DNA from: a virus
DNA length: 38,626 bases
Strand: one strand, 5' to 3'
Virus record (IMG/VR): IMGVR_UViG_3300042465_004753
Location: 1-38,626 of that record
In this document: positions 1 through 38,626 of the stretch, in pieces
Numbering within the stretch: position 1 is the first letter of the stretch
How the letters are laid out: each line of letters starts with the position of its first letter
Notes under the pieces: generated by a model
What the model was told of the DNA's origin: nothing
Seen by the model: only the letters and a program-made list of their open reading frames with translations
The model's database searches: none
Program-made: the position numbers and the translations under genes

Positions 1-45
1 CACACGCGCGAGTTTTTCCCAACTTTCTGATTTCGAGTTATCAAT

Positions 46-450
46 ATGGGCGCTAGAGGCTTCCAACCACGACCGGACAGCAAGCGCGGCACCGTCGCCA
101 ACGGCGGCGTCATTCCCGAGCCGATTCAGGAAGACATCACCCCGCCCGTCTGGTGCAAGTCCGACCGGCTGAAGCTATTCCAGAAGCTCGTAGCCGAGAA
201 CCGCGCCGCGGGCGTGGCTATCCGGCAGGTGGACGCAGACCAATACGCCGAACTGGCAGACGCCATGATCGAGCGGCGGAACGAAACCGACGGACGAACG
301 AAGCTCGCCTGGGGCCGACAGATCGACGAACTACGCTCGCAGCTCAACATCGGGCCGCGTAACCGGCAACGGGCCGGAATTAAGGACACTCGCAAGCCGA
401 CGGCGCTATCGCCCACGCTGGCGCTGATTGCAAGGGCGAAGGGCCTGTAG
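46..450 (+). CDS. terS: Terminase small subunit, P27 type
   Basis: This is the probable DNA-recognition subunit of the packaging motor, which binds phage DNA and hands it to the large subunit. The 134-residue product opens with a basic MGARGFQPRP segment typical of P27-like small terminases, continues as charged helices, and ends with a Pro/Arg-rich motif (NIGPRNRQRAGI) like the C-terminal signature of that family. Its place just before the large terminase, interrupted only by an HNH gene, supports the call. No clear Shine-Dalgarno precedes the ATG. The 45 bases upstream in the window hold no other recognisable signal. Confidence 0.8.
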   Translation: MGARGFQPRPDSKRGTVANGGVIPEPIQEDITPPVWCKSDRLKLFQKLVAENRAAGVAIRQVDADQYAELADAMIERRNETDGRTKLAWGRQIDELRSQLNIGPRNRQRAGIKDTRKPTALSPTLALIARAKGL

Positions 451-482
451 AAACACTGCCGAGACGGCGGGCGGAGAAGAAA

Positions 483-1082
483 GTGCCGAAGAGGATTGAT
501 TTGACCGGCCAGCGGTTTGGGCGGCTGGTGGTGATTGGTAGCGCCGGTTCAGCGGTTGTTGGCCGATCAGTAAAAGCAGTTTGGAAATGCGCATGCGATT
601 GCGGGGTTGAATGCCTACGGCCTACAGGCCACCTGAAATACAAGCTTTCAGCATCGTGTGGGTGTGGCAAGCGTGAAAACTGGGAGCGATTGGTATCCAA
701 GTTAAAGGCCACCGGCCAGGCAAACCAATCGGAGCATTGGTCTAAATTTACCACCCATATCTGTAAGCAGCATGGTTACTTACGGGTGCGTTGGCGCGGA
801 AAGCTTCATCAGGTTCATCGCCTTGTGTGGGAAGACGTTCACAAGCGCCCCCTCCAGCCGTTCGAGGAAGTCCACCACAAAAACGGCATCCGCACCGACA
901 ACCGGCCTGAAAACCTGGAGTTGAAGGTTAAGCCGCACGGCGCCGGGCAACTCCCCGAAGACATCATCAAGGCGACGACGCCGGAAGAAATGGAAGTAGT
1001 GTTCAAGCTCGCGCAGGCTTACGCAAGCGTCATCGGCGCACAAGTAGTATGGAATCCTCCTATTTCGACGCCGAAGCCGTAA
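483..1082 (+). CDS. HNH homing endonuclease between terS and terL
   Basis: This is a probable free-standing HNH homing endonuclease. It starts at a GTG preceded by GGAGAAGAA. Residues about 5-60 form a small zinc-type domain (LTGQRFGRLVVIG, then CACDCG and CGCG cysteine pairs). Residues about 95-145 form an HNH_3-like nuclease core: VHRLVWED, VHHKNGIRTDNRPENLEL, with the paired His and the Asn residues expected of the active site. Its last 34 bases overlap the start of terL in another frame, so it is wedged into the terminase operon. The N-terminal domain recurs in the protein at 34920-35411. Confidence 0.82.
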   Translation: MPKRIDLTGQRFGRLVVIGSAGSAVVGRSVKAVWKCACDCGVECLRPTGHLKYKLSASCGCGKRENWERLVSKLKATGQANQSEHWSKFTTHICKQHGYLRVRWRGKLHQVHRLVWEDVHKRPLQPFEEVHHKNGIRTDNRPENLELKVKPHGAGQLPEDIIKATTPEEMEVVFKLAQAYASVIGAQVVWNPPISTPKP

Positions 1083-2638
1083 ACACCGCTTGCGCCTTCG
1101 CCGAAACGCTCACGCTCACGAAGTCCACAAAGAGCCGGCGCCCGGAGCCGCTGGTACTTCTCCCGCACAGCAAAAAGCTGGTGGCTAACATCTTCGGCTG
1201 GAAACGGGCCGACGGATCGCGGCTGATCCGCAAGGTGTTTGCCTCATTCGGCCGCAAGCAGGCTAAAACGCAGACGGCCGCCATCATCGCTCTGATCGTG
1301 TTTTTCCTGGACCCGGAGCCCGAGCAGGAGCTCTACATGGCCGCAACCGACGCGCCGCAAGCGTCGATCTGCTTCGAGGCCATCTGGTCGATGATCCGCA
1401 CGAACCCAGCGCTGCTAGAGTTGGTCGAGCCGACGCTATCACAGAAAAAGATCGTTCATCGGGAAACCGGCTCGATTATCCGGGCGCTATCCGCTGACGG
1501 CAAAGGAAAGCACGGCTACAACCCTTCGCTGGTAGTTTTTGACGAGCTCCACGCCTGGGGGCCAGCCGAGCAGGAACTACTGGCCGCGCTCACCACCGGC
1601 AGCATGTCGCGCCGGGAGCCGCTGGAAATCATCATCACGACGGCCGGAAGCAGCCAAGAAACAATCTGCTACCGCGAATACGAATACGCGCGCCGGGTGC
1701 TATCGGGCGAGGTAACCGACCCATCCTACCTGCCGCTGATCTACGAAGTCCCGAAGGACGCCGATTGGACCGATAAAAAGCTATGGCCGCTGGCTCTCCC
1801 GCTCCTCGAAACCGGACACCAAAAGATAGAAGAGTACAAGCGCAAGTTTGACGAGGCCATGGCCCGCCCGGACCTACAGAACCAGTTCCGGCGCCTGTAC
1901 CTGAACCAGTGGACCTCCGCAGAAACCCAATGGATTCCGATTCACGAATGGGACGTCTGCGCATCACCCACGCCGATTGACTGGGCGGAACTTCGCCGAT
2001 ATCCCTGCTACGGCGGGCTCGACCTTGCCGCGGTACACGATCTAACGGCATTCTCTCTGTGCTGGCCGGTGGGCGAAAAAGTCTATTACAAAGTCTGGGC
2101 ATACCTGCCTGGCGAGCGTATCGAAGACCGAAGCAAACGCGACGGCGTCCCCTATGCACAGTGGGCGGCTGACGGCCACATCCGGCTTACGCCGGGAACT
2201 ACAACCGACTGGCGCTATGTCACCGCCCACATCAAAGAACTGGCCGACGATTACGACATTAAGGCGATCGCATTCGACCGATACGGCGCGCGCGACACCG
2301 CCCGAGAATTACAAGACGCCGGGCTAGACGTGATCGACTTCGGGCAAGGCTATCAGTCCATGAGCCCGGCCTGTAGGCGGTTTGAAAAGCTGGTTTACGA
2401 CCGGGCCGCCGTACATGAAGGCTCGCCGCTGGTCCGCTGGTCCGTTGACTGCACGCAGATCACGCAGGCGCCGGGCGACCTCATCAAGCCGGTGAAGCCC
2501 GAGCGGATGAAGAACTCGAAGCGAATCGACCCGGTTATTGCAATGGCGATGGCGACGGGGATTGCGATTATCGGCCAGCCAATGAAATCCATATGGGAAG
2601 CAGGCAACCTTGAACCTTTTTGGCAAAATACTAACTAA
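1049..2638 (+). CDS. terL: Terminase large subunit, HK97 type
   Basis: This is the ATP-driven packaging motor and headful/cos nuclease. The 529-residue protein has an N-terminal ATPase with a Walker A-like GRKQAKTQT (about 68-76; Ala in place of the second Gly), a Walker B strand LVVFDEL (161-167) and a coupling motif TTAG (197-200). The C-terminal RNase H-like nuclease shows the acidic residues in GGLDLA (Asp325), FDRYG (Asp410) and DPVIAMA (Asp494). Length is normal for the family. The ATG lies inside the end of the HNH gene, and the portal start overlaps its own end, consistent with one packaging operon. Confidence 0.95.
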   Translation: MESSYFDAEAVNTACAFAETLTLTKSTKSRRPEPLVLLPHSKKLVANIFGWKRADGSRLIRKVFASFGRKQAKTQTAAIIALIVFFLDPEPEQELYMAATDAPQASICFEAIWSMIRTNPALLELVEPTLSQKKIVHRETGSIIRALSADGKGKHGYNPSLVVFDELHAWGPAEQELLAALTTGSMSRREPLEIIITTAGSSQETICYREYEYARRVLSGEVTDPSYLPLIYEVPKDADWTDKKLWPLALPLLETGHQKIEEYKRKFDEAMARPDLQNQFRRLYLNQWTSAETQWIPIHEWDVCASPTPIDWAELRRYPCYGGLDLAAVHDLTAFSLCWPVGEKVYYKVWAYLPGERIEDRSKRDGVPYAQWAADGHIRLTPGTTTDWRYVTAHIKELADDYDIKAIAFDRYGARDTARELQDAGLDVIDFGQGYQSMSPACRRFEKLVYDRAAVHEGSPLVRWSVDCTQITQAPGDLIKPVKPERMKNSKRIDPVIAMAMATGIAIIGQPMKSIWEAGNLEPFWQNTN

Positions 2639-3845
2639 ACTCGGAGCTTCTGAACCGCCTGATTCTGACTTCTGGTACCGCTCAGTAGCGCCGTCATTCG
2701 GCTCATTTCTCGGTCAGTTCGATAGCACTGAGGGTGCCCTTCGCATCAATGCGTTGAACGCTTGCGTGCGCTTGCGCTCCGAAACCATCGGCTCTCTGCC
2801 CTGCCAGGTCTTCAGGCGTACCGGCGAAGGCCGCGAGCTGGCGCGTGACCACGAACTGTACTACCTCCTTCACGATGCGCCCAATGACGCCATGAGCGCG
2901 TTCGAGTTTTGGCAGGTGGCGGAGCAGTCCCTCTGCACGGACGGCAACTTCTACGCGCTTATCCGCGTGGACCGGCGCGCCGCGGTGGCCGAGCTTGTTC
3001 CGCTCGACTCCTCGAAAATGGACGTGCGTAAGGACGCGGAAACCGGCTTGCTGGTCTACCTCTACCGCGAAGGCGCAACCACCCGCGAGTATGTGCAGGG
3101 CGACATCCTCCATATTCCCGGCATGGGCTACGACGGCGTGACGCGGCTCAAGGGCATGAATCCGCTGGCCTACATGCGCCAGTCGCTTGAGCTCGCCGCC
3201 AGCGCCGAAAGCTACGGAGCGAACTACTTCCGCAACAATGCGGCGCCGATGGCTTACATCACGTCGCCGAACTCGCTTGCTGATCCGGCAAAGTTCCAGC
3301 TCCTCGACTACATGATGCAGCGCTTCGGCGGCGTGAAGAACGCCGGGAAGCTGGGCATTCTAGACGGTGGCATGGAAATCAAGACTGTACCCGTGAACCA
3401 CACGGACATGCAATATCTGGAACTCCGCAAGTTTCAAATCGAAGAGATTGCCCGCGCGTATCGAGTGCCGCTGCACATGATCGGCGAACTGGCGCGAAGC
3501 ACGAACAATAACATCGAGCACCAGGGCCTTGAGTGGGCAACCAACACCATTCGCCCGGAATGCACCCGTATCGAACGGCGCATCAATATGCAGCTATTCG
3601 GGCCGCGCGAGTCTGAGCGATTCTATGCCGAGTTCAATTTGGATGCACTCATGCGCGGGGATAGCGCGGGCCGCGCGGCTTACCTTTCCGCCATGCGCAA
3701 CATCGGTGTCCTGAACGCCAATGAAATTCGCGCCATTGACAACCGCAACCCCTACGAGGGCGGCGAAGTGTACATGGTGCAGGGCGCGATGATCCCGGTG
3801 GCGATGGCCGGGCAACAGCAACAGCAGAAAGCGGTGGCGCAGTGA
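2610..3845 (+). CDS. Portal protein, HK97 family
   Basis: The portal forms the dodecameric ring at one capsid vertex through which DNA enters and leaves. The 411-residue product has the typical opening (short hydrophilic N-terminus, then SFGSFLGQF), the conserved region around NACVRLRSETIGSLP, and a central segment with RVPLHMIGE and the NIEHQGLEWATNTI stretch seen in HK97-like portals. The C-terminus is Gln-rich. The start is a TTG within the last 29 bases of terL. Its stop overlaps the protease GTG by four bases, implying coupled translation. Confidence 0.95.
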   Translation: MNLFGKILTKLGASEPPDSDFWYRSVAPSFGSFLGQFDSTEGALRINALNACVRLRSETIGSLPCQVFRRTGEGRELARDHELYYLLHDAPNDAMSAFEFWQVAEQSLCTDGNFYALIRVDRRAAVAELVPLDSSKMDVRKDAETGLLVYLYREGATTREYVQGDILHIPGMGYDGVTRLKGMNPLAYMRQSLELAASAESYGANYFRNNAAPMAYITSPNSLADPAKFQLLDYMMQRFGGVKNAGKLGILDGGMEIKTVPVNHTDMQYLELRKFQIEEIARAYRVPLHMIGELARSTNNNIEHQGLEWATNTIRPECTRIERRINMQLFGPRESERFYAEFNLDALMRGDSAGRAAYLSAMRNIGVLNANEIRAIDNRNPYEGGEVYMVQGAMIPVAMAGQQQQQKAVAQ

Positions 3846-4462
3846 AAACGACATTCATCCTTGGCGGGCAAGTCCTCGCCGCTCAACCCAACGCGCCAGA
3901 AGTCCGTGAAATCATGTTCTACGCGGGCACGCCCGTGCTGCGCACCGACGGCCGGAAGATGTTCCACCTCTCGTTTTCTCTGGACGAAGGCGCCGTGGAT
4001 CTGTCGTTTCTGAATAGCGGCCGGGCCCCGTTCGTTGTGGATCACGTCGAAGACATTGACCACACGTTAGGCGTCATCGAGCGCGCCGAAATCAAAGGAA
4101 CCGGTCGGGCCTTCGTCCGCTTCTCAGACCGACAGGAGATGGCCGGGCTCATCGGCGACATCAAAAGTGGCGTGCTCGCCAACGTCTCCATGGGCGCGCG
4201 AATCACCGGCGAACTCGTAAAGGCCGAACCGGTCGAGACTGGCGTTCCGCATCTTTGCGCTACCAAGTGGCAGCCGTTCCACGTCTCGCTCGTCTCGCGC
4301 GGTGCTGACCCATCCGCCCAATTTCTGAGTGACTGCCAAATGGAAGTACCGGCAAAACTTTTCACCGACCTCTCTGCACCCTCTGGCGCGGCCAGCGAAG
4401 CAGACGACAGCAAAGCCAGAGCCGAGTACGAATACATTCGACTCCGCTCATCCGCTCGCTGA
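3842..4462 (+). CDS. Prohead maturation protease, S78 family
   Basis: This serine protease trims the capsid scaffold domain during head maturation. The 206-residue product carries the two hallmark motifs of HK97 proheads: a catalytic His in VVDHVED (about 62-68) and a catalytic Ser in NVSMGARI (about 114-121). A further conserved segment, KWQPFHVSLVSRGADP, follows around 141-157. It starts at a GTG that overlaps the portal stop (GTGA) and directly precedes the major capsid gene, the standard order. Confidence 0.93.
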   Translation: MKTTFILGGQVLAAQPNAPEVREIMFYAGTPVLRTDGRKMFHLSFSLDEGAVDLSFLNSGRAPFVVDHVEDIDHTLGVIERAEIKGTGRAFVRFSDRQEMAGLIGDIKSGVLANVSMGARITGELVKAEPVETGVPHLCATKWQPFHVSLVSRGADPSAQFLSDCQMEVPAKLFTDLSAPSGAASEADDSKARAEYEYIRLRSSAR

Positions 4463-4530
4463 ATACCAACCAACACACACGCGCCACCGGCATGGAATGC
4501 CGGTTCAAGGACGCGCGCAATGGAGCCCCT

Positions 4531-5838
4531 ATGAAGAAAAAGCAACTGCTTGAACAGCTTGCCGCGCTCAAAGCTAAACGCGAGGCGCTTACCGCTGTCG
4601 CCGAGCCCGACAACATCACGGAACACCTCGCCGCCACCAAGGCAGCCATTGCTGAAGAGGCAGGAGTGCAAGAGCAGCTTGACGCCTACGCGGAAATGGA
4701 AAAACTGGCCAAGGCAAATGTGACCCGTCAGCCGGCGGTGGTTCTCAGCGACAACGAAGCCAAGCGGCCCTTCGAGAACTTTGGCGAGCAGCTTTTCGCC
4801 ATCGCTTGCGCGCAGAGCCCGCGCGGCTCTTTCCAGGGGCAGGGCGGCACTATTGATAAGCGCCTGATGGAAACCAACCTCGCCGCGTCGGGCATGAACT
4901 CGACCGTTGGCACTGAGGGCGGGTTCCTGATGCAGACCGACTTTAGCACCGCGATTCTCGCGAAAGCCGCGGAATTGGGCCGCATTGCGCCGGGATGCTT
5001 CACCATTCCGATCTCCGAAGGGTTCGATGGCGTCGAACTGCCATACATCGACGAAACCTCCCGCGCGACTGGCTCTCGCTGGGGTGGCGTTCGCGTGTAC
5101 CGCGCGGCCGAAACCGACGCGCCGACGTCTTCCAAGCCGAAAATCAACCGGATGGAACTCAAGTTGGAGTCACTGAAGGGCCTTGCCTACGTCAGCGAGC
5201 GCCAAATCCGCAATTCCGCCGCCACATCCGCCATCCTGCAAAACGCGTTTTCCTCGGAATTCGCGTTTGTGAAGGACAACGAAATCTGGCGCGGTACTGG
5301 CGTCGGCGAGTGCCTGGGCTTTGCAACGCAAGCGCATGAAGGCACGGCTTTGCTGGTGCAGGTTGCGAAGAAGGCCGCGCAGACCGCCGCCACCTTCGTG
5401 ATTGAAAACGCCACGGCCATGCTGTCCCGGCTGTACGCCGATCCGGGCGATACGGTCGAATGGCTCCTCAACCGCGACTGCATCGGCCAGCTTCCATTGA
5501 TGACCATTGGCCAGCAGCCGGTGTTTCTGCCGAACAACAACGCGGCGGGCTCCCCGTACTACGGCACTTTGTTTGGCTATCCCATCCGCATCGTGGAGCA
5601 GGCTGAAACCCTCGGCACCGCTGGCGATGTGGTGCTGGCGAACAAGTCGAAATACGCGCTTATCGAGCAAGGTGGCCTCCGCTCGGCCACGTCCATGCAC
5701 GTCCGCTTCATTTACGACGAAATGGCGTTCAAGTGGAGCCATGATTTCAACGGACAGTGCATCGTCAAAAAGCCGATCACGCCGTTCAAGGGCAGCAACA
5801 CACTGTCTCCGTTCGTGACCACCGCCGTCCGCGCCTAA
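4531..5838 (+). CDS. Major capsid protein, HK97 fold
   Basis: This is the main shell subunit. From the ATG at 4531, which has GGAG seven bases upstream, the product has 435 residues. An ATG 39 bases earlier lacks a ribosome site and is not preferred. Residues 1 to about 65 form a charged coiled coil that would be the delta/scaffold domain removed by the upstream protease. The mature part begins near RPFENFGEQLF and contains the usual capsid segments, including GTEGGFLMQTDFS, an extended beta-hinge around the ELPYIDETSRA region, and PVFLPNNNAAGSPYYGTLFGYP near the C-terminus. Confidence 0.95.
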   Translation: MKKKQLLEQLAALKAKREALTAVAEPDNITEHLAATKAAIAEEAGVQEQLDAYAEMEKLAKANVTRQPAVVLSDNEAKRPFENFGEQLFAIACAQSPRGSFQGQGGTIDKRLMETNLAASGMNSTVGTEGGFLMQTDFSTAILAKAAELGRIAPGCFTIPISEGFDGVELPYIDETSRATGSRWGGVRVYRAAETDAPTSSKPKINRMELKLESLKGLAYVSERQIRNSAATSAILQNAFSSEFAFVKDNEIWRGTGVGECLGFATQAHEGTALLVQVAKKAAQTAATFVIENATAMLSRLYADPGDTVEWLLNRDCIGQLPLMTIGQQPVFLPNNNAAGSPYYGTLFGYPIRIVEQAETLGTAGDVVLANKSKYALIEQGGLRSATSMHVRFIYDEMAFKWSHDFNGQCIVKKPITPFKGSNTLSPFVTTAVRA

Positions 5839-5845
5839 TCCACCG

Positions 5846-5868
5846 GAGGGCGGCTAACCACCGCCCTC
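5846..5868 (+). terminator. GC-rich hairpin after capsid gene
   Basis: GAGGGCGG and CCGCCCTC form a perfect 8-bp stem around a 7-base loop, directly after the capsid stop. No T-tract follows, so it may slow exonucleases or tune expression of the next gene rather than fully terminate. Confidence 0.45.
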
Positions 5869-5896
5869 GCCTACGAAGCCACAAGGAAAACTCATT

Positions 5897-6370
5897 ATGC
5901 GTTACGAATCTCTCGCTACGAAGCATGTGGTCAAGGGCCTGGACCCGGTGGCCGATGCGTTCGCCGGCACGACCGGCTCAGATATCGTGGACATCACCGG
6001 CCACCAGTCCGCGACGTTCATCATCTACAAGGGCGTCGGCGCCACTGGCACGTCGACCGTCACTGTCGAAGCCTGCGACGACGTCACTCCGAGTAACACG
6101 ACGGCGGTTCCGTTCTACTACCGCGCCATCACCCCCAACGACACGAACGGCGCTATGACAGCCGCCACCACGGCGGGCTTCGCTACCACGGCGGGCAGCT
6201 CGCAGGTGTACGTCATCGAAGTGGATCAAGCCGAACTTGCAAGCGTCGGCTATAAGTACGTGCGCTTGAAGATGGTGGAAGTGGTTGATTCCCCTGTCCT
6301 CGGCGGCATCCTGATCGTGCTGAACAACCCGCGCTTCGGGAATTCCACGACCAACTCCGTTATCGACTAA
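5897..6370 (+). CDS. Probable capsid decoration or head protein
   Basis: This 157-residue protein is rich in Thr, Val and Gly with an all-beta look and no membrane segment. It lies directly after the capsid gene, where decoration (cement) proteins or small head proteins are usually encoded. AAGGAAAA upstream of the ATG is a reasonable ribosome site. Hairpins flank the gene on both sides, which would allow its expression to be set apart from its neighbours. No catalytic motif is visible. The role rests on position and composition and could instead be another virion protein. Confidence 0.6.
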   Translation: MRYESLATKHVVKGLDPVADAFAGTTGSDIVDITGHQSATFIIYKGVGATGTSTVTVEACDDVTPSNTTAVPFYYRAITPNDTNGAMTAATTAGFATTAGSSQVYVIEVDQAELASVGYKYVRLKMVEVVDSPVLGGILIVLNNPRFGNSTTNSVID

Positions 6371-6387
6371 CCCTCTCTCTCCTGACC

Positions 6388-6406
6388 GGGGCGGCTCCTC
6401 CGCCCC
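6388..6406 (+). terminator. GC-rich hairpin after decoration-like gene
   Basis: GGGGCGG and CCGCCCC form a 7-bp stem with a 5-base loop just upstream of the next start. A short CCCTTT follows rather than a long U-run. It may be an attenuating or mRNA-stabilising hairpin. Confidence 0.4.
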
Positions 6407-6418
6407 GCCCTTTCACCT

Positions 6419-7009
6419 ATGACCTCCCACGCCTACCAACTCGTCACCGCGCCCACCGAATTCGCCATCACCGATGCGCAAATGGAGGCGCACGCGCGCG
6501 CGGCAGGGCAACCGCCCGAGCAGTATCAGCCGTATGTGCGGGCGGCGCAGGCATACGTTGAGACGATCACCGGGCGCAAGCTGGTGACGCAGACTTGGAA
6601 GTGGTTCCTGGACTCCTGGCCATTCGGCGATAGGTTCGACCTGCCGTTTGGCCAGCTCCAGTCTGTCACCCACGTGAAATACACCGACACGGCGGGCACG
6701 CAGACTACGTTTTCGACGGACTACTGGGAAGTATCCACCGCCCGCGATCCGGGAGTCCTTGCCCTGTCCTACAACCAATCTTGGCCATCCACAACCCTGC
6801 GCGTCCTCGACCCTATCGAAATTCAGTTCGTTTGCGGGTGGACCACGGCAGCGGATGCGCCATACGAGATTCAGGCGGCTATTCTACTCATCGCTGCGCA
6901 CCTGTACGAGCACCGCGAAGATGTCGTCCTCGGCAACTCGGCCAGCGTCGAAAGCAAGGCGCTGGAACTGGGCAGCCGGGCGCTGTTGGTGAATTGGAGG
7001 ATCTGGTAA
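6419..7009 (+). CDS. Head-tail connector, phiE125 gp8 / HK97 gp6-like
   Basis: This 196-residue protein probably forms the adaptor ring below the portal. It has the pattern of the phiE125 gp8-like family: an N-terminal helical segment ending in YVETITGRKLVTQTW, a beta region with LPFGQLQSVTHVKYTD, and a C-terminal helical bundle PYEIQAAILLIAAHLYEHRE. Its stop overlaps the ATG of the next connector gene (TAATG). Position after the head genes and before the tail terminator agrees. Confidence 0.82.
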   Translation: MTSHAYQLVTAPTEFAITDAQMEAHARAAGQPPEQYQPYVRAAQAYVETITGRKLVTQTWKWFLDSWPFGDRFDLPFGQLQSVTHVKYTDTAGTQTTFSTDYWEVSTARDPGVLALSYNQSWPSTTLRVLDPIEIQFVCGWTTAADAPYEIQAAILLIAAHLYEHREDVVLGNSASVESKALELGSRALLVNWRIW

Positions 7010-7350
7010 TGCGCGCCGGCACCCTCCGCCACTGGCTCCTGATCGAACAGAAAAGCCTATCCGTCGATACCAACGGCGACCGCACGGAAACATGGTCTAC
7101 CTTCTCCGAGTGCTGGGGCTCCATCGAAACCAGCGGCGGGCGCGAGTTCTTCCAGGCGAAGCAAACGATTTCCGATCTCTCGCACTCCATCACCGTCCGG
7201 TTCAAGGCCGGGTACACGCCAGACATGCGCGTGAAGTTCACGGACCCGAAAAACTCGGACGCCGCCCGCTACTTCAACATCCGCGCCATCGCCAACCCGG
7301 ACGAGCGAAACGAAATGCTTTCGCTCCAATGCTCTGAGGTCACGATTTGA
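7009..7350 (+). CDS. Head-closure / head-tail adaptor protein
   Basis: The product has 113 residues when read from the ATG that overlaps the previous stop. It looks like the SPP1 gp16-type stopper family: LRHWLLIEQ at the start, the central WSTFSECWGSIETSGGREF, then SHSITVRFKAGY and a C-terminal IRAIANPDERNEMLSLQC. Such proteins close the connector after packaging. A longer reading from 6781 is an artefact of an open frame through the preceding gene. Confidence 0.85.
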   Translation: MRAGTLRHWLLIEQKSLSVDTNGDRTETWSTFSECWGSIETSGGREFFQAKQTISDLSHSITVRFKAGYTPDMRVKFTDPKNSDAARYFNIRAIANPDERNEMLSLQCSEVTI

Positions 7351-7856
7351 ATATCAAAATCGAAGGCATGGTCGAGCTCGCCGGGCAACTGGAGAAGCTC
7401 AAGAAAACCGCGCAAGGTGCCGAAGTGCGCGCGGCGTTGCTCGACGGGGCGAACCTCATCAGCGACGCGGCCAAAGCCCGCGCGCCAGTGGCACCCTATG
7501 CGACGAATTACCGGGGCCGGGCCATCGCCCCTGGCGGGCTGAAAAGATCGCTCTCCGCCGCCGCTGGGCGGCAATTTAAGACATTCCTGCAAGCATACGC
7601 CTACACGCTCAAGCAGGCGGCACCACACGCGCATCTGGTCGAGTTCGGCACAAAGGCGCACACGGTCACGCCGAAGGATAAAAAGTTCCTCATGTTCGGC
7701 AACCTGTTCAAGCGCTTCGCAAAGAAAGTGCAGCATCCCGGCAGCCGTCCGATTCCGTTCTTCCGCGATGCCATCCGGGCGCAGCGCAACAACGTAAAGC
7801 GGCTGCTGGAAGCCCGCGTCAAAGCAGCATTTGATGCGCTCGGGCGGGCCGCATGA
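7347..7856 (+). CDS. HK97 gp10-like head-tail joining protein
   Basis: This 169-residue protein starts at a TTG overlapping the previous TGA. The opening (IEGMVELAGQLEKL), the segment LISDAAKARAPVAP, and PHAHLVEFGTKAH followed by PFFRDAIRAQRNN match the gp10-like tail-completion family. These proteins sit at the head-tail joint. It is followed with a 4-base overlap by the tail terminator, the usual order. Confidence 0.87.
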   Translation: MNIKIEGMVELAGQLEKLKKTAQGAEVRAALLDGANLISDAAKARAPVAPYATNYRGRAIAPGGLKRSLSAAAGRQFKTFLQAYAYTLKQAAPHAHLVEFGTKAHTVTPKDKKFLMFGNLFKRFAKKVQHPGSRPIPFFRDAIRAQRNNVKRLLEARVKAAFDALGRAA

Positions 7857-8278
7857 GGATCTACCAGGCGCTCTACAAGTACCTCCAGACCATATCGGCC
7901 ATCACCGACCTGACCGGTACGCGGGTGTACGACATGCACGCCGATCAAGGGCGCGTAGTGGACTATCCGGCCATCGTCATCGAAGTGATCGACTCCGCTC
8001 CGTTCCATTCCATCGGCTCGACCGCGCCGACGGCCACACGCCGCCTCGTGGCGCTGTATTGCATGGCGCAAGGCAACCCGAAGGCAGCGGAAGACCTGGC
8101 CGATCTGGTCTACGCCAACGTCATCAACCACGCCGCCGAAATCACCACCGCGGCCGGCTCGCTAACGGTTCACAGCACGCACCTCAACGGGCGCCGCAAT
8201 GAGTTTGAAAACGACCTGGAGACGAGCGCAAAGCTCTACTCCGTGGTCCTGGAATTTGACATCATCCACGCCATTTAG
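7853..8278 (+). CDS. Tail terminator / completion protein, DUF3168-like
   Basis: This 141-residue protein begins with a short helix (MRIYQALYKYLQTI), then TRVYDMHADQGRVVDYPAIVIE, and ends with a strand-rich half (LVALYCMAQ, SAKLYSVVLEFDIIH). This arrangement is characteristic of DUF3168 proteins, which cap the tail tube and set its final length. Start overlaps the preceding stop (ATGA). Confidence 0.82.
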   Translation: MRIYQALYKYLQTISAITDLTGTRVYDMHADQGRVVDYPAIVIEVIDSAPFHSIGSTAPTATRRLVALYCMAQGNPKAAEDLADLVYANVINHAAEITTAAGSLTVHSTHLNGRRNEFENDLETSAKLYSVVLEFDIIHAI

Positions 8279-8355
8279 GCGCGGGTGCCGGCGGCACGTC
8301 GTGAGATGTTCCGCCACCCACTTTTAGCTATCGCCGTGAGGCGAAAGGAGTCCCT

Positions 8356-8736
8356 ATGGCTGTAATGGTAGGCAATGCTGCCGCGCTCAAAATCGGCACC
8401 AACACAATCGGCGAGATGGACAACTGGTCCCTCGACGTCCAGACCGGACTCGAAGAGACGCAAGCCTTCGGCGACACCTGGAAGGAACGCACCTCGACCA
8501 TCAAGGAATGGAGTGGCAGCGGTTCCGGCCGCCTCGACACCGCCGATACCAACGGCCACGTCGCGCTGAAAACCGCGTTTCTTGCCGGCTCCACGGTCGC
8601 TATCCGCTTCTACGTGGACGGCACGAATTACTACAGCGGGAACGCCTTCGTTCAGGCGTCATTCTCCGCGCCGGAAAACGGCATCATCACCGCCTCCTAC
8701 ACCTTCACCGGAACCGGCGCGCTGTCCTACACCTAA
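8356..8736 (+). CDS. Major tail tube protein, copy 1
   Basis: This 126-residue all-beta protein is preceded by GAAAGGAG. It resembles small siphovirus tail tube subunits: NAAALKIGTNTIGEMDNWSL, the loop with FGDTWKERT (about 37-45), a central AIRFYVDGTNYYSG, and a terminal ASYTFTGTGALSY. The following gene shares the FGDTWKER block and ordering, so this virus has two tube-like proteins in tandem. It could be the true tube protein or one of a mixed pair. Confidence 0.78.
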   Translation: MAVMVGNAAALKIGTNTIGEMDNWSLDVQTGLEETQAFGDTWKERTSTIKEWSGSGSGRLDTADTNGHVALKTAFLAGSTVAIRFYVDGTNYYSGNAFVQASFSAPENGIITASYTFTGTGALSYT

Positions 8737-8745
8737 GGAGCCATC

Positions 8746-9357
8746 ATGGCCGTACTCGCAGGAAACGCAGCCGACATCTACATCGCCACCGGATCGGGCA
8801 CCGCCATGACGGGGGAGGCAGTAACCTCCCTCGGTGGCGGCGTCTACCAGATCACGGACACGGCGAAGCGTGCCATCAACCCAAACGCCAGCGTGACCGT
8901 GCTCGATGGCGTCTCGACCGTGCCAAAGGCCAACTATCAAATTGGCTGGTCATCGGGAAAGATCACCCTAACCAACGGCTACACCGCTGGCGGAACCATC
9001 ACGATCACCGCCGAATACCTAACGCTGGCGCAGGCCGCGCAGGCGTTTGAGTGGTCCTACGATTCCGAAGTGATCACCGAGGAGTCGCAGACGTTCGGCG
9101 ACACGTGGAAAGAGCGCACGTTGGTCATGAAGTCGGGCACGATCTCCTTCCAGCGCTTCTACAATAACGCCTACTTCGCCAACACGAACCTGGGCAGCTA
9201 CTACGTGCTCTACCTGTACACGGACCTGGCCGGGAATGACCGCTTCATGGCGGCCGGGCATATGTCGAGCGCTGGCATCACCAGCGGCGAAAACGAACTC
9301 ATTAAGGAAAACGTCTCCTTCGCGCTGCATGGCGAAGTGGACTTCTCGACCACGTAA
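8746..9357 (+). CDS. Tail tube-like protein, copy 2 with inserted domain
   Basis: This 203-residue protein is a paralogue of the gene just upstream. Both start MAV.VGNAA / MAVLAGNAA-like and share SQTFGDTWKERT (about 117-128) with the same surrounding strands (WSYDSEVITEE before, YVLYLYTDL after). It differs by an extra segment of about 70 residues near the N-terminus (ITDTAKRAINPNASVTVLDG through GTITITAEYL), which looks like a small beta domain displayed on the tube. A ribosome site AAGGAG lies 6-7 bases before the ATG. Its stop overlaps the next ATG. Confidence 0.72.
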   Translation: MAVLAGNAADIYIATGSGTAMTGEAVTSLGGGVYQITDTAKRAINPNASVTVLDGVSTVPKANYQIGWSSGKITLTNGYTAGGTITITAEYLTLAQAAQAFEWSYDSEVITEESQTFGDTWKERTLVMKSGTISFQRFYNNAYFANTNLGSYYVLYLYTDLAGNDRFMAAGHMSSAGITSGENELIKENVSFALHGEVDFSTT

Positions 9358-9548
9358 TGTACTACGACAAACAGGCGCGGGCGCTAGTCGTGCCCGCGTC
9401 CGAAATCAACCGCGTTGAGCGCGACGGCGCGGAAATCGACTTCAAGAACGGGTGGGTGCTGAACCTCCCCGGAACCATCACGATCACGGCAAAGGAGCCC
9501 AATGAGCAAGATCCTGGACCGCGTACTAGCGGCCGAGCTAAAGACTGA
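9357..9548 (+). CDS. Small protein between tube and chaperone genes
   Basis: This 63-residue hydrophilic product starts at an ATG overlapping the tube-2 stop and overlaps the next gene by 47 bases. It is not recognised. The first 45 residues have a regular strand pattern (ALVVPASEINRVERDGAEIDF), so it may be a real short virion or assembly protein. The last part runs across the following start and may be less constrained. Confidence 0.5.
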   Translation: MYYDKQARALVVPASEINRVERDGAEIDFKNGWVLNLPGTITITAKEPNEQDPGPRTSGRAKD

Positions 9549-9849
9549 AGACCTGTTTGTCCCACAATGGGGCGAGACGGTTCGCGTGCGCGAGTTCAAC
9601 GCGGGCGAGCGGGTGGACTTTGTGAAGGATGCCCAAGGCCAGACCCGCGTAGCAACCGTTCGCGCGGTAATCGCGTGCGTGACTGACCCGGAAACCGGCA
9701 AGCAGGTATTCGAGCGCGCGCATCAGGACATGCTTCTCACGAAATCGGCGGCGGCCGTCGAGCTCATCGGCGAAAAGATCCTCAAGCTCTCCGGCATCCT
9801 CAAGGAATCCGCCGAAGACCTTGAAAAAAACTCACAGGCGAGCGTTTAA
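9502..9849 (+). CDS. Tail assembly chaperone, short form (gpG-like)
   Basis: This 115-residue protein has AAAGGAG upstream of its ATG. It corresponds to gpG of lambda-like phages, which binds the tape measure and recruits tube subunits. Features include the EDLFVPQWGETVRVREFNAGERVDF opening, common in such chaperones, and a helical C-terminal half. The last residues are read across a slippery heptamer, so a fraction of ribosomes should make the longer form described separately. Position between tail tube and tape measure is canonical. Confidence 0.8.
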   Translation: MSKILDRVLAAELKTEDLFVPQWGETVRVREFNAGERVDFVKDAQGQTRVATVRAVIACVTDPETGKQVFERAHQDMLLTKSAAAVELIGEKILKLSGILKESAEDLEKNSQASV

Positions 9850-10019
9850 GCCTCTTCGCGCTCGCCGAACTCCTCCATATGCCCGTGTGCGAACTCAGCA
9901 CGCGGATGTCCTCCTCAGAAATGACCGAGTGGGCCGCCTATCTGCGCATTAAAAACGCGGAGATGGACAAGGCCGCGAAGTCCCAGCAAGCCCCTTCTAC
10001 CCCCACGCGACGCCGGTAA
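9502..10019 (+). CDS. Tail assembly chaperone, -1 frameshift product (gpGT-like)
   Basis: Slipping back one base at A-AAA-AAC (9825-9831) joins the first 110 codons to a 62-codon extension that opens at 9831 (LTGERLSLFALAELL) and stops at 10017-10019, giving about 172 residues. The extension includes CELSTRMSSSEMTEWAAYLRI, which is the typical T-domain pattern (helix, Glu/Leu-rich step, then a MSxxExxxWxAYxRI motif). T domains bind tail tube protein while G binds the tape measure. The extension has no start codon or ribosome site of its own, supporting a frameshift rather than a separate gene. Confidence 0.8.
9825..9866 (+). promoter_or_regulatory. Programmed -1 ribosomal frameshift signal
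   Basis: The heptamer A AAA AAC is in the correct phase (zero-frame codons AAA at 9826 and AAC at 9829). After a 5-base spacer, GGCGAGCG (9837-9844) can pair with CGCTCGCC (9859-9866) in a perfect 8-bp GC-rich stem with a 14-base loop that contains the zero-frame stop. Slippery site, spacer and stem fit the known bacterial and phage -1 frameshift architecture. Confidence 0.85.
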
Positions 10020-10022
10020 ATC

Positions 10023-12512
10023 ATGCCAATACTTTCAAATTTAATCGTAAGAATTGGCGCGACAAGCGACGATTTCGACAAGACTGTAGACCGCTCCCTC
10101 AACAAAGTGAAGCGGTTCGCGTCCGACGTCACCGCCGCTGGCACCGCGCTATCCATTGGATTCTCCGCCCCGTCGATCGCCGCTGGCGCCGCCGCCATCA
10201 AGGCCGGTTCTGATATGGAATCGCTCACCATGGGCCTCAAGGCCGTGATGAAGACGAGCGAAGCCACGGCCGCCGAAATGGCGAAGCTACGCGATGTGGC
10301 GAAGCTGCCGGGGCTCGGGCTAGAGGAAGCCGTCAAGGGCACCATTCGCCTTCAAATCCTCGGCAACTCCGCCAACGAATCGCGGCGGATCATGGCTGAA
10401 CTCGGTAACGCGCTGGCCGTCGTCGGTGGCGGGCGCGAGGACTTCAATGAGGTGATCCGCCAACTCTCCCAACTGGGAGCCGTCGGCAAGGTCACGAAAG
10501 AGAACCTCGACCCGATCATCGAGCGCATCCCGCAACTCGCCGCCATCATTAAGGAAAAGTTTGGCGCCGAAGCGCTGGGTGACCCCGCGAAGACGTTTGA
10601 GAAGATGGGGATTTCATCGCAGAAGTTCATCCAGATCATCACCGACGAACTGGCAAAGGGCGAGCGCGCGGGTAACACGTACAAGAACTCCTGGGAAAAC
10701 ATTCAGATGGCCGCGAAGGACGCGGCGGCGGAGTTTGGGAAGACGCTCCTGCCCATCGCGCAGCGTGTACTTGACGACTTCCTGACGCCAGGGATCGAGA
10801 AGGCCAAAGCGTTGGCGGGTGAGTTTCGCACTTTGCCACAACCGGCCCAAGATTTTGCGCTGGGCCTTAGCGCTATCGCTGTTGCTGCCCCGCTGGCCAT
10901 CACTGGCGTTGCGCTCATGATTGAAAAGACGGCAGTCATTACCGCCGCAATGCTAAAACTGTATAGCATCTTCGGCACTGTCACGGCTGCTATTGGAGCA
11001 TGGGGGCTGGCGGCTGGAAATTATATTGCCGCGATGGCCGGGGTGCAGGCGGGAACCGCAGCAGCTACGGCAGCACTCGGATTGTTCTATGCGGCGGCGG
11101 TTGTTGCTGCCGGCTCTGTTGTGTATTTGCTCGGCACTCTCAATCAGCTATGGGACGCAGAGAAGAAAGTTGCGCAGTCGTCAGAAAATATGACGTTTGC
11201 CGGAGCACGTCTTGCGGAAGCTATTCAAAAGCAGGGCGGCGCTGCGGCTGCGCAGCTCAAGATTTACGATGGACTGCTTGCAGCCGGGGTAATGACCCAG
11301 GAAACATATAACAATAAGCTGCGAGAGTTGGCGAAGGGGCTAACAACACTCCCTCCGTTGAATCGGGATGCCGGTAACTCCCATGAAGACGCAGCGAAAA
11401 GCGTCAATATTCACGCGAAAGCCATGGCATCGGCGAAGCTGCCGGCGATGGAACTACTGGCGCTGTTTGACATGTTCCGCGATGCCGACAAAAAGAAGTC
11501 GGACGCGGTAAACCACATGTCCGAAATCATGCAGAAGTACGAGGCGGTAACCGTCACGTCAGCACTGCGCGTTGCCAAGGCGCTTGATCTGCTTTTCATC
11601 TCCTATCGCCAACTATCCGACGCGCCCGACCTCGGAAACCTGAACGGTATCGACTTCTCGAAGCTGCCCAAGGCACAGATGCCAACATTTCAGGGGCCTG
11701 AGAACGTCGGCATGATGAGCGACTTTCCCGGCATGGGCAAAGCCTTCCCGAATATCGGGCCGACTGGCATGATGACGCGGGAGCAACTTGAAGCCCAAAA
11801 GCAAAAAATGAAGGAGCTGGGCAAGGTAGGCAAAGCGGCCTACCAGCAAATTTCCACCGTCGCCACGGACTTATCGCGCGGCATCACCGACCTGATCTTC
11901 AAGGGCGGCAAGCTGGGCGACATGTTCGCCAACGTGGCGAAGCAGGCCGCGCAGTCCATCACGCGGCTGCTCATTGAAGGCGCGCTGAAAAAGCTAACCG
12001 ACAAGCTCTTCGACGTCGGCGGGCTGATGGGCAAAGTGTTCGGCGGTGGCACTGGCGTTGTCAAGTCCGTGACCGACGGCATGGGTGATCTTGGCGGAGC
12101 GGCCGGGAAAGTCAGCGGCGGTATCGGTGGCGCAGCCTCTGCGGCCAGCGGTAGCTTGACCGCCGTCGTCGGGGCCGTCGGTTCCGTCGTCTCGGCAATT
12201 TCCGGTGTGATCGGAAACTTCCAGATGATGGCGATGAATAAAGTACTCGACATCATCGCAAAGCACACACTCCAAACCGCAAATGACCTAGCCAACCTCC
12301 GCGCCGATGAATGGCTCCGCGAAGGTCACCTGATGGCCAAATTGGACGACATGTGGAAGACCAACCTGGGCATCTACGACCTTCTTGGCCGCGGTGCGGT
12401 GGCGGGCGGCGGCGCGTCGGTCGTTATCAACCTCAACGGCGGCGATCCGAAAGCCGCGCTCGAAGAAATCACTCGGACCCTGAAGCAGTACGGCGTCATC
12501 CCACGCGGCTAA
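10023..12512 (+). CDS. Tail tape measure protein
   Basis: This 829-residue protein sets tail length and takes part in DNA ejection. The first 220 residues have the known tape-measure N-terminal domain pattern (GSDMESLTMGLKAVMKT, RLQILGNSANESRRIMAELG, AVVGGGREDFNEVI). Residues about 280-375 are a long Ala-rich hydrophobic region with several possible membrane helices. Residues about 600-660 are helical, and about 670-745 is a Gly/Ala/Val-rich hydrophobic stretch. At roughly 1.5 angstroms per residue it would suit a tail of about 120 nm. No clear ribosome site precedes the ATG, so coupling to the chaperone reading is likely. Confidence 0.92.
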   Translation: MPILSNLIVRIGATSDDFDKTVDRSLNKVKRFASDVTAAGTALSIGFSAPSIAAGAAAIKAGSDMESLTMGLKAVMKTSEATAAEMAKLRDVAKLPGLGLEEAVKGTIRLQILGNSANESRRIMAELGNALAVVGGGREDFNEVIRQLSQLGAVGKVTKENLDPIIERIPQLAAIIKEKFGAEALGDPAKTFEKMGISSQKFIQIITDELAKGERAGNTYKNSWENIQMAAKDAAAEFGKTLLPIAQRVLDDFLTPGIEKAKALAGEFRTLPQPAQDFALGLSAIAVAAPLAITGVALMIEKTAVITAAMLKLYSIFGTVTAAIGAWGLAAGNYIAAMAGVQAGTAAATAALGLFYAAAVVAAGSVVYLLGTLNQLWDAEKKVAQSSENMTFAGARLAEAIQKQGGAAAAQLKIYDGLLAAGVMTQETYNNKLRELAKGLTTLPPLNRDAGNSHEDAAKSVNIHAKAMASAKLPAMELLALFDMFRDADKKKSDAVNHMSEIMQKYEAVTVTSALRVAKALDLLFISYRQLSDAPDLGNLNGIDFSKLPKAQMPTFQGPENVGMMSDFPGMGKAFPNIGPTGMMTREQLEAQKQKMKELGKVGKAAYQQISTVATDLSRGITDLIFKGGKLGDMFANVAKQAAQSITRLLIEGALKKLTDKLFDVGGLMGKVFGGGTGVVKSVTDGMGDLGGAAGKVSGGIGGAASAASGSLTAVVGAVGSVVSAISGVIGNFQMMAMNKVLDIIAKHTLQTANDLANLRADEWLREGHLMAKLDDMWKTNLGIYDLLGRGAVAGGGASVVINLNGGDPKAALEEITRTLKQYGVIPRG

Positions 12513-12515
12513 CCC

Positions 12516-14387
12516 TTGCCAACCCCCATCGTAAAAATCGACGGAACCACCGTCTCAGCGAAGCAGGGCACGCTAGATATGTCCTACTCGCTCGGCTCCC
12601 GCGCCGGGTTAAGCGTGACGGTTATCAGCGAAGACGGCAGCTATCGCCCGGTCGTCGGCAAAGACCTCGCACTATTCGAGGGAGCGACGAAACTATGGGC
12701 TGGCTCAGTGGACGAAGTGGACGAATTTTCGATCACGGAAGCCAATCCAACTGGGCGGTATTACGCCATCCGCGCGGTGTCATGGGAGCAATACCTAGAC
12801 CGCCGCTTCTGCTACAACACCAGCACCGGCCGCCCGCTAATTTATGAGCGCAACTTTGAGTACACCGCCAACGCGGGCACGGACACGCTGACCTGCACGG
12901 TGTCGCATAGCCTTAGCAACGGCGACAAAGTGCGCGTCAAGGCGCACGCCAACGGCACGGTTCCGGGCGGGCTCTCGGCCACCGTCGAATACTTCGTGAT
13001 CTCCGCCAGCGGCGCGGCGCTGCAGCTCTCCCTCACCAGCGGTGGCGCCGCCGTCAACATCACCGACGCCGGCACGCTCGACCAAATTCTCATCACCAAC
13101 CGGGCCGGGCTGATTGTCTCAGCGTTGCTGACCGACGCGGCCACGTCCGAGCCAATCGGCACCGCCAACATCGACAGCGGCGCCGTGGTGGATACCGTCA
13201 TTTTTGACGCCGGAACATCCGTCTCAGAAGCCATCGCCGCCCTTGCCGACGCCTCGAATTATGTGTGGTGGATTGACGAGGAGCGCGATCTATTTTTCAA
13301 GCCGCGCACCTTCGCAACGGCGCCGTTTTCGATCAACAACACTAGCGGCAACTATCGAAACATTCGCGTGCGCACGACGCGCGAAGACAAATGCAATTCC
13401 GCGCTCGTCAACGTCGATATCGAGCAAATCGGGTATGAGGACGAATCCTTCACTGGCAACGGCTCCACGGTCAAATGGTCCCTCGCTAACCCAGTCGGGC
13501 AGATCGTCCGCATCCAGGTGAACGGCGAGGACAAAGAGTTCGCCCAATGGCTGACCGACTCCGACCGCGACTACTACTACGAAATCGGCAAGGTCTACAT
13601 TCGGCAGGATGCCGACGAAACCGTGCTCACGGCGGCCGATACGCTCCGCGTGGTATACCGCAAGTTCGGCGCAAACACCATTGCCGAAGAGGATAGCGCA
13701 GACATCTCCGCCACCGCCACGCTCGAAGGCAATAGCGGCATCTACGCGCTGCCGTTCGACCGGCCAGGCATCGGGCAGCAACAGGCCAGCGTCGAAGGCT
13801 TGGCGCTGGTGGCGGCGCGCAAGAACAACGCCGTCGAGATCACCTACGAAACCGACCAGCAAGTAGAGGCGACATGCCACACGCTGCGGCCGGGGCAACT
13901 CCAGACCATCGAAAACAGCTACTTCAACGTCGCCAGCGGAACGTACCTCATCCGCGAAGTTTCCCTACGCGATGTTTACGGCCAATGGCTCCAATTCACC
14001 GTCAAGGCCATCAGCACAAACCGGCTGGGCGGAGCGGTGGAGTTCTGGAAGGCCATGGCGGGCGGCTCGTCTGGCGGCGGCGCCACGGGCTCGTTTGTTG
14101 CTGGCGGCTCGACCGGAACAGGCGGCGGCTCGACGCCAATTGAGATAACGCTGACGGCCAACACCACCATCGCTAGCCCATATACGCCTACGGCGGCGGA
14201 CCTCCTGACGCTTTACGTGACGCAAGGCGCTGGGCCATATACGATCAGTTTTGACTCTGACTTTAATACAAATTTTGGCTCAACGATCCCCGGAAAAGAT
14301 GGCGCGGTTACATGCTTCCAGTTTCGGGGCCGTGCTGACGGTAAGTGGTGGGCGGTGTGCGCTCCTTACTCGGTGCTCTATGAATAA
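12516..14387 (+). CDS. Baseplate / tail tip protein with inserted beta domain
   Basis: This 623-residue protein starts at TTG four bases after the tape-measure stop. The N-terminal 110 residues (KIDGTTVSAKQGTLDMSYSL, then DLALFEGATKLWAGSVDEV) resemble hub or distal-tail proteins that cap the tail tube. Residues about 108-190 are an inserted Thr/Ser/Gly-rich beta domain of a type often found in tail proteins (CTVSHSLSNGDKVRVKA). Residues about 230-500 continue the hub-like part (ASNYVWWIDEERDLFFKP). A Gly/Ser linker near 515-545 leads to a C-terminal beta domain that may bind a receptor. It probably combines functions that other siphoviruses divide among several genes. Confidence 0.72.
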   Translation: MPTPIVKIDGTTVSAKQGTLDMSYSLGSRAGLSVTVISEDGSYRPVVGKDLALFEGATKLWAGSVDEVDEFSITEANPTGRYYAIRAVSWEQYLDRRFCYNTSTGRPLIYERNFEYTANAGTDTLTCTVSHSLSNGDKVRVKAHANGTVPGGLSATVEYFVISASGAALQLSLTSGGAAVNITDAGTLDQILITNRAGLIVSALLTDAATSEPIGTANIDSGAVVDTVIFDAGTSVSEAIAALADASNYVWWIDEERDLFFKPRTFATAPFSINNTSGNYRNIRVRTTREDKCNSALVNVDIEQIGYEDESFTGNGSTVKWSLANPVGQIVRIQVNGEDKEFAQWLTDSDRDYYYEIGKVYIRQDADETVLTAADTLRVVYRKFGANTIAEEDSADISATATLEGNSGIYALPFDRPGIGQQQASVEGLALVAARKNNAVEITYETDQQVEATCHTLRPGQLQTIENSYFNVASGTYLIREVSLRDVYGQWLQFTVKAISTNRLGGAVEFWKAMAGGSSGGGATGSFVAGGSTGTGGGSTPIEITLTANTTIASPYTPTAADLLTLYVTQGAGPYTISFDSDFNTNFGSTIPGKDGAVTCFQFRGRADGKWWAVCAPYSVLYE

Positions 14388-16029
14388 ACCCTTCATCCTT
14401 TGCGCCCTGGCCGCCCTGGCGGCGTTCGGGCAGTCACAGACGCCTCTTACCATCACCCAAAGCGCCGGAAGCGCCACGGGCGAACTGCGGATGCAGGAGC
14501 GGCGCACGAACGGACAGAACTACGTGGGCATCCGCGCGCCTCAATCAGTGGCGTCATCGACCGTCTGGACCCTTCCGAGTGCCGACGGCACCAGCGGCCA
14601 ATGCCTTCAAACCGACGGCTCTGGCCAGTGGGGCTGGGGCGCTTGCATTATCAACGGCGGCAACACCACCGGGGCAACGCTGACCATCGGGACCAACGAC
14701 GCTCAAACGCTTTCGCTCGAAACCAACGGCACGGTCCGGTGGAGCATCCCAATCACGGGCCATCTGTACGCCGGGGCCAATAACACCTCCGACATCGGCG
14801 CAGGGCTGTCGGCGAACTCGCCACGGTCGATCTATGCCGCAACTTCCATGGTCACGCCGAAGATTGGACGTGACAGCAGCGCCTCGCTCACGATCATGAC
14901 GGACAGCGCGGACCGGTGGAGTTTCACCTCCGCCGGGATGATAACGCCAGCCGTCACGGACACCTACGATATCGGCAACTTGACCACGCCTCTCCGCGTG
15001 CGCGGCATCTACGGAAAGATCGTCGACACGGCTCTCGCCGGCGGCACGGGCGACTACCTTCAAACGCGCAAGCTCCAACTCTTCGACAATACCGGCAGCA
15101 GCACGGGCGCATCTTATTGGGATCTGAACGTGGTTATGAGTGGCGTTGGCGCCGGGCAGAACTCGTACTTCTACCTGCGCGACAATGCCGGGTCTAACGT
15201 GTTCAAATCTGAGCGCATCGCCAGCGGTGTAGCGGTGTCCCGTACGACTTGGTACACGGACCTCCTCCCAGATACAGACGGCGGGCGCAGCATGGGAACG
15301 CAACTTCTGAACTGGGATAAGGTCTATGCCAACCAATTAGGGGACTCCTCTTATCCGGTGGTCGTGTGGGGCGCAAACTCTGACTTTTCCGGGCTGACTA
15401 CGACCGCACTTACAATCAACACGGGCGCGGCCACTGTCGGCTATGTCTGGACCGCCACCAGTACGGGCGGCGCAGGGAGCTGGCAAGCGGCGAGCGGCGG
15501 GCTTCCCGTGGTGGACACCACTGGCATCGCTAAGGGCTCCAGCGACGCGACGAAGATAGTGCGCTTTGAGGTGGACGGTTTCACGACCGGGACTACTCGC
15601 ACGCTGACGCCTCAAAACAATTCGTACACCATCGCCGGTACCGACATCGCGCAGACTTTCACGCAAACGCAGACATTCAATGGCTCAACGGCGCTTGTGT
15701 TGAACGGCAATATCACAGGCGATTTACTGTTCACTTCCGCCAACGTCTACATTGTCGGCAACGGCACAAATTACCTGAACAATATCCACTCGGAGACGTT
15801 CACCACTTACGGACGAGTCAAGCCCGCCAGCGGCGTGACGACCGCCGATTTAGGGGCGGCAACTACCCCATTTCGCAAGCTGTGGACTGGAGATATTTCG
15901 TTCACCGGCACGATGACGCCGCCCAGCGGGACGGCATTTAGCGGCACGAAAACAGTTCGCGCGTCGGGCGGTGCCAGTGATTGCACGCTGACATTTTCGG
16001 CAGGCATTATGACCGGCGGCACCTGTTAA
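14380..16029 (+). CDS. Fibre-like protein with apparent signal peptide
   Basis: The chosen ATG overlaps the previous reading frame (TATGAATAA) and gives 549 residues; a start at 14251 would read through the previous gene. Residues 1-20 look like a Sec signal peptide: MNKP, a hydrophobic core FILCALAALAAF, then GQSQ. The rest is a Thr/Gly/Ser-rich beta protein with four spaced repeats of the D-I/L-G...TP-x-R-x-x-Y/W kind (about 135-155, 193-213, 297-317, 487-507), a pattern known from tail fibres. A further fibre motif, TRTLTPQNNSYTIAG, lies near 406-420. It is probably a receptor-binding fibre or surface protein. The signal peptide is unexpected for a siphovirus fibre. Confidence 0.7.
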   Translation: MNKPFILCALAALAAFGQSQTPLTITQSAGSATGELRMQERRTNGQNYVGIRAPQSVASSTVWTLPSADGTSGQCLQTDGSGQWGWGACIINGGNTTGATLTIGTNDAQTLSLETNGTVRWSIPITGHLYAGANNTSDIGAGLSANSPRSIYAATSMVTPKIGRDSSASLTIMTDSADRWSFTSAGMITPAVTDTYDIGNLTTPLRVRGIYGKIVDTALAGGTGDYLQTRKLQLFDNTGSSTGASYWDLNVVMSGVGAGQNSYFYLRDNAGSNVFKSERIASGVAVSRTTWYTDLLPDTDGGRSMGTQLLNWDKVYANQLGDSSYPVVVWGANSDFSGLTTTALTINTGAATVGYVWTATSTGGAGSWQAASGGLPVVDTTGIAKGSSDATKIVRFEVDGFTTGTTRTLTPQNNSYTIAGTDIAQTFTQTQTFNGSTALVLNGNITGDLLFTSANVYIVGNGTNYLNNIHSETFTTYGRVKPASGVTTADLGAATTPFRKLWTGDISFTGTMTPPSGTAFSGTKTVRASGGASDCTLTFSAGIMTGGTC

Positions 16030-16163
16030 TAGATCGCCACCGTGGCACCGCCAAGTAACACGACCTCAACGGCTTCCTCGTCAGGGTATTCACCTTGCGC
16101 GACAAACACCGGGGCATCGGGCGGCATCGCCTGCAATCTTTCGATCAACTCCTTGACGGTCAT
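16026..16163 (-). CDS. Small - strand protein, 45 residues
   Basis: Read on the - strand it gives MTVKELIERLQAMPPDAPVF followed by an acidic strand-rich tail ending LLGGATVAIY. The start MTVKELIERL and MPPDAPVFV are typical of a very common class of small phage proteins of unknown function. It converges on the fibre gene, overlapping its stop by four bases. A TATAAT hexamer ends exactly six bases before the ATG, as in the two other - strand transcription units here, suggesting leaderless expression. Confidence 0.7.
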   Translation of the reverse strand: MTVKELIERLQAMPPDAPVFVAQGEYPDEEAVEVVLLGGATVAIY

Positions 16164-16169
16164 GCCTCA

Positions 16170-16175
16170 ATTATA
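16170..16175 (-). promoter_or_regulatory. -10 element (TATAAT) for the 45-residue gene
   Basis: On the - strand a perfect TATAAT lies six bases before the ATG. No TTGACA is present at 17-base spacing (the hexamer there is GGGAGA), so the -35 contact is weak or an activator is needed. Spacing to the start matches the stronger promoters at 20027 and 20997. Confidence 0.5.
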
Positions 16176-16266
16176 AACCTCCCCGCGTGCCCTCTCCCGC
16201 GCGGGCGCTTTGCGAGTGTGCGAAAACACCCGGCTATCTGATCCGCCACGCGCGGAAACAGTAACG

Positions 16267-16283
16267 GCGGCGTTATGCGCCGC
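16267..16283 (+). other. Hairpin in the divergent intergenic region
   Basis: GCGGCG and CGCCGC form a perfect 6-bp stem around TTATG. It lies in the 144-base gap between the divergent genes at 16163 and 16308. No T-tract follows. It could be a regulatory structure. Apart from the -10 element noted for the - strand gene and this hairpin, nothing else is clear in the gap; no convincing + strand promoter was found. Confidence 0.35.
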
Positions 16284-16307
16284 TAGACTCCTTAAAATTC
16301 TCAATTT

Positions 16308-16649
16308 ATGCGTACCCTACTCGCACTCCTGGCCATGGGCATGGCCGGGGCGGCCGAAGCGCCCAAAACCCCGCCCGCGCAACCGAAACCGGTGGAGACA
16401 AAACAGGCTCCTCTGTCCGAAGTCCAGCAATTGACGGTCGAGAAGATTCAGGCGCAACTGCAACTGACCAAAATACAGGAGCGGGATCTCCAGACCCAGC
16501 TCCAGGGCGTCATTGACGGCAAATGCCGCGAGCTGGGCGGCGGGGCCGCTCAGGACTGCAACGTGTTGCCGCCGAACGAGCAGCAGCCGCGCTACGTCGT
16601 AATGCTGCGTCCCAAACCGGCCGCCCCCGCGAAAGAGGAAAAGAAGTAG
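16308..16649 (+). CDS. Small secreted coiled-coil protein
   Basis: The 113-residue product starts with a likely signal peptide (MRTLLALLAMGMAGAAEA, cleavage after AEA), then a Pro/Lys/Gln-rich linker, then a helical coiled-coil segment at about 43-75 (LTVEKIQAQLQLTKIQERDL), two cysteines in KCRELGGGAAQDC, and a Lys/Pro-rich tail. It heads a probable lysis/accessory operon. A spanin-like or envelope-associated role is possible from architecture only; the family was not recognised. Confidence 0.6.
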   Translation: MRTLLALLAMGMAGAAEAPKTPPAQPKPVETKQAPLSEVQQLTVEKIQAQLQLTKIQERDLQTQLQGVIDGKCRELGGGAAQDCNVLPPNEQQPRYVVMLRPKPAAPAKEEKK

Positions 16650-16651
16650 CC

Positions 16652-17044
16652 ATGAATACCTTGAAAGGCATTGCCCTGGCGGCGGTGATTGCGCTGGCCG
16701 TCGCGCTGCGCGCAGAGGAGATCGAAAAACCAGCGCCGGGTCCCACTATCTGCGGCAAGGACGACCGAAACCCCACGGCCAACATCGATCTGATCCAGGT
16801 GTCCTGCATCGACTTCGACCGGCTTCGCGCGCAGTCGCCGGACTTCCCGTGGCCGGTGGGCAAGGTGACGCAGGTGCTTGTCCACGTGCGCGAAGGCGAC
16901 GCCGTGCGCGTGACGGTCGATGGCGTGCAGAAATTCGCCGATTTAATCCGGGATGCCTGGGGCCGGCTGATTGCGCTGGTCCAGTTCGACGGCGTGGGGT
17001 ACAAGGCGGTGACCGTCAAGGTGTACCGGGCGGTGGAGGGGTGA
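16652..17044 (+). CDS. Small secreted beta-rich protein
   Basis: This 130-residue protein begins with a clear Sec-like signal peptide (MNTLKGIALAAVIALAVALRAEE). The mature part contains two cysteines (TICGKDD and VSCIDFD), then a strand-rich domain (VTQVLVHVREGDAVRVTVDG) ending RLIALVQFDGVGYKAVTVKVY, resembling an immunoglobulin-like fold. It would act outside the cytoplasm. The family is not recognised. GAGGAAAAGAAG upstream can serve as ribosome site. The stop overlaps the next GTG start. Confidence 0.6.
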   Translation: MNTLKGIALAAVIALAVALRAEEIEKPAPGPTICGKDDRNPTANIDLIQVSCIDFDRLRAQSPDFPWPVGKVTQVLVHVREGDAVRVTVDGVQKFADLIRDAWGRLIALVQFDGVGYKAVTVKVYRAVEG

Positions 17045-17202
17045 AACTCCGCACCGCTGCCGTAGTGGCCACGACCGACGACGGCGACAAGATCGGCGGG
17101 CCGTACTTCCTCCCGCTGGACCAACCCGCAAAACAGGAAATAAAAGAACTCGCCCGCGAATACGGGCCGCTGGACATCAAGAAACCGGAGCAAAAACTAT
17201 GA
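17041..17202 (+). CDS. Small hypothetical protein, 53 residues
   Basis: It starts at a GTG overlapping the preceding stop (GTGA). The product is a soluble, charged protein: MKLRTAAVVATTDDGDKIGG, then PYFLPLDQPAKQEIKEL and a Lys-rich end. Its stop overlaps the next ATG by four bases. No function is recognised. Tight coupling on both sides supports it as a real gene. Confidence 0.55.
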   Translation: MKLRTAAVVATTDDGDKIGGPYFLPLDQPAKQEIKELAREYGPLDIKKPEQKL

Positions 17203-17564
17203 CCTACAAGGCAACCAACAGTGCGCACAACATGACCGTCGAAGCCGCTGAGAAGTTCGTCGCCAAACTCCGCGCGCTCGGCTTCCCGGTGGGCAAGTTG
17301 CACGCAAACGGAATGGCGGCCTCGGAAGCGGCGGACTACGTGCCCGTCGAAGAACTGGCGCTGGAACCGGGCGAGAAATACAACCTCGTCGCTTTCGCCG
17401 GTGGTGATTGGCACAACCTGGCCATGCTGGCGCAGATGTTCGGCGGCGGCAGTGTCGAGGAGTTTAAGCGCGTCGCGGCCGATCTGGCGACCGATTGGCG
17501 ATCGGCAATCCTGAACATCCCCGGCGCCGCTAAGGCGATTGAAAAACTGATCAAGAAGGCGTAA
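17199..17564 (+). CDS. Hypothetical protein, 121 residues
   Basis: This soluble alpha/beta protein has a ribosome site (GGAG) seven to ten bases upstream. It shows an amphipathic N-terminal helix (MTVEAAEKFVAKLRALGFPVG), a central strand pair around EKYNLVAFAGGDWHN, and C-terminal helices ending in AAKAIEKLIKKA. No catalytic motif is visible. It sits between the small secreted proteins and the holin-like gene, so a lysis or envelope-related role is possible but unproven. Confidence 0.55.
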   Translation: MTYKATNSAHNMTVEAAEKFVAKLRALGFPVGKLHANGMAASEAADYVPVEELALEPGEKYNLVAFAGGDWHNLAMLAQMFGGGSVEEFKRVAADLATDWRSAILNIPGAAKAIEKLIKKA

Positions 17565-17567
17565 GCG

Positions 17568-17765
17568 ATGCGCACCGCATGGAAAGCAATCTTCGCCGCC
17601 GCGTTGGGTGGGGCCGCTACGGCGGCCTCTGACGCGGTGATGTTCGACGGGGCCACTCACCCCAAGCAACTCGCAGTTAAAGCCGCCATCGGGGCTACCG
17701 TGGCCGTTGCGGGCTATCTCAAACAGTCACCCATCAAGCCGGAAGCACCACCGCCCGAGAAGTAG
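17568..17765 (+). CDS. Holin-like small membrane protein
   Basis: The 65-residue product has two hydrophobic segments (AWKAIFAAALGGAATAAS at about 4-21 and LAVKAAIGATVAVAGYL at about 35-51) separated by a polar turn and followed by a short Pro/Lys/Glu-rich tail beginning KQSPIKP. Size and topology suit a class II-like holin, which would form lesions in the inner membrane at lysis. Similar small Ala/Gly-rich proteins ending YLKQSP occur in phages. GCGTAAGCG precedes the ATG with no strong ribosome site. Confidence 0.55.
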   Translation: MRTAWKAIFAAALGGAATAASDAVMFDGATHPKQLAVKAAIGATVAVAGYLKQSPIKPEAPPPEK

Positions 17766-17788
17766 ACTCCCACATGCAGGGGAATACA

Positions 17789-18073
17789 TTGGAACAACTC
17801 GAACGTATTGCGGGAACTCTAGATAATATGCGCGAGGACGTGAGTGCTCTCACCACGTCCCAAGCTGTCCAGACCTCGGACATCAAGCACATTTTAGACC
17901 ACCTGGCGCGGGTTAACGGGCGGCTCGGCAAGTCCGAAGACCGCCTATCCTCGCTCGAAAACGACCGGGCGGAGGCGCGCGGGGCGTGGAAGTTTATCGC
18001 GCTGATCTCGTCGATACCAGCCGCGCTCGTGGCGTCAATCTTTACGTGGCTGGCGAATCACGGGGGCAAATAA
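17789..18073 (+). CDS. Coiled-coil protein with C-terminal membrane helix (XhlA-like)
   Basis: A TTG at 17789 is favoured because AGGGGAA lies five bases before it; an ATG at 17774 is in frame but lacks a ribosome site. From the TTG the product has 94 residues. The first 60 form a coiled coil (LERIAGTLDNMREDVSAL through LGKSEDRLSSLENDR). Residues about 67-88 form one membrane helix (WKFIALISSIPAALVASIF). This layout matches XhlA-type holin-associated proteins. The stop overlaps the next ATG. Confidence 0.6.
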   Translation: MEQLERIAGTLDNMREDVSALTTSQAVQTSDIKHILDHLARVNGRLGKSEDRLSSLENDRAEARGAWKFIALISSIPAALVASIFTWLANHGGK

Positions 18074-18822
18074 TGGCCAACATCAACCGCGTTTGGAAGC
18101 GGTGGATGGCGACTGGGTGCCTGCACAGCACGCACGCTTGCACGGAGTACCAGCGCAATGTGCGGGACTTCAAAACGGCATTCCACCCGGCGCGGCACAT
18201 CGAACTGGGCGACCTCCTCGAAACTACCGCCCTGCGAGCCGGCGCCCGCGGCACGAAGGACGAAGCCGAACCACTGGAGCCCGACGTGAATAAGGGGCTG
18301 GCGTGGCTCGCCGAAATGGAGCCGTCCGAGTGGATGCTCGGCAACCACGATGACCGCATTCTCCAACTCCTCTCGCACCCCTCCGCCATCGTCGCCGAGC
18401 TTGCCCGCCGCCTGTGGTCCGACATGCAAGCGGCTGCCGATAAGGCAGGGACAAAGATCCACCCATACGACATCGAGCGCGGCTGGATTCGCGTGGGGGA
18501 CGTGTACATGGGCCACGGCTACATGTACAACATCAACGCCCTCCGCGATCACGTCGAAATGATGGGCGGGAATGTGGTGATGGCGCACCTGCACGTAGCG
18601 CACACCTTCCGCGCTCGCAACCACGGCGGGCACTGGGGCGTATGCGTCGGCACTGGGGGCGATCCCCGCACGATGGGGTACGCGCGGCGGCGGCGGCAGA
18701 CTCTCGCGTGGAACCACGGCATAGCCTACGGCGAGTACGCGGACAATGACAGCACAATGCAACTCCTCCAATGGAACTGCGCACACGGCGCGAAGGAGTC
18801 ACCCCGATGGCTAATATCCTAG
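18073..18822 (+). CDS. Metallophosphoesterase
   Basis: This 249-residue protein is a calcineurin-like phosphoesterase, a two-metal hydrolase of phosphoester bonds. Visible motifs are GDLLE (about 46-50), GNHDDR (90-95), MGHGYMY (about 159-165) and AHLHVAHTF near 184-192, matching the metal-ligand blocks. The first block, normally D-x-H, reads TGCLH (14-18), so Cys or Gly takes the usual Asp position. Such enzymes are common in phages, but their substrates are mostly unknown. The ATG overlaps the stop of the upstream membrane-protein gene. Confidence 0.85.
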   Translation: MANINRVWKRWMATGCLHSTHACTEYQRNVRDFKTAFHPARHIELGDLLETTALRAGARGTKDEAEPLEPDVNKGLAWLAEMEPSEWMLGNHDDRILQLLSHPSAIVAELARRLWSDMQAAADKAGTKIHPYDIERGWIRVGDVYMGHGYMYNINALRDHVEMMGGNVVMAHLHVAHTFRARNHGGHWGVCVGTGGDPRTMGYARRRRQTLAWNHGIAYGEYADNDSTMQLLQWNCAHGAKESPRWLIS

Positions 18823-19040
18823 CGGACCTCGCCGCCGCACTCGCCAATGGCGGCATTGAAACACCGCCCGAGGGGTATTGGACCACGTTACAGCACGCCG
18901 ACGCTGCTGGCTTGAGCGTACAGCAAACCAGCAAGATTTTGAAGGCCGGGGTGGCGGCGGGCAAAGTAGACCGGCGCAATTTTCGCGTGCAGAATGGCGC
19001 GCGCGTTGTGCCAGTCCCGCACTATCGGGTAATCTCATGA
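18807..19040 (+). CDS. Small winged-helix-like protein
   Basis: The start at 18807 has GAAGGAG seven bases upstream and gives 77 residues. The segment TLQHADAAGLSVQQTSKILK followed by AGVAAGKVDRRNFRV looks like a helix-turn-helix plus beta wing, so DNA binding is possible. It overlaps the phosphoesterase end by 16 bases and its stop overlaps the next ATG (ATGA). No further family clue is visible. Confidence 0.5.
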   Translation: MANILADLAAALANGGIETPPEGYWTTLQHADAAGLSVQQTSKILKAGVAAGKVDRRNFRVQNGARVVPVPHYRVIS

Positions 19041-19372
19041 CCCGCGAGCGCTGGGCGCTGCTGTTGGGCGAGTGGTGCGCGATCCTACAGATCGAAAAGA
19101 CGCCGCGGCTTGAGTTTGTCCCGCCGCGCCGAATGCCTCAGCGGGTGGCGATGCTGACCGAATACTACCTCGCCATCGAGGAGGGCTGGGTTATCAAGAT
19201 CAGCACCGCGCCGATGTCTGACCCGGAGGAAGATTTCGTCCACGAACTCCTCCACGTCAAGACCGGCTGTACCGACCAGTGCCACGAACGGTGGATCAGA
19301 GACGTTGCGGCGGCGCTGGTGGCGCTTAAGCGCAACGGTGGTTCCGCTGCGTCGCCCGCGCGGCGGTCATAG
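19037..19372 (+). CDS. Putative zinc metallopeptidase (HExxH)
   Basis: The 111-residue product contains FVHELLHVKTG (about 68-78), an exact HExxH zincin signature in which the two His bind zinc and Glu activates water. A third ligand could be His or Glu of CHERW (82-86). The N-terminal half is a strand/helix region (TEYYLAIEEGWVIKIS). No signal peptide is visible. In its place near holin-like genes it might help lysis, but small HExxH phage proteins of other role are common. The start ATG overlaps the previous stop; the 3' end overlaps a - strand gene by 47 bases. Confidence 0.6.
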   Translation: MTRERWALLLGEWCAILQIEKTPRLEFVPPRRMPQRVAMLTEYYLAIEEGWVIKISTAPMSDPEEDFVHELLHVKTGCTDQCHERWIRDVAAALVALKRNGGSAASPARRS

Positions 19373-19484
19373 CACCGCAGGGGCAGCGTGGGTACCGCAG
19401 CGGCGGGCCTCCGTTGCGCCCTCCGGTTTTGGTCTTGCGGAGGGCTTGCAGGGCGACGGCGGCGGGGTTTTTTGGGGTGGTCAT
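19326..19484 (-). CDS. Cassette 2 third gene (MTTPKN family)
   Basis: This 52-residue basic protein begins MTTPKNPAAVAL, identical to the first 12 residues of the gene at 20190-20390. After that the sequences diverge (QALRKTKTGGRNGG, then a CPCG pair). The start ATG overlaps the stop of the middle cassette gene (ATGA), exactly as in the other cassette. The last 47 bases overlap the HExxH gene on the + strand, so this copy may be truncated compared with its partner. Function unknown. Confidence 0.55.
   Translation of the reverse strand: MTTPKNPAAVALQALRKTKTGGRNGGPPLRYPRCPCGAMTAARATQRNHRCA
19450..19484 (-). repeat. Junction repeat III, cassette 2
   Basis: 35 bases matching 20356-20390 with one mismatch. 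It spans the ATGA overlap between middle and third genes and the first 12 codons of the third gene. Confidence 0.95.
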
Positions 19485-19717
19485 GCCGACAGCTCCCGAT
19501 CCAGACCGGAGATTAGTTCTTGCGCGGCTTCTTCGCGAGTGGCGCAATATGGCGTCACGAATGGAAAGACTCCGGTTTGATCTTCGCCGTCATGGCTGAA
19601 TGTGCGAACGATTTCCGCCTTGCCGATCCACGCCTCACTAGAATGGAATCGTTGGCGCAACTGCTTGCCTGCCTTGACGGCTTTAACTTCGTGATTGCGT
19701 GCAAATGGGGTATTCAT
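19481..19717 (-). CDS. Cassette 2 middle gene
   Basis: AGAGGAG lies six bases before the ATG at 19717; an ATG six bases earlier is too close to it and a GTG at 19741 precedes it. The 78-residue product is soluble (MNTPFARNHEVKAVKAGKQL, then EDQTGVFPFVTPYCATREE and a helical end). It is unrelated by eye to the middle gene of the neighbouring cassette, although both lie between near-identical junction sequences. Function unknown. It is probably co-transcribed from the promoter at 20027-20055. Confidence 0.7.
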   Translation of the reverse strand: MNTPFARNHEVKAVKAGKQLRQRFHSSEAWIGKAEIVRTFSHDGEDQTGVFPFVTPYCATREEAAQELISGLDRELSA

Positions 19718-19724
19718 ACTCATC

Positions 19725-19771
19725 TCCTCTGCGGGCTTCACGCCGCCCGCTGGCGTTGGGGGTGGGGGTTA
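19725..19771 (-). repeat. Junction repeat II, cassette 2
   Basis: 47 bases matching 20623-20669 with one mismatch. It runs exactly from the stop codon of the first gene to the ribosome site of the middle gene and contains a GCGGGC/GCCCGC hairpin with an 8-base loop. Confidence 0.95.
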
Positions 19772-20020
19772 CTGAACGGTGCCGGTGGTGGGCATGGCGG
19801 ACAGCGTGAGCAGCGCGGCCATTGCAGCCTTGCATTCCTTGCCGCCCCAGGGCATGTATTCAACTTCAATCGCGGAACCATCAGCGAGCATGGCCAGCGC
19901 AACGTTCATTTTCATTTTGAAGTAACGTTCCGGGCAAAAGCTCCAAGATATGCGGTAGGCAGAACGTTTTCCGTTTTTGTCGGTTCCGAAGGCGATTTGG
20001 GTGGTGCGTGCGCTGTTCAT
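19769..20020 (-). CDS. Cassette 2 first gene, leaderless (MNSAR start)
   Basis: This 83-residue protein starts MNSARTTQIAFGTDKNGK, continues with SYRI-like strands (AYRISWSFCPERYFKM) and ends in a helix with KECKAAMAALLTLS. Only the first five residues match the first gene of the other cassette. No ribosome site is present; the ATG is six bases after a TATAGT, so the mRNA probably starts at or within a base or two of the ATG. Function unknown. Small size, strong promoter and opposite strand fit an accessory 'moron' gene. Confidence 0.72.
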   Translation of the reverse strand: MNSARTTQIAFGTDKNGKRSAYRISWSFCPERYFKMKMNVALAMLADGSAIEVEYMPWGGKECKAAMAALLTLSAMPTTGTVQ

Positions 20021-20033
20021 ACTTTAACTATAA
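20005..20033 (-). repeat. Junction repeat I, cassette 2
   Basis: 29 bases identical to 20975-21003. It covers the -10 element, the six-base gap, the ATG and the first five codons (MNSAR) of the first cassette gene. Confidence 0.95.
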
Positions 20034-20055
20034 ACCAACGCTGCATTACTGTCAA
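20027..20055 (-). promoter_or_regulatory. Consensus sigma70 promoter, cassette 2
   Basis: On the - strand TTGACA (20055-20050) is followed by a 17-base spacer and TATAGT (20032-20027), six bases before the ATG at 20020. This is a perfect -35, ideal spacing and a near-perfect -10. The expected start site coincides with the start codon, predicting a leaderless message. Confidence 0.85.
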
Positions 20056-20062
20056 CAATAAA

Positions 20063-20245
20063 ATGACCCGCCGCGCATTATTTTTTCTCGCCGCCGCTGG
20101 CCAGGACAAGCCGCCACCCGTCAGCGAGCAAGCGTGGAACGACTTCGCGGGCATGGCGAACTACTACGCGGAGCAGTTGAAGCTCGGCATCATCGACCTG
20201 AAGGCATGGGCGGCGGTGCTGAAGGCGTGGAAGACGTTGCGGTAG
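20063..20245 (+). CDS. Small secreted protein divergent from cassette 2
   Basis: The 60-residue product starts MTRRALFFLAAAGQDKPPP, which resembles a short Sec signal peptide like those of the fibre genes, followed by a helical domain (AWNDFAGMANYYAEQLK, then IIDLKAWAAVLKAWK). It lies back-to-back with the cassette 2 promoter; its ATG is only 43 bases from the opposite one. Its 3' end overlaps the last gene of cassette 1 by 56 bases. No ribosome site is visible. Not recognised. Confidence 0.5.
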   Translation: MTRRALFFLAAAGQDKPPPVSEQAWNDFAGMANYYAEQLKLGIIDLKAWAAVLKAWKTLR

Positions 20246-20390
20246 CCTTCGCCCGTCGCGCCGCGACCATCTTCGCCGCCCACTCCGCGCGCTGTTCCGG
20301 CGTCTTGGCGGCGTTGGGGCCTTTGGAGACTTTCGCGCGCCCACCGCGCCGCCCGAGGGCGACGGCGGCGGGGTTTTTCGGGGTGGTCAT
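20190..20390 (-). CDS. Cassette 1 third gene (MTTPKN family, basic)
   Basis: This 66-residue, strongly basic protein starts MTTPKNPAAVALGRRGGRAK and continues KTPEQRAEWAAKMVAARRAK before a Ser/Pro tail. The ALGRRGGRAK motif is shared by a widespread class of small phage and bacterial proteins of unknown function that could bind nucleic acid. Its start overlaps the middle gene's stop (ATGA). It shares the first 12 codons with the gene at 19326-19484. Confidence 0.65.
   Translation of the reverse strand: MTTPKNPAAVALGRRGGRAKVSKGPNAAKTPEQRAEWAAKMVAARRAKATATSSTPSAPPPMPSGR
20356..20390 (-). repeat. Junction repeat III, cassette 1
   Basis: 35 bases matching 19450-19484 with one mismatch, covering the third gene's start and first 12 codons. 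Confidence 0.95.
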
Positions 20391-20614
20391 CGGGTGGCCT
20401 CGATTGCGTAGCGGAAGGTGGTCCCCGCGATCACCATCATTTTCCGCGCCTGGGAGTGCAGCAGCGAAATCTCCATTTCCGGTATGCATTCGTGCTTGAG
20501 CGCGTACTCGCAACGCCCAACTTTCACGAACTCGTAGCCGTCGTGGCGGGACTTGCGGATAATCCGCGCGGCCTGGGTCGCCGTCAACTTGCTTTCAATT
20601 TTAATTGTCTTCAT
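20387..20614 (-). CDS. Cassette 1 middle gene
   Basis: The ATG at 20614 has AGAGGAA seven bases upstream. The 75-residue product is soluble and basic (MKTIKIESKLTATQAARIIR, then GRCEYALKHECIPEMEISLL), with helix and strand segments. It bears no visible similarity to the middle gene of cassette 2, though it occupies the same position between the same junction sequences. Function unknown. Confidence 0.7.
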   Translation of the reverse strand: MKTIKIESKLTATQAARIIRKSRHDGYEFVKVGRCEYALKHECIPEMEISLLHSQARKMMVIAGTTFRYAIEATR

Positions 20615-20622
20615 TTCTGATT

Positions 20623-20669
20623 TCCTCTGCGGGCTTCACGCCGCCCGCTGGCTTTGGGGGTGGGGGTTA
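20623..20669 (-). repeat. Junction repeat II, cassette 1
   Basis: 47 bases matching 19725-19771 with one mismatch, from the TAA of the first gene to the AGAGGA of the middle gene. The same GCGGGC/GCCCGC hairpin is present and may act as an intercistronic attenuator or stabiliser. Confidence 0.95.
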
Positions 20670-20990
20670 AAAGCCGCGAACAGTGGCGACGTCGCCAGAC
20701 CCGCGCGGGTTAAAAATTGAGGGCTTGCCAAATTTGAGCGCCGCGGCGTGTGCGTGCTGAAGGCTGTCGGCGACAAAAACCGGCGTGCCGTTGACGAGGA
20801 TTTCAGCGGCGGCAGCAACGAAGACGCCAGTCATGCGGGCTCGGTTGGCGACGAAACCGTACCGGTTGGCCCCGTAGTTTTCCGCTTCGCTGCGGTCGGC
20901 GAGATCAGTGCGGATTGCTTCGGTCATTATCGTGGCAATTCCATCTTGGTCAAAGCCGCTGATTGTTTCGATGTTGCGTGCGCTGTTCAT
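20667..20990 (-). CDS. Cassette 1 first gene, leaderless (MNSAR start)
   Basis: This 107-residue protein starts MNSARNIETISGFDQDG and contains a helical, Ala-rich centre (TGVFVAAAAEILVNGTPVFV) and a KFGKPSIF segment. It shares only its first five codons with the first gene of cassette 2. No ribosome site precedes it; TATAGT ends six bases before the ATG. Function unknown. It is divergent to the second fibre gene. Confidence 0.72.
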   Translation of the reverse strand: MNSARNIETISGFDQDGIATIMTEAIRTDLADRSEAENYGANRYGFVANRARMTGVFVAAAAEILVNGTPVFVADSLQHAHAAALKFGKPSIFNPRGSGDVATVRGF

Positions 20991-21003
20991 ACTTTAACTA
21001 TAA
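20975..21003 (-). repeat. Junction repeat I, cassette 1
   Basis: 29 bases identical to 20005-20033, covering the -10 element and first five codons of the first cassette gene. Identity ends where the coding sequences diverge. Confidence 0.95.
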
Positions 21004-21025
21004 GCGCTTATCGTTCGCGTGTCAA
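20997..21025 (-). promoter_or_regulatory. Consensus sigma70 promoter, cassette 1
   Basis: TTGACA (21025-21020), a 17-base spacer and TATAGT (21002-20997) on the - strand, again six bases before the ATG at 20990. The spacers of the two cassette promoters differ, but the -10, the downstream six bases and the first codons are identical. Confidence 0.85.
21000..21011. promoter_or_regulatory. Possible operator palindrome ATAAGCGCTTAT
   Basis: A perfect 12-bp palindrome overlaps the -10 element and adjoining spacer of the cassette 1 promoter. A repressor bound here would block the polymerase. The cassette 2 promoter lacks it, so the two may be regulated differently. Confidence 0.4.
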
Positions 21026-21047
21026 GTCTTTTGTGAGAAAAAACACC

Positions 21048-22739
21048 ATGAAAAAACTACTACTTTTCCTTGGCGCGCTTGCCGCCTACGGGCAGACCGT
21101 GAGCCTGTCCGACACGCTCACCAACGCGGTTGGCGGCGGCTCGTACACCGGGCGCGTGACGGTAACCCTCAACGCGCCCGGCAACGCCTCGCCGCTGTAC
21201 TACAGCACCACCAGCCTGACCGGTTGGCAAGCGGTGTACTGTTTGGGCGTCACAGGCGCGGATTGCACGACGACGACAAGCGCGGGCACGTTTGCGGCAA
21301 CCCTCTACGCCAACAGCACCATCACGCCCGCTGGCACCAGCTACTCCGCGCGGTTCCAGCCGACGAAGGGCGCGGCATGGTCGGAAACCTGGACCGTCGA
21401 AGCTAGCGATACCAAGCTCTATCAGGTGCGCTCCACCACCGTACCCTCCCCCACCGTCACCTTCCAACCGTCACAACTCCTACTGGGCGCCGGCTACATT
21501 CCCTACGGGGCCTCCACGGGCTACGCCACCTCCCTCGCCCCCGGCACCAACGGGCACGTTCTCACGCTGTCGGGCGGGTATCCGGCGTGGGCGACGCCAG
21601 CGGCTTGCGCGACTTGCGTCACTACGGCTGGCTCTTACGCTGACCCGGCGTGGATTACTTCGCTGGCCGGGTCGAAGATTAGCGGAGCGGTGGCGAATGC
21701 TACCCTCGCGGCGTCCGCCACCGCGCTTGCCGCGAACGGTGCCAACTGCGCAGCGGGCACTTTCCCGCTTGGCGTTGATGGTTCCGGGGCGGCTGAAACC
21801 TGCACGGCGCTGCCAACGACCATCACCGGCACCGCCAACCAGATCACGGCCAGCGCTTCGACCGGGGCGGTCACGCTGTCGCTGCCTGCCACAATCACCG
21901 GGCTCGCGTCGGTGACCTCTACCAGCTTCACCGGCGCCCTCACCGGCAACGCCACCACAGCGACCGCGCTGGCATCCTCGGTCACCTCCGGGCGGCTCTG
22001 GATTGCGAATGGGACTGGTGTGCCTACGAGTGATTCGGGCCTGACGTTTGACACGAGTACGAAGGCGCTCGTGGCATCAGGTGATTTTACATTGTCTACT
22101 GACGGCAAGGCGATTCTGTCCGCGGCGGGAACGCTGTACCTAAAGCCGTCGATTACGAATACAGAGCAATATATCCAGGTCTCGCCAACCGGAACAGCCA
22201 CGATAACCGGGGTTATACTAAAGGGACAATTGAGCGGCACGACCGGCACGCGTGCCGATATCCTGCAAAGTGGCGCTGATACCATTATTCGAAATCAGAC
22301 GCTCGGCGCTGGTGCGCAGGGGGCGATAACACTTGAGCAAAACGGTAGTGTCAGGCTGAAGGTATTTGCCGCCACCGGCAATATCGCCATCGGCACCACC
22401 ACGGACCTCGGCTACGGCCTCCACGCCGCGAGCAAGGGGACGAACGGGAATTTTCTCTGCGCCGATATGACCGAAACGACAGGAACCACCCGCTGCCTGC
22501 ACATGGCTGGGCAGGGCCAAAGCGGAAACATTTGGGAGATTCGCGGGTATAACGCAACGCCTGGGAGCGGCACGCTATTTGTCGGTGTGGATGCGTCTGG
22601 ATTTCTCACCACGCAATTCTCCACTCCGTCCTCCTCGGCTGAAACCTGCACGCAGGGCCGTATCAAGTGGGACGCGAATTACATCTACCTTTGCACGGCC
22701 GCCAACACCTATAAGCGCGCCACACTCGCAGCGTTCTAA
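21048..22739 (+). CDS. Second fibre-like protein with apparent signal peptide
   Basis: The ATG at 21048 gives 563 residues; an upstream start would read across the cassette 1 gene and promoter. Residues 1-16 look like a signal peptide (MKKLLLFLGALAAYGQ). Residues 17-130 form a beta domain (SYTGRVTVTLNAPGNA, TSYSARFQPTKGAAW). A long Ala/Thr/Ser/Gly-rich shaft follows (ITGTANQITASASTG, SFTGALTGNATTATAL), and the C-terminal 35 residues (AETCTQGRIKWDANYIYLC) match a common end of phage fibre proteins. It is a probable receptor-binding protein. Only a weak ribosome site is present. Confidence 0.72.
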   Translation: MKKLLLFLGALAAYGQTVSLSDTLTNAVGGGSYTGRVTVTLNAPGNASPLYYSTTSLTGWQAVYCLGVTGADCTTTTSAGTFAATLYANSTITPAGTSYSARFQPTKGAAWSETWTVEASDTKLYQVRSTTVPSPTVTFQPSQLLLGAGYIPYGASTGYATSLAPGTNGHVLTLSGGYPAWATPAACATCVTTAGSYADPAWITSLAGSKISGAVANATLAASATALAANGANCAAGTFPLGVDGSGAAETCTALPTTITGTANQITASASTGAVTLSLPATITGLASVTSTSFTGALTGNATTATALASSVTSGRLWIANGTGVPTSDSGLTFDTSTKALVASGDFTLSTDGKAILSAAGTLYLKPSITNTEQYIQVSPTGTATITGVILKGQLSGTTGTRADILQSGADTIIRNQTLGAGAQGAITLEQNGSVRLKVFAATGNIAIGTTTDLGYGLHAASKGTNGNFLCADMTETTGTTRCLHMAGQGQSGNIWEIRGYNATPGSGTLFVGVDASGFLTTQFSTPSSSAETCTQGRIKWDANYIYLCTAANTYKRATLAAF

Positions 22740-22753
22740 CCGAAAGGAACCAC

Positions 22754-23110
22754 ATGAAAACCATTATCCTCTTCGCTCTCGCGCTGGGCCTCCCGGCGCA
22801 AACCCTCACCATCGCCATCGAGACGCCCACGCTCTCTAAATCCAAGACCATCACCGGCGCGCCTGTCGCCTTCGGGCTAGAGGTGTTGGAGGCTTTCCGG
22901 CTGACCCAATACACGGAAGTCAACGGGGCCAGGGTCTATAAATACGCCGATGTGGGCGAGGTACTGCAAGCGCTGATTGTCGGCAAGATTTTGGAGCTTG
23001 GCGACCAGTACCCGACCAGCGCAACGGCCGCGCTACGGGCGGCAAAGGCAAAGGCCGAAGCCGATATTGCGGCAGCGCGAAAGGCGCTGCAAGCGGCGGC
23101 CGTGAAATAA
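22754..23110 (+). CDS. Small secreted helical protein
   Basis: AAAGGAA precedes the ATG. The 118-residue product starts with a signal-peptide-like MKTIILFALALGLPAQ, followed by a beta/alpha middle (LSKSKTITGAPVAFGLEVLE) and an Ala/Lys-rich C-terminal helix (AALRAAKAKAEADIAAARKA). It lies 14 bases after the fibre gene and before the terminator, so it is probably the last gene of that operon, perhaps a fibre partner. Family unknown. Confidence 0.6.
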   Translation: MKTIILFALALGLPAQTLTIAIETPTLSKSKTITGAPVAFGLEVLEAFRLTQYTEVNGARVYKYADVGEVLQALIVGKILELGDQYPTSATAALRAAKAKAEADIAAARKALQAAAVK

Positions 23111-23165
23111 CCATGCATGCCCTCGCCTAACGGCCGGTGCCGGCGAACTCGCCCACCGCTGAACG

Positions 23166-23202
23166 AAAAGCCCGCCCACCCTAACCGGTGCGGCGGGCTT
23201 TT
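23166..23202 (+). terminator. Intrinsic terminator after fibre operon
   Basis: AAAAGCCCGCC and GGCGGGCTTTT form an 11-bp stem with a 15-base loop and end in TTTTTG. The A/T arms make it usable in both directions. It separates the tail/fibre genes from the early region. Confidence 0.88.
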
Positions 23203-23253
23203 TGCGTTTCATGTGCTATAGAGCAGTTTGTTTGCGGCGTGTCTGGTTTGGTG

Positions 23254-23282
23254 TTGACCAGCGCGGCTCGGTGGGTTACCTT
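23254..23282 (+). promoter_or_regulatory. Sigma70-like promoter, early region
   Basis: TTGACC, a 17-base spacer and TACCTT, with six bases to the GTG at 23289. Geometry equals that of the cassette promoters, though the -10 is poorer. It is the only candidate promoter seen for the long operon that follows. Confidence 0.55.
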
Positions 23283-23288
23283 TGGTTT

Positions 23289-23468
23289 GTGAGCAACACA
23301 GGAACCACACAGGAGCAGCGGAAGGCGGTGCAAATTACGATACTGCCAAGCGTTCACACGTCCATCATTACGCGGGCTAAAGAGCTTGGGGTACACCCTG
23401 GGCGTCTGATTGAGTGGGCTTGGGGTGTTGCAAGCAAGCGCAAACCGCAGACGGAACGAGCTAAGTAA
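23289..23468 (+). CDS. Possible ribbon-helix-helix regulator, leaderless
   Basis: The GTG at 23289 is six bases after a -10 hexamer, giving 59 residues; an in-frame ATG at 23202 lies inside the terminator and upstream of the promoter, so it is rejected. The sequence KAVQITILPSVHTSIITRAK, then ELGVHPGRLIEWAWG, fits strand-helix-helix proteins of the Arc/CopG type that bind DNA as dimers. As the first gene after the terminator it may regulate early transcription, including its own promoter. Confidence 0.55.
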   Translation: MSNTGTTQEQRKAVQITILPSVHTSIITRAKELGVHPGRLIEWAWGVASKRKPQTERAK

Positions 23469-23507
23469 ATAGACTAGGCAAGCCGACGCGGGCCAAGGAG
23501 AAAGAGC

Positions 23508-24305
23508 ATGATTAAAACTGAAGTAGTGCGAATTACGCCAGCGATAGCTGAGGAGTGGTTGCGGCATCGCAATATCACCAATCGATCATTAAGCCGAAGG
23601 TCTATCGCCATGATGGTAGACGATATGCGAGAAGGGCGCTGGCAGGTGACCGGAGAGGCGTTGATTTTTGACGCAAACGGGCGCTTGACCAACGGCCACC
23701 ATCGGCTTACGGCCTGCATGAAGGCAGGGGTGCCGTTTACCTCGCTGGTGGTTCGCGGAGTAGAACCGTCTGCGGTGTTTGTGCAGGATACCGGGCGCGC
23801 TCGGACGGCTGCAAACATGGCCGCGATCATGGAGATTCCGCAGGGCAAGTTTTCCACGGCAGCGGCGCGAATTTTGCTATGTTACGAGGGCGGAGACTTC
23901 ATAACCACCTATACGGGTGGAGTTGGAGGACCAACGAAAACGCAAATCATCGAGGACTGCGAGTCTCGACCGCGGTTCTCTGAATCCGTGCTCGCTGGCC
24001 GTAAATGCTCCGAGGTGTTGTTTGCCGCCGTCGCGTCGGCGTGCCACTGGCTGTTTAGCCAAAAAGACAGATCCCTCGCGGAAGAGTTTTTCCGCAAAGT
24101 TCAATCCGGAGCGAGTATGGAGGCCGGCGACCCGGTGTTAAGACTTCGGCAGAGGGTTCAATCGAAAAACAAGCTAAAGACCACCGAAATGCTGGCGCTA
24201 ACGATCAAGGCGTGGAATCTTACTCGCGCAGGGAAGCCGCTTAACCGTCGTTTGGAATGGCGACCATCAACTGCCCCAAGCGAAGCGTTTCCGGTCGTCA
24301 AATAA
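23508..24305 (+). CDS. ParB/Srx-like domain protein
   Basis: This 265-residue protein has AAGGAGAAAG upstream. The first 90 residues hold a ParB-like core: AMMVDDMREGRWQVTGEAL, then GRLTNGHHRLTACMKAGVPF (about 57-76), where the N-G-H-H-R-L motif corresponds to the G-x-R-R/H-R nucleotide-binding element. The remainder is helical and basic (LRLRQRVQSKNKLKTTEML). Phage proteins of this group are of uncertain role; nuclease, CTPase or DNA-binding functions are known among relatives. It opens the early operon. Confidence 0.72.
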   Translation: MIKTEVVRITPAIAEEWLRHRNITNRSLSRRSIAMMVDDMREGRWQVTGEALIFDANGRLTNGHHRLTACMKAGVPFTSLVVRGVEPSAVFVQDTGRARTAANMAAIMEIPQGKFSTAAARILLCYEGGDFITTYTGGVGGPTKTQIIEDCESRPRFSESVLAGRKCSEVLFAAVASACHWLFSQKDRSLAEEFFRKVQSGASMEAGDPVLRLRQRVQSKNKLKTTEMLALTIKAWNLTRAGKPLNRRLEWRPSTAPSEAFPVVK

Positions 24306-24371
24306 CCACTAATCACACACCAACAACCGCGCCCATGCCAACGGGCGCAAGGAAAGAGAGAGGGAGCATTT

Positions 24372-24608
24372 ATGTCACTGGGAGCCGATCGCTACCCATC
24401 CAACGCCGCCGCGATGCCGATGCCAGTGGGGGCAAAACGCGCGGGGGAACTGAACGACCGCTTGATGAAGCAAATGGACGCCGGTCCGGCGTATCACGAC
24501 CTTTGGACGCGGGCCATTCGCGCCAACGATCGCGGCGACTTTGACGCGGTTGAGGTGCTACTTGAAGAGGCGCGCGCCATGGTTCAGGATAACGGAGGCG
24601 CGCTATGA
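24372..24608 (+). CDS. Small soluble early protein, 78 residues
   Basis: A purine-rich ribosome site (AGAGAGAGGGAG) precedes the ATG. After a flexible Ala/Met/Pro start, residues about 25-78 form two or three helices (AGELNDRLMKQMDAGPAYHD, DAVEVLLEEARAMVQ). It is not recognised. The stop overlaps the next ATG (ATGA). Confidence 0.65.
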   Translation: MSLGADRYPSNAAAMPMPVGAKRAGELNDRLMKQMDAGPAYHDLWTRAIRANDRGDFDAVEVLLEEARAMVQDNGGAL

Positions 24609-24742
24609 AGCCGAACGCTGACGAACTGCACGCCGCTCTTTGCCACGACTACTGCGGCGCGCTGCGGTCGATGAAGCGGCGCACTGGCGCGAGCTGGGAG
24701 GCGGTTATTGCCGCGCTGCTGGCGGCTGGCGGTGCCGCATGA
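24605..24742 (+). CDS. Small protein, 45 residues
   Basis: The ATG overlaps the previous stop. The product is a charged, then Ala-rich helical peptide (MKPNADELHAALCHDYCGAL, then SWEAVIAALLAAGGAA) with two cysteines. Tight overlaps on both sides support it. Function unknown. Confidence 0.5.
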   Translation: MKPNADELHAALCHDYCGALRSMKRRTGASWEAVIAALLAAGGAA

Positions 24743-24852
24743 TCGGCTGGGGCGGCGGGCCGGAAAACCTGCGGACGCTTCAGCGCCGGTCGGATCTGAT
24801 CGCGGCGGCGGCCGCGCTGGTGTGGGTTGTGGCTTGGGCGGTGACGCGATGA
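24739..24852 (+). CDS. Small membrane protein, 37 residues
   Basis: It starts at an ATG overlapping the previous stop. A polar start with PENLRTLQRRSD is followed by one hydrophobic helix (LIAAAAALVWVVAWAV). It is likely an inner-membrane peptide. Unknown function. Confidence 0.5.
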   Translation: MIGWGGGPENLRTLQRRSDLIAAAAALVWVVAWAVTR

Positions 24853-25019
24853 CGCCCCTTCACTGGATTGCCCTTCACATCGTCGCGCTGTGGGTTATCT
24901 GCCTGACTTTTACGCGCTACGATGGCCAGGACCGGTTGACGGCCACGCTGGGCGGGGTGGCGTTTGGGATGAACATCATTGCGCTGGGCGTTAAGGTTTG
25001 GGCGGTGTTCCATGGGTGA
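24849..25019 (+). CDS. Small membrane protein, two helices, 56 residues
   Basis: The ATG overlaps the preceding stop. Two hydrophobic segments (WIALHIVALWVICLTF and LGGVAFGMNIIALGVKVWAV) flank a short polar turn TRYDGQDR. It is probably an inner-membrane protein; superinfection exclusion is one possibility, but no family is recognised. Confidence 0.6.
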   Translation: MTPLHWIALHIVALWVICLTFTRYDGQDRLTATLGGVAFGMNIIALGVKVWAVFHG

Positions 25020-25209
25020 GAAACTCATCCACGCCGACCGCTTCGACGCGCTGGCGGCGCATGTGCCGGATTGCGGGGCCGATGAGTTGGTGTACGAGAT
25101 CGACCAGCTTGTGTCCATGGCACGCGACCGGGGACGGGTGGAAGTGGCCGCGCTGCTGAAGAAGGCGCTGGCGCAAGCGGTAAAGGAGGGCGAAGATGGG
25201 CACGGTTAA
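25012..25209 (+). CDS. Small helical protein, 65 residues
   Basis: The start overlaps the end of the membrane protein gene. The sequence is acidic and helical (ADRFDALAAHVPDCGADEL, then VEVAALLKKALAQAVKEG). No motif is recognised. It overlaps the next gene by 14 bases in a compact early operon. Confidence 0.55.
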   Translation: MGEKLIHADRFDALAAHVPDCGADELVYEIDQLVSMARDRGRVEVAALLKKALAQAVKEGEDGHG

Positions 25210-25417
25210 CGATCAACGGCGAAAGATGGGACTGCCGACGATTGGCAGCGCGGAGAACGTGGCGATGATTGTGGCGGCGGCGCTTGACCAGCTCAGGAAA
25301 GATGCGCGGCGGGCTGGGCTCGTGGTCTTGGTGGAGAAGCTGGACGCGGCGTTCCAGCAAGCGGTGGAAGATTGCAAGACGAAAACGGAGGAGGAAGCAT
25401 GTTTGAGCGAGCAGTAA
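25196..25417 (+). CDS. Small helical protein upstream of Sak4-like gene, 73 residues
   Basis: A ribosome site TAAAGGAGGGCG precedes the ATG. The protein is mostly helical (GSAENVAMIVAAALDQLRKD, LVEKLDAAFQQAVEDCKTK). It overlaps the recombination ATPase gene by 19 bases, so the two are translated together. Function unknown. Confidence 0.55.
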   Translation: MGTVNDQRRKMGLPTIGSAENVAMIVAAALDQLRKDARRAGLVVLVEKLDAAFQQAVEDCKTKTEEEACLSEQ

Positions 25418-26286
25418 AGCGCAACGCAAAACTACGGTTTGCAATATGCGGGCCGGCTGGCGGGGGTAAGACCTATTCCCTGCTTGAATTGGCGAAGAAC
25501 CTGGCTGGCGGCGGGAAGGTGGCCGTGATTGACACGGAACACGGCTCCGCCAGCAAGTACGCGGATTTGTTCGAGTTTGACGTAGTGGAGCCGTCCACAT
25601 TTGACCCGCGTGAGCTCGTGAAAACGATTGACGCAGCCGTGGAGGGAGGCTATGCGGTCATCGTCGTGGATTCGCTGTCCCATTACTGGATGGGCAAGGG
25701 CGGAGAGCTGGACATGGTGGACGCGGCGGCGAAGCGGTCAAGCGGCGGCAATACGTTTGCCGCGTGGAAGAACGTCACGCCGTACCATCAGGCGCTGGTG
25801 GACAAGATTCTATCCGCGAAGATTCACGTCCTTGTTTCAATGCGGACTAAAACCGAATGGGTTATCGAGGAAGTGAACGGCAAGCGGGCACCGCGCAAGA
25901 TCGGACTTGCGCCAGTCATGCGCGACGGCATTGAGTTCGAGTTTGACGTGTGCGGGGAGATCGACCAGGACAACACCCTCACGGTCACCAAGTCTCGCTG
26001 CCCGAAGTTGAGCGGAGCGGTCATCAATCGGCCTGGGGTGGAGATTGCGGAAGCGCTGCGCGAGTGGCTGCAAGGGGTGCCGGATGACCGGCCTGAGCCG
26101 CCAGCGTGGGCACCGAACGAGCCGATGATTGCGGCGTTTACGGAAGCGGCCAAGGAGCTATCTGCCGATGACGTGATGTCGGTTTTGAACGACTTCGGCG
26201 TGGCGCGGCCGCAGGAGTTTATGGACAAAGCGCAAGCAACCGCCTGCTATAAGGCGCTGGTGGCCAGAGCCGGAAAGGGCAAATAG
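25399..26286 (+). CDS. Sak4-like AAA/RecA-fold recombination ATPase
   Basis: This 295-residue protein has AGGAGGAAG before its ATG. It shows Walker A GPAGGGKT (18-25), the AVIDTEHGS segment (42-50) and Walker B VIVVDSLSH (87-95), followed by VLVSMRTKTEW, all typical of the AAA_24/Sak4 group of phage single-strand annealing or RecA-core proteins. The C-terminal 60 residues are a helical extension after a Pro-rich linker. The single-strand binding protein follows immediately, the usual partner for Sak4-type recombination. Confidence 0.85.
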   Translation: MFERAVKRNAKLRFAICGPAGGGKTYSLLELAKNLAGGGKVAVIDTEHGSASKYADLFEFDVVEPSTFDPRELVKTIDAAVEGGYAVIVVDSLSHYWMGKGGELDMVDAAAKRSSGGNTFAAWKNVTPYHQALVDKILSAKIHVLVSMRTKTEWVIEEVNGKRAPRKIGLAPVMRDGIEFEFDVCGEIDQDNTLTVTKSRCPKLSGAVINRPGVEIAEALREWLQGVPDDRPEPPAWAPNEPMIAAFTEAAKELSADDVMSVLNDFGVARPQEFMDKAQATACYKALVARAGKGK

Positions 26287-26715
26287 ATGGCATCACGAAG
26301 CATAAACAAAGTAACCCTTATCGGGCACCTGGGAAAAGACGCGGAGGGGAAGTTCACGCCGTCCGGCGTGCATGTGGCGCGGTTTTCCGTGGCGACCAGC
26401 CGTCGGTGGAAAGACAAGGGCTCGGACGAGTGGAAAGAGGAGACGGACTGGACGAACGTATCGCTCTGGCGCTCGGAAAACCTCGTGCCGTATCTCATCA
26501 AGGGCAAGCAGGTCTACGTTGAAGGGCGCCTGCAAACTCGCAGCTATGACAAGGACGGGGAAAAGCGGTATTCGACGGAAGTGGTGGCGGACGAGGTGAT
26601 TCTGCTGGGCGGCGGTGGCGAGAAGCAGGACGGAGGCGGTTTGGTGAGCCAGCCGCGCACGCCACAGCGACCGCCCATCGACAGCGGTATCTCAGACGAC
26701 GACGTTCCCTTCTGA
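26287..26715 (+). CDS. ssb: Single-stranded DNA-binding protein
   Basis: This 142-residue OB-fold protein starts MASRSINKVTLIGHLGKDAE, continues with ARFSVATSRRW and DWTNVSLWR, and ends in the acidic tip SDDDVPF that recruits partner proteins in bacterial SSBs. The central features and length are normal for a phage SSB. It directly follows the Sak4-like ATPase, and the two probably act together in recombination-dependent replication. Confidence 0.94.
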   Translation: MASRSINKVTLIGHLGKDAEGKFTPSGVHVARFSVATSRRWKDKGSDEWKEETDWTNVSLWRSENLVPYLIKGKQVYVEGRLQTRSYDKDGEKRYSTEVVADEVILLGGGGEKQDGGGLVSQPRTPQRPPIDSGISDDDVPF

Positions 26716-26913
26716 TCCCGCGGGCAACCGCCCGCGGCCTGCCGACCACGGTGGAGAACGGACCTGGGGAGGTACCGCCAGCGAATCGGCAGACCGAGCG
26801 CGGCGCGCTCTACTAGCGGCAGATGCAGCCGTAACCAAGCATCTTGAGTCCCTCGGATATGGCGTGGCCGGCGGGTGAAAGCGTCGGCCACGCACAGAAA
26901 TAAGGAGAGAGAA
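26716..26913. other. 198-base gap with strong hairpins
   Basis: No gene with a plausible start lies here. Two perfect inverted repeats stand out: CCGCGGGC/GCCCGCGG (26718-26737, 4-base loop), right after the ssb stop, and GCGTGGCCG/CGGCCACGC (26862-26893, 14-base loop), just before the next ribosome site. The first may terminate or protect the ssb message; the second could fold over the leader of the following gene. A structured RNA is possible. No tRNA signature was found. Confidence 0.5.
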
Positions 26914-27219
26914 ATGGACGTTTTAAAGCAGGTGGCGGAGGCGCTGGTGATGGCGTGCGGTACATTTCGCAGCCACGCTGGCGAGGAACAACGAGCGGAG
27001 GAATGCGCCGCCGCCCTGGCCGCGCTGCGCGGGCTGGAGTGGAAGCCGATTGCGGAGATGGAGGCGTTTGAGCCTCAAGGAGTTCGGATTGGGTACCACG
27101 GAATCGTTTCGTGGGTCATGGCCCCCTATATCGCTTATCGGCGCGGTGAGGTGACATCGATTTACACCCACTTCTACCGCCCTATACTGCCGACGCCGCC
27201 GAAACGGGAGGGCAAGTGA
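26914..27219 (+). CDS. DUF551-like small protein
   Basis: This 101-residue protein has TAAGGAGAGAG upstream. A helical N-terminal part (VAEALVMACGTFRSH) is followed by a beta module starting LEWKPIAEMEAFEPQGVRIG and ending THFYRPILPTPP. This W-x-P-I...H-[WF]-x-P-[IL]-P-x-P-P framework is that of DUF551-type phage proteins, whose function is not known. A second protein with the same framework is encoded at 27433-27768. Confidence 0.6.
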   Translation: MDVLKQVAEALVMACGTFRSHAGEEQRAEECAAALAALRGLEWKPIAEMEAFEPQGVRIGYHGIVSWVMAPYIAYRRGEVTSIYTHFYRPILPTPPKREGK

Positions 27220-27482
27220 TGCCATTCCCGCAAATCATCAACGAGTACCACCCAGATATTGTGGCGGGCATCGCTGGCACGGTGATAGGGCTGGTGAGGT
27301 GGCGCGGGATGCCTAAACTGCCCACCCGCGCGGGCATCTGGAATTACATCGCGGCATGGGCGGCGGCGAATCGTGACGCAGCGATGACGCGGGATCGGAT
27401 GAAGGTCGTTTATTTGAATGCGGAGGTGCCGAATGGCTCAGAAGACGCTGGGGCAAGTGGCGTATGCGAACTGGTGTGCTGA
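27219..27482 (+). CDS. Small protein with N-terminal membrane segment, 87 residues
   Basis: The ATG at 27219 overlaps the previous TGA and has GGGAGG seven bases upstream; the GTG three bases before is less likely. A hydrophobic stretch (DIVAGIAGTVIGLVRW, about 13-28) may insert in the membrane. The rest is polar, with AGIWNYIAAWAAANRDAAM. Not recognised. Its last 50 bases overlap the next gene. Confidence 0.5.
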   Translation: MPFPQIINEYHPDIVAGIAGTVIGLVRWRGMPKLPTRAGIWNYIAAWAAANRDAAMTRDRMKVVYLNAEVPNGSEDAGASGVCELVC

Positions 27483-27768
27483 GGCGAGTAATCGACTAAT
27501 GAACACAGAGGAAGCATGGCAAGCCGTAGCCGACGCGGTAGTCGCCGCTCACGAGGCGCGGCGGTGGCAGGCGATTGAGAGCGCGCCGAAGGACAAGGAG
27601 GTTGACGTGTGGGATGGATGCGAGCGAGTGCCGGATGCCAAATACAACACGCAAACCGAATCGTGGTTCAGCGACGTGTTTTCGTACGGTGATATGGACT
27701 GGCGCGAAATGGACCCGCAGCCCACCCACTGGGCCCCCATCCCCGCTCCGCCGCAGGAGGTGGAGTGA
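27433..27768 (+). CDS. DUF551-like small protein, second copy
   Basis: GGAGG lies eight bases before the ATG at 27433; an ATG 15 bases earlier is less well placed. The 111-residue product has a helical start (NTEEAWQAVADAVVAAHEA) and then WQAIESAPKDKEVDVWDG...THWAPIPAPPQ, the DUF551-type pattern. It shares layout but not close sequence with the protein at 26914. Role unknown. Confidence 0.65.
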   Translation: MAQKTLGQVAYANWCAEASNRLMNTEEAWQAVADAVVAAHEARRWQAIESAPKDKEVDVWDGCERVPDAKYNTQTESWFSDVFSYGDMDWREMDPQPTHWAPIPAPPQEVE

Positions 27769-27980
27769 TGGAGCGTGACCCGAGGAAAGACCCCAGGCCG
27801 GGGGACACCACCACTTTCAGCGGTGAAGGTGCGACAAGCATATATCACGTCACGAAGCGAGACGGGAGACTAGTGTATTACCTCCAGACGGCCAACGGAA
27901 CCACTGAAGAACACGACACCTACATTGAGGATTGGATTGACGGATCACAGGAAGACGAGGTGCTGCATGTCGCATATTAG
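27768..27980 (+). CDS. Small early protein with RDPRKDPRPGD motif
   Basis: The ATG at 27768 has CAGGAGG ten bases upstream and overlaps the previous stop. The 70-residue product begins MERDPRKDPRPGDTTTF and continues with a small beta domain (TSIYHVTKRDGRLVYYLQT). The D-P-R-x-D-P-x-P-G-D start recurs in small phage proteins of unknown role. Confidence 0.6.
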   Translation: MERDPRKDPRPGDTTTFSGEGATSIYHVTKRDGRLVYYLQTANGTTEEHDTYIEDWIDGSQEDEVLHVAY

Positions 27981-28419
27981 CGCGGAATTTTACCGGGGCG
28001 CGGTGGAGGCGCTGGATAGGGGGGCCACATCGCCATACGGGCGAGACTTGCTTGCCGACTACCGCGCCCTCCTCGCCGAAGCCGAAGCCCGCGAGGGCAG
28101 CGTGCCCACGGCGGCGGACATTGCCGTAGCCGACGAACTTGACATGCTGGCCGCGCACATCCAGCAGTATATCAGCCCAGACGACGCCCGCGACGACATC
28201 CGGCGCATCTGCCGCAACCGAGCGGCGGATTTGCGGCGTGGGGTGAAGCGGGGGCCCACGGCGGCGGAGGTGATCGCGGCGGCGGAGAGGGCGCTGGAAA
28301 AGCTCCTGCGCTCGACAAACATGCGGGCACATGTGGAGGCTGTTATTCAGGAATCCTGTGACGCCCTCGCCGCAATCGACAAATGGAAAGAGGCCCAACG
28401 GTTTCGGGAGGCGAAGTAG
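27967..28419 (+). CDS. Helical early protein, 150 residues
   Basis: The chosen ATG at 27967 has GAGGTG upstream and overlaps the preceding gene by 14 bases. The product is almost wholly helical (LLADYRALLAEAEAREG, ELDMLAAHIQQYISPDDA, EVIAAAERALEKLLRS) with two cysteines and no recognised motif. Position among small early genes suggests an accessory role. Confidence 0.6.
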   Translation: MSHISAEFYRGAVEALDRGATSPYGRDLLADYRALLAEAEAREGSVPTAADIAVADELDMLAAHIQQYISPDDARDDIRRICRNRAADLRRGVKRGPTAAEVIAAAERALEKLLRSTNMRAHVEAVIQESCDALAAIDKWKEAQRFREAK

Positions 28420-28929
28420 ATGGATCGGTTAACACACGAAGATTTAGAGTCACTGCTAGTGCTGTACTCGGCACCACCGGCGACAAAAAGAGCGCACGCC
28501 GTATATGCGGGCGATGTAGCTCTCGACCTTCGAGACGCCCGCACCGAGCGCGACCAACTCAGCGCCGAGAACGAGCGGTTGAGGGGCAAAGAACGAGATG
28601 ACCTGCGCGAGTGTGTGCGCGTTGGACATAAATGCCACATCCAAAACGCAGAGCAAACACACACAATCCAATGGATGCTAGGGAAACTGGAGGATAAATG
28701 CGCTGAGTGGGCGTCATCGTACTCTACCCTCTACGCCCGCGCCGAAGCCGCCGAGCGGGAGCGAGACGAGGCCCAGGCACACGCGCGGCACTGGCGCGAG
28801 GCAGCGGTAAAAGAAAACGAGCGGGCGATGGAACATTTGAACGCTGTTGCTGAGTCCCAGGCGCACGCAGCCGACCTGAGAGCGGCGCTGGATCTAGCGA
28901 GCCATCGAGCGAAGAAAGGACGCGATTAA
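28420..28929 (+). CDS. Coiled-coil early protein, 169 residues
   Basis: GGGAGGCGAAG precedes the ATG. Residues about 35-60 (DLRDARTERDQLSAENERLR) and about 105-165 (EAAERERDEAQAHARHWREA and following) are strong coiled coils. The middle holds a Cys/His-containing segment (VRVGHKCHIQNAEQTH). It probably oligomerises. No family recognised. Confidence 0.6.
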   Translation: MDRLTHEDLESLLVLYSAPPATKRAHAVYAGDVALDLRDARTERDQLSAENERLRGKERDDLRECVRVGHKCHIQNAEQTHTIQWMLGKLEDKCAEWASSYSTLYARAEAAERERDEAQAHARHWREAAVKENERAMEHLNAVAESQAHAADLRAALDLASHRAKKGRD

Positions 28930-29244
28930 ATGAAGACCCTACAACTCAACCGCGCCGAATCCGCCGCCTACGCCAACGGACAGCGGAGGATCTGGCGGGC
29001 GTGCCGGGAGCCACTGGCAACGTACCTGAAAAATGCTGGCCGCAGCGCAAAGGTTGTCGATGGGGTGGCGTACAATTACTCCTACGAGGAGACGCTTGGG
29101 CGCTGCCCCTGGGGCAAGCCCGGCGACCGCATCCGGCTTGAGGTGCGCGGCCACTCCCTGCCGCCTGTCGAGGATACCATCGCCGCCATCACCGTCGAGC
29201 AGCGCGGCGGGCGCTGGGGATGGGTTGTGGAGGTGGGGGCGTGA
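28930..29244 (+). CDS. Compact ASCH/PUA-like protein
   Basis: This 104-residue protein begins immediately after the previous stop. The segment GRCPWGKPGDRIRLEVRGH (about 58-76) matches the CPYGxPGDRLWVRE hallmark of phage ASCH-like proteins, and the end GGRWGWVVEV matches their last strand. The usual long middle part between these is missing, so it is a shortened form. ASCH domains are predicted RNA- or nucleotide-binding modules. Confidence 0.6.
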   Translation: MKTLQLNRAESAAYANGQRRIWRACREPLATYLKNAGRSAKVVDGVAYNYSYEETLGRCPWGKPGDRIRLEVRGHSLPPVEDTIAAITVEQRGGRWGWVVEVGA

Positions 29245-29624
29245 GCGACTGCGACGTGTGCATTGGCGGTGAATGCGACTACGATGGATTGCCAGAGTTC
29301 CAGAAGGTAGAAATGAGGACGGCTCGTAAAGACCACAAGTGTTTCGAGTGCCGCCAAGTAATCCCGAATGGCCAACGGTACGAGGCGTTCACATGCAAGT
29401 TTGATGGAGCCGTGGAAACAACGAAGACTTGTGAGGCGTGCGCTGATATTAGGAGCGTCTATTCTTGCGGTGAAGCAACTCCGGCTTTTGGAGACATGTG
29501 GAATGCATTTCACGATACCGACGCCTTTAGTCACATGAAAATGGCTGGCGAGTGTTGGGACAAACTGAGCGCCCTGGCGAAGGCGAAACTACTGGAAATG
29601 TGGCGTGAATGGAAAGGGCTATGA
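29241..29624 (+). CDS. Zinc-binding protein, 127 residues
   Basis: The GTG start overlaps the previous TGA (GTGA). Cysteines in CDVCIGGEC, then ARKDHKCFECRQVIPNG and KTCEACADI suggest one or two zinc sites of the kind seen in small phage proteins (HxCxxC...CxxC). A helical C-terminus (AKAKLLEMWREWKG) follows. Function unknown; nucleic-acid or protein binding is possible. Confidence 0.62.
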   Translation: MSDCDVCIGGECDYDGLPEFQKVEMRTARKDHKCFECRQVIPNGQRYEAFTCKFDGAVETTKTCEACADIRSVYSCGEATPAFGDMWNAFHDTDAFSHMKMAGECWDKLSALAKAKLLEMWREWKGL

Positions 29625-29850
29625 CCCCGCACGCGCGGCGGAGGTGCTGCGGGGAACTGATGGGCGGATCGCGGAGCGAATTATGGCCAGTGCAATCGGC
29701 GCGGATGCACTTGAGTTTCTTGCATGGCTGTTCAGTTACGTCGGGCTGGGCGACGAAATATGCGTAGCGGCGTTATATCAATTGTGGCACGGCGAGGACT
29801 CATTCCTCGACTACGCGCGGGCCGAGTGGGAGAAGGAGAGGAAGGGATAG
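29605..29850 (+). CDS. Small helical protein, 81 residues
   Basis: A GTG at 29605, 20 bases inside the previous gene, is the only start that keeps the well-formed N-terminus (YDPARAAEVLRGTDGRIAER). An ATG at 29621 is in a different frame that gives an implausible peptide. The remainder is helical and hydrophobic-amphipathic (ADALEFLAWLFSYVGLG). Not recognised. Confidence 0.5.
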   Translation: MNGKGYDPARAAEVLRGTDGRIAERIMASAIGADALEFLAWLFSYVGLGDEICVAALYQLWHGEDSFLDYARAEWEKERKG

Positions 29851-30318
29851 ATGATGGACCACAACGAATACGTTGACTACCTCAAAGACCAAGCCGATGC
29901 GGCGGAAGCAGACTACCACGCGCAAGCCGAGGCAGAACAGCGCGACCGTGAGGAGATGGCACGACTCACCACAAAGGTAGCCGAACTCGAATCCGCGCTG
30001 GCGGAGGCGCGGGAGGATGCGGCGCGGCTTCAAAAAGCGCGTGAAATCCTATTCGCCTATACCGACAATGAGATCACCGCTGACCCATGGTGGGCCGTGG
30101 TTCGCAAGGGATCGTTTGGTTGTATGGTCGTACTCGAAGGGCCATTCTTTTCGCGGGAACGCGCCGAGGCACTGCGCACCGCTCGACTGTACGAATACGG
30201 TGCAAAGTCATACGTGTTTTGCTTCAGCGGGCATAGGAGCCAGCACTACAAAGCACTGAGGGCTGCTATCGGTGCCCCTGTTCTCGCCGCCATCGACGCC
30301 ACACGGGGGAAGCCATGA
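29851..30318 (+). CDS. Coiled-coil plus small domain protein, 155 residues
   Basis: GAGAAGGAGAGGAAGGG lies upstream of two adjacent ATGs. Residues 1-70 form an acidic coiled coil (EQRDREEMARLTTKVAELES). Residues about 75-150 form an alpha/beta domain with Trp and Phe residues (ADPWWAVVRKGSFGCMVVL, EGPFFSRERAEALRTA). The family is not recognised. Confidence 0.58.
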   Translation: MMDHNEYVDYLKDQADAAEADYHAQAEAEQRDREEMARLTTKVAELESALAEAREDAARLQKAREILFAYTDNEITADPWWAVVRKGSFGCMVVLEGPFFSRERAEALRTARLYEYGAKSYVFCFSGHRSQHYKALRAAIGAPVLAAIDATRGKP

Positions 30319-30479
30319 CGGGCCGGCCAGCACCGCAACTCGCGCGCATCGCCGAACTGGAGCGCGTCTACGCCGACGAGTACCCGACGGCGCCGCGGGC
30401 GGAGCGCAAGCGCTGGGCGGTGGAAGGTGCGCAGTATGAGGCTGACGAGCGGGACGCGATAAAGAACGAGGGCGCATGA
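30315..30479 (+). CDS. Small charged protein, 54 residues
   Basis: The ATG overlaps the previous stop, with GGGGGAAGCC upstream. The product is highly charged (MTGRPAPQLARIAELERVYA, RAERKRWAVEGAQYEADER). Its stop overlaps the next ATG. Unknown role. Confidence 0.5.
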   Translation: MTGRPAPQLARIAELERVYADEYPTAPRAERKRWAVEGAQYEADERDAIKNEGA

Positions 30480-30658
30480 AGTGGGGTTGGGTTCGGTCCA
30501 ACTTGAAAAAGTGGCGCTTTGACGATGATTGGAGTGTTGTTTGTGACGGGCACCGCTGGTATGTGGTGTGGGCCGGGAATTGGCTGCATGAGGATTACGC
30601 GAGTGATGCGCTGGCGATAGCCGCGGCTGAAGGAAAGATGACCGACTGGAAGTGTTAG
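30476..30658 (+). CDS. Small Trp-rich protein, 60 residues
   Basis: ATGA overlap with the previous gene. The sequence is rich in Trp and Asp (MKWGWVRSNLKKWRFDDDW, then HRWYVVWAGNWLHEDYAS), likely a small beta-sheet protein. Not recognised. A weak CAGGCC/GGCCTG inverted repeat lies in the 45-base gap that follows. Confidence 0.55.
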   Translation: MKWGWVRSNLKKWRFDDDWSVVCDGHRWYVVWAGNWLHEDYASDALAIAAAEGKMTDWKC

Positions 30659-30703
30659 CAGTAACCCAGGCCAATGCCGACGGCCTGAAACAAAAGGGAG
30701 CAA

Positions 30704-31267
30704 ATGAGAAAACCATGGAAACCGGGCGCCCCATGCTCGAAATGCAAAGAGCCCGTATGGGCGGAGTCCGACCGATACAAGCCGGGGCGCAGTATCTGCC
30801 ACTCGTGCGGGAAGATCGAGCGGAACAAAGAACAAGCCGCCGCACGGGCGAAAACTGCGCAACCTTGCGCGGTGTGCAACTGCGTGCTCGTCGGAAACGA
30901 CAAGCGGCACGCGGCGTGCAAGCCATGCCGGGAGGTATTGGCCACAGCAGCCAATGCGGCGCGGAAATGCCCGTGCGGCGCCAGCATCTCGCACCGGTCA
31001 AAAGGCGCGCGGTTTTGCGAGAGGTGCTCAGTGCGGCAGCGGGCGAAGGGCGCGATGGCGGGCGGCGTTGCGGCGCGGCCGAAAGTGACGAAGGAGCGGT
31101 TGCCGGAGGTGGTGGCGCGACTATTCCTGACACCAGACGGCTTGCGGGGCGGCTTGCGGCCAGCCTTATCAGCGGTGAAGGACGCGGCGGTCTGCCCGAA
31201 GCGGGCGGCAGCGGTAGACGCGATACTGTCTCGGCGCTGGGCGACGGTGGATGGGGGGCGGGTGTGA
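30704..31267 (+). CDS. Multi-zinc-ribbon protein, 187 residues
   Basis: AAGGGAG precedes the ATG. The first 110 residues contain at least three cysteine clusters (CSKCKEPV and CHSCGK; CAVCNCVL and CKPCRE; CPCGAS and CERCSV), consistent with several zinc ribbons. The C-terminus is helical and basic. It overlaps the SNF2-like helicase gene (GTGA), so it may recruit or guide that enzyme on nucleic acid. The overlapping long frame from 30652 is a shadow. Confidence 0.65.
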   Translation: MRKPWKPGAPCSKCKEPVWAESDRYKPGRSICHSCGKIERNKEQAAARAKTAQPCAVCNCVLVGNDKRHAACKPCREVLATAANAARKCPCGASISHRSKGARFCERCSVRQRAKGAMAGGVAARPKVTKERLPEVVARLFLTPDGLRGGLRPALSAVKDAAVCPKRAAAVDAILSRRWATVDGGRV

Positions 31268-32634
31268 GCGGCTACCGGGCGTTTCTCGACGGCAAGCACG
31301 TGCAGCCGCAACCATCCGGGATTTCCGGAGAGTTCGACCTGAACAGCAAGCTATTCGGCTTCCAGCGGCAAAGCATCACGCGGGCGCTGAACGCCGGCAA
31401 GTTTTCACTATTTACTGAGTGCGGGAGCGGCAAGACCGCCATGCAAGCGGAATGGGCGCGGCAGGTCTGCCAACATACGGGCGGCAACGCGCTGATACTG
31501 GCACCGTTGGCGGTGACGGCGCAAACCGTAGCGGAGGGCGAGAAGTTCGGCGTGGAGATTACGCAGTGCCGAAGTCAAAAGGACGTGCGGCGCGGTGTGA
31601 ACGTCGCCAACTACGACATGCTCAAGCATTTCGACGCGGGCCATTTTAAGGCCATTGTATTGGACGAGTCGAGCATCCTGAAGAACTTCACCGGTGCGAC
31701 CAGGCGACTACTGCAAGACTCGTTTGCGAGCACGCCATATAAGCTCTGTTGCTCGGCTACGCCGTCGCCAAACGACCACATGGAACTCGGCAACCACTCG
31801 GAGTTCCTCGACATCATGAGCGGCGGCCAGATGCTGATGCGGTGGTTCCTGAACGACACCATGAAGGCGGGCGGCTATCGGCTAAAAGGACACGCAGAGG
31901 CGGACTACTGGCGGTGGGTGGCGTCGTGGTCAGTGTGCATGGAAAAGCCGTCAGACCTTGGGTTTTCTGACGACGGCTGGAATATGCCCGAGTTGCGCAT
32001 TCATGAGGAGATTGTTTCCGTCGATCAATCCATCAACGCCAACGGCCAACTGTTCCGGGTGGCGGACGTATCGGCGACGGGACTGCATCGGGAGATGCGG
32101 CTGACGGCGCCGGCGCGGGCGGCTCGCGTTGCCGAGATCATCGGCGACTCCAAAGAGCCGTGGTGTATCTGGTGTAACACCAACTACGAAGCCGACGAAC
32201 TGATGCGCGTGATCGACGGAGCCATCGAAGTGCGCGGCGATGAGCGCACGGAGGCAAAGGAGGAAAAGCTCCTCGGGTTCACGAACGGCGCGTTCCAGCG
32301 CATCGTTACAAAGCCATCAATCGCGGGTTTTGGCATGAACTGGCAGCACTGCAACAAGCACATCTTTTGCGGCCTGTCCTACTCATACGAACAGTTCTAT
32401 CAGGCCGTGCGCCGGTCCTGGCGGTTCGGGCAAACGCGGCCGGTTGACGCCTACATGGTCATCGCGGAGACCGAAGGCCCTGTCCTCAAGACGATCCGCG
32501 AAAAGCAAAAGAAGCACGAAGAAATGAAAGCGGCCATGGTTCACGCGATGGCAGCAATTCAAAACGGGACCGGGCGGCGCCAGCTTGCATCGGCCGTCGG
32601 CACAAAGCAAATAAATCTTCCGAGGTGGATCTAA
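31264..32634 (+). CDS. SNF2-family DNA helicase/translocase
   Basis: The GTG start overlapping the zinc protein's stop gives 456 residues; an open frame 204 codons further upstream is not coding-like. Helicase motifs: FGFQRQSI (Q-motif-like, 31-38), Walker A ECGSGKTA (52-59), ALILAPLAV (Ia), DESS (134-137, in place of DEAH), CSATPSPND (163-171) and motif VI-like QAVRRSWRFGQTRPVD (about 380-395). It is a double-stranded DNA translocase of the kind often encoded next to phage methyltransferases. Its stop overlaps the methyltransferase ATG. Confidence 0.9.
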   Translation: MSGYRAFLDGKHVQPQPSGISGEFDLNSKLFGFQRQSITRALNAGKFSLFTECGSGKTAMQAEWARQVCQHTGGNALILAPLAVTAQTVAEGEKFGVEITQCRSQKDVRRGVNVANYDMLKHFDAGHFKAIVLDESSILKNFTGATRRLLQDSFASTPYKLCCSATPSPNDHMELGNHSEFLDIMSGGQMLMRWFLNDTMKAGGYRLKGHAEADYWRWVASWSVCMEKPSDLGFSDDGWNMPELRIHEEIVSVDQSINANGQLFRVADVSATGLHREMRLTAPARAARVAEIIGDSKEPWCIWCNTNYEADELMRVIDGAIEVRGDERTEAKEEKLLGFTNGAFQRIVTKPSIAGFGMNWQHCNKHIFCGLSYSYEQFYQAVRRSWRFGQTRPVDAYMVIAETEGPVLKTIREKQKKHEEMKAAMVHAMAAIQNGTGRRQLASAVGTKQINLPRWI

Positions 32635-33626
32635 TGAACGTGATTATTGACGAGCGGCACGGCCGCAACTGGGCGCTCTACAACGGCGACTGCTGTGAAG
32701 TCATCAAGGGTATTCCTGATGAGTCGGTAGACCTGACGGTGTTTTCTCCGCCGTTCTCCAGCCTCTACACCTACTCGGACAGCGAGGCCGATATGGGCAA
32801 CTGCGCCAGTGATGAGGAGTTTTTCGCGCACTTCGGATTTCTTGCGCCGGAACTACTTCGAGTGACGACGACGGGGCGGCTGTGCGTGATGCACGTTAAA
32901 GACCTGCCGACGTACCGCAACAGTGACGGCGCCAGCGGCCTGCGGGACTTTCCCGGTCAGTGCATCGTTGCCATGGAGCGGGCCGGGTGGACGTTTCATA
33001 GCCGGGTTACGGTGTGGAAGTGCCCGGTGACGGAGCGGGAGCGGACCAATAACAACGGGCTCCTCCATAAAACCGTCATGCGTGATTCTTCGCAGATCCG
33101 GCAGGGAATGGCTGACTACGTGTTGGCATTCCGCAAGACGCCGCCCGGTGACAATCTCAGCACGAAGCCGATTGAGCGGCCGACTGGGTTCGAGCGGTAT
33201 ATCGGCGACGCGGCGCAAGATCCGCGCGAAACCGACCAGCACCCTTCGAAATACGCCCGCAAAGGCCGCGACGGGCGGACAAGCGTGGAGATTTGGCGGC
33301 GGTACGCGGAGCCGGTGTGGTGGGACATCGACCAAACCGATGTACTCAACTTCCGCATCGCCCGCGACGAAAAGGACGAGAAACACATCTGCCCGCTACA
33401 GCTCGGACTGATCCGGCGCTGCGTGGAGCTGTGGTCTGCCGAGGGCGACGTGGTTTTATCTCCGTTCGCTGGCGTTGGCTCAGAGGGATTTGTCGCGCTG
33501 GACGAGGGGCGGAAGTTCATTGGCATCGAGTTGAAACCTGGTTACTTTTCGACGGCGATTAAGCACCTGGAGAGCGCGGAGGCATATGCCGGCGCTCAAG
33601 GAGGGCTATTCGATGCCATCGACTGA
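32634..33626 (+). CDS. DNA methyltransferase, N4-cytosine/N6-adenine type, beta class
   Basis: The ATG overlaps the helicase stop and has GAGGTGG upstream, giving 330 residues. Motif IV SPPFSSLY (38-45) comes first and motif I SPFAGVGSEGFVAL with FIGIELKPGYF comes near the C-terminus (about 276-305), which is the beta-class order. SPPF rather than DPPY favours N4-cytosine methylation. It would modify phage DNA, probably to avoid host restriction. Recognition sequence cannot be read. It is coupled to the SNF2-like gene. Confidence 0.9.
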   Translation: MNVIIDERHGRNWALYNGDCCEVIKGIPDESVDLTVFSPPFSSLYTYSDSEADMGNCASDEEFFAHFGFLAPELLRVTTTGRLCVMHVKDLPTYRNSDGASGLRDFPGQCIVAMERAGWTFHSRVTVWKCPVTERERTNNNGLLHKTVMRDSSQIRQGMADYVLAFRKTPPGDNLSTKPIERPTGFERYIGDAAQDPRETDQHPSKYARKGRDGRTSVEIWRRYAEPVWWDIDQTDVLNFRIARDEKDEKHICPLQLGLIRRCVELWSAEGDVVLSPFAGVGSEGFVALDEGRKFIGIELKPGYFSTAIKHLESAEAYAGAQGGLFDAID

Positions 33627-33765
33627 AAACCCCATCGCCACCGCCCAGCGCGAGCAGCGCGAAGCGGCGGCGCGGTACATCGCGGACGGGCACCCGCTGG
33701 CTGAGCTTGGCATGGGTGACTGGTTTGCGGAGGAGTTCATTCTCATGCAAGAGGCCCGGCCATGA
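33613..33765 (+). CDS. Small protein, 50 residues
   Basis: GGAGGGC lies upstream of the ATG, which overlaps the methyltransferase end by 14 bases. The product is a charged helical peptide (TAQREQREAAARYIADG, then DWFAEEFILMQEARP). Unknown. Its stop overlaps the next ATG. Confidence 0.55.
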   Translation: MPSTENPIATAQREQREAAARYIADGHPLAELGMGDWFAEEFILMQEARP

Positions 33766-34112
33766 TCCGCCCATGGACGCTCGCCGAATCCCGCCTGATT
33801 GCGGAGCGGGTGATGGAGTGGCAGGTGACGGAGCACCAAGGCCACTTGTTTTTCGCCACCGCTGATCAGAAGCCGTGGTGGTTGCCTACTCGCTCCATTC
33901 CCCACTGGCCCGCCGATCCAGCAGCCGCCGCCATGGCGCTGGCGGCGATACAGATGGACGGGTGGCGCGTCGAGTTCGGCTTTTGGACGGGGGCGAGCCA
34001 TGCGTTCTGCGTGCGGCTGCGGCACCCGATCACCAAAGACGCAGCCGAGGGTAACGCGCGGGAGTGGTCCGAGGCTGTGATGCTGGCGGTTTTGGCGGCG
34101 GTGGAGGGATGA
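33762..34112 (+). CDS. Phage ABA-sandwich-like protein, 116 residues
   Basis: The sequence LAESRLIAERVMEWQVTE followed by ADPAAAAMALAAIQMDGWRV and ITKDAAEGNAREWSEAVMLA resembles the small phage ABA-sandwich domain proteins (IAxxVMxW...A.W), which are of unknown function. Start and stop both overlap neighbours by four bases. Trp residues are frequent. Confidence 0.55.
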   Translation: MIRPWTLAESRLIAERVMEWQVTEHQGHLFFATADQKPWWLPTRSIPHWPADPAAAAMALAAIQMDGWRVEFGFWTGASHAFCVRLRHPITKDAAEGNAREWSEAVMLAVLAAVEG

Positions 34113-34282
34113 GGGATGTCCATCAATACGCCGATGAGCCACTGAAGCCATATTTGCCAAATTCCATGCGGCGACTTGGGCACAAGGCAGATGGAGCGAT
34201 TGCGGGGAGGCAGCGGAGCCACGTGCAGGCTGATTGGACATGGGAGGAGATGTTTATGCAGGACGATGAGGCCAGAAAATGA
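34109..34282 (+). CDS. Small protein, 57 residues
   Basis: The ATG overlaps the previous TGA. The product is polar and basic (PYLPNSMRRLGHKADGAI), ending in an acidic patch (WEEMFMQDDEARK). Not recognised. A 25-base gap follows. Confidence 0.5.
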   Translation: MRDVHQYADEPLKPYLPNSMRRLGHKADGAIAGRQRSHVQADWTWEEMFMQDDEARK

Positions 34283-34307
34283 TTCGATATCCACGCGGTG
34301 AGAGGCC

Positions 34308-34733
34308 ATGAGGCCGCCCGATGTTGAGTTCGCCGTCCTGGGCGTGCCAGGTCCTCAAGGCTCAAAACGCCACGTAGGCGGCGGGCGCATGATCGAAAGC
34401 AGTAAGAAAGTGGCACCATGGCGTGATTCCGTGGCATGGGCTGCGCGGGAAGCCATGGCGGGGCGTCCGCCGATTGACGGACCGGTGCGGTGTCAGATGG
34501 TGTTCATCTTCCCGCGGCCAAAGTCCCGCAAGCGGACGGCGTTACATGATCGGAAGCCGGATCTATCTAAGCTCATCCGCTCGACGGAGGACGCGCTGAC
34601 CACGGGAGGGGCCTGGGCTGATGACGCGCGGGTTGTGGAGTACGTCAACACGTGCAAGCGGTACACCGATGAGATGCCACCGGGCTCGATTACGAGCGGC
34701 GCCGCGATCCGAATATGGCGGGCCACGCCATGA
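34308..34733 (+). CDS. rusA: RusA-like Holliday junction resolvase
   Basis: This 141-residue endonuclease cuts four-way DNA junctions. The family core is clear: VLGVPGPQGSKRHV near the N-terminus, then RKPDLSKLIRSTEDALTTGG (about 82-101) and AWADDARVVE (102-111), giving acidic residues Asp85, Asp95 and Asp105 in the positions of the RusA metal-binding aspartates. It would resolve recombination intermediates made by the Sak4/SSB pair and clear branched DNA before packaging. Confidence 0.9.
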   Translation: MRPPDVEFAVLGVPGPQGSKRHVGGGRMIESSKKVAPWRDSVAWAAREAMAGRPPIDGPVRCQMVFIFPRPKSRKRTALHDRKPDLSKLIRSTEDALTTGGAWADDARVVEYVNTCKRYTDEMPPGSITSGAAIRIWRATP

Positions 34734-34902
34734 CCATCCTCGACCAACTCAAGCGCGCCGGCGCCGTGCTGGTGCGACAAAAGAATCATCAGGTGTGGCG
34801 GCTGCCTACGGGCGGCGCTATGTGATGGCGCAGACGCCCAGCGATGGGCGAGCGGGTAGGAATCAGGCGGCCGTGCTCAAGCGGCTGATGCGGGCGAAGT
34901 AG
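34730..34902 (+). pseudogene. HicA-like small RNA-binding protein, frameshifted
   Basis: The ATG overlaps the rusA stop and reads LDQLKRAGAVLVRQKNHQVW, then RLPTGG, then stops at 34823. In the -1 frame the sequence continues RYVMAQTPSDGRAGRN and ends at 34902. Joined, the two parts give a normal HicA-like protein of about 57 residues (GAVLVRQKxHxVxRLP...TPSDxRAxxN). One missing base near 34811-34816, or a sequencing error there, would explain the break. No HicB antitoxin is seen nearby. Confidence 0.65.
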
Positions 34903-34919
34903 ACGGAAAGAGGGAGCTA

Positions 34920-35411
34920 ATGACACGGTTTGAGAGAGTGGCGGTGGAAATCACCAAAGGCGTCGCTGTCGATAAGCAAACGGCGATAGCCATGAAAGGC
35001 GGAGATGCGTACAGCCCTCCACAAGAAAGCGATCAGCCAACGTATTACGCGCCACCACCGCTGCGGACGGTGCCTATCGACCCATCGTTTACCGACCTGA
35101 CCGGGAATAAATTCGGGCGGCTGACCGTGCTGGGTTTGGCAGCCGCCGGGCTAGGCGGGAAGAAAAAGCGCTGGGCGTGCCGTTGCACCTGTGGAAAGTA
35201 CTCTACCCATCGACCGTCCGCGCTGTTAGCCGGAAATGAGGACCGGTGCCACGATTGCCGTATTAAACGAGCGGCGACCGATGGGATCGGCGGGCGCTGC
35301 GTTGCGTGCGGCGGGTTGGCGCGATTTATGCCCTATTGCGGGAAGTGCGGTAAAGCGCGAGGGCGCGAGGCGCCTAGCGTTACGCAGATTGTGCTGAAAG
35401 GAGGCGTATAA
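34920..35411 (+). CDS. Zinc protein sharing a domain with the HNH gene at 483
   Basis: AAAGAGGGAG precedes the ATG. After a disordered start, residues about 57-112 read DLTGNKFGRLTVLGLAAAG, WACRCTCGKY and CHDC, matching the N-terminal domain of the HNH endonuclease at 483-1082 (DLTGQRFGRLVVIG, WKCACDCG). Residues about 125-150 add CVACGG and CGKCGK, a second zinc ribbon. No nuclease core is present. It may be a DNA-binding protein derived from, or a source for, homing endonucleases. Confidence 0.65.
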   Translation: MTRFERVAVEITKGVAVDKQTAIAMKGGDAYSPPQESDQPTYYAPPPLRTVPIDPSFTDLTGNKFGRLTVLGLAAAGLGGKKKRWACRCTCGKYSTHRPSALLAGNEDRCHDCRIKRAATDGIGGRCVACGGLARFMPYCGKCGKARGREAPSVTQIVLKGGV

Positions 35412-36412
35412 TGCCGCGCGCCCGTAACATCAAACCTGGATTCTTTGAGAGCGACGACCCGGCAAAGGTTGGGTATCCGCAGCGCCTTTTGTGGATCGCC
35501 ATGTGGACGCTGGCGGACAAGGAAGGCCGCCTGGAGTACCGCCCGACGCGGCTCAAAAAGTACGCCTTTGGCTTCGATCCGGCGACCGTGGAAGACGTCG
35601 CGCAGTGGGTTCACGACCTCCACGACGCCGGGCTGATAGTCCTTTATCCGGTCGGTTCTGTCGAGGTGATCCAGTGCGTGAACTTCCTGAAGCACCAGCG
35701 GCCGCACTATAAGGACCCGGAGAGTGAGTTCCCGCCTCCCCAAAGTTCCCCAAAGTTCCCCGGGATTTCGGTCAATGATAAGCCGATCATAGACGATTTC
35801 CCCAAAGTTCCCCAAAGTTCCCCGGGGAATCCTGGGGAAACGATTGATGATACGTCAATGATAGAGGCAAATCCCGGGGAATCCTGGGGAAACGGCCTAT
35901 CATTGGCCGATCATAGACGATTTCCCCAAAGTTCCCCAGGATTTGCCTCTATGATAGGGGGGGTTCCCGGTATGAATGTTGAATGTGGAATGTTGAATGT
36001 GGAAGGGGGAAGGGGGAATGGCGCGCTATCGCCCGCCCCGCCCCCGCCGCAGCAACTCCGCATCGACGACAGCGGGCCGGACCCGGAAAAGCTTTTCCAG
36101 ACGGCGGCGAAGTTCGCATGTGAGAACTTGCCAGCCGGCGGCGATGTCGGGCTTACGGCTTCAGCCATGCGCTCGGAGTTTCAGAAGTCGGCCAGCTTCG
36201 AGGGTAACCCGGCCGGGTTCTGCCTGGCCTACACTGCCAGCGTCCGCAAGTGGCGCGCGGCATATGACGCCAACCCGGATCTGCGGACGAAGCAGGCGCA
36301 ATGGTGGACCCGCGACGGCACGTACTCGCAATCCCCGCCGGCACCACGGGCACCGCGGCGGTTCGGGCCGGTGGACCTGAAGGCCGGGTTGGAGGTGGAC
36401 GATGCCCTGTAA
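35411..36412 (+). CDS. Replication initiation protein with internal origin
   Basis: The start overlaps the previous stop by one base and GGAGG lies upstream. The N-terminal 100 residues (RNIKPGFFESDDPAKV, RLLWIAMWTLADKEGRLEY, DVAQWVHDLHDAGLIVLY, VNFLKHQRPHYKDPE) are typical of phage winged-helix replication initiators. Residues about 110-210 are a low-complexity linker encoded by iterons and short repeats. Residues about 215-310 are a helical C-terminal domain that probably recruits host helicase or loader. The layout mirrors lambda O, whose gene also contains the origin. Confidence 0.82.
   Translation: MPRARNIKPGFFESDDPAKVGYPQRLLWIAMWTLADKEGRLEYRPTRLKKYAFGFDPATVEDVAQWVHDLHDAGLIVLYPVGSVEVIQCVNFLKHQRPHYKDPESEFPPPQSSPKFPGISVNDKPIIDDFPKVPQSSPGNPGETIDDTSMIEANPGESWGNGLSLADHRRFPQSSPGFASMIGGVPGMNVECGMLNVEGGRGNGALSPAPPPPQQLRIDDSGPDPEKLFQTAAKFACENLPAGGDVGLTASAMRSEFQKSASFEGNPAGFCLAYTASVRKWRAAYDANPDLRTKQAQWWTRDGTYSQSPPAPRAPRRFGPVDLKAGLEVDDAL
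35738..35952 (+). repeat. Iteron cluster, probable replication origin
   Basis: Five perfect copies of CCCCAAAGTT start at 35738, 35748, 35800, 35810 and 35924. Variants CCCCGGGATT (35758) and CCCCAGGATT (35934) lie in the same direction. Inverted copies are AATCCTGGGG (35828, 35880) and AATCCCGGGG (35870). A 32-base direct repeat (35782-35813 and 35906-35937) and a 14-bp inverted repeat (35861-35874 with 35939-35952) frame the array. The 10-bp unit keeps sites on one face of the helix, as expected for initiator binding. Confidence 0.85.
35974..36022 (+). repeat. 7-bp tandem repeat
   Basis: Seven heptamers in a row: GAATGTT, GAATGTG, GAATGTT, GAATGTG, GAAGGGG, GAAGGGG, GAATGGC. It directly follows the iterons inside the replication gene. 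The strand is purine-rich. It could aid unwinding or simply be a slippage-prone linker. Confidence 0.85.
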
Positions 36413-36881
36413 CCGCGGCACGGCCACCGCCCAGCTCAACCGAATGTCGAATCTCCAGGGGTTCGGCTTCATGGCGCCGGAGACGTTCACCTCGCTCATT
36501 GACGTGCTCGCCAGTCATTCCGACGATGCGGCGCACGCTCGGGCGGCGGTGGATCTGCTATTGGCCCGCAAATCGCTTCCAACGGGGCCGCAAGACATCG
36601 CGGACGCGCTGAACGAGGCGAAGCATGGGCAGCCGGTAAACGAGGCACCTCGGGCAAATACGGGAGGGTGCGGGCGCGAGATTCCAGGGTTGACGTACTG
36701 GGACTACGATCCAAACTCGCGCGGGCTTGAAAAGATCCACCACCCGGCACGATGCGCAGGTGGAAAAATCCGCGTCACGATGTGGGTACGGGTGGAGGGC
36801 ATGGTGGACGATCAAGGGAATCTGCTCAAGCAGCCGTACCACTTCAGCGGGAAATGCCGTTGCGCTGGTGGCACGCTATGA
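36402..36881 (+). CDS. Hypothetical protein, 159 residues
   Basis: The ATG overlaps the replication gene end by 11 bases. A helical N-terminal half (FTSLIDVLASHSDDAAHARA, GPQDIADALNEAK) is followed by a domain with several cysteines (GGCGREIP, ARCAGGKI, KCRCAGG) that may bind zinc. In its position just after the initiator it could be a helicase-loader-like or accessory replication protein, but no motif proves it. Confidence 0.55.
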   Translation: MPCNRGTATAQLNRMSNLQGFGFMAPETFTSLIDVLASHSDDAAHARAAVDLLLARKSLPTGPQDIADALNEAKHGQPVNEAPRANTGGCGREIPGLTYWDYDPNSRGLEKIHHPARCAGGKIRVTMWVRVEGMVDDQGNLLKQPYHFSGKCRCAGGTL

Positions 36882-37051
36882 AACGAGTTCTGTCCGAGCA
36901 CCGAACCAGCCAAGCGGCAATTGCGCGACTGAATACGCTGGTCGAGGAGCAGTGCCGGGTGATATCGGCGCTAGAGCAGCGGCTGACGATGCAGGGCGGT
37001 CGGATACGGGCGCTGGAGCTGGATCGGGAGACGCTGAAAGAATCCCCTTGA
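36878..37051 (+). CDS. Small coiled-coil protein, 57 residues
   Basis: ATGA overlap with the previous gene. The product is one long coiled coil (AAIARLNTLVEEQCRVISAL, then IRALELDRETLKESP). Its stop lies inside the -35 element of the next promoter. Function unknown; end of the early operon. Confidence 0.55.
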   Translation: MKRVLSEHRTSQAAIARLNTLVEEQCRVISALEQRLTMQGGRIRALELDRETLKESP

Positions 37052-37076
37052 CATTCCGAGAACCGTCTTGTACAGT
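37048..37076 (+). promoter_or_regulatory. Consensus sigma70 promoter before HNH/terminase genes
   Basis: TTGACA (37048-37053), a 17-base spacer and TACAGT (37071-37076). A TTG start codon lies exactly six bases downstream, as in the other promoters. On a circular map this promoter would read into the HNH, terminase and head genes and could be the late promoter. Confidence 0.75.
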
Positions 37077-37082
37077 TCGTAA

Positions 37083-37133
37083 TTGAGCATGGCTGTTGTC
37101 GAATGGCCAGGCTTCGCCTCCGACGGGGTTTGA
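37083..37133 (+). CDS. Possible 16-residue leader peptide
   Basis: The frame TTG AGC ATG begins at the predicted transcript start and encodes MSMAVVEWPGFASDGV before TGA. A GTG one base after that stop (37135) is in frame with the next gene, so the leader could couple translation of that gene. Existence is inferred only from position. Confidence 0.3.
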   Translation: MSMAVVEWPGFASDGV

Positions 37134-37455
37134 AGTGGTGGTAGACGTCGCCAGCCCTTACGGGCTCCCAATCGAGGAGATGCGCTTGGATACCTTGAAA
37201 CTGGCCGGACCGACTGTGATTTGCGAGAACGCAAGCGGTAAGCGGCGACCTATCAGCCTTGCAACCCTGCGCATCCTCAAAACCGCTGGTGCCGTGGCGC
37301 GGCTGATCCAGCGCAAAAAAGACAAGGCGATCACGCGCGTGTTTCTCTTGGCTGAACCAAACGAGATCGCCACGCGGATAACGGCGCAGGCGACTGTGGT
37401 AAAGGTGCTGCCGAACACGTACACCCACCGCTCCTCGCTGATGGCTGGGCTCTAA
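37096..37455 (+). CDS. Hypothetical protein after the 37-kb promoter
   Basis: The frame is open from TTG 37096 (119 residues), but GTG at 37135 or 37138 are other possible starts (about 106 or 105 residues). The sequence contains strand-rich FEVVVDVASPYGLPIEE, a possible helix-turn-helix region (KRRPISLATLRILKTAGAVA), and a C-terminal alpha/beta part (KAITRVFLLAEPNEIATRI). Not recognised. Its stop overlaps the next ATG. Confidence 0.55.
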   Translation: MSNGQASPPTGFEVVVDVASPYGLPIEEMRLDTLKLAGPTVICENASGKRRPISLATLRILKTAGAVARLIQRKKDKAITRVFLLAEPNEIATRITAQATVVKVLPNTYTHRSSLMAGL

Positions 37456-37679
37456 TGACGCCAGCGCAGATACTTGCCGACAACCTGCGAGCGACGATTG
37501 ACCACATGGGCTACGTTCCATGCGCAGAGGCTACGGCAGCCCGCAACGCCACGATCACGGACGTGTACGGCGTGGCGTGCTACAGCAAGACGGACATATG
37601 CCCACCTCCCCGCCCCGATGGTGCGCACGATGTCGAGAGGCCCACGTCGGCGCCTGCCCCCAACGTCAGCCAAGGGTAG
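37455..37679 (+). CDS. Small protein overlapping the HNH gene, 74 residues
   Basis: ATG overlaps the previous TAA. The first 50 residues look coding (PAQILADNLRATIDHMGYVP, then TDVYGVACYSKTDICP); the Pro-rich end overlaps the HNH gene by 82 bases and may be less constrained. It could be a short DNA-packaging accessory protein. Unknown. Confidence 0.45.
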   Translation: MTPAQILADNLRATIDHMGYVPCAEATAARNATITDVYGVACYSKTDICPPPRPDGAHDVERPTSAPAPNVSQG

Positions 37680-37951
37680 ACGCCAGGCCGCACGCTACGG
37701 CGCGTGGGTATGACGGACGGTGGCAGAAGATACGGGCGATCAAGCGGGCGCGTGATCCGTTGTGTGAGTGGTGCAAGGAAGCAGGGATTGCGCGGCTGGC
37801 TGATCTAGTGGATCACTTCATCCCGCTGGCTGCTGGCGGAACGCACAACGACGAGAATCTCGTTAGCATGTGTCGCCCCCATCACGGAATCAAGACGGAA
37901 GATGACAAGCGCAAATACCCGAACGTGTACGGTGTGCCGAAAAGAGTTTAA
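37598..37951 (+). CDS. HNH endonuclease, terminase-associated type
   Basis: The ATG at 37598 gives 117 residues, starting MPTSPPRWCARCREAHVG. The HNH core is complete: ARGYDGRWQKIRAIKRARDP, CEWCKEAG (56-63), LVDHFIPLAAGGTHNDENL (70-88) and CRPHHGIKTEDD (92-103), with zinc cysteines CxxC at both ends and the catalytic His in VDH. Such proteins are commonly encoded beside the terminase and are needed for packaging-site cleavage in HK97-like phages. The small terminase follows on a circular map. Confidence 0.88.
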   Translation: MPTSPPRWCARCREAHVGACPQRQPRVDARPHATARGYDGRWQKIRAIKRARDPLCEWCKEAGIARLADLVDHFIPLAAGGTHNDENLVSMCRPHHGIKTEDDKRKYPNVYGVPKRV

Positions 37952-38570
37952 GCGCAAGCAGCGGAAGAAGGACGCCGCGCGGTGCTGTTCGCGTGAGTGC
38001 GGGTTCAAGTTTATTCGCGATACCAAGCGAGAGGCGCTACTGGTGAAGATCACAGGAAGCGCCTGTTTTGCTGAGTGGCGGCATTGCAGGTATTGCGAGG
38101 AATTGTTTCTTGCGAAGGTTGAATCTAAGTGGTTTTGCTCTATACCGTGCAGTTCAAAAAAGAACACACTAGCAGGCACGACCTGCGTTGACTGTGGAGC
38201 GAAGCGCGAACATTATTCACAGCGTTGTGCTATATGCCGCTCTAAGCGTGCTGAAAGTGTTAAACACAGTGAGCCAATAAAGCGCGGCAGGAAACAGGCT
38301 AAGGCAAGGCGAAGGGCTAGAGGCAAGGCAGTGATTTCGGCTCCAGTATCTCTGGCTGATGTAGTGCGAGCGCATGGCAAGCGATGCCACTTATGTGGCA
38401 AGGCAGTGGACCTGAGCACGACCAACCAACCGAAGTCAGCGACAATGGACCACGTGGTACCGCTGGCGCTGGGCGGCTGGCACGACCTGAGCAACCTGCG
38501 GCCAGCGCACCACCTGTGCAATAGCCTGAAAGGCGCACAGTTCACAGGGCAGCTGATGCTAACGTGTTGA
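37902..38570 (+). CDS. Second HNH endonuclease with N-terminal zinc fingers
   Basis: This 222-residue protein overlaps the previous HNH gene by 50 bases. Residues 8-35 and about 60-90 contain zinc-finger-like pairs (CTVCRKEF and CSRECG; CRYCEELF and CSIPC), then CVDCGAKREH and CAICRSKR. A basic linker leads to an HNH core at the C-terminus: CHLCGKAV, ATMDHVVPLALGGWHDLSNL and HHLCNSLKG. It is probably a homing-type nuclease with a modular DNA-binding arm. The 56 bases after it hold no recognised feature. Confidence 0.82.
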   Translation: MTSANTRTCTVCRKEFKRKQRKKDAARCCSRECGFKFIRDTKREALLVKITGSACFAEWRHCRYCEELFLAKVESKWFCSIPCSSKKNTLAGTTCVDCGAKREHYSQRCAICRSKRAESVKHSEPIKRGRKQAKARRRARGKAVISAPVSLADVVRAHGKRCHLCGKAVDLSTTNQPKSATMDHVVPLALGGWHDLSNLRPAHHLCNSLKGAQFTGQLMLTC

Positions 38571-38626
38571 TTCTAATGTAGATGGGTGGGGGTAGGAGAA
38601 ATCCTAAAAACGGAATTTTTATACAC

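Follow-up and report, generated by a model that had tools for sequence, protein, structure and literature searches.

The replication origin of phage lambda lies within the initiator gene O, with its repeats midway along the gene, between the parts that encode the N- and C-terminal domains. Beside the lambda iterons is an A+T-rich tract that has almost all of its purines in one strand (PMC5043065). Among lambda and the Stx phages, the number of iterons varies between relatives, with linker changes that stay in frame (PMC7466680). In the plasmids RK2 and F, the DUE is bound as a single strand by Rep proteins (PMC10797057).

Here we describe a locus in the IMG/VR virus record IMGVR_UViG_3300042465_004753, all 38,626 bp of which (61% GC) were analyzed and are referred to below as the window. 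Genes for terminase, portal, head, and tape-measure proteins come first in this record, and recombination and replication genes come last. An initial annotation, made from the letters alone, had placed an iteron origin inside the initiator gene, as in lambda O. Comparison with 113 genes of the initiator family supports that placement, and we consider it highly probable, judging from sequence comparison, that repeats embedded in the linker-coding part of the gene are the replication origin of this freshwater phage.

The initiator gene and its neighbors

The initiator gene (35411 to 36412, + strand) encodes a protein of 333 amino acids. Residues 1 to 117 match four PHROG replication initiation families (16167, 12556, 2149, and 1408) with E values from 1.5e-32 to 4.3e-15, and by sequence the N-terminal domain is a direct member of this group. 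The PHROG entries, as returned, make no mention of an internal origin. In the AlphaFold2 model, residues 7 to 97 (35429 to 35701, +) form a putatively DNA-binding winged-helix domain, with pLDDT values mostly above 90 and with winged-helix matches. Residues 115 to 220 form a linker with pLDDT below 50 that is predicted to be disordered, and the C-terminal part is helical, with lower certainty. What kind of winged helix is this? Structure comparison returned generic winged helices only, with Z scores of up to 8.8; 4pt7 and 4pql, whose chains are titled initiator or DNA-binding N-domain, scored 7.1 to 7.4. A sequence search of solved structures with the N-terminal profile gave only weak, unrelated matches, and the protein matched no Pfam family at an E value of 0.1 and, likewise, none in NCBIfam. 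Immediately upstream, the gene at 34920 to 35411 overlaps the start of the initiator gene and has matches to PHROG 18493 and, in part, to an HNH endonuclease family (374). Several relatives, too, have nuclease genes 5′ of the initiator.

The next gene downstream (36402 to 36881, +) overlaps the initiator gene, encodes 159 amino acids, and has no family match. By synteny, it occupies the position of the helicase loader in relatives. Its product has a helical N-terminal domain and several cysteines toward the C terminus and is a candidate small helicase loader. Family and homologue searches with this protein found no homologue outside the window's clade. In a fold search, the SPP1 helicase loader G39P (1no1) scored a Z of 5.2 over 64/67 residues, which is within the noise; many unrelated chains outscored it.

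Across the family, the initiator usually precedes a helicase loader or a helicase. The next gene encodes a lambda P-like loader in HK639 and a DnaC-like loader in Louie, yong1, Shamal, Aurca01, F10, and Mx8, while DnaB helicase comes directly after the initiator in JBD44 and two genes on in Bordetella phage IFTN4. Neither DnaB nor a DnaC-like ATPase (PF03796, PF01695) was found in the window's record or in eight relatives, records that may be fragments. As the search of the record gave no DnaB, the replicative helicase recruited is probably that of the host. The C-terminal domains of the family seem to be exchanged, as one member from a Dethiobacter MAG (L182:2501-3484) has a DnaD domain for its C-terminal part (TIGR01446; E value, 6.5e-19).

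Two classes of repeats and a 7-bp array

All of the repeats in the window sit between the coding part for the N-terminal winged helix and that for the helical C-terminal part, within the linker, as had been noted. The initial annotation also described about ten 10-bp iterons in both orientations, and this was borne out. Class A, as we call it, has the sequence TTCCCC(A/G) and occurs at 11 sites in the initiator gene, 7 on the + strand and 4 on the − strand, mostly in 10-bp steps; 1,000 dinucleotide shuffles gave a mean of 0.7 sites and a maximum of 4. The entire 38.6-kb window has 11 TTCCCCRR sites, every one of them inside the array, and on the + strand class A units fall in each of the three reading frames. 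The earlier inventory of class A, a direct repeat, and a 7-bp array was correct as far as it went but missed a second class. Class B, (C/G)(A/G)AT(C/G)ATA (SRATSATA), is in 11-bp phase and is found complete at 5 sites (the shuffles gave a mean of 0.15 and a maximum of 2); the entire window has 9 ATSATA cores, 8 of them inside the array. The two classes alternate along it.

Read from its 5′ end, the array opens with three class A units in 10-bp steps (35737 to 35765, +), the first of which is a shortened twelfth unit that starts at 35737. These are followed by two class B units in 11-bp phase (35773 to 35792, +), three class A units in 10-bp steps (35798 to 35825, +), and two inverted class A units (35822 to 35839, −). 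Then come two class B units in 11-bp phase (35847 to 35864, +), two further inverted class A units (35874 to 35891, −), two class B units that face each other (35897 to 35916, without an assigned strand), and two class A units (35922 to 35941, +). A class B core (35950 to 35956, without an assigned strand) adjoins the 7-bp array. A direct repeat of 32 bases had been reported; the repeat is there, but it is an exact 33-mer, with copies at 35782 to 35814 and 35906 to 35938 (both +) that are 124 bp apart.

The 7-bp tandem repeat was likewise seen before. It runs from 35973 to 36021 (+), follows GAATGT(T/G) with units TGAATGT, GGAATGT, and GGAAGGG, is purine rich on the + strand, and is a putative unwinding element. 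It is by far the strongest period-6-to-8 array in the record, with a score of 27 versus 11.5 for the runner-up, and is also detected by TRF. The array forms a local GC minimum of 45 to 47%, after which comes a block of 72 to 82% GC; over 35960 to 36019, the purine content is 0.60 to 0.78, and AT-richness is only moderate. The repeat unit had been called GC-rich; the repeat array has 51% GC in a genome of 61% GC. The view that there is no obvious unwinding element, a point on which the locus was held to differ from lambda, is probably wrong. GC skew had been proposed as a check, and its sign changes near 22 to 23 kb rather than at 35.8 kb; with the main genes all oriented in one direction, it is a weak and uninformative test of an origin. 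Within 22000 to 24000, the skew passes from mostly negative to consistently positive at the border between structural and early genes.

Close relatives of the window's initiator are encoded at 46 loci. In the 12 that were compared in detail, both classes and the 7-bp array are kept, while the number and orientation of the modules vary. Class A keeps to a single strand in L013 and others, but the window's sub-clade and the relative L010 have the middle sites in inverted orientation. The strongest linker autocorrelations in these relatives include 10, 11, 52, 63, 83, and 124 bp, and the gene lengths (1002, 1044, 1047, 1050, and 1119 nt) stay in frame. With lengths in frame, modules variable, and class A in three frames, it is the DNA pattern that is kept, not the peptide. 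In L010 and L013, class A carries GATTCC, the core of the family heptamer described below. One locus (L039:3001-3989) is without one 52-bp module, which shifts the frame; the loss may be genuine, or the assembly may have collapsed a repeat. A 19-mer class A pattern was also matched at 11 loci outside the clade, none of which has class B sites and which mostly hold just the pattern's own two TTCCCC; these are probably chance or unrelated repeats.

A two-part layout across the family

How does the window compare with more distant relatives? These were gathered by their N-terminal domain from annotated phages, viral contigs, and bacterial genomes and reduced to 113 nonredundant full genes. Their N-terminal domains are about 32 to 53% identical to that of the window, and the hosts, by record title, include Proteobacteria, Firmicutes, Bacteroidota, Actinobacteria, and Planctomycetes. 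Comparison with the same gene in related phages, one of the checks first suggested, brought out a shared layout of two parts: 11-bp iterons and then a tandem array of 7 to 8 bp about 22 bp downstream (median gap, 22.5 bp). In the 95 members with at least two heptamers, the 110 bp upstream of the array have match fractions of 0.39, 0.37, and 0.37 at lags of 11, 22, and 33, versus about 0.25 elsewhere, and the array itself gives autocorrelation peaks at 7, 8, 14, 15, and 21. The iteron sequence differs between phages, repeats of AAGCACCATGC being one example. The heptamer CTGATTC or a near variant is present in the linkers of 102 of the 113 genes, with a density per kb of 3.86 on the coding strand of the gene versus 0.18 on the other strand and 0.17 in the flanks. 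Period-6-to-8 scores of at least 8 are reached by 86% of the linkers versus 4% of flanking segments of equal length. On average over the 95 members, GC content (0.44), base-pair stability, and purine content (0.33) all reach their lowest point within 400 bp at the array.

What about the genes that have no CTGATTC in the linker, namely, that of the window and nine others? Eight of those nine have a different array of period 5 to 8 with purine/pyrimidine asymmetry; such alternative arrays include GGAACAG(G) in actinophages, GGATRG in Nitzel, and GGGAA in a Klebsiella phage. The ninth, L141, has a low period score but a repeated pyrimidine tract. In the window, CTGATTC-type heptamers are absent from the linker and form no cluster elsewhere in the record. 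Its initiator gene nevertheless has the layout of the family, with class B and A repeats followed by the GAATGTK array in the linker. This array has the family position, a period of 7, the same kind of asymmetry, and an ATTCC core in its reverse complement, while its strand orientation is opposite to that of the family majority. Given the divergent sequence and the opposite strand, what the likeness to the family array shows is analogy, not necessarily homology.

A scan of DNA alone with the 15-mer CTGATTCCTGATTCC found the initiator family around or near the word in 67 of the 80 loci among the matches listed. Since this one word retrieves the family, the origins of many phages and prophages could be placed from sequence. 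It is also present without a recognizable family initiator in the stretch at L322, L327, L329, L331, L332, L335, L337, L371, L385, L386, L394, and L398. These twelve loci may be chance matches, other initiators, or relocated origins.

Is it the DNA or the peptide that is under selection? In the family linkers, CTGATTCCTGATTCC encodes the peptide LIPDS, which was counted 99 times, in genes that range from 37 to 68% GC. Its ATT and GAT codons are used in 99/99 cases and its CTG and CCT codons in 96/99, while elsewhere in these genes ATT, GAT, CTG, and CCT account for 28, 45, 37, and 20% of the codons for their respective amino acids. When a unit of the CTGATTC type starts in frame 2, it gives an in-frame TGA; 0 of 377 CTGATTC, CTGAATC, or CTGATAC units are in that frame, whereas 28 of 34 CGGATTC units, one base from the stop, are. 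Furthermore, in five contigs (L330, L336, L349, L368, and L380) the initiator gene has no heptamer array, and an array is located 2.33 to 2.40 kb upstream, where there is no credible gene. Iteron-like repeats lie upstream of the relocated array in most of the five. Three of these contigs have complete initiators, of only 237 to 238 amino acids. The relocated arrays of L349 (5723 to 5771) and L368 (167 to 215) have seven perfect TGATTCC units each, and no open reading frame passes through seven such units in that direction. We regard the five modules as a natural transplant of the gene-internal origin. Near-fixed codons, the T-to-G change that avoids TGA, and the non-coding copies demonstrate that selection acts on the DNA and not on the peptide.

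Proposed mode of action and likeness to known systems

The proposed mechanism has three steps. (i) The N-terminal winged helix would bind the repeats, most likely class B, as its fold and family suggest; class A would be a second set of binding sites or would extend class B. (ii) The nucleoprotein complex would strain the duplex and open the adjoining array at 35973 to 36021. (iii) The C-terminal domain and the product of the next gene would bring in the replicative helicase, as indicated by synteny in the relatives. That the 7-bp array is the unwinding element is probable, because a short tandem array occupies this place in nearly all relatives, where, averaged over members, stability is lowest and strand asymmetry highest. 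That the array sequence is conserved across most of the family points to recognition of one of its strands as a single strand, a behavior known for DnaA-trios and for plasmid Rep proteins at DUE repeats.

Which class of repeats does the initiator bind? The initial annotation took the 10-bp unit TTCCCCAAAG, our class A, as the iteron. The repeats are real; as the family iterons are phased at 11 bp and the 11-bp class of the window is B, class A is probably not the counterpart of the family initiator sites, and class B most likely represents them. The same origin could instead have class A as the initiator sites, with class B secondary and bound by another protein or later, a reading to which we give an appreciable but lesser chance of being right. 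Class A is the more numerous (11 versus 5 full class B sites), is tightly spaced in steps of about one helical turn, and is kept in all close relatives. Its 10-bp step does not fit the family phase, however, and with the heptamer core GATTCC inside it in L010 and L013, it may be an expanded element of the unwinding type.

Other readings dispense with part or all of the origin. It is improbable that the 7-bp array is a neutral microsatellite with no role, the iterons alone being important. Tandem repeats do expand easily in disordered, tolerant linkers, and the unit and strand differ in the window, the actinophages, and a few others, but the same unit at the same place and on one strand only in 102 of 113 members across phyla, the excess of periodic linkers over flanks (86% versus 4%), the stop-avoiding base change, and the retention of the array in relocated non-coding origins all speak against neutrality. 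A regulatory or maintenance site (an operator for initiator autoregulation, a structured RNA, or a site for partition or incompatibility) is quite improbable as well. Plasmid iteron arrays can also serve copy control or partition, and the inverted repeats of the window fold strongly as RNA (z, −5.6); yet L013 folds differently and less strongly (z, −3.1), inversion of class A is confined to L010 and the sub-clade of the window, the array is in mid-gene, far from the gene start, and across the family it occurs together with a melting-type array and a gene for helicase loading. RNA structure itself was rejected, as clade members do not share one fold and the folding is a consequence of the inverted repeats. 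The least probable reading by far is that the repeats are the by-product of a selected linker peptide, whether low-complexity, repeated, or a short motif such as LIPDS. Although the linker is predicted to be disordered and tolerates repeats, and LIPDS recurs in relatives, this explanation is effectively ruled out by repeats that lie on either strand and in every reading frame, by fixed codons (ATT and GAT, 99/99), by T-to-G changes exactly where TGA would arise, and by arrays without coding in five contigs; the actinophage arrays, moreover, encode other peptides. Finally, CTG is the start site of the Escherichia coli primase, but the window array has no CTG, and a primase-start reading of the heptamers therefore cannot be general.

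A gene-internal origin thus remains the preferred reading of the repeats. In its broadest form, phage and prophage origins in several phyla would share an undescribed unwinding element of 7 to 8 bp and of the TGATTCC type, which the initiator reads by sequence, probably as a single strand. The element would usually lie inside the initiator coding sequence, where it dodges TGA stops, and could move with the iterons to non-coding DNA; the lineage of the window would have changed the sequence and strand of the array, with its iterons now in two interleaved classes. We hold the chances for and against this combined statement to be evenly balanced. Targeted searches of the open literature, with most subscription journals outside their scope, found no description of this origin family and no paper with TGATTCCTGATTCC, so the two-part origin family with a TGATTCC heptamer appears to be new, though an earlier description is possible. 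The comparison puts a family-wide origin signature in place of a guess from a single sequence, and the coding and non-coding copies, together with TGA avoidance, provide a natural experiment on how the same DNA carries two codes. Whether small phage initiators recognize their unwinding element by its sequence, like DnaA and plasmid Rep proteins, also becomes directly testable.

Among known systems, the replisome organizers with Phage_rep_org_N and the DnaD-domain initiators resemble this family in having an N-terminal winged helix and an exchangeable C-terminal domain. Phage_rep_org_N gave weak matches in three family members (best E value, 0.029), and the window protein matched neither it nor the DnaD domain. 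The DnaA-trio, the 13-mers, and the DUE repeats of RK2 and F are similar in that short repeats lie beside the initiator sites and are conserved in sequence and not just in AT content; here, in contrast, the unit is 7 to 8 bp, and the initiator, a winged-helix protein of phages, matches none of theirs in sequence. The closest likeness in way of working is to the lambda origin, although by sequence the window protein does not belong to the lambda O family, whose Pfam entry matched neither it (at an E value of 0.1) nor any of 63 members (at an E value of 1). As in lambda, the repeats occupy the linker-coding stretch between the N- and C-terminal domains of the initiator, and the iterons are followed by what would be an easily melted, strand-asymmetric tract, here the 7-bp array. 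In named relatives, the next gene is a helicase loader, HK639 being a family member with a P-like loader. Unlike in lambda, the iterons are of 11 or 10 bp and have other sequences, the melting tract of the family is a defined tandem repeat of 7 to 8 bp that is moderately AT-rich and in most members kept in sequence across phyla, and some members carry the module in non-coding DNA.
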